A stretch of 64,000 nucleotides of DNA, from NCBI GenBank assembly GCA_014898415.1, contig RCTD01000025.1, forward strand, positions 558,001 to 622,000, read 5' to 3'. The position numbers and the translations under genes were made by a program. The DNA comes from Stromatinia cepivora (lineage: Eukaryota; Ascomycota; Leotiomycetes; Helotiales; Sclerotiniaceae). The notes under the pieces were generated by a model. The model searched no databases. It was not told the origin of the DNA and saw nothing but the letters and a program-made list of their open reading frames with translations. Below are positions 1-64,000 of this stretch, one piece after another (within the stretch, counting starts at the first letter, position 1; each line of letters opens with the position of its first letter).

Positions 1-477
1 AACCACTGTCCAATTTCTCCAATCCCAGCCTTTCGGCCCCCCATGCAACGTATCAATACCCTCCGGATTATCCTTCGTCGGATTTTCATTCGGCAACACG
101 TGATACGTCTCCCCATCAATAACAAAACTCGAGTTCCTAATGCGATTTGCATATCTACCAGGTACGCCTCCAAAATGTGGATGTTGTCTATCAACTCCAT
201 AATAACTCGCATTATCGAAACCTCCCACAATATCGCGCTCGATACCCGAGGTGTCGTTGATAAAGAGATTGGAGATGGAAGCGCCGTAGGCAATGAAGTT
301 TGCTCGTATACCCGGGGCGGAGAGTTCATATTTGCCGTTTGCGTCGGGACCGAGAGAGGAGCCTGCTATTGTGCTGTTCCCGGCTACTCCTGTGTATGCT
401 TGGCCGGGAGATTGAGCTGCAGTTAAGCTTGCTAGCGCGCCGAGGAGGATTGTTGATATCATATTGAGTGATATCAT
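1..477 (-). CDS. Aldose 1-epimerase (galactose mutarotase) family, secreted, 3' part off the window
   Basis: The minus strand reads open from an ATG at 477 to the window edge (159 codons), so only the N-terminal part is present. The first ~23 residues (MISLNMISTILLGALASLTA) look like a signal peptide, so the enzyme is probably extracellular. A second in-frame ATG at 462 could also serve as start. The body shows the family landmarks: ANFIAYGASISNLFI, DIVGGFDNASYY, then HFGGVPGRYANRI, followed by DTLHGGPKGWDWRNW. The GRYANRI and LHGG segments line the sugar site in known galactose mutarotases. The family interconverts alpha and beta anomers of hexoses; a secreted form would act on sugars released outside the cell. 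The general-base glutamate lies downstream and cannot be checked here. Confidence 0.85.
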   Translation of the reverse strand, partial: MISLNMISTILLGALASLTAAQSPGQAYTGVAGNSTIAGSSLGPDANGKYELSAPGIRANFIAYGASISNLFINDTSGIERDIVGGFDNASYYGVDRQHPHFGGVPGRYANRIRNSSFVIDGETYHVLPNENPTKDNPEGIDTLHGGPKGWDWRNWTVV

Positions 478-2108
478 GGTGGAAAGTTGTTTTGATACGA
501 AACAACTGTACAATTAGGTACTTATGTAGAAGTTATTAAGAAGTATTTTTGTCGAATGGAGTTTTTCTTGGGAGGAGGATTGAAGGGTTTTAAAGACGAT
601 GAATGTAATTAAGCCGTAGATCGCCGTCCCCACAGTGAATTTAAAAGACGGGGTACTGGGGTAAAATGATCATCTGATCAGCCTCATCTATATCATCTCA
701 AGAGTGAATTGGTAACAAGGCATCCGAACCTACTTTCCCAACATGCACACTCGAAGGGTGACCGCACTAAAATTACCCGTCAATTCACAAACAATCAACA
801 ATCGAAATATCCGAACAAAGCAGCAAAGCAACAAGGCAACAAAGCAATTGTTTAACAACCACCCAAAAGATGAGGGAAAGCTACAACTAATACCCCAAAA
901 ACAAACTAAATAAACAAGGCTGGTGTAACTGCCCCGCACGCAATCATGCATCTGCATCTGCATTTATCCAAGACACAACATATTCCTCCAGGCACTAACA
1001 TGCGGCGAAAGCTAGTCCCAGCCAACTCTCCCCTTCCCACTCACACGACTCGTCAACTCACTCCCTCCTCCGTCCAGATGATGCGGGGATACTATTGCTC
1101 ACCTTGTACTGCAGCTAATCGGTCAATCAAAGTAGGACAGACTGTTAACCATTAGTCCTCTCCCAGCCTACCCCAACCTCCCGAACTCCTTGAAATTAGC
1201 AAGTAAACAATCTAATCCAAGTACAACCCCACGTAAAGCTTGATTTCGTTCCGTAAATCCCGCTCATGTCATCCCAATCCTATGGTTCAGAACCATTGTC
1301 ATTAAAGATCCAGGATTGTGATTGGTGCGTTTAACTTTCACCCGCATTCCGTGAGTTGCTTATGCTCGGTACTAAAGTGCATGAGAATGCGGGGTTTGGC
1401 CTAAGTATGTGAACGCCGCATACCTGCATGTCTAGTTACCCTACCTACATATTACATACCCTACATATTACATACGGAGCACAAATTGTTGGATTGCGAT
1501 GATCTATCGGTGGGATAATTTTCCGTGGGCAGTGAAGTTTAACTTATACAAGAAGGTGATTTATGCGCTCGAATAGTATGGTGGGACTCGGAGTGGGAGG
1601 AGGGATCCGGGATATAAAGTTTTAGGGGGTGGATGCAAGTGAATGGCTGGGTGGTAGGATGCCCGGTAAAGGGTATTGGATAGATGGGGTAAATGTATTG
1701 GCCAGGTAGGTAGTACTAAGGAAGCTCTTTTCCCTGCGGAGTACTGGGTAATGCTTATGAGTTATTAGAACTTATTTAGAGTCCCCAGTATGTACAGAGC
1801 AAGTGCAATGTTGTGGTTGGCGTTGTATCGCATATGTATCGTACGACTGTGGTTGGACTGATGATTGGAGTGATGAACGAGCTCAGTATTCACGTTTCCT
1901 ACTTTAAATCTGCATATATTGAAATGAATTGTTATGTTAAACTATCATTCTAATCCAGCGCTCGACTTTCCCTTCTTCATAATATCTACACAAGCGCGCT
2001 CATTTCAATGCAAAGGAATTCCGAGAGATATATTGACAAGACTAAACACACTCTTACACTCTTCCAAAACGACTCTTCACTACCCTCCCTTCCTCATCAA
2101 ATTCATAT
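478..2108. other. Intergenic, no gene seen
   Basis: Holds the divergent upstream region of the epimerase and the 3' flank of the V-ATPase gene. Open frames of 69-77 codons occur on both strands but are low-complexity and without recognisable motifs. A short tandem of 'ctacatattacatac' type lies near 1440-1480. I see no RNA gene or repeat of note. Confidence 0.5.
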
Positions 2109-3988
2109 TCATGCATCAATCAAGTTCTCCTCTTGTGCATCCTTCGCCTTACCTTCCTCACTGCTATCCTTGGTATCCTTGTTGCCAGCACGTCCTTTAC
2201 CCTTGCGGTCAGCTGCAGATCGTTGGTAGAATTCGGCCAAAACCTTTTGTGGGATACGGTTGAGCAATTCCTTGGGGTAAATGCGAAGCAAGCTCCACGC
2301 TTGATCGAGTGATTCATAAATGGTTCTCGATTCGTAAGCAGATTGTGAAATGAAAGTACGCTCGAATTTCTCCAAGAATTCCAACGAGAGCTTGTCCTCA
2401 GAAGACAAAGCTTCCTCACCAACAACTGCCTTCATGGATGCTGCATCACGACCAATGGCATATTTGGCGTACAATTGGTTGGAAACATCACCGTGATCCT
2501 TCCTGGTGAGCTTTTCTCCAATAGCAGACTTCATCAGACGCGAAAGCGATGGCAACACGTTGATAGGTGGGTAGATACCACGGTTGTGTAGTTGACGATC
2601 GATGAAAATTTGTCCTTCAGTAATATAACCAGTCAAATCGGGAATAGGGTGAGTAATATCATCGTTAGGCATAGTTAAGATAGGAATTTGAGTAATGGAT
2701 CCATTTCGACCTTGGACACGACCAGCACGTTCATAAATGGTAGACAAATCCGTGTACATATAACCAGGGTATCCACGACGTCCAGGTACTTCTTCACGAG
2801 CAGCCGAAACCTCACGAAGAGCATCGCAGTATGCAGTCAAATCGGTAAGAATAACCAAACAATGCTTCTCCAATTGGTAGGCGTAGTATTCGGCAGTAGT
2901 AAGGGCAAGACGAGGAGTAATGATACGTTCAATACTATGAAACATTAGTCTTGTGCGTTACGATGAGAGACTGGTCTAAAACTTACGTAGGGTCATTAGC
3001 CAAGTTCAAGAAGAGGGTGACACGCTCAAGACTTCCGTTCTCTTCGAAATCCCTAGTGAAGAAACGTGCAGTTTCCAAGTTGACACCCATAGCTGCGAAA
3101 ACAATGGAGAAGTTCTCCTCGTGTCCATCGTGTGTGCCTTTGTTTGTAACACCCTGTTTCTGAACCAAGCCAGCTTGTCGACAAATTTGAGCAGCGATTT
3201 CGTTATGTGGTAAACCGGCAGCAGAGAAAATAGGAATCTTTTGTCCACGAGCAATGGAGTTCATCGTGTCGATAGCAGAAATACCCGTTGAGATCATTTC
3301 TTCGGGGTAAACCTGATATAGATTAGCCAAAGAATCGACTACCAATCTGCAAGTCTTACTCTTGAATATGGGTTGATAGGACTTCCGTTAATGTCCAAAT
3401 AATCTTCTGCCAACACCTTTGGTCCCTTATCAATTGCTCTTCCAGATCCATCGAAGATTCGACCCAACATATCCTCGGAGACACCAAGTTTCAAACTGTG
3501 TCCTGTGAACTCGACTGTAGACTATTGCAGTATTAGCAACACAGTCGCTGATGTGCCTTTGTAATTTTGTCATACCTTCTTCACATCGATACCATGAGTG
3601 CCCTCGAAAACCTAAACCGTTAGTTAGTACAAGACGTTGGCGCCCCCAAGGGAATCGAATTCTTACTTGAACAACTGCTCGATCACCTGTAGATCATACA
3701 AAGTTAGTAAATGATTCCGCATAATCAATAGCACATATACTACATACCTCTAGCTTCCAACACTTGTCCTGACCTCTGTGTGCCATCAGGCAGAGTCAAG
3801 CTAACAATCTCATTGTATCTTGGGAATTTGACCTGCGACCTTATCAGAATATACCCAAGTACCACCTATCCATCATCCCTCAAACTCACATTCTCCAGAA
3901 TAACCAAAGGACCATTGATACCACCGATGGTATTATACCTGATTCGCGGCGTAACACTGTACGACGACGACTCTCTTGGATCTCCCAT
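2109..3988 (-). CDS. VMA2: V-type proton ATPase subunit B, seven exons
   Basis: Subunit B of the V1 sector, the non-catalytic nucleotide-binding partner of subunit A that helps acidify vacuoles and endosomes. Seven exons join in frame: 3988-3890, 3832-3748, 3686-3667, 3611-3576, 3521-3360, 3312-2987 and 2934-2109, giving 1554 nt or 517 aa, the same length as yeast Vma2 as I recall it. Landmarks are the start MGDPRESSS, then [37 protein letters not shown], and the alpha/beta-family signature [18 protein letters not shown]. The C-terminus is a lysine-, glutamate- and aspartate-rich tail ending in NLIDA. The third exon is only 20 nt. All donors are GT and all acceptors AG. It lies in tandem with the HMG-CoA lyase gene on the same strand. 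Very sure of identity. Confidence 0.97.
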
Positions 3989-4492
3989 TGTTGCAAACTG
4001 GTTTGCGGTTTATTCGATTATTAAGACAAAAAAAATGGAAAGAGGTGCTTCAGCTCGCAAGAAGCTCCAGCGATGATTATGCTGGTTGGTTGCGTGAATG
4101 ACTAGCTTGCTTGTTTGTGAGGTTGGAGAGCTTGAGATGCTTCATAGTGGAGCTTAGCTTGGTTGAATGGAGGCAATTGCGATAAGCGACAAGGTTGAGT
4201 TGTATCACGTGTTTTTGTTTGATCTTGGCATTAATTGAAATTACGATGTTGTCCCCCATTTAGATTATGTATCAATGAAAAGAGTGAAAGTATATGGTCA
4301 GTTTTATGTTCATATGGGTTCGTTGTATGATTCAATAAATGGTGGTATGGCAGTAGCCGTTAATGCTATACATCCAATACACGATTTGTGCCCAGTTTTT
4401 CATTCACACCAAACGCCAGTCATCCGTCACCTCACCATGCTACGCAAACAGTTTTAGACCTTTTGAATGCGACGGTCGCATTAGCCTCGAAA
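3989..4492. other. Intergenic between V-ATPase B and HMG-CoA lyase
   Basis: 504 bp that must hold the promoter of the V-ATPase gene and the terminator of the lyase gene. A CACGTG E-box palindrome lies at 4206-4211, about 220 bp upstream of the V-ATPase start. No gene seen. Confidence 0.5.
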
Positions 4493-5680
4493 TTATTTGC
4501 GACTCCTTGCTCCAATCACCGCCTTCCCAACACTGCTTGCATTAGGCTTCCCAATCTCCCCAGTAATCCATTGTCCAATATCAGCCAACTCATCTAGATT
4601 AACACCAGTCTGCATTCCCATACTCTCTAGCAAGTAAACCATATCTTCTGTAGCGACATTTCCAGTAGCACCAGGACTGTAGGGACATCCACCCAACCCT
4701 CCAACACTACTATCAAAAGTTCTAATGCCATGCTCCAAGCTCACAACAGTGTTGATCAAGGCCTGTCCGTATGTGTCATGGAAGTGCATCGCTATATCCT
4801 CATTAAGTATCCCAGCCGATTGCATTGTGCGCAAAAGTTTCGAAGTCTTAGGTCCAGTACCCATCCCAGTTGTATCTCCGAGATCAATCTCGTCCGCTCC
4901 CATTTCCAATAATTCCGTTGCTATTTCTGCCACGCGATGCGGATCTACATTGCCACCTTCAAATGGACAACCCAATACTACAGATATGTAGGCGCGAACA
5001 CGCATTCCGGCTGCTTTTGCACCTTGTATGACTTCTTCAAATCGTTTTAATGATGTTGCAATATCACAATTAAGGTTCTTTTGTGAAAAGGACTCGGTTG
5101 CTGCCGCGAAGACCGCCATCTCGATATACGGTTTATTGGGAGATGATGTAAGATCCTCGGAGGCATCATGAAGAGGAATGTCGGCAGTATTGTACGCATT
5201 TCGATTTTGAGACAAAATATTCAAAGCTTTGTCAAGACCCTTTCTATTGGGCGCCAGGAAAGAGTATCGTAGTGGAATAGACGATTGGTTCTGATTTTGT
5301 AGAACATGTTGGAGAATTTCGCTCGCATCCGCCATCTGCAGCGATCTTGAAGTCAGTCTCTGCTCATCTAGAGGTAGGGGATCTCAGCTTACTTGCGGCA
5401 CCCATTTTGGCGCAACAAAAGAACCAGCTTCAATATCCTGCAAGCCCGTCTTTGCAAGCTTCTCAATCAAACTTATCTTTGTCGCTAAAGGTATAATCGT
5501 CTTCTCATTTTGTAATCCGTCTCGAGGTCCCACCTCCACTATTTTGACTCGATTGTCTCTATGTTGTTGATTACCATCTGTTCCATTTACCAGGGGATCA
5601 GCTGCTGTTGCGAGACGTCGCAGTTGACGAAATTGTAAGCCAGTATTTCGACATCGAAATATGCGCTGCGATAACATCAT
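4493..5680 (-). CDS. Hydroxymethylglutaryl-CoA lyase, mitochondrial
   Basis: Cleaves HMG-CoA to acetoacetate and acetyl-CoA in leucine breakdown and ketone-body formation. Two exons, 5680-5393 and 5335-4493, join in phase 0 across a GT...AG intron to give 376 aa. Residues 1-27 are rich in Arg, Ser and Leu with almost no acidic residues ([20 protein letters not shown]), a likely mitochondrial targeting peptide. Catalytic landmarks are present: [13 protein letters not shown] (metal and substrate Arg/Asp), the [10 protein letters not shown] histidines that bind the divalent metal, and the active-site cysteine loop [18 protein letters not shown]. The protein ends in SRK rather than a clear peroxisomal signal, which fits mitochondria. 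DRE-TIM metallolyase superfamily. The 2-isopropylmalate synthase relatives lack the GGCP loop, so the lyase call is firm. Confidence 0.95.
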
Positions 5681-6178
5681 GAAGTTGCATAGTCTAGTTT
5701 ACCAGTGTTTTGTTTATGAAGTTGAGCTTGATGGTTGGATCTGGGGAACTATGCGGGGAGAGCTTATGGTACGGGCCGATGTTTAACCGATAGTCCTTTA
5801 GCACGACCGAACTAATCACGAACGGCAACTAAAATTTTACACTCCCCACGGTTTTCCGTGGATAACCGTTCAATTCAACGAAACTCTCTTATTGTCACTG
5901 TATAAGAGGCCTCATCGAGTTAAGAAAGTCATATCACGAAGATTTGAATAAGACCGATTCTACAGTGACATCCTTTCGAAGATATGATACACAATGAGTT
6001 TAACTGCCCTGATCCATAACATCGGAGAGGCTCATCCAAAATGTGCCCTTATGTATCAAGATCAGAACATTACGAGCTAAGACTCCTACGGTCATCCCAG
6101 GCCCTGAACCCTTCAGGTGTAAACATAAATATCCATAGCATTCCCGTTCAACAACATAATATCCAACGCTCAACTATT
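5681..6178. other. Intergenic, upstream of HMG-CoA lyase
   Basis: About 500 bp with the lyase promoter and the 3' flank of the HET relic. Nothing else recognised. Confidence 0.45.
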
Positions 6179-7735
6179 TCAAACTCCTAAAGCCAAAATC
6201 CGGAAGCCCGAACCCCCAAGCCCATCGTCCCTCCCCCAACTTAACAACTGCAGCGTTAGCACATCCAAACAAACCGTTACTTTCTCCCTCGCTCCATACC
6301 TTGGAATCTCCTGTTTCCTCCTCCCCGCATGGGGTACTTCACTCGCTCTCCCAATAACGACATACCTACCAGTATTCCCATCCCACCCCAAAACAAGTAT
6401 CGTATTACTTTCATCAATTTGACACATCAGATCTCCCGCACTCGCATTATCCGGTACGTAATGAAGTAAGTTTTAGCTCGAGATGGATATTCGCACACGG
6501 TTTTTGTTTCCTTTTCCCGCGGTAGTCCCATCAAGACCTTTGCGGAACACAATGTCTAGGTTGCGCCATTTAATTGCTTGTTAGATTTTACTTGTTGCGA
6601 AAACTAGGAGTCTGTTGCCGAGATTTGATGAACTTGAAGGCTTTTCTCCTTGCTTGTTGCGGGCATTTTTGCTTGAGTGGATCTCGATGTAAGAATTACA
6701 TTCTGGAACTGCATGGCTTAGTTTGGCACATCCGAGTTGGGAAAGACAGTAGGTATCTAGATTCTTCGTGAAACTGAATTCGTCCATCTTTTTATGAATT
6801 CGAGCGACTTCCGCAATGATTGTTTCATGACTTTGATGAGGTAAGACCCACTCGGTGAGTGGAAGATCATCAGATTCGGGGCTTAGCCATGAAATGGTAC
6901 CGTCTAGAGTGCCATTGAATTTGAGTATAGCTTTGGCCGTAGAACTAATTATCTTTCGTTGTAGGTTTTCATCTGGTTGCGGCGCATTTAAAAGTCTTTG
7001 AAGAGAGGCTGTGGTATGTCTAGCCGTGTAAAATAGTGGTGATTGATGCTCAGAGAAATGATGGTTCAGAATGCTTGAGCATATCTCGACGACTGAGATC
7101 CGATAATCGACGAATATATCTTGTTTGCAACAATCATGAGCAAGACTATGTAGACCAAAAACTTTATTACGAATATCTTCGCACTGTGCTTCGCTGTATG
7201 TAAAAAAAAGCTCCACAAGAGGATGCGCTTGCTCCCCATGATTTCGTCTCTCCTTCATTTGTCGATGGAGCCGACATGGGATACTATCCTCGATTATACA
7301 GAGCAACCTATAGAATTTCCTGTCCCGAATAGTCAACCAATGTTCGGATATCTGTTACAGATTATCACAATATTGAGCGGGATCTTCCCATTCAAAACTA
7401 TATTCACCGCACTGGGCCAATATTTCCTTCGCAAGGGTCAGCTCTTGAGTGACCAAAAGTCGCCCCCAGTACGGGCGACAGAACAATAGACATATGCCTC
7501 CAAGGAGCGACTCGGACCAAGAGGCAAAATGGCAGTCCCGCGACTGGCATTTCTGAATCCGACCGTCCGCCAAATCGACCGATAGCTCCAAGAGTCCTGA
7601 TCGCAAGGAATAGAACAAATTCCGCAGCTTCCCAATCGTGAGCGGAAGGAAAGTCTCCCCCTTCACCAATGCCTATCCAAGAAATCATTCTTTTCGCTTG
7701 TCCATAGATCTTGCTCATTTGTCCCACTTGATAAT
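6179..7735 (-). pseudogene. Broken HET (heterokaryon incompatibility) domain gene
   Basis: HET proteins act in allorecognition and NLR-like cell-death pathways of fungi. The minus strand carries the middle of a HET domain, VGQMSKIYGQAKRMISWIG, at about 7727-7671. After a frame change around 7500-7640 it continues with RPYWGRLLVTQELTLAKEILAQCGEYSFEW. An in-frame TAA at 7355-7357 separates this from a long open stretch to 6581, which includes FTYSEAQCEDIRNKVFGLHSLA, also typical of the family. A C-terminal piece (LHYVPDNASAGDLMCQIDESNT... about 6460-6179) follows after more stops. Sequence upstream of 7735 does not match the expected N-terminal HET segment (the WIDAICINQ-type motif), so the 5' end is lost at the border of AT-rich DNA. 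Damage: truncation, at least one frameshift and at least two stops. Confidence 0.8.
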
Positions 7736-9249
7736 TAATGGGGTGCGATGAAAAGTGCCCTACGAGGCTATGACTTGAGAAGCTTTACCAACCTCTTAGA
7801 GCCTCCACAGTTGATCCCCCCCCTAGATTGCAAAAATCGGCTCCAAAAGGGGCCCGTGCAATATCCCTGAATGATAAAGCCTGATTAGTCGAAAACGATC
7901 AAAATAGTATTTTGAGAGATTTCTGCTTTGAAGAATAATTTTGAAATGATTTTAGTATATTTTAAATTTGAGAAAAAGTTATAATATTAAGAAATAACAA
8001 ATATTATTATAGTCTTAATTTGAATATTATAATAATTTTCATTGAATTTTTAATTGTAGAATAAAAAGAAAGATTATTTTAAATCTAAAGAATTCTGGTA
8101 TCCTGATTGATCAATAAGATCCTAGTTAAGTGATGGAGCCCATTTTGGCATTCTCGGGAATCCTCAGTTCGAGGGGTTCAAACATAAGGATTAAATTTAC
8201 GGCAATTCATTGACTGGGAGATTATGTGCAATATTCCAGTTTAAAATGCAAGTTGATCGACATTGAACTCTGGGGCCTTCTACAGCTTATGACATTCGGC
8301 CTCGAACAAATTACTAGGTAACTGATGCACTTCCGTGGACAAGACACCGCTCATACATGACTAGTTTTACATTCTCAAAGGCTCAATAACGAAACCTGCG
8401 AAAAATCTTGACCATTTTGAGTCTCCCGTCCCTGATTTATACTTTACGCCCATGCCAAGTACCGAAAATTACCATTGCGGTACAGGGAAAAACATCCCCG
8501 GACCAGGGTCAAGGAAAGTTCCGTCCCTTATACACGGGACAGATTAAGGCAGTACCGATTTTCAATCTCCTGATAACAGTACTGTGGCCACGGTATCTTT
8601 TTAGGTAACTTTCCAGACCTAACTACAGTAGAGCTTGGTTAAACCTGACCAAAAATTCGACCAATCAAATTCGACATACATATGTTTCGGGTATATCCAA
8701 AGGATTTTATATAAAGATTATGAATATTATATAAATATTTGACTCGATATTTTTTGTGATATTTTTTTAAAAGAATTATATGATCATTTTTATTAAAAAG
8801 ATCAGAGATTTTTTTCTCATTTAATTTTATACTACATCTGACTAAAAGTCTCCAATATTCCGATCTAGGTCAAAAATCCGGTATTCTCATACAAAATTGA
8901 TCAAATCGGGAAATTATTCCGATATATCAATTGCTGCAAGGTGGGGAGTACGAGAAATTGAAAGTCAAGATCTTCATCGGCTATCCGCACTTCCAATCGT
9001 TCGGAAAATTGGCTTGGAATCCCACCTTTGACAAAGATCATTAACTTCTTAAATTCTTGCAGTCACGGCATCATACCGACCCTCCCTCGAAACAACTACC
9101 TCTATACGCTGTTCCGGTTAGAAAAAATATACGAAAAACACGCCATCATGTCCAACTTTGATATTGTGGTTACACAAACCTTTACCGTTGAGCTAGAGGT
9201 CGACCCCGCTGTTTGTGGCTTCCAGAGGATTCTTCCAACTACCTAATAT
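7736..9249. other. Gene-free, partly AT-rich (RIP-like) stretch
   Basis: Two strongly AT-rich patches, about 7950-8100 and 8690-8860, surround less biased DNA. No transposase or retroelement motif could be read. A frame at 9028-9246 lies immediately upstream of the methyltransferase gene and could hold an alternative first exon, but no clear link was found. Confidence 0.45.
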
Positions 9250-10642
9250 ATGCACGACATGCTGATGGCTTTGAAGGTTGCTGATACATGCCTCTCCGAT
9301 AGCGAAAAGGAATGTACCACGGATACAACTAGAATATTTCATGAAAATAAAGATGAAAGTAAGTCAAGTGTCTAATTCTAAACACAAACACGGTTTGAGA
9401 TACTGACTCAACACTCGCAGAATACAAGTTGCCCATCGATAAGGTAAGATTTGTGTTCTGATCAAATGACGACCCTCGCTGAAAGATATACTTTGCTAGT
9501 TAGAACAATATAGATTAGGTTAGTGCATTTGCTGCTAATATCTCAATGTCTACATTGTGGCTAACTTTGACTAGAGCTCCAACATCAGATGCTGAAAATT
9601 ACGATGAATGATAAAATATACTTAGCTCCTATAAAGCCAGAAGAGATAAGTCATGTTCTTGAGTGAGTACATTCCCTCGATGGCTAGTCCCACAATCCCC
9701 GTTATTCAACTTCTCTTTATGGGCCTTTTTATACTTAAATGTGTCATCGATTACCTCACTCTCTCAAGGTTATTAATTACAATTATTGACTTCTTGATAA
9801 CTTAGTGTTGGAACTGGACATGGGACATGGGCAGTTGAATTTGGTAAATCATGTCGAGCTTGATCATTAGTAGGCGAAAACTAATCAAAATAGCTACCGA
9901 GTACCCAAATACACATGTTATCGGAACTGATCTTAGCCCTTCGACTCGCGAAAGGTGAGCTCAGCCCTTCAACACGGGTAAAATTTGACTAAACAAATGA
10001 TAGTAAACCCGAAAATTGCGAATTTGTTGTTGCTGATGCCGAAGAAACTTGGGACTTTCCACATAAATTTGATTTTATCCACTTTCGCGATTTGATGATG
10101 TGTTTTGAAAGCGAGAAAGAGGTGTTCAGGTCAGCTTTCAATGCCCTTGAGCCTGGTGGTTATTGTCAGATTCTTGATCCCAGATTTCCACTAGATGCCA
10201 TCGACAGCTCAATGCAAGGCAGTGCGATTGCTGATTGGTTCCAAGCATGTTGTCAAGCTGGTGAAGCCAATGGAAGACCTTGGACTAATGTCACAAAGTA
10301 TATGGGATGGATGGAAGAGATCGGATTCGAGGATGTGACTGAAACGGTTTATTACAATGCGATAAACGATTGGCCTACAGGAGCAAAAGAGAAGAGAATC
10401 GGTGCAATGATGCATAAGGACATAAAACTATTCCTGTATTCGACCAAGAGAACTTTAATAGAGGCATTGAAATGGGATGAGGCGGTTGTCGACGAATTAC
10501 TCCTAAGGGCAAAAGAATCTGCGAAGGACCGGAATGTTCACGCATATCTCCCTATGTAAGTCTCAATCCCCCTTTTTGACTACAGTGGGCTAATCTGTAT
10601 AGTTATGTTCTATGGGGTAGAAAACCTTTCCTTAGCGAATAA
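9250..10642 (+). CDS. LaeA-like SAM-dependent methyltransferase, eight exons
   Basis: Exons 9250-9358, 9421-9443, 9500-9518, 9575-9662, 9806-9843, 9894-9954, 10004-10555 and 10603-10642 join in frame with canonical splice sites to 309 aa. The spliced protein has the family order: YKLPIDKEQYRLELQHQM, IYLAPIKPEEISHVLD, motif I DVGTGHGTWAVEFA (residues ~80-93), the acidic motif after VIGTDLSPS, ENCEFVVADAEETWDF, FDFIHFRDL, ALEPGGYCQILD, and the closing AYLPIYVLWGRKP. It is a class I Rossmann methyltransferase of the UMTA/LaeA type often found near secondary-metabolism genes; substrate unknown. Two exons are only 23 and 19 nt long. The start at 9250 is tentative because the first exon is poorly conserved in the family and a further 5' exon is possible. 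Intact as read. Confidence 0.85.
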
Positions 10643-12614
10643 TGACGAGGGATAGGATTTCTTTTGGAGTGGGGATAGGGAATATTCAAAAGCATATTAA
10701 GGCGAAATTATTCTGCATACTTTGTTATACTAGCACTAGGATATCCACCATTAGTCATTTTATAATAGCGGACTAGAAATTCACAACAAACTTTTGTTTA
10801 GCTGCGGTCCTTCAACGTTGCATCGAAACTCGTGTTCTGCTGTGTTCTGCTGTGTTCTGTTTGACAACATTGCCGCGACGTATGGTCGACAGTCGTGCGA
10901 CGATCATGTCCAACGTGTTGGTCGCTACACGCGGCTACGGTGATACGTGGGTATGACGTTGTGATTAACTCCTTCCTTCAAGACATATCTTCGATGATCA
11001 AATACAGACAACATGAAGCCGAATAAGGGCAACAGTTTATGCATTTGACAACTGAGCCGGATAAAATCACGTGGTAATTTCCACTGCCCAGTATTGCCCA
11101 GCATTTGCCAAGTCCAAAGGACGGGATAGGTCAAAAGTCAAATGCATTCAATGATAGACGAAAGTTTTCTATATACGTATATGAAACAGATAGAGGGCGA
11201 AAGGGCGAGATCCTGTGGTGTTATTGTGTGCTTAGGTACCGAATTGCAGAACCGTGCTAATGGCCGAGGGCTCGGAGCGTTTGGGATTACGAAATGTTTT
11301 GGTATTGGTAGGTACTAATGACACGAGTATACGAAGCTCAATATATTACGATTTGAAATCTTTGCGTTTACTCATGCCATATTAATAGACTGGGTAAACT
11401 ATTATGGTTTGTATCGAGTAATTGCTTTTGGTACGGAGGGAATAAACATTAAAGGGCATGAATCGGATGAACTGCATCTCAAAAGGAAGGTCTCGAGCCT
11501 TACCAACTCCACACTCTCAAAAACAAACTTCATCAAGCATATCATGAAACATACCTCTGCCATTCATCTCTTCTTCTCTTTCGGTTTCGGTCTTCGCTTT
11601 TGACAAATAATCCGAATCGCGCTTCTAACAACCTCAATTGATCGGACAACCCCACGGTGTAGGCGTTTGACCCAAACGACGAGATTACGAAGTAGTATTC
11701 GAGAAGCCGTGAAAAAATGTTGAAACATGAAATATTGAAGATTTATTGGTTCCTGGATATGGAAATTCCCCCATGCACGGACTATGATCGACCACTGCTA
11801 ACTTACTATTCTGAGTCGGCTCTCAACCTTTCTCTGTCTTTGACCCTGCATATCCGGAAAGGTGTGGGGATACAGTATTGTTTGTATGTTTCTATACACG
11901 ATGGCAACAGTTGTTTGCTTTTTTCTAGATACCTATCTAAAGGTCAAATTGTCCCGTTCATATCGATGAAGGGGCCTTCGCGATATAACCGAGGTTAGAT
12001 CTACAGAATGGAAAGCCAAGCTGCTTACATCTCTAATTCACGATTTCCCCAACAACAATTATCATGCCCATAATTGAGATCCTACGTCGCCATCTATCCA
12101 TCAATCTGAAGCTGGACGTCCGAAAATCACCTCACCATTTCTGGTATAGTGTTACGCCATCAGATCTCGGATCCGCTACATCAGCCGCAAAACCATCCAA
12201 ACTTTGACACTGCAAACTATAGCCTATATTCGCGTCGTAAATGTATCAACAAGCTCAGCAAGATCATCGCTGCTTGACGGACACTACCCAACATGCAGGA
12301 ATCCATCAATCCTCGCTCACAAGCTCGCTTCTCACGGACTTCGAATAGAGCGAGATCAGATGTAGACAAATGCTAATCCTTGTGTTAGCGCATTGAGACG
12401 TCGGCTTACTCGAGCTTGCTTTGACTTCCACTGACTTAGCTGATATTTTTAGCTGGATGAAAATGATATATAGATACCGTAGGTTTCTCGGAAAGTATAA
12501 TCTTAGTCTCATCATCTTTACTTCATAGTCTTCTGCTTTAGTCTTGCAATACTCTTGATACCCATTTCATTCACTACTCTTCCACAAAACAAATCTTTCA
12601 ATACATCATTCAAA
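10643..12614. other. Intergenic, no gene seen
   Basis: Almost 2 kb without a convincing gene. A short tandem of the 10-mer 'gtgttctgct' (about 2.8 copies) lies near 10831-10860. Frames at 11409-11603 and 11717-11998 show no motif. The last few hundred bases are presumably the promoter of the THN reductase gene. Confidence 0.5.
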
Positions 12615-13605
12615 ATGTCTGCTACAAACGGAACAAGTGGAGCTACCAACGGTACCAATGGTACTAAGGAGAAGGTTGATTACACCAAAATCCCCGGTCC
12701 TCTCGGTCTTGAGAGCGCCAGCTTGAAGGGAAAAGTTGCCTTGGTCACCGGTTCAGGTATGAAATCCACCCTCATCTCTTCTAATAAATCCTAACAAAAC
12801 AAACCAGGCCGTGGAATTGGTGCCGAAATGGCCTGTGAGCTCGGTCGTCGCGGCGCAAAAGTAATCGTCAACTACGCCAACTCTGACGCCGCCGCCCAAG
12901 AAGTCGTCTCCACCATCAAGAAAGCCGGCTCCGAAGCCGTCGCTCTTCAAGGAAACGTCTCCATCGTCTCAGACATCATCAATCTCTTCGATCAAGCTAA
13001 GAAACAATGGGGTAAACTCGATATTGTTTGCTCGAATTCTGGTGTCGTTACCTTCGGTCATATTAAAGATGTGACTGAGGAGGAATATGATCGTGTCATG
13101 AATATCAATACTAGAGGTCAATTCTTCGTTGCCAGGGAAGCGTATAAAAATTTGGAAGTTGGAGGCCGCTTGATCATGATGGGTTCGATTACCGGTCAGG
13201 CTAAGGGTGTTCCGGCTCATACTGTATACTCTGGTTCCAAGGGTGCTATTGAAACTTTCGTTCGCTGCATGGCTATTGGTATGTCTATCCTTTTCATCCC
13301 TTCCTATACATAAAACACATAACTAACAAGCGACCCCAGATTTCGGCGACAAGAAAATCACCGTAAACTGCATTGCCCCCGGTGGAATCAGAACAGACAT
13401 GTACCACAAAGTCTGCCGCGAATATATTCCCAACGGCGCCAACCTCGACGACGACGAAGTAGATGAATATGCAGCTACCTGGTCGCCACTCCACAGAGTT
13501 GGTCTTCCAATCGATATTGCTAGAGTCGTCTGTTTCTTGGCCAGTCAGGATGGTGAGTGGGTTAATGGAAAGGTTATTGGGATTGATGGGGCGGCTATGA
13601 TGTAA
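12615..13605 (+). CDS. Tetra-/trihydroxynaphthalene reductase (DHN-melanin SDR)
   Basis: NADPH-dependent short-chain dehydrogenase that reduces 1,3,6,8-tetra- and/or 1,3,8-trihydroxynaphthalene in DHN-melanin synthesis in the cytosol. Exons 12615-12756, 12808-13278 and 13340-13605 give 292 aa. Motifs: VTGSGRGIG cofactor loop (joined across intron 1), [12 protein letters not shown], catalytic Ser in MMGSITG, catalytic YxxxK in VYSGSKGAI, and the family-specific C-terminal half [21 protein letters not shown] then [20 protein letters not shown], ending DGAAMM. The ATG at 12615 sits in a CAAAATG context; an upstream in-frame ATG at 12555 would add 20 residues that look like leader DNA. The N-terminus is extended by a Thr/Asn/Gly-rich stretch. 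No other melanin gene is in the window. Brn1-versus-Brn2 assignment cannot be made by eye. Confidence 0.92.
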
Positions 13606-14639
13606 TGAATCAAGTGGAGGATGAGGTGGATAATAGATCGTTTTGAGGAGTTTTCTTGCGATGGTGTATTGTGGGTTAGAGATAGTTAATGGAATGGAAA
13701 AATACATCGTTTTTTTAATATTGTTACTTGATTGTGTTTTGTAGAATATGAGTTGCGGAGATACTATAGGAGAGTAAGGTGCATCTAGCTGGCCTAGTGG
13801 CCAACTATTGTAGTGCAATAACGATATTTGAATCACTTCAGCCTGTTTGGCAAAGGGATGGAATTTTGCGTTAAAAAAATATAGCAAGGAGCAGTCATAC
13901 AAGAATTTCTCAGGCTTGTCTTCCTACTGTCATCGTGAATAATGTGAGTTAAAATTACTTGGGGCTCAACGACGAAGTTACTTGTATAAGTTCATTTCTT
14001 TAAATCGGTGTCTGGGAGTTCAAGAAAATACACAAAGATATTTCCTCTGCCAGGGGCCATTCTTTATTGACACAACCTATATTATATGTCTCCATCCAAG
14101 AGGATTTTGAAAGGCTTAGGAAGGCTGTCAAGCAAAGGAGGTACGATCAGAATTGATATGGTGTCTGAGTTTCCATTTACAGATTGTACCATATATTCTT
14201 AAAATAATTTTTTGGATTCCACATATATTTTGGTCAATTCTTGGAAAATGACAACATTGTTGGGCAGCTCTCATTCATATTATTCATAATCCAATATACC
14301 ACAGTGGGCCGTGGGGTCCTCCGGCGAGAAGTGACCCATCCTCCAACTGCTAATACATACTTCCTATCAACCTGATGATCAAGAGTATTCTTGGGGCTTT
14401 CAAACAGCAAGAAAGAGTCATGGATAAGCAAGAGTGCTAGTTATATGATTTGCTCATATGGTAATCATCTTACACATGAGTTTCTGATTTTTGTAACTGA
14501 GTGACGCCTTTGTCCGCACTTTCAGCCAAGGAATTGAGGTTATATCGTGTTATATATTTTATGACGGAGTAATACTGAGAGCGTAACGAAAGAGAGTCAT
14601 GGCCAAGACAGCACGCGCCAATTTCCACACACTTTCTCA
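13606..14639. other. Intergenic, no gene seen
   Basis: 3' flanks of two converging genes. A 202-codon minus-strand frame overlaps the last exon and the 3' flank of the THN reductase gene but is antisense to it and carries no motif. Nothing else recognised. Confidence 0.5.
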
Positions 14640-15667
14640 TTACAGAACATCCGGCGGCGGGGTTTCAATCACATCCGATGCATTTCTTCTCCTAGCCCAA
14701 TCCCACAAGACATCAAAGTTTCTACACTTCCGGTCCTCATAGCCCGGTGTAATGTAAGAATATTTAGTCGCATCCCAAATTATCTGAAGGGGTGTTGTAT
14801 CGCTGTTGCATAAGATGACCTGGCGGAGAGCTCGATGCAGTGATCTGAGTTGTAGTTTAGTACCATTTTTGCATATACATATCGTTTTTACCAACCTATA
14901 TGGAATTCTTTATATTCGACCGCGCTTTCTGGAAAGGTTGCGAAATTCTCTGGGTACCAGACTTGATCGCGGAGCGTTTTCTGGAAGAAACATATGATGA
15001 GTCAAGTGTCTTATATCCTTAATGTCTTTTGAGATCGAAGGGCGGACAAGAAATGAATACTTACAAGACAATGAATCTGGTGGAAGACTTCCACCTCAAC
15101 CACAAATCCCCCAGGCTCTTTAGGGTTGGGAAGAGTTTGAAATGGTAATCGATCATGCTCATCTATACCGATGTTGATAATTCCTGCCTCACATACATGA
15201 GCAAGTTTCTTCGATGAAATCACTGTATGTCTAATATCATACAGCTGGTCAAATTGTCCTATGCTCTATTTGATGCTCTGTTCGGTCGACCTTTGAATAT
15301 CGCCGAGGGTTTGAAAGGGGATACAACAATTTCGATGTCCGGTAGATCTCGATATATGTTTGCTTTAGGTCAGACGTCAATTTGTATATTCATCCATGTC
15401 AATTTTCGAACCGAGTGGGAACTTACGGTGGGAAATGCATGCAGACTCCGGCAAGCATTTCGAGACAGAAAAAATACTTATTAGGCCAAACAATATAGAG
15501 TAGCAGAGGGAAAAAAGTCCATGAAGCATCCAAAGAAAACCTAGTCGCAGCTGGATACAGGAGCGACCGTGAATGGAGTCCTTAGTAGGGTGCAAGGTTT
15601 TCGCTGTCGTCGAGAAGAAAAGTCGACTGGCAGGACTGTTCATCCATGGTGTAACAGGTCGGAGCAA
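14640..15667 (-). pseudogene. Broken UstYa-family (DUF3328) oxidase gene
   Basis: UstYa-type proteins are membrane-anchored oxidases that cyclise or otherwise oxidise ribosomal peptides in dikaritin pathways such as ustiloxin. The first copper/metal motif is clear: GGFVVEVEVFHQIHCL ending near 15060. A GT...AG intron leads to KTLRDQVWYPENFATFPES, and a second intron to FHIDHCI, the second HxxHC-type motif. Just after that (about 14830-14836) one base is missing; the next frame carries LRQVILCNSDTTPLQIIWDATKY and then the C-terminus to a stop at 14640. Upstream, a likely Trp codon reads TAG at 15259-15261 and the frame shifts before DQLYDI. A hydrophobic segment FLWMLHGLFSLCYSILFGLISIF at about 15500-15570 may be the N-terminal membrane anchor. 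Family sure; that it is dead is likely but rests on one indel and one stop. Confidence 0.75.
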
Positions 15668-16621
15668 ATTTTTGTTAATTTAATTCAAATTGAAGCGGCA
15701 GGCAAGTTTAAACCTACCCTTCACATGTATTCTCCATTTTCAGAATCGCATCATCATACCTGAGAAATTGATTATGGCGGAATGCCGAGGATCTTGTGAG
15801 CGTTTTTCCACTTGCGCACCGCGCCATGCGATTACATGATCCGCCACTCTCTTGAGATATGTCCAGCGAATCAGTGTATCTACCATACAATGAACACCAA
15901 CTGATGCCATTATCATGGCCATATAGATACCTGCGCCTCCCCACAAATCAATAAATCTCTCGCACCTTCCTTCCATTTGTCCAGTGGGACGTACCTCTTT
16001 CAGTCTTCAAATGGCCTCCAGATTTGTTATCAAATTGGTCAGGATCCTGAAGGCCATCGCGTAATGTGAACTGGGAACATTTGCCATACAGCGATTCACG
16101 CTACAGCTGTGCGTAATACCGTCTTATCTCACTTAACTGAGCTTAACCCTAAACCCATTTAACCCCGATCAACCTCGCCAAAACAGGGATATCAGGAATA
16201 CAAAGCAAAAATTGAGAGCAAGGTTATCCACTTTGACTATTCACCCATTCATTTACTCCGATCAGCCAGGTCATCTTTGTTTAAGTGAGAAACCTCAGAG
16301 ATAAGGCGGTATACGCTCGCACAGGTCAGTATGCATTTGGACAGTTATGCGTCGTATTCTTATGTGCTACAGACGTGATTGGAAACACGCCATCAAATCG
16401 CCACGCGAAAATGCATAAAATGCTCTCCCTTGGAAATTAGCACTGCTGGGTAGCGGAAATGAGCAAATTTTGTTGCATGGAGGTGGCATAGATTTCTTCA
16501 CGGGCAATATTGAACAAGGAATAAGTGTGACGCTCTAGGTGGTAAGTGCAGCTAGAGACTTTATCGATATACCGCAGTTTGCGACATGTTGGTGATAATG
16601 CAACACACATCCTTACCATCC
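15668..16621. other. Gene-poor stretch with an unassigned open frame
   Basis: Minus-strand frames at 15740-15976 (78 codons, hydrophobic centre GIYMAMIMASVGVHCMVDTLI) and 15714-15944 overlap each other. I could not assign either to a family; they could be a 5' exon of the UstYa relic or chance. The remainder to 16621 shows nothing. Confidence 0.4.
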
Positions 16622-17379
16622 TCAAATAACCTTGTAAGGCCTATGCATGACACTCAAAGTCTCCACAAGTTCCGTGTCTAGGGCCTTCCATTCTTCGCTC
16701 TTCTTATCCCCATCTATTATTGGCTTGACTTCTACATCTCTAACGATTTCGAATCCATGCTTTAGATAAAGCGGAACCCCTGTCTGTGAACCTTCAACGT
16801 AGCAATCAAGACCAAGCTCATCGGGTTTCTTGGTTCTCTAGTCTATGACGAGGCTTCCGATCCCTCTTTGACGATGGTCAGGATCAGAGAATACGACCTG
16901 TATAGCTAGAAGCATGTTGTCAGCATTCGAAATCCTTTGCAGTTTCTGAGCGAGAGTAGTCTAAAAACCTGGCACATACCGAGATGAGGTCCTCTCTCTT
17001 CGCCTTTGATAGCTGCCCATTGGGCAAAAACCATTTCGGAGTACTTTCTTTTCTCCCCTTCAGGCAACCACCAAGGATCGATAGCCATTGGCTTTTCATG
17101 CGTCTGGACGATTCTCCAACAACCCCCACCAACTACTTTGCCTCCGAGGTTAGAATCAGCGACCTTCAACCAATGGCTGCAATCATCAACTGAGTGACGG
17201 TACCATTGTCGGGCGATGAGCCCTTTTACCGCATCCAATCGCGCCGTCGGACCATTCCCCAATACAGGATAAAACATACGCGATGACACATTTATCGGAG
17301 AATCGAAAGCATCTGCTTGAACTTTTACCACTTCCGCAAACTCCACGGCAGTTGTAACTTCTTGGATTTGGAGAGACAT
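16622..17379 (-). pseudogene. GNAT-family N-acetyltransferase, copy 1, with a nonsense codon
   Basis: Starts at an ATG at 17379 (MSLQIQEVTTAVEFAEVVKV). It keeps the stretch WYRHSVDDCSHWLKV, GGKVVGGGCWRIV, and PWWLPEGEKRKYSEMVFAQW. A GT...AG intron (about 16972-16912) joins to VVFSDPDHRQRGIGSLVID, which contains the acetyl-CoA loop RQRGIG (Q/RxxGxG/A). Directly after it a TAG at about 16840 stands where the paralogues at 31.6 and 39.4 kb have Trp (AWGTQK, EWATRK). The frame then stays open through PDELGLDCYVEGSQTGVPLY and HGFEIVRDVEVKP to a stop at 16622. A TGG-to-TAG change is what RIP makes. Otherwise intact, so inactivation looks recent. Substrate unknown. Confidence 0.82.
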
Positions 17380-17698
17380 GCTGAAGAATATCATGGAGAT
17401 GATTTTCGACAAGGGAATTAGTGTGCCTGCTTTCTTTCCCACTTTATAGACCTGCTGAATGGTACCCCTGGCCTGAGATTTGTCAGTAAATTGAAAGATA
17501 AGAACCCTTCCCGGGCTTCCCCTCACATATACATGAACCATTCGGATGTGTGTGTATGTGTGTATATTTTGGGCTCTGATAATGCAAAGGAAATATGCTC
17601 AAGTGTGGAGTGCTTTCAATGCAAGAGAATCTATATTCGGCTACACAGTGAGTGGGCCCTGGTCTTTCATTAACCTACCCTATAAATTAATTTTTTTC
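17380..17698. other. Spacer between GNAT relic and transposon nest
   Basis: About 320 bp of unremarkable sequence, with GT-rich runs around 17545-17570; ends at the TA target dinucleotide (17699-17700) of the Tc1/mariner element. Confidence 0.5.
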
Positions 17699-17700
17699 TA

Positions 17701-17735
17701 CAGTACTAGTCAACTTATATTACCCCACAACCTAA
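17701..17735 (+). repeat. Left terminal inverted repeat of the Tc1/mariner element
   Basis: Begins CAGTACTAGTCAACTTATAT and continues TACCCCACAACCT. It pairs with 25085-25119 read in reverse complement, with mismatches in positions 6-12. Preceded by TA. Confidence 0.85.
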
Positions 17736-18078
17736 TTTCAGTTTTTTTATATATTCAATATCTACTTTTCAACTTAATTATAAAATCAATTATTAATTAT
17801 TATAATCTAAAATTTGAATATATTGAAGTTCTATATCTATACTATTCCCCAAAAAAAATTTAAATCCTTATTGCTTTATAATTAATCAATATTTTGTATA
17901 CCAGCCCCTTATTACAATACAAATCTCAATTCTATCAGATATACTTGTTTTTAATTTATCAAATAATTCTTGATCTAATATATCCTAAGTTGCTTGTAAA
18001 TAACTCTTTAATCTCTATTTAGCATATTCCGATTTGTTTTTGTCGATTGTAATATCAGGAAACATTTTATATAATCTC

Positions 18079-18607
18079 TCTTGGAGGAGGTTGATAGGTT
18101 AATAATAATGAATAATATAATAATAATACTATTCACTATTATTATAGTGGAAGACTTAGTTATATAGCTTAAAAGGGTAATCGAATATATAATGGTTGAA
18201 GTCAAAATATAAGTGTATTGAATATTGAATTTATTTTGCTTGTTTTTCAGAAGAATTCTTTGAAGAAAATCTTCTTATTTATAGTATTTGATAAGATTCT
18301 ATGAAATTCTATAATATTCTATGATTATAAATAAGATCGATTTAAATCGAATCTTATAGAATTATTTTATATAATGAAATGAAATAGTAACCAATAATAT
18401 TTAACCTTAGAAATAAGAAAGTTCTATACGCTTCCATCACATTCTATTCCATTATAAATCATTCTAGTATGATATATGATCGAAATTTCATATAATAATA
18501 AAATTTAATAATATTAAATTATATTATTAATATATCACGTGATCATATAACCATCGGTTCGGTTAATATTATTAAGTGATTTAATAAACTTATTAGAAAT
18601 TCTTATA
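18079..18607 (-). repeat. 3' LTR of the copia element
   Basis: 529 bp, collinear with 23271-23799 without gaps and without a difference that I could see. Starts tcttggaggagg and ends aaattcttata on the plus strand. Confidence 0.93.
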
Positions 18608-18616
18608 CACCCCCTT
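18608..18616 (-). other. Polypurine tract of the copia element
   Basis: Sense strand AAGGGGGTG directly upstream of the 3' LTR; the expected plus-strand primer site of a retrotransposon. TG at its end is not present at the outer edge of the 5' LTR. Confidence 0.7.
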
Positions 18617-18644
18617 AATAAGTATATTAAATATTTTAATAATA

Positions 18645-20078
18645 TCAATATAAATTAATCTGTTTTAAAAATTCGATTAATTTAATTCGAGCTAATGGCT
18701 TAGTAAGGCCATCGGCTTTTTGGTCATTAATTGATATATAAATCAGATCTAGATCACCTGAATTTATAATATCTTTAATATAATAAAACCGTATTGCAAT
18801 ATGCTTGCTTCTTTCGTGAAAAATAGGGTTTTTAGCAAGAGCTAATACAGCTTGGTTATCTGTATATAATGGAAATTTATCTTGTTTATATAGATTTAGT
18901 TTTATTAATAGCTTTTTAATATATATAGCCTCTTTAGCTGCTATATTAATAGCTATAAATTCAGCTTCTGAAGTTGATTGGGCTACAATCGATTGTAGTT
19001 TAGATTTCCAGCTAATAGATTCTTCGGCTAATATAAATATGTATCCATTAATTGATTTATATGTATTAATTTCACCCCTATAATCTGAATCACAATAACC
19101 TTTAATATAAAAATTATTATTATTGTGTTTATAATTAACCTTTTTATTAATAGTACCCTTTAAATATCTTAATATTCTTTTAACGGCTTGAATATGTATA
19201 GAGTTAGGATTAAATGAAAAACTAGTTAATCTATTGATATGAAAAGCTATATCTAATCTAATTTCAAGTGACAAATATAATAAAGAACCAATAATTTCTT
19301 GATATAATTTTATATCATTATTATTAGCTTTTTCTTTATTATAATAAAGTTTTATTTTTGGATCCATTGGAGTAGAAACAGGGTGTGATTCTAGTATTCC
19401 AAATCTGGCTAATACCTTTTTGGTATATTCTGATTGATGTAGTTTTAAATTATTTGTATTTCTTTCGATTTGAATGCCTAGATAATCTTTTATAAGCCCT
19501 AAATCTTTTAAATCGAAATGCTTTTTAAGATTATTAATAAATTCATTAATAACCTTTTGATTTGGAACTATAATAGCTATATCATCGATATATATACTGA
19601 GAATAATATTTTTATTTTTATTAATAAAAATACATTCTTCAGTAATTAGATTATAAAAATCTAATTTGTTTAGAACGGTTTTTAAGATATAATACCAAAT
19701 TCGGGCCGATTGTTTTAAACTGTATAATGCTTTATTTAATTTTAAAGCTTTATTATTTAATTCATTAAAACCTTCAGGGGGTTTTAATATTAGAAATGTA
19801 TCGATATCATTTTGAGCAAAGGCTAATACTATATCGATTTTATGAATTAACCAATCATTTTGAAGGGCTAATACGAATAATAATTTCCAGACCATTGATT
19901 TAACCATTGATATATGAGTATCAATATAATCTAGGCTATATAATTGCTCAAAACCTTTAGCAATGAATCTAGCTTTGAATTCAATAAAATCACCTAAATC
20001 TTTTATTTTATAAACCCATCTAGTTTTAAGGGTTTTACTATGATTAGGATTATTAATAATATCCCAGGTTTTATTCAA
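18645..20078 (-). CDS. Copia reverse transcriptase and RNase H frame
   Basis: 477 open codons. The order is the connection motif NKTWDIINNPNHSKTLKTRW, then FKARFIAKGFEQ, FLILKPPEGF, LNKALYSLKQSARIWYY, the catalytic YIDDIAII (the usual YVDD), and HQSEYTKKVLARFGI. The RNase H part follows: GYCDSDYRGE, SISWKSKLQSIVAQSTSEAEF, and DNQAVLALAKNPIFHERSKHI. The first Met is not the true start of pol: just upstream, an expected Trp reads TGA in the same frame (EY*LKVIDYKI). The frame is therefore the intact C-terminal half of a broken polyprotein. Catalytic aspartates are present, so the enzyme itself could fold, but no normal route for its translation is visible. Belongs to the element at 18079-23799. 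Confidence 0.9.
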   Translation of the reverse strand: MNKTWDIINNPNHSKTLKTRWVYKIKDLGDFIEFKARFIAKGFEQLYSLDYIDTHISMVKSMVWKLLFVLALQNDWLIHKIDIVLAFAQNDIDTFLILKPPEGFNELNNKALKLNKALYSLKQSARIWYYILKTVLNKLDFYNLITEECIFINKNKNIILSIYIDDIAIIVPNQKVINEFINNLKKHFDLKDLGLIKDYLGIQIERNTNNLKLHQSEYTKKVLARFGILESHPVSTPMDPKIKLYYNKEKANNNDIKLYQEIIGSLLYLSLEIRLDIAFHINRLTSFSFNPNSIHIQAVKRILRYLKGTINKKVNYKHNNNNFYIKGYCDSDYRGEINTYKSINGYIFILAEESISWKSKLQSIVAQSTSEAEFIAINIAAKEAIYIKKLLIKLNLYKQDKFPLYTDNQAVLALAKNPIFHERSKHIAIRFYYIKDIINSGDLDLIYISINDQKADGLTKPLARIKLIEFLKQINLY

Positions 20079-21560
20079 TTCAAAGGTATTTATTTTATAA
20101 TCTATAACTTTTAATCAATATTCTTTATTCGGTGAACTAATTGCTTTTTTATAGGATTTTGGTTCGATTAATATATGATTAGGTTTTTTAATAATAATTT
20201 TATTATTATTTTTAAATTGAATATCGAAAGTTAATTAAAGGTTTTTCGAATTTTCATCATCGATTTCGAATTGTATTTTTTTATTAATCGAATTAAAATA
20301 CCCAGAAAGAATTAGATTATAATATGATATTCTATTATGATTATATAAAAGTCCTTTATTTTCAGGTTTTAATCTTCTAATTCGTTTAGAAATTCGAATT
20401 TCAGGTTTTTCAAAGATTCCTTCCTCGATTTCATTATTTGAGCATCCTGATTCGATTATTCTTTCTTTGGGAATTGGGTTTTATATTATAATTGAAATTG
20501 AATTTTCTTCTTCTTTATTTATAATATTAATAAATTCGAAATCGGGACTTTCTTCTTCCAAAATATTTAAATCCTGATTTTTATATTTATCGGAATATTT
20601 TAAATTCTTTTGAATATCAATATCCTTAATACTAATTACCTTTTTAATTACAGGAATATATATTAAAAAGTTATTAGAGGATTCAAAACCTATTAATATA
20701 CCTTTTCGAACCCTAAAATCCATTTTCCCTTTTCGAATTTCTTTATTATTTAATATATAAATAAGAGAACCTAATGTTTTTATATATTCCAAATTAGATT
20801 TCTTATTATATATTAATTCGAAAGAAGATGATTTAATAGAACTATTATAAATTCTATTTTTGATATAGATTATAACCTGAATTAAATAAGGCCATAGAAA
20901 AAGAGGAATATCTTTTTCTTTAATTAAATATAATAATCTTTCGATTATATATTTGTTTAATATTTCGGTTATTCCATTTTGGGAATATATATATGGATTT
21001 ATATATTCTGAAATAATCCCATGATTTTTAATGAAAATGGATTATTTATTTGAAAGAAATTCTAAAACATTATCTAACCTTAATATTTTAATATTAGTAT
21101 TAAATTGAGTTTTAATTTGATTATAAAATTCTATTAAAATATTATAAATTTATGATTTAAATTTAATAAAATATACCCAAATAGTTCTAATAGCTTATTC
21201 CATAAAGATTAAAAAGTATTTTTCACCTTTAATCCCTATAATTCGAAAGAGTTTAACAATATTTAGATTGAATTTTTCGAATCTATTCGATATATTAGGA
21301 ATATCAAAGGATTCTCGATTTATTATTTGATGGAATTTGCCGAATTTATATGATTCATATATATTTAAATCAGATATATTATCTTCTGATTTAATATTTA
21401 AGGATTTAATTAAATAATCCTTATTAATATGATCTAATCTTTTATGTATTAGGTTTAAATCGATTTTATTGGTTAATAACTCTGATTTTTCAGATTCAAA
21501 GTTAATGTTTTTGATATATTTAGAATTTATTTTAAAATCTAAATAATAAGCATTATTGAT
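20079..21560 (-). pseudogene. Degenerate copia integrase region
   Basis: Between protease and RT, the minus strand can be read as integrase with interruptions: a zinc-finger-like HKRLDHIN ... then LDNVLEFLSNK, HGIISEYINPYIYSQNGITE (the copia DDE block around the last acidic residue) and SLIYILNNKEIRKGKMDFR. Several in-frame TAA/TAG codons fall where Trp or similar would be expected (for example FLIFME*AIRT). One open part runs 20792-20481 (103 codons). AT content is extreme. Non-functional. Confidence 0.75.
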
Positions 21561-22793
21561 CTAGGGAGCTATAGTTTTAATATTATACCTTTTGTAAATT
21601 AGATTGATTTTATTTCCTGATGGTATAATATGATTAGTCCAGCCCTTAGTAGCTATTTTATTTGAGCTAATTAAGGTTGTAGCTAATTTTGATATATAAT
21701 ATACTCCTTGAATAATGATTTCCGAATTATTATTAATAATAATTGGAATATCACCTACTTCTTCGATTGAAGTATTTTCACTATTGGTTACAGTGATATA
21801 ATGATTTTTCAATGGTTTATAATTAATAAACCATTCCTTATTAAAGCAATAATGTTCTGTAACTCCCGAATCTAATATGAATTTGTATTTCGAAATATTG
21901 ATTGAATTAGCTAATCCAATATTATGATTTATAATCATTAATTGCTTGTTTGAAAGAGGGTTCTTTTTATTCGAATTATTATTCGAATCAGAATTGGATT
22001 GCTTATTATTATTACCCTTATTATTCTTTAATTCAGGGTATTTAATAAAGTATTTAGATTCTAAATGACCCTTCTTCCGGCAATGACTACAATAAGGAGT
22101 TTTATTATTTTTAAAACTAGCCTTATTTGCGTTGAGATCTATATTAGATTTCATTCTAGCCTCTTCGGATATTAATTCAGAAAATAAATTATCTAAATCA
22201 ATATTATTATTATTAGCTAATTCTTTAGCTAATTCTTCGTATTTTCGAGAGGCAAAACCGTCGAATGAACTAGGTAGGCCTCTAAAAAGGAACCATGCAA
22301 TAAAGGCCTTCGGAATTTCGTATTTCATCGATTTTAAATAGTTATATGACGATTGGATAGAATTAGTATATTCATCCATTCCATCAGAACTATTATAATT
22401 AGATTCTATTAATTTATTTAGATATCTCCCCATTAATTCTAAGGATGATTCTCCAAATATTTTATTAATAGATTCCCAAAGAGTTTTAGCCGAATTTTTA
22501 TCTTTAAATCTTTCGACTAATTCGAAGCTAATTATAGATTTAATAGCTCCTAAAGCCCTCTTTTCATTTCGAAGATATTCAGAGGTTCTTTCATTAAATC
22601 TAATAGCTAATTCAGGGCTATAAAATTCTCCTTTTTCATTAATATATAATGATTTATTTGGAGGAGTTTCGGAACCATCGATATAAGGCATAAAACCATT
22701 AATTTCAAGGTATAATTTAGCCTTATTTATCCATTCAATATAATTGGACCTCCCTTTCAAGGGTTCTCCTTTAAAATTTATACCGGAAGCCAT
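21561..22793 (-). CDS. Copia gag with protease start
   Basis: 410 aa from an ATG at 22793 (MASGINFKGEPLKGRSNYIEW). The N-terminal two thirds is a copia Gag: EWINKAKLYLEINGFMPYIDG, ALGAIKSIISFELVERFKD, and AWFLFRGLPSSFDGF. A zinc-knuckle-like block PYCSHCRKKGHLESKYFIK has C-x2-C-x4-H but Tyr where the last Cys should be (CX2CX4HX4C), a change explained by one G-to-A. The protease active site FILDSGVTEHYCFNKEWF follows, with D-S-G intact. The frame stops soon after. Gag is thus nearly intact while downstream pol is not, so selection or recent descent kept the structural part readable. Confidence 0.88.
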   Translation of the reverse strand: MASGINFKGEPLKGRSNYIEWINKAKLYLEINGFMPYIDGSETPPNKSLYINEKGEFYSPELAIRFNERTSEYLRNEKRALGAIKSIISFELVERFKDKNSAKTLWESINKIFGESSLELMGRYLNKLIESNYNSSDGMDEYTNSIQSSYNYLKSMKYEIPKAFIAWFLFRGLPSSFDGFASRKYEELAKELANNNNIDLDNLFSELISEEARMKSNIDLNANKASFKNNKTPYCSHCRKKGHLESKYFIKYPELKNNKGNNNKQSNSDSNNNSNKKNPLSNKQLMIINHNIGLANSINISKYKFILDSGVTEHYCFNKEWFINYKPLKNHYITVTNSENTSIEEVGDIPIIINNNSEIIIQGVYYISKLATTLISSNKIATKGWTNHIIPSGNKINLIYKRYNIKTIAP

Positions 22794-23252
22794 TTTTAAG
22801 CCTTTATATATAAGCTATATGGACTTTTAATCTGATATAAAATTAATACTAATTTTGATGAATTTAGTATTAAAATTTTGAATGGATTTCGATTATGATT
22901 CGAATTGATATCGAAATTAATTCGATTAAAAATTATAAACCAGCCACCTCTTAAATTAGATCTTTATTTTAGGCTGTATAAAATAAAGCCTAATCAAGCT
23001 AGGGCACCTTGGTATGAAGAAATTGATATATCACCCGCTATGGGTAGCGTATAGCTTAAATATATCGTCTAGGGACCTAATTTTATTCGCTCAATTAGGT
23101 TTAGCTTCAGGGACGCAGGCCTCAGGGTTTATTTTCGATGGTATTTCAATATAATATCGATATTATATTGATATAATTATATTCGACGGCTTAATAGCTA
23201 TAATATTATAGCTTTAAATCAAGCCAATACCCTTTTTAAGCTAGTTATTTAA

Positions 23253-23268
23253 CTAGCCGGGCTCATAA
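23253..23268 (-). other. Copia primer-binding site complementary to the initiator-Met tRNA anticodon arm
   Basis: The sense strand two bases inside the 5' LTR reads TTATGAGCCCGGCTAG. Its complement, CTAGCCGGGCTCATAA, contains GGGCTCATAA, the anticodon stem and CAU loop of initiator tRNA-Met. Drosophila copia is known to prime from a 5' half-molecule of this tRNA ending in the anticodon loop, so the site fits half-tRNA priming rather than priming by a tRNA 3' CCA end. Confidence 0.8.
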
Positions 23269-23270
23269 CC

Positions 23271-23799
23271 TCTTGGAGGAGGTTGATAGGTTAATAATAA
23301 TGAATAATATAATAATAATACTATTCACTATTATTATAGTGGAAGACTTAGTTATATAGCTTAAAAGGGTAATCGAATATATAATGGTTGAAGTCAAAAT
23401 ATAAGTGTATTGAATATTGAATTTATTTTGCTTGTTTTTCAGAAGAATTCTTTGAAGAAAATCTTCTTATTTATAGTATTTGATAAGATTCTATGAAATT
23501 CTATAATATTCTATGATTATAAATAAGATCGATTTAAATCGAATCTTATAGAATTATTTTATATAATGAAATGAAATAGTAACCAATAATATTTAACCTT
23601 AGAAATAAGAAAGTTCTATACGCTTCCATCACATTCTATTCCATTATAAATCATTCTAGTATGATATATGATCGAAATTTCATATAATAATAAAATTTAA
23701 TAATATTAAATTATATTATTAATATATCACGTGATCATATAACCATCGGTTCGGTTAATATTATTAAGTGATTTAATAAACTTATTAGAAATTCTTATA
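23271..23799 (-). repeat. 5' LTR of the copia element
   Basis: 529 bp, identical by eye to 18079-18607. Followed outward by the target duplication ATCTC at 23800-23804. Confidence 0.93.
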
Positions 23800-24229
23800 A
23801 TCTCACTTTTAAAATCCATCAAATATATTCAATAGGATTAAGATCAAGAGAATAAAAAGATTAATTCTTTAATATTGGGATCCCTTTCTTTTGAAATCAA
23901 TCCTATACTTTATAGGTACAATGAATAGAAGCATTATCCTATATAAATTCATACTTTGGATTCAATCTTTCAAAAACAGAGTCTACTTCAACATCGAGGA
24001 TCTCGAGATATAAATTGGCATTATACTTATGTTTCTTATTTTCAAAATCTTTATTTATTATATATAGATTATTCCTTTCAAGATCTCAAAAGTTTTTCTA
24101 AATTATAATCTTCATATTCTTATTCGTATTATATATTTGAATCATTCTAGATTCCTATTTCTAAACAGGAATGCAAAAGTATCATTCTTCTTTTTTACTT
24201 TGTCTCTGCTTTATAAAACATTTGTCATT

Positions 24230-24538
24230 TATCACGGGATAGTATGATTACAGAGCACTTTCAGGGATCGGGGAATAGGTGGTACACGTGATTGGTAGAG
24301 TAAAAGAATTGAATGACTTGCCCTTGATTATATGAATCAAGAGCTGTATATATAGAATAAATAAGTGGTTATCTAGCCGATATGCACCTTAATTAGGCTA
24401 GATCTCTGTTTACTAGGATATCAGGATCACCTTATCAATTGGTAGATTGGTAAGGGCTAGTGGATCCTTCATTCCGATTGCAAAGCATACGCTTTGATCC
24501 TTCGTAGGATACAGGGGATCACAGGGCTTTCCGTGACA
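24230..24538. mobile_element. Solo LTR (309 bp) inside the Tc1 element
   Basis: A block of much lower AT content interrupts the Tc1 body. It runs from TATCACGGGA to TTCCGTGACA, so the ends are a near-perfect inverted repeat TGTCACGG/CCGTGACA with one G-to-A at position 2. It is flanked by the direct repeat TCATT (24225-24229 and 24539-24543). TG...CA ends plus a 5-bp duplication indicate an LTR; there is no internal coding part, so it is a solo LTR left by recombination, probably of a different family from the copia element. Confidence 0.8.
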
Positions 24539-25084
24539 TCATTCTATATAATTAATCCCTATTCCTTTATTATCAATTCTCTATATACTAGGCATTATAC
24601 AAATCGTTTGAACATATATATCTGGGTAAGTTCCAGCCGCTTTTTATACTTTCAATTGATGATTCTATAAACCTTCAAAATCTTTTTAATAGTAGAGATA
24701 CTACATTTAAGGCTTACAATTGTTTTTGTTTATATATAGATTAATTTTGGATATAATCGAATATATCGAATTAGTATACATTCTTCTCTTTCTGTATAAA
24801 ATCTAATTCAAAGAATACAAGGTAGATTTATTCCTTTATTATATAATACATCTTATTATAGAGTATAACAAACGATTCGCATTTCGAAATTGAGATCAAT
24901 TGCGATACAATAAAGACTAAAGCCATTAAAAGCTTTATTAATAATTTTGTTATATAAATATAGAATAAAATGTTTAAAAGCTAGTTCCCTTTCAATATTC
25001 AAGGTTTTGGGAATACGTTGTGGTACTATTGATGAATAAATAATAAAGAGAATTAAAATTCAATTCACGAAATTTACGCGTTTT

Positions 25085-25119
25085 TAAGGTTTTGGGGTAA
25101 TATAAGTGCACGGTTACTG
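25085..25119 (-). repeat. Right terminal inverted repeat of the Tc1/mariner element
   Basis: In reverse complement begins CAGTAACCGTGCACTTATAT then TACCCCAAAACCT, matching the left end at 17701. Followed by TA at 25120-25121. Confidence 0.85.
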
Positions 25120-25121
25120 TA

Positions 25122-26040
25122 TGTTGGTTGCATGCACACTTCTGCAAAGTTGAATACAATATTTTTGGTAGATATTTGGTTTTGATGCAATTATACGCTA
25201 CGAACTGAATACAATGACTGAAAAGTTTTGAAATAATCGACTAAAGATCAAGCTATTCATGATTTTTGGAAGATAATGCGTGTCTCATGAACACCTAATC
25301 CAGCTGCTGAAGTTTCCGAATTGATTATAGACTAGTTTCTATAAGCAAGGACAGAGACGCACGAACTGATATTTTCCACAACCGTTTCGCGCCGTGCCGC
25401 TCATGTGCGTCGCACTTGCTACCCGCCAAATCAAATATTCAGCCATTCTCACTGCGCATACAACACAATTTCAATTATTTTTTTGGACCTGCCAAGTTCG
25501 CTTACGCCGAGTGCGATTCATGCGTCAGTAACGGCTGAACCAAGCTACCGGATCCTACAATAGCTTTGATTCGTGCGGCCTAATCAACTCGTGATTATAA
25601 GTTGCATTGGGCCCCAGTAGGTGCATTTCTTCAAACATATATTCCCCCAATTTATGATTATTGTGCTGCATTTGATTTGGCGAAACAAGACATGTAAAAA
25701 TTTTGGAGCTCCAACGTCGCCATTTTGAATCGGATCTCTGGGTGAAATCCGGCCATATTTCTCGAGACCAAGCATTTGGCATGGGGCTAGGTGAATCTTG
25801 CTGTGTTCAAGTTGGTGTGCCATAACCTGGCAACCATATTGCGGAGGTTTGCCGATGGAACACGTATTGTGTGGTTTAGTCATTATCTAGATGTATGACC
25901 GGTCTATAAATGCCACCTGATGTTCCCCTTTACTTGCCGACTCCAAGTTCACAATTTTGAATACGTCTCTTATTGATCATTTCTACTTGCCTTCAAATCA
26001 TCTGCCGTCTCAACAACCAATCACACTTGTAGCCTTCGTC
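25122..26040. other. Intergenic with the promoter of the Kex2-repeat gene
   Basis: GC content returns to normal right after the transposon. Minus-strand frames at 25555-25883 overlap each other without a motif. The last 150 bp hold a TATA box and a C/T-rich leader for the gene at 26041. Confidence 0.5.
25905..25910 (+). promoter_or_regulatory. TATA box of the Kex2-repeat gene
   Basis: TATAAA in the context ggtcTATAAAtgcc, 131 bp before the start codon at 26041, a plausible distance for a fungal core promoter. Position and motif only. Confidence 0.5.
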
Positions 26041-26592
26041 ATGCAGATTCGTCTCATAATTGCTGCAGTGGTTACTGCTATCGTTGCTCCCAGCTTAGCC
26101 GCTCCAGCTCCTTGTATGATCTTCCGCACCAGCCAATCCCTTGACATTGAGTAACTCCTTCTATCTATCTACGGGGCCGCAAACGTCGAAATCATCATGG
26201 AAAAAAGAGAACGTGAGTACTCGTCTTCCAACTCTCGAGTCTTCAGCTCGGTTGTGGACTAACGGTTGATATCTACAGCTAAAATTCCATTGAAGAGAGA
26301 ACCAGAACGTACGCTATACACTTGTCAATTTCAAATTGACAATTTGAAATTGCTTTTATGAATGATAGCTTAATTGTGCTGAATCTGACCTTCGAGTTTT
26401 ACAGTTGCCAAACCGTTTAAGAGAGAAGCGGGGGGTATGTAGATCCGATGATTCCTTTCATGGAGCGCAATTAATTGTTGTTTTACACAGTTGCAGCGCC
26501 ATTTAAGAGAGAAGCAGAACGTACGTCAATCATATAATTCTTTTGGGCATTATGAATACTGATTGCCAAATACAGTTGCAGCGCAGTTCTAG
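26041..26592 (+). CDS. Candidate secreted Kex2-processed repeat peptide precursor built from 30-nt exons
   Basis: The ATG at 26041 opens a signal peptide (MQIRLIIAAVVTAIVAPSLA, then APAP). The first exon ends at 26113. Downstream, exons 26279-26308, 26405-26434 and 26491-26520 are each exactly 30 nt, all in phase 1, each with AAGAGAGAA (Lys-Arg-Glu) at the same place, and each followed by a GT donor. A final 17-nt exon, 26576-26592, ends in TAG. An earlier exon ending at 26212 also encodes EKRE. Each 30-nt exon therefore gives one decapeptide of the type (L/V)A-x-PF-KR-E-(A/P)-(E/G), so Kex2 cleavage would free short octapeptides. No Tyr or Cys lies in the repeats; Phe is the only aromatic. 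The acceptor of the second exon is not visible (ctacgg where the others have tacag). An intact UstYa gene lies 743 bp downstream on the opposite strand. Could be a RiPP precursor or a pheromone-like peptide. Confidence 0.68.
26326..26352. repeat. Perfect 13-bp inverted repeat inside an intron of the repeat-peptide gene
   Basis: CAATTTCAAATTG, one A, then CAATTTGAAATTG: perfect hairpin arms with a 1-nt spacer, in the longest intron (26309-26404). Could fold in the pre-mRNA; no function known. Confidence 0.7.
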
Positions 26593-27334
26593 CGGGTGTG
26601 GGGTTATAAGATCTGATACTATGATCTGAGTTGGTACACTAGCGGACTTTTGAAATGTGATTGGAATGCTATTAAGTTGTAATAACCGCATTCGGGATGG
26701 AAGAAATACTGGTTAATTCCCTTGCGGCTGAAAATTCAACATTTTCACAGCTTAGCCATATTCATTCTGCCATGTTGACATTGATATAATGATTAAGAAC
26801 ACCTTCCACCAATCTCTGAGATATTTTGCAATTAATGATGTCGTGTGACTGTTTCTGCGCCCCACTGTCAAGACAAGAGTGTTGAACCATCCATCAATCG
26901 ACCACCCCAAAAATGGAAGGTGGGCCGGCCCGCCTAAATTGGTTCCAAACTTGCATTGAAGAACTCTGATGTCTCTCTTGGATTTACCAACGTCATGTAC
27001 AGAAGTATGGTAGAATGAACTTTTACACGTGCAATAGGACTTTGATGAAGGATGTGGCTTCTTGGAACGGGTAAACTCCTCGTGTGGTGACTTGGGTGCA
27101 TGTGCTTACCATATCGCTGTCGTGAGAAGCCATGTCGGGAGGTGGCTTAATGCTATTCATTCACGCGTGGAACTTTCAACACAAATAAGAGCTGCGCTGT
27201 TCAGCTATGTTCACTTTCTGTGATTCTAAACGATTGGAACTCAACGACACTTTTATCAGGATATATATAACTTTTCCACGAGCCTGGATAATCTTAGCTG
27301 AGGTATTATTACACTATGCATAAAGAAGTAGGTA
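26593..27334. other. Intergenic between two converging genes
   Basis: 743 bp between the 3' ends of the repeat-peptide gene and the UstYa-family gene; no gene or repeat recognised. Confidence 0.5.
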
Positions 27335-28229
27335 TTATGTGATTCGTTGGCCATTCTCAAGAGAAGGATTGCTTCCATCCGGGCAACGACGGTATCGCTC
27401 AACTTCTCCCACCCCATCTTCATAGGTATCAGGCTCGATATAACATGCAGAATGCTTGTTTGCCCATTCATCAAGTCTTGTCCAGTCCCTGCATAACCGA
27501 TACTGCCCAAACGCCGTGCCACGACCTGCCTCCTCGCTTGAATATCGAGGTGAATCATCGGCGTTGCATAGGATATCTTCCCGAAGAGCGATAAGACAGT
27601 GATCCACATGAGGAACTGGCTCAGTCTGTTCTGTTTGATTTCGAAATTGCAAGATTGAAGTGCGAAGCTTTTTCTGTTTTTGTGTTAGTTTTGTAATAAA
27701 AGAACACGAAGGTGGTGGGTTCAACAAACTAAACAATGAAGATTGTGGTGTCCTTGTAAGAGGTAAATGCCTCTACTAGAATCCCATGGCCATCTCTGTG
27801 CGCTTGGCAGGCCCTTCTCGGCAACGAAAGCGTCTGTTAAGGCAATTACACCGGTATCAGCCATGGGAAACTCCCATTCCTCATCGGGAATGTCGTCATC
27901 TTTCCCGGGAATGGCGAACGGCTTCAATGTATCCCGAGAAAGATGAGCTAAAGCTTGTTAGCAAGCTTCCCAGATTCGATCACATTGCTGGTAGACTTAC
28001 CATATTCCGAGACACAGCTCCAACCATTTTGGTTGGCTGTAGATATATGAAGATTCCAAATCCAAATGACATGTCCAACGACGGAGACAAAAAGAGTTAT
28101 GATGAGAATGATCTTATCTTTTGGAAAACGAGGAAATATTTGGCTCTGAATGCCGATAGCCTCTGAGGAAGACAATCCTTCATCACTAGAGTCCGCCCCC
28201 CTTACAGGTTCGTATTTTGTTCCCGCCAT
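27335..28229 (-). CDS. UstYa-family (DUF3328) oxidase, intact
   Basis: Exons 28229-28001, 27947-27730 and 27673-27335 join in frame to 261 aa. Residues ~38-58 (DKIILIITLFVSVVGHVIWIW) form one membrane anchor after a short cytosolic N-terminus, so the catalytic part would face the secretory lumen. Next come AHLSRDTLKPFAIP, GVIALTDAFVAEKGLPSAQRW, and the first HxxHC motif HHNLHCLKKLRTS (joined across intron 2). The second follows, HVDHCLIALREDILCNADDSP, which is the diagnostic pair of the family. The C-terminal tail runs YRLCRDWTRLDEWANKH. In ustiloxin, asperipin and related pathways such proteins oxidatively cross-link core peptides cut from Kex2-repeat precursors. Here the gene converges on exactly such a candidate at 26041-26592. 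The motif set and clean splicing argue for a working gene; the substrate is inferred from position only. Confidence 0.9.
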
Positions 28230-29045
28230 GGCTAAAATGAATCAAAGTACAAGAGGAATAAAGTAGTGGGAATCGCTCTGATATTGAAAACTTTACGATA
28301 GAACTTCGGTGAACAAGAATGGCAACTTATACCAAACTTTTTAAAGAGGTTGCTTTGCCGCACAACACCATGACTAAAATTAGATGAAGGAGAGGCAACG
28401 CTATCCCTTCAATACACCACCTTAAAGCATGGAATTGCATTTGGCTGCCACACTATACAAGCATGTTGTGAAAGGGCCGGGGTTCGGCTGCAATGCAAGT
28501 TATGCAACCTCGATAACAAGGGCCCCTGCTATCTTGCATGCGAGCTAGAAATGAACGTGGATGATGACAAGTCTGAAAATAATATCATGATGTAGTGATT
28601 GGTTAATTATACCGGGTGCAGGAGACCAATCTACTCTGCCGCTCTCGGATCGGCGTTTACATGGCTCTCTGACTTCAACCACACTACATCGTTCCATGGT
28701 ATGGCTGCGAATTCAAGGCGTGTAAAATTGTATCAGTCTGCCAGGGACCAGATGGTGAATTGGATTAGTTTCTTCACACCAACAAATACCAACGGCCACC
28801 ACTTTGCTGATGGAGGATTTAAATCTACTTTGGTAGCAGCGTCGCAGTCTGACATATCAATCAGCGACATCCATGATTAACAAGAGCTCTTGGATTTCCT
28901 TTATTTCTACGAAGCATCCCACCAAACTTGTGAAACAATCTCCCAGCTCTGCACACGAATCTGTCAAACACTTTTCCCACCTTGAGATTCTTTTTTGTGA
29001 TTTCACCTTCTGCTCAATCTCAACTACTATCCGAAAGATCCGATC
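28230..29045. other. Intergenic between divergent genes
   Basis: Shared upstream region of the UstYa-family gene (minus) and the rhodopsin-domain pseudogene (plus). A 93-codon plus frame at 28599-28880 has no recognisable motif. AT-rich TTTAAAAA and TATAAG elements lie near 28330-28350 upstream of the UstYa start. Confidence 0.45.
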
Positions 29046-30565
29046 ATGGGCGCTCCATATGATACTATCCAACCTCATGGCCCCACGAAACCCGCTAGCG
29101 TTATGGTTGTGAGCACCTTCCTTCCGATCTTGGCACTCATCGCTGTCGTCCTCCGATTCAATGTTCGACGGGTACAGAGAACGGCTCTCAGGTTCGATGA
29201 CTGGATCATGATACCCGCTGCTTTACTCGTTATTGGAATGAGTATTTGCGGTATACTTGGTGAGTTGTAGTCCGTGAAGGTATTCCATAGTGACCAGTTA
29301 TGGCTAAGAGAATCGTCATACTAGGCGTGCAGAAGAAAATATGGGGCTACCACTCACCCACCGATTCTGCGGCTATTCTTGTAGACAGTGTGACTTATGA
29401 AGGCAAGGCAAGTAAATAGAACTCTGGTTGTAAGGGCCGTGCTAATCAATGGCTTCTCAGCTACTGAACTCATTTCAATACATCCAAATCGGCGCACTAG
29501 CTACAATCAAGATTGGCGCTCTATTATTTTATAAGCGAGTATTCTGCACAAACATGAGATCCGCTTTCGAAATAATAAACACGGCGACCATAGCTTTCGT
29601 TGCAATCTGGGCATTTGCTATGATACTCGGCAATACATTTCAGTGTGGTCGACATGTTGACGCGCTATGGCTTACATCGGACGACTACTTGTAATACTGC
29701 GCTGTTATATCACCAGCCTTTGTATAAGCTTTCACCATCATCAACTTCGTGTTGGATCTGTGGATTATTCTACTGCCATTACTAATGGTGTGTATTCTAA
29801 GCTGTTAGCGACAAGCATATGTACGCTGACAATGTATCGATTTAGATATTCCATTTGCAAACAAATACCGGACGTAAATGGGCTATCTCTGGTGTATTTC
29901 TTCTCGCTTCGATGTATGAGAACTTTCCGAGTCTAAATTCAGGCATTGTGATAGTTGGACTATAATATGGGCTAACCATGTGTCGAAACAGTGGCTTGGC
30001 AGCTTCCATCACACGTGCTGCATACATCATTCAGATGTTCGACAGTAGGTACAGCAAGTCTTGGCCGATGTTATTGAATGCAACTAACTTAGTCTGCTAT
30101 AGCTCAATTTGACCCCAATGCCGACTACCGCCGTGAGTACCCCGAAAGAGAAGAAAACTGGTTTCTGACTCTTCTCTAGTACAAGATACTTTGATAATAT
30201 TCTGGTCCAACTTCGAAGCATCTATGTGTCTTTTAGCAGTCAACCTTCCCTCTCTCTGGGCCTACAAAACATCAATTCCCCCAACGCAATTCCTCGCCAG
30301 TGTCCGAAGCTTCATTACCATCCGGTCTGACCGCTCGACTACTCGCAATCGAGCGGGCCATGACACTATAACACCGGACAACAGATCTGAAAATTCATCA
30401 TCATCGGTTGCAAAGATGTGTACAAGTAACAATCGGGTGGATGTATACGCCATGCATGACTTAGAATCTCAAAACCAACACATTGCCGCACCGAAGGGCG
30501 CTATCCTTGTAGATTCTCATATGTTGCTGACCACCCAAAACAAAAGTGTACGGGGCCAGGAGTAA
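29046..30565 (+). pseudogene. PTH11-type rhodopsin-domain membrane protein with two nonsense codons
   Basis: Exons can be joined in frame from the ATG at 29046. Helix 1-2 segment FLPILALIAVVLRFNVRRVQ is followed by RFDDWIMIPAALLVIGMSIC. A short exon begins GVQKKIWGYHSPTDSAA and ends at a GC donor. The third exon carries LLFYKRVFCTNMRSAFEIIN and QCGRHVDALWLTSDDYL. The family then expects Q-YC...FVQAFTIINFVLD, but both Gln codons read TAA (29692-29694 and 29725-29727), 11 codons apart. Beyond them the frame is intact through FVLDLWIILLPLLM, GRKWAISGVFLLAS, AASITRAAYIIQMFD and FWSNFEASMCLLAVNLPSLWAY to a Ser/Thr-rich tail ending at 30565. Two CAA-to-TAA changes are C-to-T, as RIP leaves. This family of seven-helix proteins includes plant-surface sensors; ligand unknown. 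Otherwise well preserved, so recently lost. Confidence 0.83.
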
Positions 30566-31640
30566 CATTGGCTGCCGTCACCTGATCATCAATCAAGTTG
30601 AAGATATGGTAATGTAGCGGAAGATGTTTGAGGTGACCTTTGATATCGCATTATTATCACAAGAGTATTGAGGAGAAAGAACTCGTGTTATCTAGACGAA
30701 ACATTAAGATAGCTACTAGGCTATTTGTCTTGACAACCTAAGGAAGGATGCATATTGTAGACTAGGCAAGAAACAATCAATCATTCGGGATATTTCCAGC
30801 CGCATATTTGACTTGGATATGATAACAAAATTGATGTTTTGACACATGTAATATATCTTGACCCTGAATCCATTTTGTAGATACGCTTCATGTCACTAGC
30901 GGGGTTCCATGATATATTGTTGTGAAACGGATGAGAAAAATGCCGCACGCAGCCACGAGTGACAAGGGGTTTCGAGGCTGGAGCGAGATAGAGGGTTGAA
31001 GGATAAACTGAATATGCCGACGTTGTAGTTGTTTTAGCCGGGCTCTGATTATATATACTCTAATACTTTATAGGTTTAGACTAGATACGAAGGGAGAAGG
31101 AGGAATGCTTGTGAACAGTGAACCTGTAAATTTGTGGACTTTTAACAACACCATCTGAACCGGAGAAAGATCCATTGCGGGGCCGAAATCTCAGCATTCC
31201 GATTTCTTAGTTCCAAATAAGCTCTCAAAACATAAGAATTTTGCCAGCAATAATTGCTGATGTATGAGATCCCATACTGGGCAATTCAAAGAGGGAAAAT
31301 GTTAGGATCGTGGATCCTACCACACAAACAGCCATCTTTAAAATCTGCAAAAAAGGACAGGTGGCTAGAAAGTAAATAGACTCAAAAATTTATGCACTTG
31401 TATAATCCAACAAGTTGTTAGCCAACCATACTAGGAAATTTGGAGGAGAAGAGCTAAAGTAATGGAATTGGTATAGGCGTAGTAGGCCAACGACGGAGTA
31501 GATATGTTGGATTGCGTTGGATTGTGCAGCGCGACAAACGCTTTGTATGCAGCGATGAGCGGACATAAATAGACTAATAAATTTGAGGCAACCCGCCTCT
31601 CCCTTTTCCCTTTCGCACCCTTATACTAGTCCTCCCACGA
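30566..31640. other. Intergenic, no gene seen
   Basis: About 1.1 kb without an open frame of note and without recognisable repeats. Confidence 0.5.
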
Positions 31641-32265
31641 CCCAATAGTCGACGCCCTCGGCGCCCTAACCACCCGCACCCACTTCCGCCACAACATGGA
31701 CCAATACTCACACTGACTCTGCGTGAGCCCCGACGTCTGAATCTAATAAAGTAGTGGGGGGCGGCTGTTGGCGTATAGCACTCGAAAATGAGAAAGCAGA
31801 GATGGAGTCATTGAACCGTGGTGTTTACCTGAGGGTGAGAAGAGAGAGTATGCTAATGGGGATCAAGTGGATAGAGGGGCGCATTGTGTTGTGTGTCTCT
31901 TTCGGGAAATCGGGGATTTGAATGGTTCGAGGAAGAAGAGAATGAAAATCCAGACTAATATCAGAATAGCCGTCGAGGTAGTATTTTCGTCCCCCTCCTA
32001 CCGATGCCAAGGAATCGGAAGTCTAGCTCTGGCATGGGGAACGCAGAAGATGGATCAATTGGGACTAGATTGTTATGTAGAAGTTTCACAAATAGGTGTT
32101 TTTCTGCATAGCAAACGTGAAGTTGAAAGGATTGGGGATGTGGAGGTGAAATCGGAAAAGGAGGAGTATTTGAGAGTGAGGAGTGGAAGAGGGTTGATAG
32201 GGAGTTGGTTAAAAATTGGACGGTTAGGCGGAAGCCTTGTAGGAAGGTTTCAGCATAGTGTATGA
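31641..32265 (+). pseudogene. GNAT acetyltransferase, copy 2, heavily decayed
   Basis: Pieces of the same protein as at 16622-17379 can be read in order. VDALGALTTRTHFRHNMDQY (about 31648-31707) matches the copy-1 segment ending in SHWLKV, but the Trp codon is TGA. Next, WCLPEGEKREYANG (about 31817-31858) corresponds to WWLPEGEKRKYSE. Finally, VVFSSPSYRCQGIGSLALAWGTQK (31979-32050) is the acetyl-CoA loop exon, followed by LGLDCYVEVSQIGVFL. The last piece keeps the Trp that copy 1 has lost. Several frameshifts separate the pieces. Dead relic. Confidence 0.75.
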
Positions 32266-32860
32266 AGCGATGTTGTGAGGATCTGCTGGTAAGTAAATGG
32301 GTAGTGGCATGGCTGCTCGAATACCCGGTTTTATCAATTGAAATGCGAGGTTTACACCGTCTAACAAAATGTGCAGCCAGCGCGTCATAGGATAGTAGCG
32401 GATATTGTGGTAGCAAATATTCTGTTTCCACCAAGCAGTCATGATGTTCATTCCTCGTCCAAAAGAGCGGCTGACGAATTCTTTGAACACTGCCATGCGG
32501 GTGATCGTTCCGTATAACTATCATATCGAGCGAGGAATAATGTATATATAGGCAAATCAGAGCAGTAGGCAGGTCAATTTACGAAAGTGAAATGGATACA
32601 TCTCGCAACTAGCATGCCCATCAAGAAAAGTTCAGCGCGCGCGTGCAGAATAATAATGATCATGATTCATTCAATTTTCCATGAGCTGAAAAGAAGATGA
32701 ATGCACACTCGCATATAAAAACATAATTACAGTGCGAGACAAATACTTTCTCAAGATATAGACATTCCAACACATTTTGCATATACGCTTTACGCCACTA
32801 ACGCCGTTCTATGCTATACACAAGCAATCCACTTGGGTAACATCAACATCAACGAAATCA
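32266..32860. other. Intergenic, 3' of ARG8
   Basis: Minus-strand frames (up to 187 codons, 32524-31961) mostly run antisense to the GNAT relic and show no motif. Otherwise 3' flank of the aminotransferase gene. Confidence 0.5.
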
Positions 32861-34442
32861 TTAATTTGGCGAATCTACTTCACCATGAACTTGAGCTCCT
32901 TGAGGCTTCTCTACTGGAGAGGTAGCAATCCTCATCGCCTCGTCCAAAATTTGGAAACCCTCTTCAATTTCTCCATCGCTGATGTTCAAGCTTGGTACGA
33001 ATCTCAAGGTGTTGGTTCCAGCCGTAATGATAAGTAAACCTCTTTCTCTAGCAGCTGTGACAACCGGGGTGGGATCTAGGCTCAATTGTAAACCCAAGTG
33101 TAATCCTCTACCTCTGATTTCTTTGACGAGTTCTGGGTATTTGGATTGTAATACTTGGAAATGTTTCTTGAATATATCCGATTTTCTGATGACATCTTTT
33201 TGTAACGATGGATCAGATAATCGAGAAACAATATAATGGGCGATCCTGGATCCTAATGGATTTCCACCAAAGGTAGTTCCGTGATCACCAACCTTGATCT
33301 TCTCCGTTACATTTTTGTTGACAATTGTTGCTCCAATGGGGAAACCATTTCCGAGAGCCTTGGCAGTAGTGATGATATCTGGATGAGCCGATTTTGGGAA
33401 CGAAGAATGGGCCCAGAAGGTTCCCGTTCGTGAAAGCCCACATTGTATTTCATCATAGATCAGAACTGCACCAACCTCACGACAACGATCTCCTAGTGCA
33501 GTAAGGAATTCTTCAGTTGCCACAATGACACCACCTTCTCCTTGAATTGGCTCTACTATAACACCACAAGTCTTTTCTGTAACCAAATCCTTGATAGCAT
33601 CCACATCGTTATATGTTCCATATTTAAATCCCGGTAACATTGGTGAGAATGGTTTCTGGTATTTCGGGTTCGGAGTTGCAGATAGTGAGCCCATGGTTCG
33701 GCCGTGGAAAGAATTTTGGAACGAAACAACTTCGTGTTTGGCGCCTGATGGATCAACAACCTTTCCAGACTTTCGAGCAAACTTTATCGCGGCCTCGTTA
33801 GCTTCACTGCCAGAGTTGCAGATGAAAACAGCTTGAGCATCGTGCATTGAATTCGATTCAAGAGTCTTTTCGATGAGGAGTTGAGAGAGGGCCCCTGTCC
33901 ATGGATTATGATATAAATTGGAAGTATGTATAAGAGTTGTTCCCTAATTAGTTGACTTGTATTAGATGAGTCACTTGCAAGATAATGAGGGGTAGAGGTT
34001 ACTTGTTCTAGCATTATCTTTGCGATTTCTGGGTCGCAATGTCCTAAAGCATTGACTGCTATACCAGCTGTGAAATCTAAGTATTTCCTGTTCTCTGTAT
34101 CCCAAAGATAACATCCGGCTCCCTTTACGAACATTGGTGGTGGTCGGGCATAGGTTGCAACCATGTATGGTGCTTGTTCTGAAATGAGACATCCTGTTGG
34201 CGAATTTGGTGAAGGATCTGGATTCGATAACTTGCTCCCGTTCTGTATTTCGTATTAGTAGGTGATAGTGTGATTGGCACATCATAGCATACATGAATAT
34301 CATGCTTGACTTCATCTGCTAAGTTTGTTGCAGCCGCTGTTGCTTGAGAAGCATTTCTCCTCAAGAAGCCATTGATAACTGGTGATACATTTCCAGCTTT
34401 CAAAGTAGCTGTCACTCTTTTCGCAGACAATCGAAGAGCCAT
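32861..34442 (-). CDS. ARG8: Acetylornithine aminotransferase, mitochondrial
   Basis: PLP enzyme that transaminates N-acetylglutamate semialdehyde to N-acetylornithine in mitochondrial arginine synthesis. Exons 34442-34293, 34242-34003 and 33943-32861 give 490 aa. The first ~35 residues (MALRLSAKRVTATLKAGNVS...) are basic and Ser/Ala-rich, a likely import signal. Motifs follow: YLWDTENRKYLDFTAGIAVN, VFICNSGSEANEAAIKFAR (phosphate-binding SGSEA), NSFHGRTMGSLSAT, EPIQGEGGV, LIYDEIQCGLSRTG, and the Schiff-base lysine in TTAKALGNGFPIGA, then HGTTFGGNPLG. All are intact. Ornithine aminotransferase, the close relative, is less likely given the N-terminal presequence and ARG8-like SRTGTFWAHS context. 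Ordinary core gene in an otherwise accessory stretch. Confidence 0.95.
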
Positions 34443-35000
34443 TATGGAGTATATTGAGGGATAAAAAAGAATGTAATGTTGAACTTTATAGTGACTCAGG
34501 ACAACATTAAAATACTCGAGTGTATCAAAGAATAAAAAAGATAATTGAGGAGTCAACAAATCTAAGCGTTATCGGAGCTACCTAATAATGACAAGGATAA
34601 AAAGTTTTGGGAAGTATGATATAAGATCTTATAATTTTTTACCTAAATTTTTATCGGAAATATAACATGGAATTTGAACTAGTCCATTTTGAGGTTTTGA
34701 ATTTTGAATTTTATCGATATATACATTTTATATGTCATCATCCCCTCTATTTACATAGGTATTGTTACCCGTCATCCTTCTTGTCGACCCCTGCGATGCT
34801 GGATACCTACTCATATATTGTTTTCTGCCACCGCCTATAGACACTATATCTTTAAAAGGGCTAGCGTATTGAGCCCCGCCATTAGATAGCAAGTGAGGCG
34901 TAACAAGGTGGCTAGAGCAGCAAACCAACCTTATCCACAATATCATCCTCCTCATACTCCGTACCCGTGACACACTTTCTCCACGCAAATAAGTATTACA
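34443..35000. other. Intergenic upstream of ARG8
   Basis: About 560 bp, moderately AT-rich, no gene or repeat recognised. Confidence 0.5.
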
Positions 35001-35501
35001 TCATTCAACCATATGGAGAAGAAGTAGGAGATTTGCATTGTTAATATCTTCTCGAGAACGTCGATTGTTCTTCTCCGTAGAGGGAAGAATTGAGGATGAG
35101 GATGGATTGCGTCGAGAGAGATAGAGCGGTGTTTGTTCTGCTGCCATGGGAGACCTTCGATCGATGATTTCCTCATAAGTCTTGGCCAAATCCTTCATTT
35201 TACTATTATAGAAGTCGAGACTATTGGTATTCGACTGGGGTTGAAAGGGAACTTCCACAAATTCTTCATCGCTATCCTCGAATTCTGAATCATTGGCTGA
35301 AAGGCTTTCGACTGACGAAGCTGGTGAAGATAAGGCACTATCGCAAGGCAATCTATTTGCTGCCTTAATATTCTCGAGCGGCTTAGGTTTAAATTTGGAG
35401 TTGCTTCTCTTTGGTCGTGTCGAGATTGACGCAGAAGATTGCTTCTTCTTTACAATCTGGTAGATGTTTGAGCGGGTTTTGAGTATCCGTGGAGAGTCCA
35501 T
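35001..35501 (-). CDS. Hypothetical protein, basic and serine-rich
   Basis: Single open frame of 166 codons from an ATG at 35501. I do not recognise it. The N-terminal third is Lys/Arg/Ser-rich (MDSPRILKTRSNIYQIVKKK, then PKRSNSKFKPKP), the middle strongly acidic (NDSEFEDSDEEFVEVPF), and a DFYNSKMKDLAKTYEEII stretch could be a short helix. No signal peptide or membrane span. The mix of charged low-complexity blocks suggests a disordered, perhaps nuclear or cytoskeletal adaptor. Judged real because of its length, clean start, biased but gene-like composition and lack of an overlapping better candidate; no homology evidence. Confidence 0.5.
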   Translation of the reverse strand: MDSPRILKTRSNIYQIVKKKQSSASISTRPKRSNSKFKPKPLENIKAANRLPCDSALSSPASSVESLSANDSEFEDSDEEFVEVPFQPQSNTNSLDFYNSKMKDLAKTYEEIIDRRSPMAAEQTPLYLSRRNPSSSSILPSTEKNNRRSREDINNANLLLLLHMVE

Positions 35502-36852
35502 GATGATAAAATGCCTTTGAAGTGATGGATCTTTCGACGGGATCTGCTAGTTACTGCAATGACATGAGTATTTCGCGACGCTATCTATCATTTCTTTATA
35601 CAAATTCTTACCACTGCATGAAAAGCAGGGTTTACCAACACTTAGACCGGACGTGGCGCCACCATAGCGCTGAACGAAAACTTATGGATGTATCTTTATT
35701 GCCTTATCGGCAGGCCGTAAAACTTGGAGCCTTCAATTTCTAGCTACTGGTCCATTGATTTTTACAACCTTCTATGTTGGCCAGGCTTTCTGGATCCCAG
35801 AACTAGATTCTAGTGTTGACCCTCCTTTGCGTATTTTTGAATACTCCCGCGCGTCAATGGTGGCCTCGTCAGCTTTCCCTTGGCCGCTACTGTAACTGCG
35901 AGTCGCCATTTTTCAGCGCGGCTTTGTGGAGCGTCTCGATGTTTAACCTAAGATGTCTAGATCAACCAACAAGAAACACTACGAGACGCCTGTAAACTTC
36001 CCAGTCGACCCAGTTATGTATTGTGCATCATTCAAATCGCGGGAAGGAAGTTCTTCAGATATATCGTTCGGCTTTATGACCGCGCATACTTAATGACCAT
36101 CAACTAGGCACTGCCATATTTGGAGTCGAGGAATTTATGGCAATATATTATTGGCCCTTGCGATAGAATGTGGAAAGTGGATTGATAGTTCTTTCTAATT
36201 TCGTACAATGACGCTCCAATGGCGAGCAATGCTCCATTATTCTACCACAACTCAAAAATCACCATCTTCAAGAAAGTTTCAGCTAAAGGCTATGGTCATG
36301 CTCCAATTAACCTCATTCCGTAATTCCATCCTGGAATATCCGAAAGAAATAATCTTTTAGGCTTGCAGAATCACGGAGTATGTTTAAACATTCATTAGCA
36401 GTTTATTTCCAGGCTATCAATGATCCGAGAAGCACTAAGCAGCGAATCGATGTGACAATTGAGTTCTTGGCTCAATGTGGCTTTGGACCGCATCAAAGAA
36501 AGATCGCAGTTTTTGTCAGATCGAAATGACCATCCACAATCGCAGAATTTTCTATTTGCATATTTCTCATAGCTGATTGTGCATCAAAAGATGTGCTGTT
36601 GTGTTGTCAGGTAACACGAGGGGAACCTACCAATGCATATTTAGCCAATTCGAAGTCGTCTCCAAGTTTATGCGCCGAGCTAAGTGCCGAAGAAGGTCAA
36701 TTGCAGCGCTCCAAGACGCATTTTATTTTATCCGCAGAGTCACCACATGCACCCTCTGCCGCTGATATATCTATGTTATAAAACAGGAAAAGGGCAGGCA
36801 CTGCTCACCGTGCAACTTCATTTCAAGCATTTCTACAAACCTTTCAATTACA
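35502..36852. other. Intergenic upstream of the MFS gene
   Basis: 1.35 kb with only short motif-free frames. TATAAAA at 36777-36783 lies 70 bp before the MFS start codon and is a likely TATA box. Confidence 0.5.
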
Positions 36853-38720
36853 ATGTCTTCATCATCCAATCCTCCAATATCTCCTTCAGATGAAAAGCCA
36901 TCTTCAGCCACGACAACTCAAGTACGTGCTTTTGATCACGAGGCCTCTTCATCACAAATAGATCCAGCATTTGAGAAAGCCCTGCTGAGAAAACTAGATC
37001 TACATGTTGTTGTTCCACTCATGATCTTATTTCTCCTCGCGTTCCTTGATAGAGTAAATATTGGAAATGCAAAAATTCAAGGGATGACCAAGGAATTAAA
37101 CATGGTGGGAAATGATTTCAATGTTGCTCTTATGGTTTTCTTTCCGTCGTAAGTTCTCGTCTTCTTGAATGCGGACCTCCCCTTCATTTTTGAATTCAAG
37201 CTGAATTCAAAATTTCAAAGCTATTAAATGTTTCAAATGGACTCAGCAATGAAGATATCTCACTGTAGGACAGCATGCATGATTGTGCTAACAAAATTCA
37301 TAGCTACATCATATTCGAGTTTCCCTCCAATCTCATTCTTCGTCGCCTCCCACCATCACTTTGGTTGACCATTATAATGACCCTTTGGGGAATCGTAACA
37401 GTTTGCGAAGGACTAGTGCATACCCACGATGCATTGGTCGGCCTCAGATTCCTTCTCGGACTTTTCGAAGCTGGTTTTTCTCCAGGCGCTGTCTACCTCA
37501 TTTCTATGTACTACAAACGCTATGAATTACAATGGCGCCTCAGTCTCTTCTTTTCCACCTCTATCATTGCCGGCGCCTTCGGTGGTCTCTTTGCTTATGC
37601 CCTAGCCCATATGGACGGTGTTGGTGGCTATGCTGGCTGGCGCTGGATTTTCATAATTGAAGGGATCCTCACTATCATTGTTGCTCTATCCTTTAAGCTC
37701 CTGGGTGTCCTAGTTGATTGGCCCGAAACTGCATCTTTCCTCACGTTTTCTGAACGAGAGATTTTAATCCAACGATTGAAGGATGATGTAGGAGTAGATA
37801 CCCAACTTAATACGCTAAATAAAAAATCCCTGAACAGAATATTGAGCGATTGGAAAATCTATGTGGGGATCTTTATGTATATGGGAGTTGTGAATACGGG
37901 ATATGCTACGAGCTTTTTTATTCCGACAATCATTCAGGAGATGGGATATACGGCGATTAGTAGTCAAGTTAGAAGTATTCCTATATTTTGTATGGCCACC
38001 GTGGCGGTACGTCCATCTTTCATTCCCTTGCCCTTCAAAAGTCTCGTTACAACTAACAAAGTTTTGCTCACAGTCTCTTGTAATAGCATACTTGACCGAT
38101 CATCTTCAGCACCGTTTCGGCTTCACTATTGCTGGGGTAGTCGTTGGTACTATAGGCTATATCATTCTTCTTTGCCAATCGCACGTTACAACTGGTGTTA
38201 AATACATGGCTTGTTTCTTCATTACCACAGGAGGATATATGACGCAGCCAGTTACTTGGGCCTGGGTCGCTAATGTACGCTTCGCTTCGAATTTCCCCTT
38301 CTCTTTTCTGTCTTTCCATTCCTCTTCAATCCCGTATCTACAAAACAACCAAACACTCACTAACCACTAAAACAGAACATGGCAGGTCACTACAAACGAT
38401 CCATCTCCACGGCTCTCCAAATCGGCATCGGAAACATCGGTGGCATCATCGCATCCAACATTTTTTTAACAAATCAGGCGCCAAGATATCCAGTAGGATA
38501 TGGTGTTTCTTTGGGGATGCTGCTAATGTGCGGTGTTATGTGCACGGCCTTCTTTTTAGGATTGCAGAGGGAAAATGCCATTCGGGATAGAGGTGGCAGA
38601 GATTATAGATATAGGGAAGATGAGGAGAGGAGGAGGAGGAATAGAGAGAAGGATGGAAATGAGCATGATGAAGAGGGAAATTGGGGAGATGATTGGCCGG
38701 GGTTTAGGTTTGTTTTGTAG
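36853..38720 (+). CDS. MFS transporter, anion:cation symporter (allantoate/nicotinate permease-like) family
   Basis: Exons 36853-37148, 37304-38006, 38074-38274 and 38376-38720 join in frame to 514 aa. Landmarks: LLRKLDLHVVVPLMILFLLAFLDRVNIGNAKIQG (helix 1 with the DRxNIGNA motif of the Dal5/Tna1 group), YIIFEFPSNLILRR, GLRFLLGLFEAGFSPGAVYL, YKRYELQWRLSLFFS, and WRWIFIIEG with WPETASFLTFSER in the central loop. Later segments are MGVVNTGYATSFFIP, YMACFFITTGGYMTQPVTWAWVANN, and GHYKRSISTALQIGIGNIGG. Twelve membrane spans are expected. Members carry small organic acids, vitamins or allantoate into the cell with protons. The C-terminal tail is unusually charged (RYREDEERRRRNREKDGNE). Intact; the substrate cannot be read from sequence. 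Confidence 0.93.
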
Positions 38721-39407
38721 GGTTAATTAGTGAAGGAGTTGTTGGTAGAGGATTGAACGTATTTTGATGGAACAGGGTAAACGCTCCAATGCATTTCGAT
38801 GGAGTAGAATATCACAACTGCTAACAAAAAACAAAATCTCAAGAAATAAACTCATCATGTTGGAACCTGTTGCGATGTAGGCAGATATATTCTTTGCCGG
38901 CTTCAACCTTCGAATAGCAAAAACGATGCTACTCTTGAATAATCGACCTTTTCTTATTCATGACATCTTATCACGATTGAGATGATACCAACAGCATCGT
39001 GCAGACCCATTATACCTCCGATACTCGCAACATCTCCTTTCAACCAAGCTAACTCGATGCAAAAACCACAATTGGGAAATATCTCCGATTCATCATTCAT
39101 AAAGCAAACTGTTAGAACCAACATCTACCAACATCCCACCCAACAATCATGCAGTAATGTGCTTATGTGGCACAATGATAAACAACCCATCGTCAGATTG
39201 TGAAGAATCCTTATCTTCTCTTAGTAACAAATACTTGGGTGCTTTTCTTTTGTGTATTGTCCGAATTACTTTTCTTCTCAGTTATCTTCTCCTATTATTT
39301 TGGGTTTTGTGTCGCAAGCGCATTACAGGCGTTGATATTCTCCCACATCTAACATACGACACTTCATCCTCAACAAAAAATATCCACCTCAATTCCTTCC
39401 CCTACAG
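38721..39407. other. Intergenic, no gene seen
   Basis: 3' flank of the MFS gene and 5' flank of GNAT copy 3. A plus frame at 39157-39480 with a hydrophobic stretch (FLLSYLLLLFWVLC) runs into the GNAT exon in a different frame and is not convincing. Confidence 0.4.
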
Positions 39408-40353
39408 TCCAAATCCGCGAAATCACCACCCCGTTCGATTTCGCCCCCGTTATCGCCCTCCAAGCAACATGTTTCCGTGATCCACCTTCTGTTTCTTCAG
39501 AGATTTTTTATCCTTATTCAAACTCAAGTGAAAAAGTTCCCTCATCTTCAAGCACGGATACGAACAAAACCACACAGAAAGAAGAAAAAACTACGGAGGA
39601 TACAAATGGTATAGACAAAAACAAGGTAGAAGGAACAAAAGCAAAAGAAGACGCAATAAAAGGTCTAACAGTAAGACAATGGTGGAGACATTGTATTGAT
39701 CCTTGGAGTCATTGGATTGGTGCATATGAGAGCTCTGAAGGAGATGATGAAATTGAAGGTTCGTTGGGCTCGAGGGGCTCGCCAGCAAAAGGTAAACTTG
39801 TAGGAGGAGCAAATTTCAGGATTGTGAGAGATGAGGAGGAGGAAGAAGCGAAGAGGATTGATACTTGGTGGTTGGAACGGGGATCGGTGAGGAGGGAAGT
39901 GGCGGAGGGGGTTATGGAGAAAGATTAGAGGGAGGAGGGGCGCGCATGTTGGTATGTTTATTGTTTATTTGTCATCTTGATACGGCTCAACCCCATGTGT
40001 TCATTGACTTACTGAACTCCCTTCCTGTAGCCGTGGTAGTAGTCTTTACCGATCCTTCTCGTCGCCGCAATGGTATTGGTAACAAGTTAATGGAATGGGC
40101 AACTCGAAAAGCGGATGACTTTGGGCTAGAGACTTTTATGGAAGGGAGTGAGACGGGAGTCCCTCTGTATAAGAGACATGGATTTGAGGTATTGACGGAG
40201 GTGGAAGTTAGGCCTAAGAGAATAGGAAATGCTGAGGGGAAGGATGGGGAAAGGGAGGAGGAGTGGAGAAATTTGGAGAAGGTTATGGTGGAGACTCTTA
40301 CGGTTATGAGGAGGAAGCCGAAGGGGGCGGGAAAGGAGGAATTCAGTGGTTAG
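39408..40353 (+). pseudogene. GNAT acetyltransferase, copy 3, nearly intact but frameshifted
   Basis: Reads VQIREITTPFDFAPVIALQA (matching copy 1 MSLQIQEVTTAVEFAEV) from a splice-acceptor-like CTACAG, through a lysine- and glutamate-rich insertion, to GLTVRQWWRHCIDPWSHWIG, KLVGGANFRIV and DTWWLERGSVRR. At 39926-39928 this frame hits TAG. Skipping one base gives KIRGRRGAHV, which splices at 39951 across a GT...AG intron to exon 2 at 40031: VVVFTDPSRRRNGIGNKLMEWATRK, LETFMEGSETGVPLYKRHGF, ending at 40353. No in-frame ATG precedes the first exon, so the start may be in an undetected upstream exon or lost. One extra base plus a missing start makes a pseudogene likely, though a sequencing slip in the G/A-rich run is possible. 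Confidence 0.65.
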
Positions 40354-40467
40354 GGAATTGGTGGGTTGGTGGCTTTGTAGTGAATGGCATAGTGAAGAAA
40401 AAATGTTATTTATTCTTATTAGTCTATCATCCATCTAGTTTATATTCACACAAATGTTTCAAATTGT

Positions 40468-40545
40468 ATATATGTTCCGGGCCATTGTATAATATTGACA
40501 TTCCGAAATCAATATAGTTTATTTCGAAATAAACTAATTCATTAA
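40468..40545 (+). repeat. Left terminal inverted repeat of the 3.56-kb element
   Basis: Starts ATATATGTTCCGGGCCATTG and continues through CATTCCGAAATCAATATAG and TTATTTCGAAATAAACTA. Pairs with 43951-44028 in reverse complement. Confidence 0.75.
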
Positions 40546-41196
40546 TCAATACTCTAGCTTATTCATCAATGAGTTTAATTTTGAAATAAACTAGAGTATC
40601 TCGAAATACATTTATATATAATAAGATTGAGATTATTTATAAATGAATTAATATAATCATAAATGCTTTAAAGATCTATATTATTTTATTTTAATAAATT
40701 CTTATTATATATTTTTTATATATATTATATTATTTATTATATTATTCAAAATATCGATTAATATTATTACCCAAACCCTAGATTAAATTTTCAATTCAAA
40801 TTTCGAATTTAATAAAGTATCTCTTTTTATTATTAGTATAATAATAAAAAAAGTATCAACAATAATAAAATTATTCATATAAGATTAAATATTATATTAA
40901 TCGATATTAAAAATAAATAAAAATATTCGATTTATTATTATATAAATAATGATTTTAATTATGAATATTCTATTAATTTAATAATGTTGTTGTTATTGAA
41001 TAATAAATAACTCTCATTAACTACTTCACAATATAAAGACCTATATATATATATATATATTCATGTATATATAGAATATACTCATTCCGAATAATAAGAA
41101 TAATATGATCAATATGATCAATTAGGCCGATTAGATCAATTTGGTCAATTTGATTAATTCAATTTAATTGATTAAATCAATCAAATTGATCAAATA

Positions 41197-41346
41197 TGTG
41201 ACGAACCCAACGAGCGTTTAAAGATCAACCTTAGAATTAAAAGCTACAAAGCTAAAGAGAGTGTGCTATGAAGCTATATATATGATCGGCTCGAAGTTTA
41301 GTATTGTATTAGTCCGATCGGATGTAATCATGTGTATTTTGTAATA
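41197..41346 (-). repeat. LTR of the gag-only element (left copy)
   Basis: 150 bp. Left part undamaged (TGTGACGAACCCAACGAGCG); right part carries T or A where the other copy has C or G. Confidence 0.85.
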
Positions 41347-42722
41347 TTACCCCCTCCTTTTGAAAAGTTCGCTTTGAATTTATTTAAAATGAATAATTTA
41401 AGTACAAAATGATCATTAATCTTCTTTTGATAAAAATACTTGATACATAAATTGCATTATAGCTAATGAATATATATCTATTGTATTATATATTTTCTTT
41501 AAATGATCTTCAAAATATCGGTTATTGATTATTTCTTTTAGATCTTTATCATTGTTGTTTTCGGGTTCAGTAGTCAGTATAATAGCCGGAACAGGCTTTT
41601 ATCGATTTCGGATTCTTTGATGTGGATCTAGTGGATAGGCTTGTATTTAATGGAAGATACTTTTATATTATATATATTTATTTTGTTTATATAAAAGAGT
41701 TCTTTCAGAAGGGGAAAATTCGGGTGTTTGTATATAAGGTAGAATCAAGGTACGATTGGGTTTGTTTGATTAGATATTAAAAAGGCTAAAAGTATCAATG
41801 ATATTAAGATTGCTAATATTCATTGGATTGTGGTTTCGAGAGTGGAATGGATTCTATAATATATATAGGGTTTTAGGTTCATTAGAGTAAAATGATATAA
41901 GAAATCTATTTATTGTATGAATAGCTAATTGTTGTATAACCTGAATAAAATCGGGATAGAAATAGGGAAGAGAAAGTTGTTGAGAAAGATGATTTCTAAA
42001 AATAATATTGAATCCATTACAAAAGGTTGAGATTTTATTTGAATCGAATCAATTCTGATCTTTGGTTTTGTAAAGGATTCTTTCGAATTTTGTAATATAA
42101 GTATATAGAAAATCGATTCTTTATTTGAAAATGAATAATTTGTTTTCGGCTTTTTGGACTTTATTCGGATTGTTATAAATATATATGAATTGATCCAGAA
42201 TCGTTGTATAATCTAAAGGAACGTTTTGATCAAAAAAAGAAAGTTGAAGTAGTATTATAATTTGTATATAAGATTCGAAATTGAAATAAATATAATAAAA
42301 TTGAATTATAAAATCGTTGATTATAGTATTATCTATTTATAATTTCGTTCGAATTGAAGAAAGCCAGGTATCGAACTTTTGAAAGTTATTATTGAACTTT
42401 TCAGGATCAGGGAGAGAGGGTTTCGAATAAGAAGAAGTATAAGCAGTAGGAGTGTATTCGAGAATCAGGAAGCGTAGGAACGAGATTTCATTCTGCTGAT
42501 AAGTTATTTCGCTATAAAGTTTTGCAATTGTGAGGTTTATCGAATTGTAATTTATAGCTTAGAAATTAAAGATAAAAAAAAAGATAACATTTTCGAATAA
42601 TATCAAGAAGATCTATATACAAATGAAAGAGCAAAAACGATATATCTAGACAAAAGCAAATGAAATGTATATAAATATATGCAAATGTTATTCCATTTTT
42701 TATCTGGAAGAGCTTTTAATAA

Positions 42723-42872
42723 TATAATGAATCTAATAAGCGTTTAAAGATCAACCTTAGAATTAAAAATTATAAAGTTAAAGAGAGTGTGTTACGAAGC
42801 TATATATATGATCGGCTCGAAGCTTAGTACCGTACTAGCCCGATCGGACGCGATCACGTGTATCTCGTGACA
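42723..42872 (-). repeat. LTR of the gag-only element (right copy)
   Basis: 150 bp. Left part RIP-mutated (TATAATGAATCTAATAAGCG); right part undamaged, ending GTGTATCTCGTGACA. Confidence 0.85.
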
Positions 42873-43950
42873 AAATAGACCTAATCGACTTATATATATA
42901 TATTATATTCATTCTGAATAATAAGATCAATACGATAAATAAGATCAACTAGGCCATTTTGATCAATTAAATCGATTTGGTCAATTTGGTCAATTAAATC
43001 GATCAAATTGATCAATATACGAATACGAATTCGAATTCTACAAATTCATTAGTATATACGAAATCATCGAATTCATAAGTATTTGAATAAAGAAATCTAA
43101 ATTAGTCGAATATCAGAACTATTCGAAATAAAGAACCTTTATGATACTAATCAAGATAATTAGAATGATAAACTTCTATTCAAATTGACGAATAAGAATA
43201 AAGTATTAATATATGAAAGAATTCGGAAGAGACATATAGGAAGATTATACTCTCAATATTGAAGGTTAAGAATCTATACTTTAATAATATATACAATATC
43301 ATTATACCATTCAACTTTTACTATTATAACTTGATATTTGCTTATTCCATTACAGTCTACGAGCCACTACTTCCTAATTATAAGGTTTATCACCTTCAAA
43401 TACGTGACCTCCAACATATATTAGTTTATTATGTAATAAACTTAGAATATTAAATATATTATTTTTGTATAAACTTAATTTATTTGTGAATACGCTTACT
43501 TTTTTCAATTTCAATTTCAATTACAGTACCCCTCTATTTATATTAATCGATCTCTAATTTTATATCAAAAACAATCAAAATATATAGTTTTCACTTGAAT
43601 ATTTTAATATAATAGAAAATTCAATAAATAAACTCCTTTATAACTTTGATTATTTATATATAAAAAATTATATATAATAATTTTAAATTAAAACTTTTAC
43701 TTTTCTTAATTTTCCTTACAAAAATCAGATTAAACTTACTTATTAAATTTTTATCTTGATAATATAATCTAGAAAAATCGTAAAAATAAATTTCAAATTT
43801 TTGATTGTTAGTTTAGATCGAAATATCTGAAATTGTGAATTTGAAAGATCTTTTTATTATTATTATAAATATAATTATTTCCTAAAGTAGATGAGTTTTG
43901 GTGTAGAAAAGCCTTTCGATTAGTATAAGTGGTCTAGTACTGTAGTTCAT

Positions 43951-44028
43951 TTCGCAATCTAGTATATTTCGGAATGAGCTAAATTGATTTCGGAATGCCG
44001 ATGTTTTATAATGGCCCGGAACATATAT
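43951..44028 (-). repeat. Right terminal inverted repeat of the 3.56-kb element
   Basis: Reverse complement starts ATATATGTTCCGGGCCATTA, then CATTCCGAAATCAATTTAG and CATTCCGAAATATACTA. Matches the left end at 40468. Confidence 0.75.
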
Positions 44029-44546
44029 TATTCATTAAATTGTTTTAATCTACGGTCTAAGAGAGCCACATACATACAATCCTAGGTGTTCACATTCGGC
44101 TATCCTAGTGCAATTACAATACGGTTGGGTCTATTTAAGGATCTATAATAGATCATAGCTTATAAATTTTGCATCTAATCACAACATTCCCTTGTCAAAA
44201 TTGGAGCAAGAAACTTTCATCGCAGGTTCCTCCAAGGTTAACCGATTTCAAGGTAAAACTTTTGAAGTCAGTAAAGCTGAAAGCTTTACTGTTATTGTTC
44301 TATAAGAAAGTTTCAAGTAAGTTACTTTACCACATATGTATCATATCCTCAGAAATATAGTCGGCCGATCTTTCAACCTGTATTCTTGGAATACCTTCCA
44401 GCTGTTTATTGTTTACTTTATACCTGTCCCAAGTCCCAGCATAAAAATGCATTTTACGTACCAGCCAAGCTAACACAGAATATAGTAGCCTCTATTGTCA
44501 ACACCCAATTTCACCAATTAATCATTCATTAGCTGAGCTTTACAAA
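44029..44546. other. Intergenic upstream of the first 2EXR gene
   Basis: About 520 bp, normal composition, probably promoter and leader. A 63-codon frame at 44169-44360 has no motif. Confidence 0.45.
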
Positions 44547-45715
44547 ATGTTATCTACCCGCCATCGACGAGAGATGAAGGAAATTAAGCCTGAAGCCCGT
44601 TCACGCAAGAACTTGTGGATAAACGATCCAGCTATAAATCGTCCCATACCATGGCTAGCATCCCCCGGGTCTAGGCGGCTGGGCGGAGCAGCTGCAACAA
44701 CATTCCATAGGTTTCTTGACCTTCCAGTGGAACTTCAGAGAATTATCTGGGAATGGTATGGCAGAATTCACGCAAGGACTACTCCGAATGTTATCAAAAT
44801 TTTCAGGCACAGCAAAACGGAGCTAGCCGAGGGTCCGTTGCCAGAAGGCGTTAAATACAGAGAGACTTTTACAGTCACGACTAGATCTCAAGCTGTGGAT
44901 TACAATCTTCCTCCGATCTTTTTCGTCTGCAGGCTTTCTTTCCATGTTGCTAAGGAATTGTATGAGAAGGAATATCAAGCAATTCCAATGGGTACCGATG
45001 ATAAGAAGGTGACATACTACAATGGAGACAAGGATATTGTTGTTTTAGAGAGTTTCTATATACTCCAAGAGTGGAGATACAACCGACAAACCGATTCCGA
45101 ATTCAAAGGACTTGTTCCTGCAAATCCCACGCAAGCGGCACAGGAAGCAATAACAAGAAGAATTAACGTAAGACATTTGGTTATTGATGGCATGACACAA
45201 TCTCCCTTGACGCAGAGACTGCTAGGAAGATTTTACGACTGCAAATCTATAATTTTGGGGACGAATAGAAAGGTTCGCGACAGAGGGTTTTCCACATCCG
45301 AGTTCCACAAAGCTGGCCGTTTATATCTCTACTCATGCCGAGATACACTCATCAACTACTGGGCACAGGAACGGGAGGGGAAATTCGTGAGAGAAGATTA
45401 TCGGGGCAAGGAAACTCGCTCTGTGGTAGTTGAGCCCAGCTGGGATCCGTCCGAGAGAACAATATCAAACCCTGTGCTGTTTTTCTGGGATCCTTATGAT
45501 ATCATGGGTAAAGTGGTATGTATCATTTCTTGATCCACGCTCATGCTATTAAGCTAGATCTAATACTTATATAGGAATTCTTGCATCCTGCTATCAGACG
45601 AAAGAATAGGGAATACGCAGATTTTAAAAGCCCGATCACGTTCATGAATGACCTCCACTTTTCACATGATCATGTCAGACAATTTGAGAACCCGTGGAGA
45701 ACTTTTCTTGGTTGA
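44547..45715 (+). CDS. 2EXR-domain protein 1
   Basis: Exons 44547-45515 and 45575-45715 give 369 aa. After a basic N-terminus, the 2EXR opening FHRFLDLPVELQRIIWEWYG (residues ~53-72) is clear, and a later block FFVCRLSFHVAKELYEKEYQ corresponds to the conserved VCR.SR.EAL..Y segment of the family. IVVLESFYIL takes the place of the usual YFNxxxDxL. The intron join gives KVEFLHPAIRRKNREYADF and the protein ends WRTFLG. 2EXR proteins are an expanded fungal family of unknown function, remote kin of F-box-like N-terminal folds by the LP.EL..IW pattern. It is the most divergent of the seven copies in this window and has the longest tail. Intact. Confidence 0.82.
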
Positions 45716-46377
45716 GACTCACGAGCTTCTCGGATTTTGGATGATTAAGAGATAATGTGGATAAAAAGAATGTTTTGGAGGGTTGAAAATTCGACTTTAG
45801 CTTGCTTCCTCGCTACGAGTTCTTCATTTAAGATTTGAATATGGAGGCGGTTCCTGATTCACTGTTTGAGGAAAATCAAAGATTTTGGGTTAGGTGATGC
45901 TTTTTCTCCCTGGGGAGGATTTAAATTAGCAAATAATGAATTGGAGTTTAAATTCAATGAATTATTGGGATAGCCGAGACGCCCACATGGTGGGCATTCT
46001 TTTCGGCAACGGATTGGGATCTTGGACTTGGACCCATTCTCATCATGAGATATGATACTATCTTGTATAATCATTATGGTATTCAATGGTAGCTGATCTT
46101 GCCAATAGCGCGATGAATCTTCTTATCTTGAAAATCCTTTATACCTGCCGTGAAATGGTGACTTTGCCTCGTATCTATTGTATCTCAAATTTTCGTATTC
46201 CAACACCTAGCTTGCGCGATGCGCTCTTAGTGTGAGCCGTGATACATTACGTGAGCTCCGCTTGTATATTAGAGGTGCAGTCACCAAACTTTAACATTAT
46301 GTGCTTCGTCCTCGATTTAAGGGTTTGCTAACTATTACCATGTATACGTATAATTACAGCCGACTCAGATTGAATCT
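45716..46377. other. Intergenic, no gene seen
   Basis: 3' flank of 2EXR gene 1 up to the hAT-like MITE. A 75-codon minus frame (45859-46086) has no motif. Confidence 0.45.
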
Positions 46378-46385
46378 ATCCCAAT

Positions 46386-46964
46386 TAGGCTGCGCAACGG
46401 TTACCCGCGGGGCGAATAATGATTCTGGTGGATAATCCGTGGATAATCTGTGGATAATCCATTGATAGAACGGATAATTAAAAAATCTGAATAAGTATCT
46501 ATGAATAATTGATGGATTATCTATAGATATTTATAGATATTTATAGATATTTATAGATATTTATAGATATTTATAGATATTTATAGATATTTATAGATAT
46601 TTATAGATATTTATAGATATTTATAGATATTTATATCTATTATTTATAGATTAATAAATAATCTATATAAATTAATAGATATTCATTTATTTTTGAAATT
46701 ATTCTTATATTATTATATTAATTTTTATATTAATCTTTATAAATTATACAAATTATTCATTAATTTATAGATTATTTATAGATAATTTATTAATTTATAA
46801 ATAGATAAATAATTTACAAATAATCTATAGATAATTTGTATAAAATAAATTATTTTAAAATCTCAATAGATAATTTGTAAAGCAAATAGTATTTTCAATG
46901 AACAACTCACAAAGCGGATTATCCATGGGTACCTGTAGGTTGCGGGTTATTTCTGCGCAGCCTA
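46386..46964. mobile_element. hAT-like MITE, 579 bp, with an internal minisatellite
   Basis: Perfect 11-bp terminal inverted repeats TAGGCTGCGCA/TGCGCAGCCTA, with weaker pairing further in (TTACCCGC versus the reverse complement of GCGGGTTAT). It is flanked by the 8-bp direct repeat ATCCCAAT (46378-46385 and 46965-46972). An 8-bp duplication and short TIRs are typical of hAT elements. No coding part. The inside is AT-rich and includes a run of 10-bp units. Confidence 0.88.
46521..46630. repeat. 10-bp minisatellite, 11 units
   Basis: TTATAGATAT repeated without a change ten times (46531-46630), preceded by one variant unit CTATAGATAT. Lies inside the hAT-like MITE and is likely to vary in copy number between strains. 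Confidence 0.95.
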
Positions 46965-46972
46965 ATCCCAAT

Positions 46973-49900
46973 TTAAGCTTCGGTTCATATAATCTAGTCT
47001 CAACTGGAGACTGTTCTGAATTACATCACTAAGCAGTCCTCTCTCCAAGAGCCATCATTTTCGTGCATACAAGTGCATATAAGTGCAGCCGGAAAAGCTT
47101 GACGGGTATATACTGGTATCTATGCTCCGTGATAGAAATCATCCCGTCTAATTTTCACCATATAACACCAACTATATGGAGATGAAGTGCTGACCTCAAG
47201 GTATAGACTTCTATTCATCAATTCCGAAGAGAATGCATCGATCTAGAATACATGCACTGCCACGTACCTAAAACCTACCCAAGTCCATTCCGTACCAGGC
47301 CCAGAAATCTCATAACTATAGTTAACAGCTAGCATGACTAAATGAATGTTCAACAATCAAAATCCTTCTTCCTTGGCCTCAACACACGGTGTACGAAATA
47401 AACTATCCACCGAAATTAAATTTAACCCAGAAAAGAGCATGTTTTGAACTTTTAGTATGCGGCTCATTTCTTCGCATTGCGTGTCTGGGAAGCGAAGTAT
47501 TGGGTGTTGAGAAAGGGTGGAACGAGAGGGCAACCCGTGCAGGCTGTCCCAAAGACCCACGAAGTTCTACCGGGGTGCATACATAGGGCAATTTTTTCCT
47601 TCCTGACTTCAGAAAAATCTCATAAAGATTGTGGATGTCAAGTCATGAAGCTGAACGGGCGCCGCTCACATATGCACCGTTCTTCTTGTCGAAGAATCTT
47701 AAATTGCAGGTTTTGAAAATAGCCTGTTTTGAGACAAGACTTCTCAAGCTCAAATTCAGGTCGTTGTGTGCTTAGGAACGACCACTCTTCTGAGTCTCCT
47801 TGCAGCGGAGTGTGTTTGTCTAGACTTCTTCTCTTCTGTAAAGTAGAATCCCGGCAGGTGAAAGACGAAAGGATGAGCATATCTATTGGATAATGCATGT
47901 GCTGGTGCATATGGGCCCTGGTAAGGTGGAGGGTGGCATTTGGTATCTGGTTATGATATCAATTGATGAACTTTAGAATCTCTACTTCATACAGAGGATA
48001 TAGTAATTAGATGCAAATCTGACGCTCATCATTATTCTATTTGCTTCCTGCTAGTTCTCGTTAAATGTAGTGCTCAGAGTGTTCATAATCCGGATTGCAG
48101 TCCAATGATGAAAGATTACCGATGCTTGAATCCATTCCGAGAATACAAATCATTCTTAACGTTAAAATTATCTAGAAAAAAAGCGAATTCAATTAAATGC
48201 TTCAAAATGATGACTTACTGAGTTTGACCCATTCGATTATGCTTTGAGAGCAATGGGTTCTCAATGATCATTAGAATATTGATTAAAGATATCTTTAGTT
48301 GGCTACCTTTTCTACACTGAGCGACATATTTGGATTTGAGAAAATATGAATGTAAAGGCTTTATTATGTTCACTATGAGCCAGAAAATCATAAAAAAACT
48401 TCATATGAATGAATATGTATGCCGTTATTCGGAAATGCTATGCGAACGTACCAAGAGAGGAGGATGCACCGTAGATGATGAGCGTATCGAATATAGTGCA
48501 GATTTGAGAGAGGTGCCACATTGCCCTACATTAAATATTGATGCTCCTACTGAATTCACAAAGGGGTAGTTCTTTCCCTTTCCAGTCCTGGGATAAAGGC
48601 CTGTTGCTCTAAGATAAAGTCCGCATAATCTCCACAAACCTTATCTCCTCTCTTCTCTTTTTTTCAGGCTACTTCACATAATATTCCTGATACTTGACAA
48701 CAGCACCCTCACTCATTCTCAAATATAATAATTGAACAAGGAGAATAATATCCCATTATAATACTCATCAAATTCAGTCTTGCACTCTTATGTTTGGTGG
48801 CTCATCCTATCATTTTTCTCTCCTGATTACCCGAAACTCAATCCATGTTGTGCACCACAACTTTGACTAGTTTTCAAGAAGGGCAATAAGGAGATAACTG
48901 GAAACAGTGAAACTTTAGGATACCATCAAATAACAGTAAGCACTAGGGTTCTGGATTCTGATTACCAGGTAGCTAATAGCTATTAGTGAAAATATGACAG
49001 GATCTGCCACAACCACACGGCTTACTTAAGACCTTCCAGACAATTATCCAACTATGATCGATCAGAAAGACAGCCTATTCTATCGGTCATACCAATGTCG
49101 AGCCCAGTATAATTTTTCCTTTCATATAACACCTCACATTCTAAACGAAGAACCGAAGTGGAGGTTGTAATGTTTCTTTTACAAAAGCTGAATTCTAGCT
49201 AGTAAAGTCATTTTGGGGGGTTGATTAAGCATGGGTAACAACTCTCTTCATCAGTACATCAGCTCATTAGTTCTCATGATTCCAAGAGGACCTAATAACA
49301 CCCATCATTATCAAACTTGATAACTCGGAGGCCAAAATACTTGTATTAGCCATATTGACACGGAAGTTCTCACCCTAACTTTCCATTTCACCAGACTACA
49401 TGTCTGTTTGTATTTTTTTTTTTAACATAATGAATGTACATCCAGTACACAGCCTTGTTGGATGAAGAATCATTCTTGGAAGCTAGGGAGTGGGCATGAA
49501 GTCTCAAGCTGCAATGTTTGGAGCTCACCCTTTCACCAAGTTTTGTTTTGGTTGCCACTACTAGAGAAGATCTTTTGGTACGAACTGAGGAAAGAGGTAA
49601 CATCTTGTCTAATATCCCACGAATGGAAAGCAATCCTGTAGAATAGTTTTCTCTGAGGATAAATCGTTTGTTGATTTGAGCAGATGAATGGATTAATGTG
49701 TGAAAGCTCACAGATGTGAGTGTTCCATTCACTCACCGACTTGAGCAATTGTACGTAATCAAACGGAGAGTCTCGGATGATGTTATCGCATTTCATTGCA
49801 CTCAGTAAGTGTGAAAGGATTATCATCACAAAGGCTAGAGGGAGCAGTGATCTCTGATTTGGCATTTCTATGCAGCCTTGCTATCCACAGAGAAGACCTA

Positions 49901-51362
49901 ACAAGGGATGTCTTTGAGTTATTAGGCCCTGTTCTAGTACTTGAAACCAAACACAGAAACCTATTATTTGGACTGCTGCTAGAGATTGAAAAGGTATCAG
50001 TGCCTAACCTAAGAAGGTAGAACTTTCCAATTAAATTCTGGGGAATGCACCGCCCCCAGACAGCTACTTCGATGAAGGGCAAGTATCCATTTATGGCCAA
50101 AAATAAAGCTAACATCAGCAAAGTAACTTACTTGAGATATAAAATACCTGACTTACTATGACTAGTCAAATTTTGGCAGTTGAGCTTCCAGGGACAAAAA
50201 GTTACTTGATATTGTCTACCAGTTTCCTACTCCAAAGTCACTATAAGTCGCAATCATGCTATATATCGCACACTAGCCAGTCAGGTTTTAGCCACTCTTT
50301 TGGCTGCCTCTAGTTCTTAGAGTTCGGTATCTGAGGGTGGAAAACGGAGAGTATGCTGTTTCCTTTCAATTCCCAATGTCAGCCACACGATATACAGTGT
50401 TGCTTCGAAGAACGACATGACAGTGTATCCTGTGTCTTTGGGGATGTTGCTATTGCTCTTGAGATAGTGGAGCATGGGGTGCTTCTTGGCTGTCCGGGCA
50501 TATGTACCTAGGCTGCCACAGGTGTAGAGATCTGAGGCAAGGCAGCCCTGTTGACATGATTGATTGTTGGAACGACAACTTTTTAATTGAAGTATTTCGG
50601 TAGAGGATTCACCATGTCTTCTTTAGCTTAGATTCAACTTACTATTTCTGATGAGAGTTCGGATGATTCAATACTCATTGTGTATTGAAGGAATAAAAGT
50701 ACATACATCCCCAGCATTGTTTATGCAATTGCCTTGTTGTAAAGGTATGTCTATTCATGGCAGATATTATAGAATAGTGGATGTCTGAGGCATCCACACT
50801 AACTAGGAACGGGTAGTGAACCCGTGACAATAAGAATTATATATTATAAAAGCTTTCAATTAATACTATCTGGTTATTACTTGTTTAGACTTATCTATTA
50901 TTATTTTTAAAATTTGATTGAATTATTATAGGTTGAATGGTTATTTTCATGTTTTTCAGATTTTCGCCTTTTCACTTTTTCACTTAACGGACATGAATCA
51001 TGGGGTGTCATGTTCGGACATTCAATTGTTCCCTTTAATTATCTTGGTCATGTGCACAAAAACAACCCATAACAACCACTTCTTCTTGCCTTTGGCTGAG
51101 ATTTATTCCAATAACTCCTGCTGGAGGTATCTCTCAAGGATAGTAAGTTTCTACCCTAATATGAGCTACCGTAGAAAAAGATATATACTGCATCAACTTA
51201 CCTCTTGGTTTTTTTTGTCTAATAGTTGTGCTAATACAGTCAAAAGACAAGCTCACCCAATTCTACATCTTCGATCTACCAAAAATCATCCTCCATGGTT
51301 AGTTGGCTTGGTTTGCCTTGACAATCTCAAACTCCTTCATCTTACACTACACAATCACCAAG
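46973..51362. other. 4.4-kb gene desert
   Basis: Normal base composition but no convincing gene. Overlapping minus frames at 49388-50121 are Ser-rich or have hydrophobic starts (LLPLAFVMIILSHLLSA), without motif; one could be a small secreted protein, but the frames contradict each other. A T12-13 run lies near 49410. Other frames of 60-114 codons (47357-47910, 48330-48637) appear random. Near 50815-50832 the sequence gggtagtgaacccgtgac forms a short hairpin-like motif. Confidence 0.4.
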
Positions 51363-52193
51363 ATGCCTGTCCTCACCGAATTCACGCTATTCCCTAAGCT
51401 TTGCGTTGAATTAAGAGCAAAGATTTGGGGTTTTGCTTCACAAGAACCTAACCGAATTCTGTTTGACTTTTCCAGAATATGGCGAAAGAGAGAGTATCCG
51501 AAGAAAAAGGCCAATATCTCCATTTCAGACAGAGATAAAATCTTCTGTGGCAGACATCCTGATTACCCTAACATTTGCAGACTTTGGGCTGTCAGCAGAG
51601 TCCCTGCTGTACTTATGACTTGTCATGAGTCTCGTTTTTGGGCGATGAAGCACTATAGCTTGTGTTTTGAAGATCAGCTCTATCACAAAGCTCTCTGGTT
51701 TAATCCTAATGTCGATACGATCATATTCGGTGACCTGGACGCTTGGTTCAGTTTTGTCTGGGGTGGTTGTTCTAGTTTTGTCAGGGGTGGTGGTTCTAGT
51801 GTTAGACATCGCCCTATTCCACTCATCCGAGACAGTCTTGTTATGCCAGTTGTGGAGAGGATTGTTATTCAGGAGTCTATTCACACCTGTCGGTACCACG
51901 ATGCAAAGGAGATGGCACAAAACTTCCCTCATTTGAAGTCACTCATCGTGAGAACTGATAATAATCCTTTTGACCTCGAGTCTTTCTGGGCATGGCGTAG
52001 TTCAACTTGTAGAGACGAATTATTCTCATCTATCAGAGTTTGCTTGCAAAAGTTTTGGAATTCGGATGACTGGAAGGCTATCAGAGCTTATGATGAGATG
52101 CCAGAGCTTAAGATTATGACGCCAAGTGGAGATGTGGAATATTGTAAGTTAATCCAGAGCAACATCAGTGACGCACGGATAAATAAGTATTAA
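51363..52193 (+). CDS. 2EXR-domain protein 2
   Basis: Single frame of 276 codons from the ATG at 51363 (MPVLTEFTLFPKLCVELRAK). The 2EXR opening FTLFPKLCVELRAKIWGFAS is at residues 7-26, VLMTCHESRFWAMKHYSLCF gives the conserved CHESR block, and ALWFNPNVDTIIF is the YFNPxxD strand. Around residues 128-144 two copies of an 8-residue unit follow each other (SFVWGGCS, SFVRGGGS), an in-frame 24-bp duplication. The C-terminus is uncertain: a GTAAGT donor at the codon after DVEY (about 52144) may start an intron, with the frame otherwise running to a stop at 52193. Function unknown. Intact as read. Confidence 0.8.
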   Translation: MPVLTEFTLFPKLCVELRAKIWGFASQEPNRILFDFSRIWRKREYPKKKANISISDRDKIFCGRHPDYPNICRLWAVSRVPAVLMTCHESRFWAMKHYSLCFEDQLYHKALWFNPNVDTIIFGDLDAWFSFVWGGCSSFVRGGGSSVRHRPIPLIRDSLVMPVVERIVIQESIHTCRYHDAKEMAQNFPHLKSLIVRTDNNPFDLESFWAWRSSTCRDELFSSIRVCLQKFWNSDDWKAIRAYDEMPELKIMTPSGDVEYCKLIQSNISDARINKY

Positions 52194-53569
52194 CTAAATC
52201 TAGGGCTTCGCGAAACCATTAGGCCCCTCAAACAAGCCCAATCGTCGACCAAGAATATCTAAGGAGCCACGTCATGTTCAGATCGTATCAAGGCTATTGA
52301 AGCAGCACGAGATGCTAGGGGATAGATGATGGCGGAGAACATGAAACCATTCATAGATGGATACCTTGCCATGATATCGGTGCTCTTTCGAGGCCGCTCC
52401 CTGACTTCGGTACAATTTTCAATTCTACTGAAGGCATTTCACATCTATCAAATGGCCTTGCCTATTTCCTTTTGCTGAAATTTTCGCTCTTATTCGGCTC
52501 GTGCCCTTAGCTAGAACCTGCTCTCGATCAAAGCCTCTGCCACATCTTCGTACTGGACATCTTCTCTGCTCATACCGTCGATTCTTTTCACCAAACTCTC
52601 TAGCAGCCTGCTTTTCTTGGCCTCACTGGCGCAGAAACTTTCATAAGACATCGAATCATTCCGGTATTTCCTTCACCACAGCCACGAAGGATATGAGCAA
52701 TTGCGTCGCTTCCATACTTTTTCAATATGCTTCTTCGAATTCTAGTCGCACTTGTCTATAGCTGCCAAGAACCTCATCATACTGCAACTTTCCCCCTCAT
52801 TTTTCAAGAATTTCAAGAATTTCATTACGCCTTAGCTCTTCTACCACCCGAATTTACCTCCGCATGAATCGACAACTGCTCCTGGGCAACAAAGTCTATA
52901 CCCTTTCGATTATTTACAGCAGAAACGAATAGCTCTACTCGCATAATATAAGTTTTCAAGGTGTTGGGAGGCAGTGCCAGGATATTCAAAGATTGGGTAC
53001 TTCCTTGACAATACGCTCAGTTATGATGGCTAGGATGTGAGTGAACTACGGGCTTTTCTTTTTATGATTGCTTTTCCTTAAACTAGGCTCCATTATTTCT
53101 CAGTCTGCAGAAAAGATATCCTCATGAGGGTTGAACTTCTGTTAATGGGCAAAGGAAAATGGTGCCGCGATTTAGTGGGTAAATATGAATTTAACTTCTC
53201 TGCGACATTCAAAATACAATCACATTCATTGATTGCTTTTCTGCTTTAAGTCCGGTGGACATGGGTGAATGTGAGAAGATGTATGTGATATTCTAATATA
53301 ACAATATGAAAAAGATCCCCCATAAAGATGTTATCTTTGAGTTTCTACTAGGAGACTGGCAATAATGATAGGTATCCCAATACGCAAAGAATTTAACAAC
53401 GGCCCATCTTTAAGGAGAGGACAGTCACTAGGTCTTTTCAACAATATCACTCAGCATGTTGGCTCACTTTCAAAAAATTCATGTTATGGACATTTAAACG
53501 CCGAAAACCATTTTAGATTATTGCAATCTGTCCTTGGGACAAGTCCAAAAGAAGTGATCTAAGATCATC
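52194..53569. other. Intergenic, possible gene debris
   Basis: Short open frames on the plus strand (52501-52761, 53365-53562) without motifs. No element recognised. Confidence 0.4.
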
Positions 53570-54093
53570 CTAATCGTGAAAACCATATTCTCTGGACTTG
53601 TAAGAAGCATGACAATATTTTCCCGTCTTGTTAAACTCCATCAAAACACCAAATACACCCGATCCCTCACACATACCCAACATTTCCCTCCAGGAAGTCA
53701 AGCTCAGCATATACATGCTCATGCCCGAACCCATGAATTTTGACGCCTTGTCTACTGCGGGTGCGTTCTGATAGCCGCACATTGTTACGAGAGATAGTCT
53801 TCGATCCATTCTTTGCATAGTTCGTTTGTCCATTTTGCTAATGGGATGTCCTAAGAGGTTTCCTTGGGAATGGGTGTAGTGTGGCTGAACCAATTGGTGA
53901 GAGACCAGGATGATTGTGGAGATGTGGCTGTTGAGGCAGATGAGTTGGAGTCTGGGTTTGGGGATTGTAGAGAGGGCTTTTCATCGATGGTCTGTTAACT
54001 CGTTGCGGTAGATGCTTGGCTGGATGGTGGAGATGTAATGTTGTCGTTTGACTCTTTGCGAGAGGAGGAGAGCTTAGATTTATTATTAGACAT
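53570..54093 (-). pseudogene. Broken gene for a Ser/Thr-rich protein with a SAM-like C-terminal domain
   Basis: From an ATG at 54093 (MSNNKSKLSSSRKESNDNIT) the frame meets TAA after STATS and TAG after PIPKETS, yet between and after them it stays gene-like: SSWSLTNWFSHTTPIP, then DIPLAKWTNELCKEWIEDYL. There a one-base frameshift leads to VTMCGYQNAPAVDKASKF and MSMYMLSLTSWREMLGMCEG, GVFGVLMEFNKTGKYCHA. The KW...LCKEW and LTSWREML spacing resembles a sterile alpha motif/pointed-type helix bundle, but that is a weak match by eye. At least two stops and one frameshift: dead, or a gene whose introns I have misread. Confidence 0.5.
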
Positions 54094-54502
54094 GGTGGAA
54101 ACATAGTCGTGTGACTGAGTAGTTGGTTGATTTTCAAAGTCAATAGGGTGGATAGAATATGGTGTAAGAGTATGGAGATAAAGAGATGGCTCTTAAATAA
54201 ATCTAGATTCTAGCTCCCATTAACCCCGAATTTTTAATCACCAATCACCGACTTTTGCCGTATTGAGTGTAGTACTAATTATGACGATGTGGAAATGTGC
54301 TGAGGGTGCCGGACCGAAACCTCAATCACCATCTTTCTACGTATTACTTCAGCCTAAGACTTTGACCGGCGATATTAAGGCGATAAAGAGACGAAAATAA
54401 TCATCATTTTCGCAGAATAACTGCATCTTCCACAGAAATGTTCACGTGATAGCCTACCTACCCCTAGATCATCGTACTAGCCTACTCAGTAGCAGCTCAG
54501 CC
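54094..54502. other. Spacer upstream of the SAM-like relic
   Basis: About 410 bp of normal composition; nothing recognised. Confidence 0.45.
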
Positions 54503-54505
54503 TAA

Positions 54506-54896
54506 GGGTCCGTTCGGATCGATTTTTTGAAATATTAGAAATGTTGAGAGTAATAAAAATATTGGGCCTAATATATATTTGGGTATATTTGGATGAGGCT
54601 AATATATTTGGGGAAGTGAAATTGATATTTGAGAAAGTGATAGGGGTATGTAGAAATGAAGATTTTTCAAATATTTTCTTCAACAGCCCCAAAAAGCTTG
54701 CTGTTGATCATTATATGGAAAAAAGTTCAAACATTTGATCAAATATATATTAAACTCAATGTTATGTTCGGTAAAATCGATTATTTGATCAAATATATGT
54801 TGGCCAAAATATTATGTTTGGTTCGACCATATTAGATCTAATATATTGAGACAAATATGGTCAAATATATAAAAAAAAATCGATCCGAACGCACCC
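54506..54896. mobile_element. PIF/Harbinger-like MITE 1 (391 bp)
   Basis: Ends GGGTCCGTTCGGATCGATTT and, in reverse complement, GGGTGCGTTCGGATCGATTT: about 24 bp of terminal inverted repeat with one mismatch. Flanked by TAA on both sides (54503-54505 and 54897-54899), the 3-bp target of PIF/Harbinger elements. Inside is AT-rich, with repeated TTGATCAAATATAT-type motifs and no coding capacity. Confidence 0.85.
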
Positions 54897-54899
54897 TAA

Positions 54900-55443
54900 A
54901 TAAGCTCGAATATTCTCATGTAGTCATTTGTTATTTTGGCTATTGTTTTGGTAAAATACTTTATCGACAGTTAGAAAAGATTATCTGGATATTTGATTTC
55001 TGATCACTATTGATTCACAACACAGACGCACATATTTTAAGGTCAAATATTTGAGTGCCAGTAGTTTCTACATTACCATCTCAAAGATTACAGAAAACCC
55101 CGATAATTTTGTCCGATCTGACCAGGAAAAGTAATTGAAATATCCATAGCTTCAACTAGCCTTCCAGGAACATGATGATCTTTCCTCAAGGGTTTCTGTA
55201 GGGTAAAACACTATTCCGCCGGTGACCAAGATAACAGTTAAATTGCTTCCCTCCTGTTCTCATTCGATGGCCTTCTTCGACTGTCTCTTGGTATTGTATG
55301 TTGAGCTTGCCTCAAACAAAGAATCGAAAAAAGAAAGCATCGCGCTTGTACTGTCCCTAGTTCTTAGCAGTTAGTTTAAAAGATACAGCAAAAGCTAAAG
55401 AGGTAAGAAAAGGTAAGAAGATGTGCTATCGGTAAGTCTCCAC
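54900..55443. other. Intergenic, no gene seen
   Basis: Between MITE 1 and the 3' end of 2EXR gene 3. Nothing recognised. Confidence 0.45.
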
Positions 55444-56217
55444 TCACATTGATTGTTTTTCTCCCCTCACAACAGCAGCTAAAATATCATCAAACTTGAT
55501 TATGCGAACTTGAGGGAAGCCTGGTCTGGCAACCCATTCTCTGGTGTCGTTAGCTTTGGCGTCTTTACAGAGCTTCTTCATCTCCCTGTCGGACCAGATC
55601 TCTTTAAATGTACCCCACCAAGTTGGTGACCTCTCCGCGATGATCAGACGCTTGACGCCATCCCAAATACTTAACATGTCAAACAATACATCTTCTTCAC
55701 TCTCACCACTTCCTAAGCCAGTAACCATCGCAAGTACATTCTCAATCTTTTGAATCTCCTCAGAAATAGTGCTATCTTCCCCTGATAGAATTTCGAAATG
55801 CTCACATGTGCTACTACCAACAAGGCTTACAAAATCTTGCTGATAATTGAAGTAGATAGGATTTCGAAGGACTCCCTCAAATATAACTGTATATCTCTTG
55901 AGCGCTTCTTTTCTAGAGTCCCGACAAACGTGCAAAACCACTGGCATGGCGTAATCGACTCGAAATCCTTCATCTTCCGTTCCGTCTCTCGCGCGGGGTT
56001 TGATGCGAACGATCTGTCGATCATCAGCAGCCGCGGCCCAGATCATAAGCTTGAGTTCTGGTGGCAACCTGGGAAAGAGACAAAACAAACGTCTTGCTTT
56101 GAAATAAGGATTTAGGTCGTGGTCGACGCCGATGATGAATGGATCCTGAATTTTGTTTATTCGCATTCTGCGAAGGCCAGCCTCCAGTCGGAGAACTTCG
56201 AAAGTTTGTGGATGCAT
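55444..56217 (-). CDS. 2EXR-domain protein 3
   Basis: Single frame of 257 aa from an ATG at 56217 (MHPQTFEVLRLEAGLRRMRI). The 2EXR core starts at residue ~45: CLFPRLPPELKLMIWAAAADD, then QIVRIKPRARD. The conserved block MPVVLHVCRDSRKEALKRY follows, then LRNPIYFNYQQDFVSLVG, the strand with the family's YFNxxxD. Late Trp-rich part RSPTWWGTFKEIWSDREM, ending EKQSM. Textbook domain order, no damage. Divergent to 2EXR gene 4 (about 630 bp between starts), so the two may share a control region. Function unknown for the family. Confidence 0.85.
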   Translation of the reverse strand: MHPQTFEVLRLEAGLRRMRINKIQDPFIIGVDHDLNPYFKARRLFCLFPRLPPELKLMIWAAAADDRQIVRIKPRARDGTEDEGFRVDYAMPVVLHVCRDSRKEALKRYTVIFEGVLRNPIYFNYQQDFVSLVGSSTCEHFEILSGEDSTISEEIQKIENVLAMVTGLGSGESEEDVLFDMLSIWDGVKRLIIAERSPTWWGTFKEIWSDREMKKLCKDAKANDTREWVARPGFPQVRIIKFDDILAAVVRGEKQSM

Positions 56218-56844
56218 CTCGGAATATTGTATGATTTTTCTGCAAATATGGATTAGTTCGAAGAAAATGGGTAAGTGTTGGTGGGGATTTACGCGTCTTT
56301 GTACTTACTTTGATATCGATACGGTTCTAGAACTTGGTAGACACTAATCTAATTTACATACCTACAGCCATGGAAACAGGATGACCAATTTCTTTGAGGT
56401 CGCCCCCCTCTTCCGTAGTATGAAGTTGTTGTTACCGTCGGGTCCGATTGTTTAGTAAACAACAGGAGAAGGGTACGTACGGTACATAGAGTTGTTGTTT
56501 AATAACTCCCGCATCTAGCCAAGGTTTCACCGCCCTTGGAAGGCAACAAATTACAGTGAATACAAAGTTAGACATGGAAATTAGACTAGCTGTACCATCA
56601 GATAATACCATTGTTGTGAAATGTGGATATAATTCTCCATCCAACCTAGCTCTTTAGCCCGAACAACAATCTGAGTCTCAACCTCACCATTAAGTTAGCA
56701 CAACAGTTGCTTACCATCAACTCAAAACCAACTACATACTTCTAGAAATTCCATATATTGGGCAGGGTCTCATATTAATGGTACCCTCGGATACCTAGAT
56801 TGTACATACACCCATTCTCGAGTTCCACTTCGATCAAGTAAGCT
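56218..56844. other. Shared upstream region of two divergent 2EXR genes
   Basis: 627 bp without a gene; likely holds both promoters. Confidence 0.5.
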
Positions 56845-57657
56845 ATGGCGGTGGTTACACTAGATCGATTCACATGTTTCCCTCAACTTCCTCCCGAGCT
56901 GCAGATGATAGTCTGGTCTTTTTGCCCTCTTGTTGGAAAGCAGACCATATATGTTGCAGAGTCAGAGGAAACAAATCTCCGCCGATTTAAAACCCGTGAC
57001 CCTACAGTCCCTGTTCCAAAGCTACTTGTAGAAGCTTTTCCGAGCGAAAGTTTTATCAGCATCAAGTACGTTATCCCCTCGCCCCTGCAAATCTGCAGAA
57101 GCTCCAGAAAAATGGCTCTTCAGCATTATCGACGAGTTCCCACTACATACGGCGACACTAAAGAGGGCTCAGCACCGTTTTACATAAATTCCGAACAGGA
57201 CTCAATTTTGTTCGATGTCGCAAGTGGTTTATGTATCAACCGACCGGCATTCTATTTCTGGTCTCTCGACGGTATAACTTTCTCCACCCACAACGGTGAG
57301 AGTCTCTGTGCTTCACTTGCCACTCCGTCCAACCATCAGCCGCCAAGTGTTGAAGACGCTCTATACATACTATCCAGGTTCCCTGATATCGAGCACCTGT
57401 ACTTTCTTGATTGCCCTTCTGGCCCCTTCTTTTGGGAAAGTCATAGTAATCGCTATATACAATGGATGAGCCAAGAAGAGTTAAAGACGGTAGTCGAAAA
57501 AAAGATAGAGTATTACTTGAGTCGGATATTGGCCGCAACAGTGTCCAGGTTGGCGGCAGATTTGACGGATGTGAAGGAATGCAGGGGTATATATAGGAGC
57601 AAATGGAAGATGCCACCCATAAGTTTCATTTCTTCCGAAGAATTCGATTGCCTCTGA
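56845..57657 (+). CDS. 2EXR-domain protein 4
   Basis: Single frame of 270 aa from the ATG at 56845 (MAVVTLDRFTCFPQLPPELQ). The core begins at once: RFTCFPQLPPELQMIVWSFC. YVIPSPLQICRSSRKMALQHY is the conserved CRxSR block, and APFYINSEQDSILFDVA the strand before the variable half. PSVEDALYILSRFPDIEHLY follows, as is common in the family where a 'distance to neighbour' helix precedes the C-terminal part. Ends EEFDCL. Intact. Same family as 2EXR 3, read divergently; sequence similarity outside the motifs is low, so the pair is not a recent tandem copy. Confidence 0.85.
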   Translation: MAVVTLDRFTCFPQLPPELQMIVWSFCPLVGKQTIYVAESEETNLRRFKTRDPTVPVPKLLVEAFPSESFISIKYVIPSPLQICRSSRKMALQHYRRVPTTYGDTKEGSAPFYINSEQDSILFDVASGLCINRPAFYFWSLDGITFSTHNGESLCASLATPSNHQPPSVEDALYILSRFPDIEHLYFLDCPSGPFFWESHSNRYIQWMSQEELKTVVEKKIEYYLSRILAATVSRLAADLTDVKECRGIYRSKWKMPPISFISSEEFDCL

Positions 57658-58393
57658 GACACGGAATATCGGAAAGGCGAGGCAGTTAAGGCTAGCACCA
57701 ATGACCTCCAATCATACCTTTCTTGATGTAGGACCTGAACTGACCATATTCATACAAATAGAGCTTGCGCCGAAAAGGTCAAATGTGGAGAATGAAAGAA
57801 TATACCGACGCCGGCCACATTATTTCAGATACTGTGAAAGAGGTAGGTCGAGAATACGTGCGTTCCGATAGCACACTGCAAAAAGGATTAGAAATCGAAA
57901 TTGAATAAATCACATTATAAAGGCTCCAAGTAGTTGAATTAGTAAAATAAACAATGGATTGAATTGTACTCCATTGGTATACAAAAAAACTAATAGAAAA
58001 ACAATTAATTATTCAAAAGAAAAAAAAAACAAAGTCCTTTTTTATATTTAACTATAAAGAGTTATATGATCATATAACTAAAAAACTAACCATGTATTAG
58101 GTTTCGATATTCCAACTCTCCCATAATACAAAAAGAATTTCTTTCCATCATAGTATCGGATATTATCAGTGGTTTTGGACCAATGCAGATTGAGAGACTT
58201 TAAAACAGAGGCTGAGAAAGACAAAGCTTGCCAGGAAGAGTTCCAGAATGTTGTACTCCCAGTTGCCAGGTAGTTTCATAGTATGAAAGTTTCAGCTTTT
58301 ACTACTTGTTTGGATTTGTACTGAGTGAAGTTAACATACAGAGTCTCTTCAAACCTTTTAGGCCAGATTTTTGTATACTACCAACAACTAAAC
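57658..58393. other. Intergenic, AT-rich toward the right
   Basis: 3' flank of 2EXR gene 4; A- and T-rich from about 57890. No gene recognised. Confidence 0.45.
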
Positions 58394-58396
58394 TAA

Positions 58397-59041
58397 GGGC
58401 TCTTTCGGCTGCCAAAATCCGGCGTTATCTGTTGAATATTCTGCTCTTTTTTTGTATAGCAGATTCCACTTTTTCAGGACTTCGTTGATATTTTCGATGG
58501 ATCTGAATTCCGTTATTATCTCTTTCGTTTATGTAATTTGTTATGAAAACTATCAAATCTATAGAATTCATTGAATTTTTTTTAAAAAAATGAAAATTTT
58601 AACCTTTTGGAATTTTGTTATTATGATCTGAATAATTAGATTTAAATAAAGGTAAAAATAACTTCAAATTAAAATCAATTATTTTTGAACCTTATTCTTT
58701 CGTAATTTATAACTTCAGAATATATCTATTAAAACTTTAGACTTTCAAATCTATAATAGTTTATAAAAAAATAGATTCAACCAAAAAAAAATCAAAGCAT
58801 TTTTTTTGTATTCATTGTTTTGAATCTATATTTATATAAATTCATTAAATAAAAGATTTTTTGACAGATTATATAATTTTAAATTTTAATTCGTTTTATC
58901 TTTTTTATTCGGATTCTGTTCAAATATACATTTTTCAATGGATTCCGCTTTTTTATTGCTAAACGAATTTCACAAAAAAAAAAGAATTATTTTATGGAAA
59001 AGAACAGATCATCCAATGGATTATGGCAGTCGAAAGAGCCC
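58397..59041. mobile_element. PIF/Harbinger-like MITE 2 (645 bp)
   Basis: Ends GGGCTCTTTCGGCTGCCAAAATCC and, in reverse complement, GGGCTCTTTCGACTGCCATAATCC: inverted repeat of about 24 bp with two mismatches. Flanked by TAA (58394-58396 and 59042-59044). Very AT-rich inside, no coding capacity. TIR differs from MITE 1 (GGGTCCGTTCGG), so a separate family or subfamily. Confidence 0.85.
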
Positions 59042-59044
59042 TAA

Positions 59045-61895
59045 GGTCTTAATTGATTTCCATGGCTCTAATAGGAAAGTTATCGGTGATGGTCTTAATA
59101 TTTAGCTTTGGAATAATGTAAAAGACAATAAATTACTGGTCCAGATGAAAAGTCTGGACAGTGGTCAATTCCCCTCTATATTGGGGCAAGAACAATGCTA
59201 CTATGACATTACGTAGTCATTGTATTATTTCAAGAACCCGACGTAGAGCTCATTATCAGGCTCATTTCCCTAGACAGCTTTTAGAAACTTGACTCGAGAA
59301 AAACAATGTTAGGGATTCAATTATCGGGATAATGTCCTGTATCTTTGTTATCGGGATGCGTTTTCTCGCATTGAAAACCTAGGAATCCTGAGAAGAACTT
59401 CCATTATGAATAAGCGGATGTTGACTCCAGAACTCGCTTTGCCAGATTACTTCAGTAGGCTGCTGAATCATGGAGACCCGAATATTATCTCACCCAAGAT
59501 ATAGAGACGAAAGTTTGATAGTTTGATTGTTTGGCGGAGGATCAAGAAATTATTTTGAAATCAAAGTTATTAAAAATCAGATATATCTTAGGAAACTGAA
59601 AGATTTTAGGCTCTGACAGAAACAGCTTTCAGCTGTCATTTTTGACATTTGAAAAAAAAAAAAAAAAAAAACGGCTCCCCATTGGAGAAGAACGTGTAAG
59701 TGATAAGATCATTCATTTTATATAGTATACTGAACATGAGAAGGTTAAACCACTTGATTCCAGGACTAAAATGCCATCATTTTGATGGTTCATTCGAAGA
59801 TAAAAAGTCATCGCTAGGATGACTCACAAGATGTTTTTCGTATTTTTAGTCAGTCAAAAAGTACAAAAGTATTCTCCATCATCTACATGAGAATTTTAGT
59901 GAAAATTCGATCCTTGTACAAATTCAACAAGTATTTACTAAACTTCTAGAGAAAAATTGCGTTGATATCACAGACTCATTTGGAGTTCAAAGATGCTTTA
60001 CCGAATGTTTAAGGGGTAATGATGACTAAGCAAAACGACCTTTACACTGAAATTATTCCACGATGGGAAGATCTATCTTTTGAGACCATGATCGTGGATT
60101 ACAAAAATATTTTTCAATCATTAAATTCATGCTCCAAGTGCCTAGTCCTTCCGTACGTAGTACTAAGCTATATGTTCCAGGACATTTGCTTGCAAAGGCA
60201 GCAACCATCTGACTGTTTTCCCATCATTGAATTTGACTCTAGCCACAAAACTTGTATGTCTCTGTGTCCTTTCGAGCAACCAAATGAGCTTAGACTGGAA
60301 TAATAAATGAAGCAAGTAGCAACGCGTTGCCTTCCTCGAATGAACCAATTCCCGGAGATATTGCTGCATGAGACTTGTGATGGCCTTTATACGATGATAT
60401 ATAGCATTGCATATTGTATGTAAGATCGGACAAAAATTCTGAAGGTATAGGATTAAAGCAAGGTCTGAAGCTGATAAGGTGAGTGTGGAACAAAGTACAT
60501 AGTCATGCTGATACAATATGATGGTGGGGGTGTGCTTCTTCAGCGAAGTGGTGGAAAAGTCGGAAATCTACCATATCAAGATGCAGCCTATGCTTTAGAT
60601 AGAGAAAAGCATCCGTGGTTTATTGTAACTAGATGAATTCTTGGTCATTCAAGATATTACAGGACGTAATTTTTGTGAAAGAAAAATCTCGGTCACATGA
60701 CCTGTGATCCATACCTCACTTTCAACGTTACTTCAACTGAACTTAGCCTCTAAAATTCATTTTCTTCAACCAAACCACACTATACTTCCCAGCTAGAGAT
60801 TGTTGTCAGTTTTACAAGATCTTTTTCGATGAACACTTCAATGGAAACTTCCAAGAGGGACTGAAAGCATGATATCAGCAAGATTAATCCAGAATGTGCT
60901 TGCTGATGAATCATTAGCTCAATACATCAAACATACTACGATCAAACCGCAAAATCTTCATTGTTTTCCTTATAACTATTCCAATCCCATTCTAGCGTTG
61001 GAAATTGTAGATGTATCTTCTCCAATGCTTGCTTTCATGTATAGTCTGACGTCTAGTTGACCTCCAAACAGATCTGCCTTTAGGAAGCTCATTTGAGTCA
61101 CGTGTTGTGTTGTGTACTTATTTTTCCAGTACCTGTTCTGTCAAACTTGTATAAGGAATCCAGATGCATACCTATGATTCACAAAAGTATATCATGAAAA
61201 GTTTTCTCGAGGCTTAGGTGCCTTGCTTTTAATTTTGAACAATGACAAAATCAGTCACGTGGAACTACCTCCGTGTCTTCTTTCAAAGAAGTAACATCTA
61301 CATATCTTGATCAATATATATATATTGATTTCAATAGTAAAATAGATAGCTCATGTGCCTATTTAGGTAGTATTGATCTTCTTGATGAGTCTTTCAGAGA
61401 TAGAAAATTGGTCTTCCTCAAAGATTTTTCATAGTTGAATTCAAAGTACAAATGAGAAAGATGGGACAAATGATGGGAAGGTCCGAGCTCTTAAATCCCA
61501 AATTGTTTACTCCCACAATTCTACCTTTTGGTAATCTCCCTTCATGATTTCATACATTCTTGAGATTCGAGAAAACCAAGGTTTTGCACCAATTTGCACT
61601 ATCAATTCGTCCTTCTAGCCTTTCTATGTATCCTGCACAATAATTCTTCGAACTCCAGTATTTTCGGAATCCAGAAATACTCTTCCATTGTATTACAGCG
61701 TCCTCAAAACATTAAATCTCGAGAAGCTCTTTTTGCACCTTGTCTCCCTGTCTCCTACAGTGTTAAGTTAGCGGTCAAACTTGGGTCTGAATTCATTCTC
61801 AATCTTGTGTATCAAGATTATCGAGTTCGTTTTAGACAGAATAACATACCGGCTTGATACATGTAAGTCTCTAAAAATCAGATCTCTCTCTATCG
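59045..61895. other. 2.85-kb gene-free stretch
   Basis: Frames of up to 117 codons (60163-60516 minus, 60019-60303 plus) show no motif. A run of 20 A lies at 59652-59671. A TATATATATTGAT patch at about 61313 is simple sequence. Nothing convincing. Confidence 0.45.
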
Positions 61896-62642
61896 ATGGA
61901 AATACTCACATTTTCAGTTGGCAGCATGGATTCCAAACTGTCTTCGAAGCAACCTGAGCTCGCAAAGGAGAGTTCATTGACTATTAAAGACCTTCCATTA
62001 GAGCTAAGCCGAATGATATGGGAGTCAACATTAACCAACAACCGAATTATAACTATCTACTGGGCGCACACCAGCCATCGCGATCTGGGTAAACGTTGCC
62101 TTGCTAAAGATTTCCACGCATCCTATGAGAACGTCGAAGCCCTGACGGTATCCTCACAGTCACGCGCAATTGCACACAAAGAGTATAGATTATGCTTCGG
62201 CAATGATATGCAGAACCCCATATACTTCAATCGCGATCGGGATATCCTCAAGTTCACCAGCCTAACATTTGCGGAAATCGTCCACTATCCTGGCAACAAC
62301 GTATGGAGCAATGACAACATTCGAGCTGCTAATGTCAAGCGGATCGCGATCGATATGGAGAACGATCCAAATATGGCAATGGATACAAGCACCTCATTGG
62401 AATTGACCTTGTTGAGATGGGCTACTTTGAGGTTTTGCACACTGGAACAAATATTTATCCAGCCAGTCTTTGCATTTGATTCGTTATGTGAAACGGTATT
62501 CCGCGCTCGATTTCAAAAAGTTATGCGAGATTATCAGGAGGTGTTTGACCCACTTCGGCATGGACAGGAGTATAGAATTCCCGAAATATTCTTGGTTTGT
62601 CTCCAGTGCGATCCGAATCTCTCGAAAGCAGCACAGCGTTGA
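61896..62642 (+). CDS. 2EXR-domain protein 5
   Basis: 248 codons from the ATG at 61896; the second ATG at 61926 (MDSKLSSKQPELAKESSLTI) looks the better start, since the ten codons before it include a splice-acceptor-like TTTTCAG. Core: LTIKDLPLELSRMIWESTLT, RIITIYWAH, then the conserved block VSSQSRAIAHKEYRLCF, and MQNPIYFNRDRDILKF, the best match of all copies to the YFNxxxDxLxF strand. AANVKRIAIDMEND starts the second half, and the frame ends SKAAQR. Intact. Phe at the usual first position of the domain is replaced by Ile-Lys-Asp. Confidence 0.82.
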   Translation: MEILTFSVGSMDSKLSSKQPELAKESSLTIKDLPLELSRMIWESTLTNNRIITIYWAHTSHRDLGKRCLAKDFHASYENVEALTVSSQSRAIAHKEYRLCFGNDMQNPIYFNRDRDILKFTSLTFAEIVHYPGNNVWSNDNIRAANVKRIAIDMENDPNMAMDTSTSLELTLLRWATLRFCTLEQIFIQPVFAFDSLCETVFRARFQKVMRDYQEVFDPLRHGQEYRIPEIFLVCLQCDPNLSKAAQR

Positions 62643-63017
62643 GAACATGTGCCGTGGATATATCGGTGTTGCTAGCTAGCATGGAAGGGCTTAATTTATT
62701 GGGAAGTTGTTTTATATTGAATTCCAAAGTGACACTGGAAAGGATGGGGTTTATTCTGGAACGGCGAAGTGTACATAACTGGTTCTTCAGATGTACTATC
62801 GGTTGTCTGTTAAGAGAGTTAGTAGTTCATAGATGCATTGCCGGCATCCTAGAATTGGTTCATAGTAGTACGGCAGAGAAATCTTGATTCACTCTTCCTG
62901 TCGCTTCTTCCTTTTGCCGTACTAAGTTCTACAACTATCTCTAATTATGAACCTATTTAATCCTCTGTATGTCACCTCCTCAACATCCTAAGTTCTAAAC
63001 AGCAACATTACTTCAAA
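62643..63017. other. Spacer between 2EXR copies
   Basis: 375 bp; a plus frame overlapping the end of 2EXR gene 5 continues here without a motif. Confidence 0.45.
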
Positions 63018-63360
63018 ATGTCTACTACTCACCACTCAAGTTCTGACATATCAAAGTCTCCAGGAATTGGCTGCACCGGAATCTTCGTCGGGGTCCCTCG
63101 CGAGGTAGATGACCAAATATGGTCGCACGTTCCAGCAATTTTAGGTCCCCGCTTGATCAAGATTGACCCTGATTTATCATGCAAAGGCCATCATTTGCAC
63201 ACATGGCTCACCGAAGAGAGACGATTCCACATCAACGTGATGAACTCTGGCGAAGCTCCAACTAATCATGATTCAAAGAAACCATCTACGAGCTCACATA
63301 TTTTGAGGCCGAGAGCAGAATCATGACATGGACAGTAAATCGGTATAATGGTGAAATCAT
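63018..63360 (+). pseudogene. 2EXR-domain fragment (copy 6), frameshifted
   Basis: Opens with ATG at 63018 (MSTTHHSSSDISKSPGIGCT) and the domain start IFVGVPREVDDQIWSHVPAI, LGPRLIKIDPD. At about 63270-63280 the frame changes: the first reads on to a stop at 63326, while another frame gives ETIYELTYFEAESRIMTWTV and NRYNGEIIG up to a GT donor-like site near 63362. The rest of the domain is missing. It has the same LGPRLIKI/PGPRLVRM pattern as copy 7 next to it, so the two look like a tandem duplication of which this one decayed. Confidence 0.65.
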
Positions 63361-63617
63361 AGGTAAGCTAATTGATTTAGCAGTGACGTGCAACTATGAG
63401 TCTCATTCCTTGTGAATTTTAAGATATTTTGGCTATGAATCGATTTTCTGCTATTCACTTTCTTTGTTCGCACGCCTTCTTTCATTGATCACATTTAAAA
63501 GCCAAACCAAAAATACCGAGCGAAAGTTGAGCTCAATCTTTGACATCTATACATGTCAATGCCTGGCAAATACAAAACAAACCAGCACCCCGAGCAAAAA
63601 AATTAAGATAGTGCTCC

Positions 63618-64000
63618 ATGGCTGCAGAGGGGGTTTGGCAGAACATTACTGCCTTGTTCTCCGGTCTGATCATCCGCGGCGATTCGAACATTCCTTCTGG
63701 CCTGTCAACCCCACGAACCTTTGAAGGATTCTCACGGCTCCCAGAAATGGTGCGAGTCAAAATCTGGAGGTATTCTCTACCTGGACCACGTCTTGTGCGC
63801 ATGGTTGGGTATTTTAGAAGCGAGAGGATACTATCTTCAGCATTGTCCCATCCTTTTCATCTTCTTCATGTGAACCATGAATCTCGCAAAGATGCTCTTA
63901 GGGAATACTGCGTTCTCCGAGACCTGTCTGTCGTTCCGGTATACATCAATCCAAAGATCGACCTTCTATGCTTCCTCGATTTTGATCAATTCCAAAAACT
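63618..64000 (+). CDS. 2EXR-domain protein 7, 3' part off the window
   Basis: Open from the ATG at 63618 (MAAEGVWQNITALFSGLIIR) to the window edge, 127 codons. Core: TFEGFSRLPEMVRVKIWRYS, LPGPRLVRMVGYF, then FHLLHVNHESRKDALREYCV (the conserved NHESR block) and VPVYINPKIDLLCFLDF, the YINPxxD strand. The order and spacing are textbook for the family. The C-terminal half cannot be seen. Sits 250 bp after the copy-6 fragment in the same direction. Confidence 0.82.
   Translation, partial: MAAEGVWQNITALFSGLIIRGDSNIPSGLSTPRTFEGFSRLPEMVRVKIWRYSLPGPRLVRMVGYFRSERILSSALSHPFHLLHVNHESRKDALREYCVLRDLSVVPVYINPKIDLLCFLDFDQFQK

Follow-up and report, generated by a model that had tools for sequence, protein, structure and literature searches.

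The locus analysed here, in the genome of Stromatinia cepivora, raises the question of whether a row of very short exons and the oxidase gene that faces it form a biosynthetic pair. Both lie in the stretch of 64,000 nt that was analysed (contig C25, positions 558001-622000; hereafter the window). The reading that fits best, and which we hold with moderate confidence, is that of an unannotated Kex2-repeat precursor gene and a UstYa oxidase gene, constituting a putative two-gene locus for dikaritin-like peptides ending in Phe. The predicted precursor gene comprises the following features:

26041-26113, plus strand: exon 1, with the start codon and a hydrophobic leader (judged by eye), ending in phase 1
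26114-26278, plus strand: intron 1, 165 nt, GTATGA..CTACAG
26174-26212, plus strand: exon-like stretch within intron 1 that has GTGAGT as its donor and includes codons for Lys-Arg (left limit guessed)
26279-26308, plus strand: micro-exon 1, 30 nt, KIPLKREPE
26405-26434, plus strand: micro-exon 2, 30 nt, AKPFKREAG
26491-26520, plus strand: micro-exon 3, 30 nt, AAPFKREAE
26576-26592, plus strand: last coding exon, 17 nt, AAQF followed by the stop codon TAG

Joined together, the five exons give an open frame of 59 aa spanning positions 26041-26592 of the plus strand (MQIRLIIAAVVTAIVAPSLAAPAPSKIPLKREPELAKPFKREAGVAAPFKREAELAAQF), which after its hydrophobic start reads ...APAPSKIPLKREPELAKPFKREAGVAAPFKREAELAAQF. 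The three 30-nt exons have length and phase in common and carry Lys-Arg-Glu at an identical place. The gene thus contains three Lys-Arg sites in three similar exons, i.e., the similar short repeats between dibasic sites that characterize a Kex2-processed repeat protein (KEP), and its three 30-nt phase-1 exons form, by sequence, the row of symmetric exons of up to about 36 nt that characterizes a micro-exon gene. All four introns (165, 96, 56, and 55 nt) are of the GT-AG type and in phase 1, with the donors GTATGA, GTACGC, GTATGT and GTACGT and the acceptors CTACAG, TTACAG, ACACAG and ATACAG, respectively. Branch-like words (CTAAC, CTGAC, TTAAT and CTGAT) start 20, 20, 20 and 17 nt before the 3' ends of the introns, and introns 1 and 2 contain two extra words of this kind each, all counted without a chance control. 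Retention of the 96-nt intron would lead to a stop, and the frame stays open in all eight subsets of the micro-exons. Intron 2 also harbors a near-perfect inverted repeat of 27 nt (26326-26352). Compared in six pairs, the introns do not clearly resemble each other (z from -0.14 to 2.02), an argument against any recent tandem duplication of exons together with their introns.

The initial annotation had described a leader followed by 30-nt exons with Lys-Arg-Glu at a fixed place, and as an observation this is confirmed as a whole (the leader by eye). It had also postulated five splice joins, four of which are supported; the fifth is not, as the exon-like stretch before position 26213 has no usable acceptor (no open frame results from any of the 4 AGs that lie downstream of exon 1 and upstream of its donor). 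To us, the stretch looks like an exon that was lost or never in use.

The second gene of the proposed locus is situated on the opposite strand:

28229-28001, 27947-27730 and 27673-27335, minus strand: UstYa (DUF3328) gene, three exons, 261 aa, intact

The two genes are arranged tail-to-tail, with stop codons ending at 26592 and 27335, 743 nt apart. The UstYa protein matches PF11807 (E 3.4e-20) and shows no difference from EAF04_009122 of Stromatinia cepivora (Sclerotiniaceae) along its 261 aa, which confirms the splice model. Both HxxHC motifs are invariant in all 11 aligned proteins (11 of 15 database hits; P0010 and P0013-P0015 were omitted), so that a complete gene with both motifs at this distance and orientation, as claimed at the outset, was borne out. 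The 14 hits besides the protein itself, obtained in a limited search that needs shared words, include proteins of a lichen fungus, the ash dieback fungus and Thermoascus. In the same limited search, 5 of the 15 database rows bear an organism name, and none of the four besides S. cepivora is known to belong to the Sclerotiniaceae; the nearest named relatives are HYFRA_00008953 of Hymenoscyphus fraxineus and MMC14_007271 of Varicellaria rhodocarpa. The best other match within the genome is 46% identical and located on contig C5, and no relatives were found in the PDB at E <= 1.

The neighborhood of the pair within the window contains the following elements, whose apparent in-frame stops and frame changes were judged by eye (unrecognized introns are possible):

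14640-15679, minus strand: second UstYa gene (UstYa-2), with an apparent in-frame stop and frame changes
16625-16960, minus strand: GNAT-like gene, with an apparent in-frame stop
18648-22814, minus strand: AT-rich remains of a copia-type retroelement (RVT_2)
29046-30000, plus strand: gene of a rhodopsin-like (PF20684) membrane protein, with apparent in-frame stops
31792-32262 and 39862-40350: GNAT-like frames similar to the gene at 16625-16960

These surroundings make decay of the precursor gene a serious rival, since three apparently broken neighbors (UstYa-2, the GNAT gene and the rhodopsin-like gene) accompany an AT-rich stretch with reverse-transcriptase remains at about 18-24 kb. According to this explanation, which we consider unlikely, a once longer repeat gene lost one exon acceptor and is now unused, though its frame is open; the exon-like stretch before 26213, with its good donor and no usable AG, would be the trace of that loss. 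Evidence against decay comes from the frame, which is uninterrupted across the five exons and retains every signal, from the tolerance of every micro-exon subset, and from the intact state of the adjoining UstYa gene.

The repeats also recall those of mating pheromones. The motif W-C-x-x-P-G-Q-P-C, which we take to be the alpha-pheromone core, has 12 exact matches in the genome, all on contig C28 and none in the window, and they belong to a single gene:

C28:153905-154847, minus strand: alpha-pheromone precursor gene with 12 exact core copies

As in the precursors of ascomycete alpha-pheromones, Lys-Arg is followed by Glu-Ala or Glu-Pro spacers in the window gene (PMC9769878), which would suit an expressed precursor giving linear, unmodified peptides (signal or pheromone-like), with UstYa acting on another substrate. 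In a survey of 7878 Kex2-repeat proteins, a DUF3328 gene was nearby in 22% of cases, on average 3.09 genes away, and the 78% without one are in keeping with this explanation; the same survey, however, found 98.6% of the putative fungal pheromone genes to be without a DUF3328 neighbor (PMC7329392). Moreover, the genome has its separate alpha-pheromone gene on C28, with repeats in long frames, and the pheromone core is absent from the window precursor. Linear products appear improbable to us.

The distinctiveness of the exon row was assessed with a strict detector (at least three exons that agree in length, phase and the place of Lys-Arg), applied to both strands of the window and 20 UstYa loci (264 kb in total). 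It returned one chain, the precursor, whereas 20 dinucleotide shuffles of this DNA, the sole background for the chain counts, contained none; two-exon chains were absent from the real DNA and averaged 0.55 per shuffle. A looser scan yielded two more chains (one in locus L027 and one at window positions 2528-3131), which were discarded as chance, their exon lengths being unequal and their peptides unlike. A stricter group detector gave 0 of 48 strand-loci, missing even the known precursor, and was set aside as too strict to serve as evidence. From a generic scan for repeated peptides (at least four copies) came many low-complexity groups and a gene of locus L014 (described below), the three-copy precursor being below the threshold. 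When up to two mismatches are allowed, the core pattern of the exons matches these three exons alone in the whole genome (reversed control: 1 and 1), and a 771-nt DNA search detected no second copy of the precursor, the sole other match being the inverted repeat of intron 2. A database of 5.8 billion proteins gave six candidate homologues, none at E <= 1, in a search that requires shared 5-residue words and which short divergent relatives would therefore escape. At least one protein of the same species (EAF04_009122) is present in that database, and annotation seems to have overlooked the precursor gene here. A chance arrangement with no gene present, compatible with the missing homologues and the two chance-like chains of the looser scan, is very improbable in view of the shuffles free of strict chains, the complete set of leader, stop and splice signals, and the similarity of the three copies to each other.

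The candidate two-gene locus was also set against the other UstYa loci of the 55.7-Mb genome, in which PF11807 gave 52 exon matches in 31 clusters at +-5 kb; the regions of +-1 kb around all matches make up 0.16% of the genome. Among the 30 UstYa stretches examined (the window, 20 of 10 kb, three of 8 kb and six of 4 kb), a Kex2-repeat gene or frame was present in six: the window, L011, L014, L017, L020 and L025. None was found in the six 4-kb stretches (L038-L043), which reach about 2 kb per side and cover the L041 cluster partly. In L011, L017, L020 and L025, the repeats are within one frame each, beside UstYa genes; L011 and L017 also have a phase-1 intron after the leader (by eye). The aromatic residue of the L020 repeat is also Phe.

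Several candidates were rejected: (i) minus-strand frames of L020, consisting of runs of Arg or Lys; (ii) a plus-strand pair of L025, antisense to its repeat frame; (iii) a second frame of L017, overlapping the first; (iv) two chains that were re-readings of the window precursor gene; (v) a weak minus-strand pair in the window; (vi) a repeat of L016 without dibasic sites; and (vii) an exon pair of L019, which derives from a 138-nt tandem repeat and was left unassigned. This tandem repeat (L019:4714-5110) lies between two UstYa genes.

A parallel in gene structure was found in L014:

L014:7202-8490, contig C24: Tyr-Gly-rich Kex2-repeat gene of 8 exons, near a UstYa gene

Its internal exons (96, 90, 18, 123, 72 and 18 nt) are all in phase 1, and the frame of 254 aa is intact; without both 18-nt exons, whose donors are weak (GTTCGT and GTCCGT), it would still be open. 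Like the window precursor, the L014 gene is UstYa-linked, has phase-1 symmetric exons and dibasic sites, and is missing from the proteins searched. It differs in its Tyr-Gly-rich product, greater length, unequal exons, and the two 18-nt exons with weak donors. No Stromatinia protein was among the 15 database matches of its product (7996 best candidates scored), which has relatives in Amylocarpus and Acephala; judging from these matches, the gene looks unannotated. The initial annotation regarded separate repeat exons as an oddity of the window; the layout holds, but it recurs at this second UstYa locus.

In its overall organization, the window locus resembles those of the dikaritins (ustiloxin, phomopsin and asperipin-2a), in which a secreted Kex2-repeat precursor is encoded beside a DUF3328/UstYa protein with two HxxHC motifs; the closeness of the two genes and both motifs are found here as well. 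It differs in having (i) one repeat per exon, (ii) a core without Tyr, and (iii) a minimal pair, as a Pfam scan of 20 translated pieces of window ORFs detected no tyrosinase, no S41 peptidase and no further gene usual for dikaritins. Phe is the only aromatic residue of the predicted core, and Tyr, a usual though not universal mark of dikaritins, is absent; in DUF3328-linked precursors it occurs in 65.6% of the repeats (PMC7329392). Furthermore, DUF3328 proteins work in non-RiPP pathways too (PMC12048977). The claim of a minimal dikaritin-type cluster is thus supported in part, namely by the pattern of precursor plus UstYa. In Venturia, nine dikaritin clusters were identified by manual search, with secreted tandem-repeat peptides as precursors (PMC9632046).

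For the aromatic residue, a comparison is offered by victorin of Cochliobolus victoriae, which we liken to the window product by description: its precursor is Kex2-processed, and its core ends in a Phe that is cross-linked to an aliphatic residue, the ring being closed, according to a review, between the side chain of this C-terminal Phe and an internal Leu (PMC9233826). The lack of Tyr, singled out at first as odd, holds true, but Phe as sole aromatic is less odd than claimed, because victorin closes through its C-terminal Phe.

The DNA itself shows the layout of the exons, their splice signals, the uninterrupted frame, the intact enzyme gene and how close the two genes lie, while the splicing, proteolysis and cross-linking of the precursor are inferred. 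The transcript would be spliced from the leader exon, three symmetric 30-nt exons and the short last exon, and its product would enter the secretory pathway. There, a Kex2-type protease would cleave after each Lys-Arg, a carboxypeptidase would trim the basic residues, and a Ste13-type dipeptidase may take off Glu-Pro or Glu-Ala after the cut, dipeptides that fit the Ste13 spacer pattern (PMC9769878). The predicted products are hexapeptides ending in Phe (ELAKPF, GVAAPF and ELAAQF) and a leader piece. In linear form, the three hexapeptides have calculated [M+H]+ values of 704.398, 561.303 and 678.346, respectively. The adjoining UstYa oxidase would most likely cross-link Phe to an aliphatic side chain, a reasonable guess given the Phe-Leu closure of victorin and the cyclization of dikaritin cores by UstYa-type enzymes (PMC9233826).

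Each predicted core starts in one exon and finishes in the next, thereby straddling each splice join. Since all micro-exon subsets are open as well, skipping would swap the front dipeptide of a core against a different tail, giving hybrid cores. This leads to a tentative wider proposal, of UstYa-linked exon-modular precursors in which the repeat is a symmetric micro-exon, skipping builds hybrid cores (e.g., ELAAPF and GVAAQF) as a splicing-driven peptide library, and gene callers miss the genes concerned.

The new part of the candidate locus is one repeat per exon in a UstYa-linked precursor. In the literature searched by title and abstract, no micro-exon Kex2-repeat or RiPP precursor was described among the matches listed, a set mostly outside subscription papers. 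The words "intron" and "exon" do not occur in the available main text of the large Kex2-repeat survey, which gives its precursors by protein accessions (PMC7329392), nor in that of a lichen RiPP survey (PMC12048977). A very short exon is known from Xlr2 of the filamentous fungus Trichoderma virens; unlike the row of repeat exons proposed here for a peptide precursor, it is a single, RNA-tested regulatory exon in a transcription factor (PMC11121469). According to that 2024 paper, functional micro-exons had not previously been described in filamentous species.

Annotation easily overlooks micro-exon genes, and the lichen survey found it a mystery that the precursor is missing next to UstYa genes (PMC12048977). 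If true, exon-modular precursors would account for part of the orphan UstYa genes without a found precursor, and a splice-aware rescan around such genes should then recover peptides that are now invisible. The layout would also be a test case for the combinatorial splicing of peptide products in fungi.
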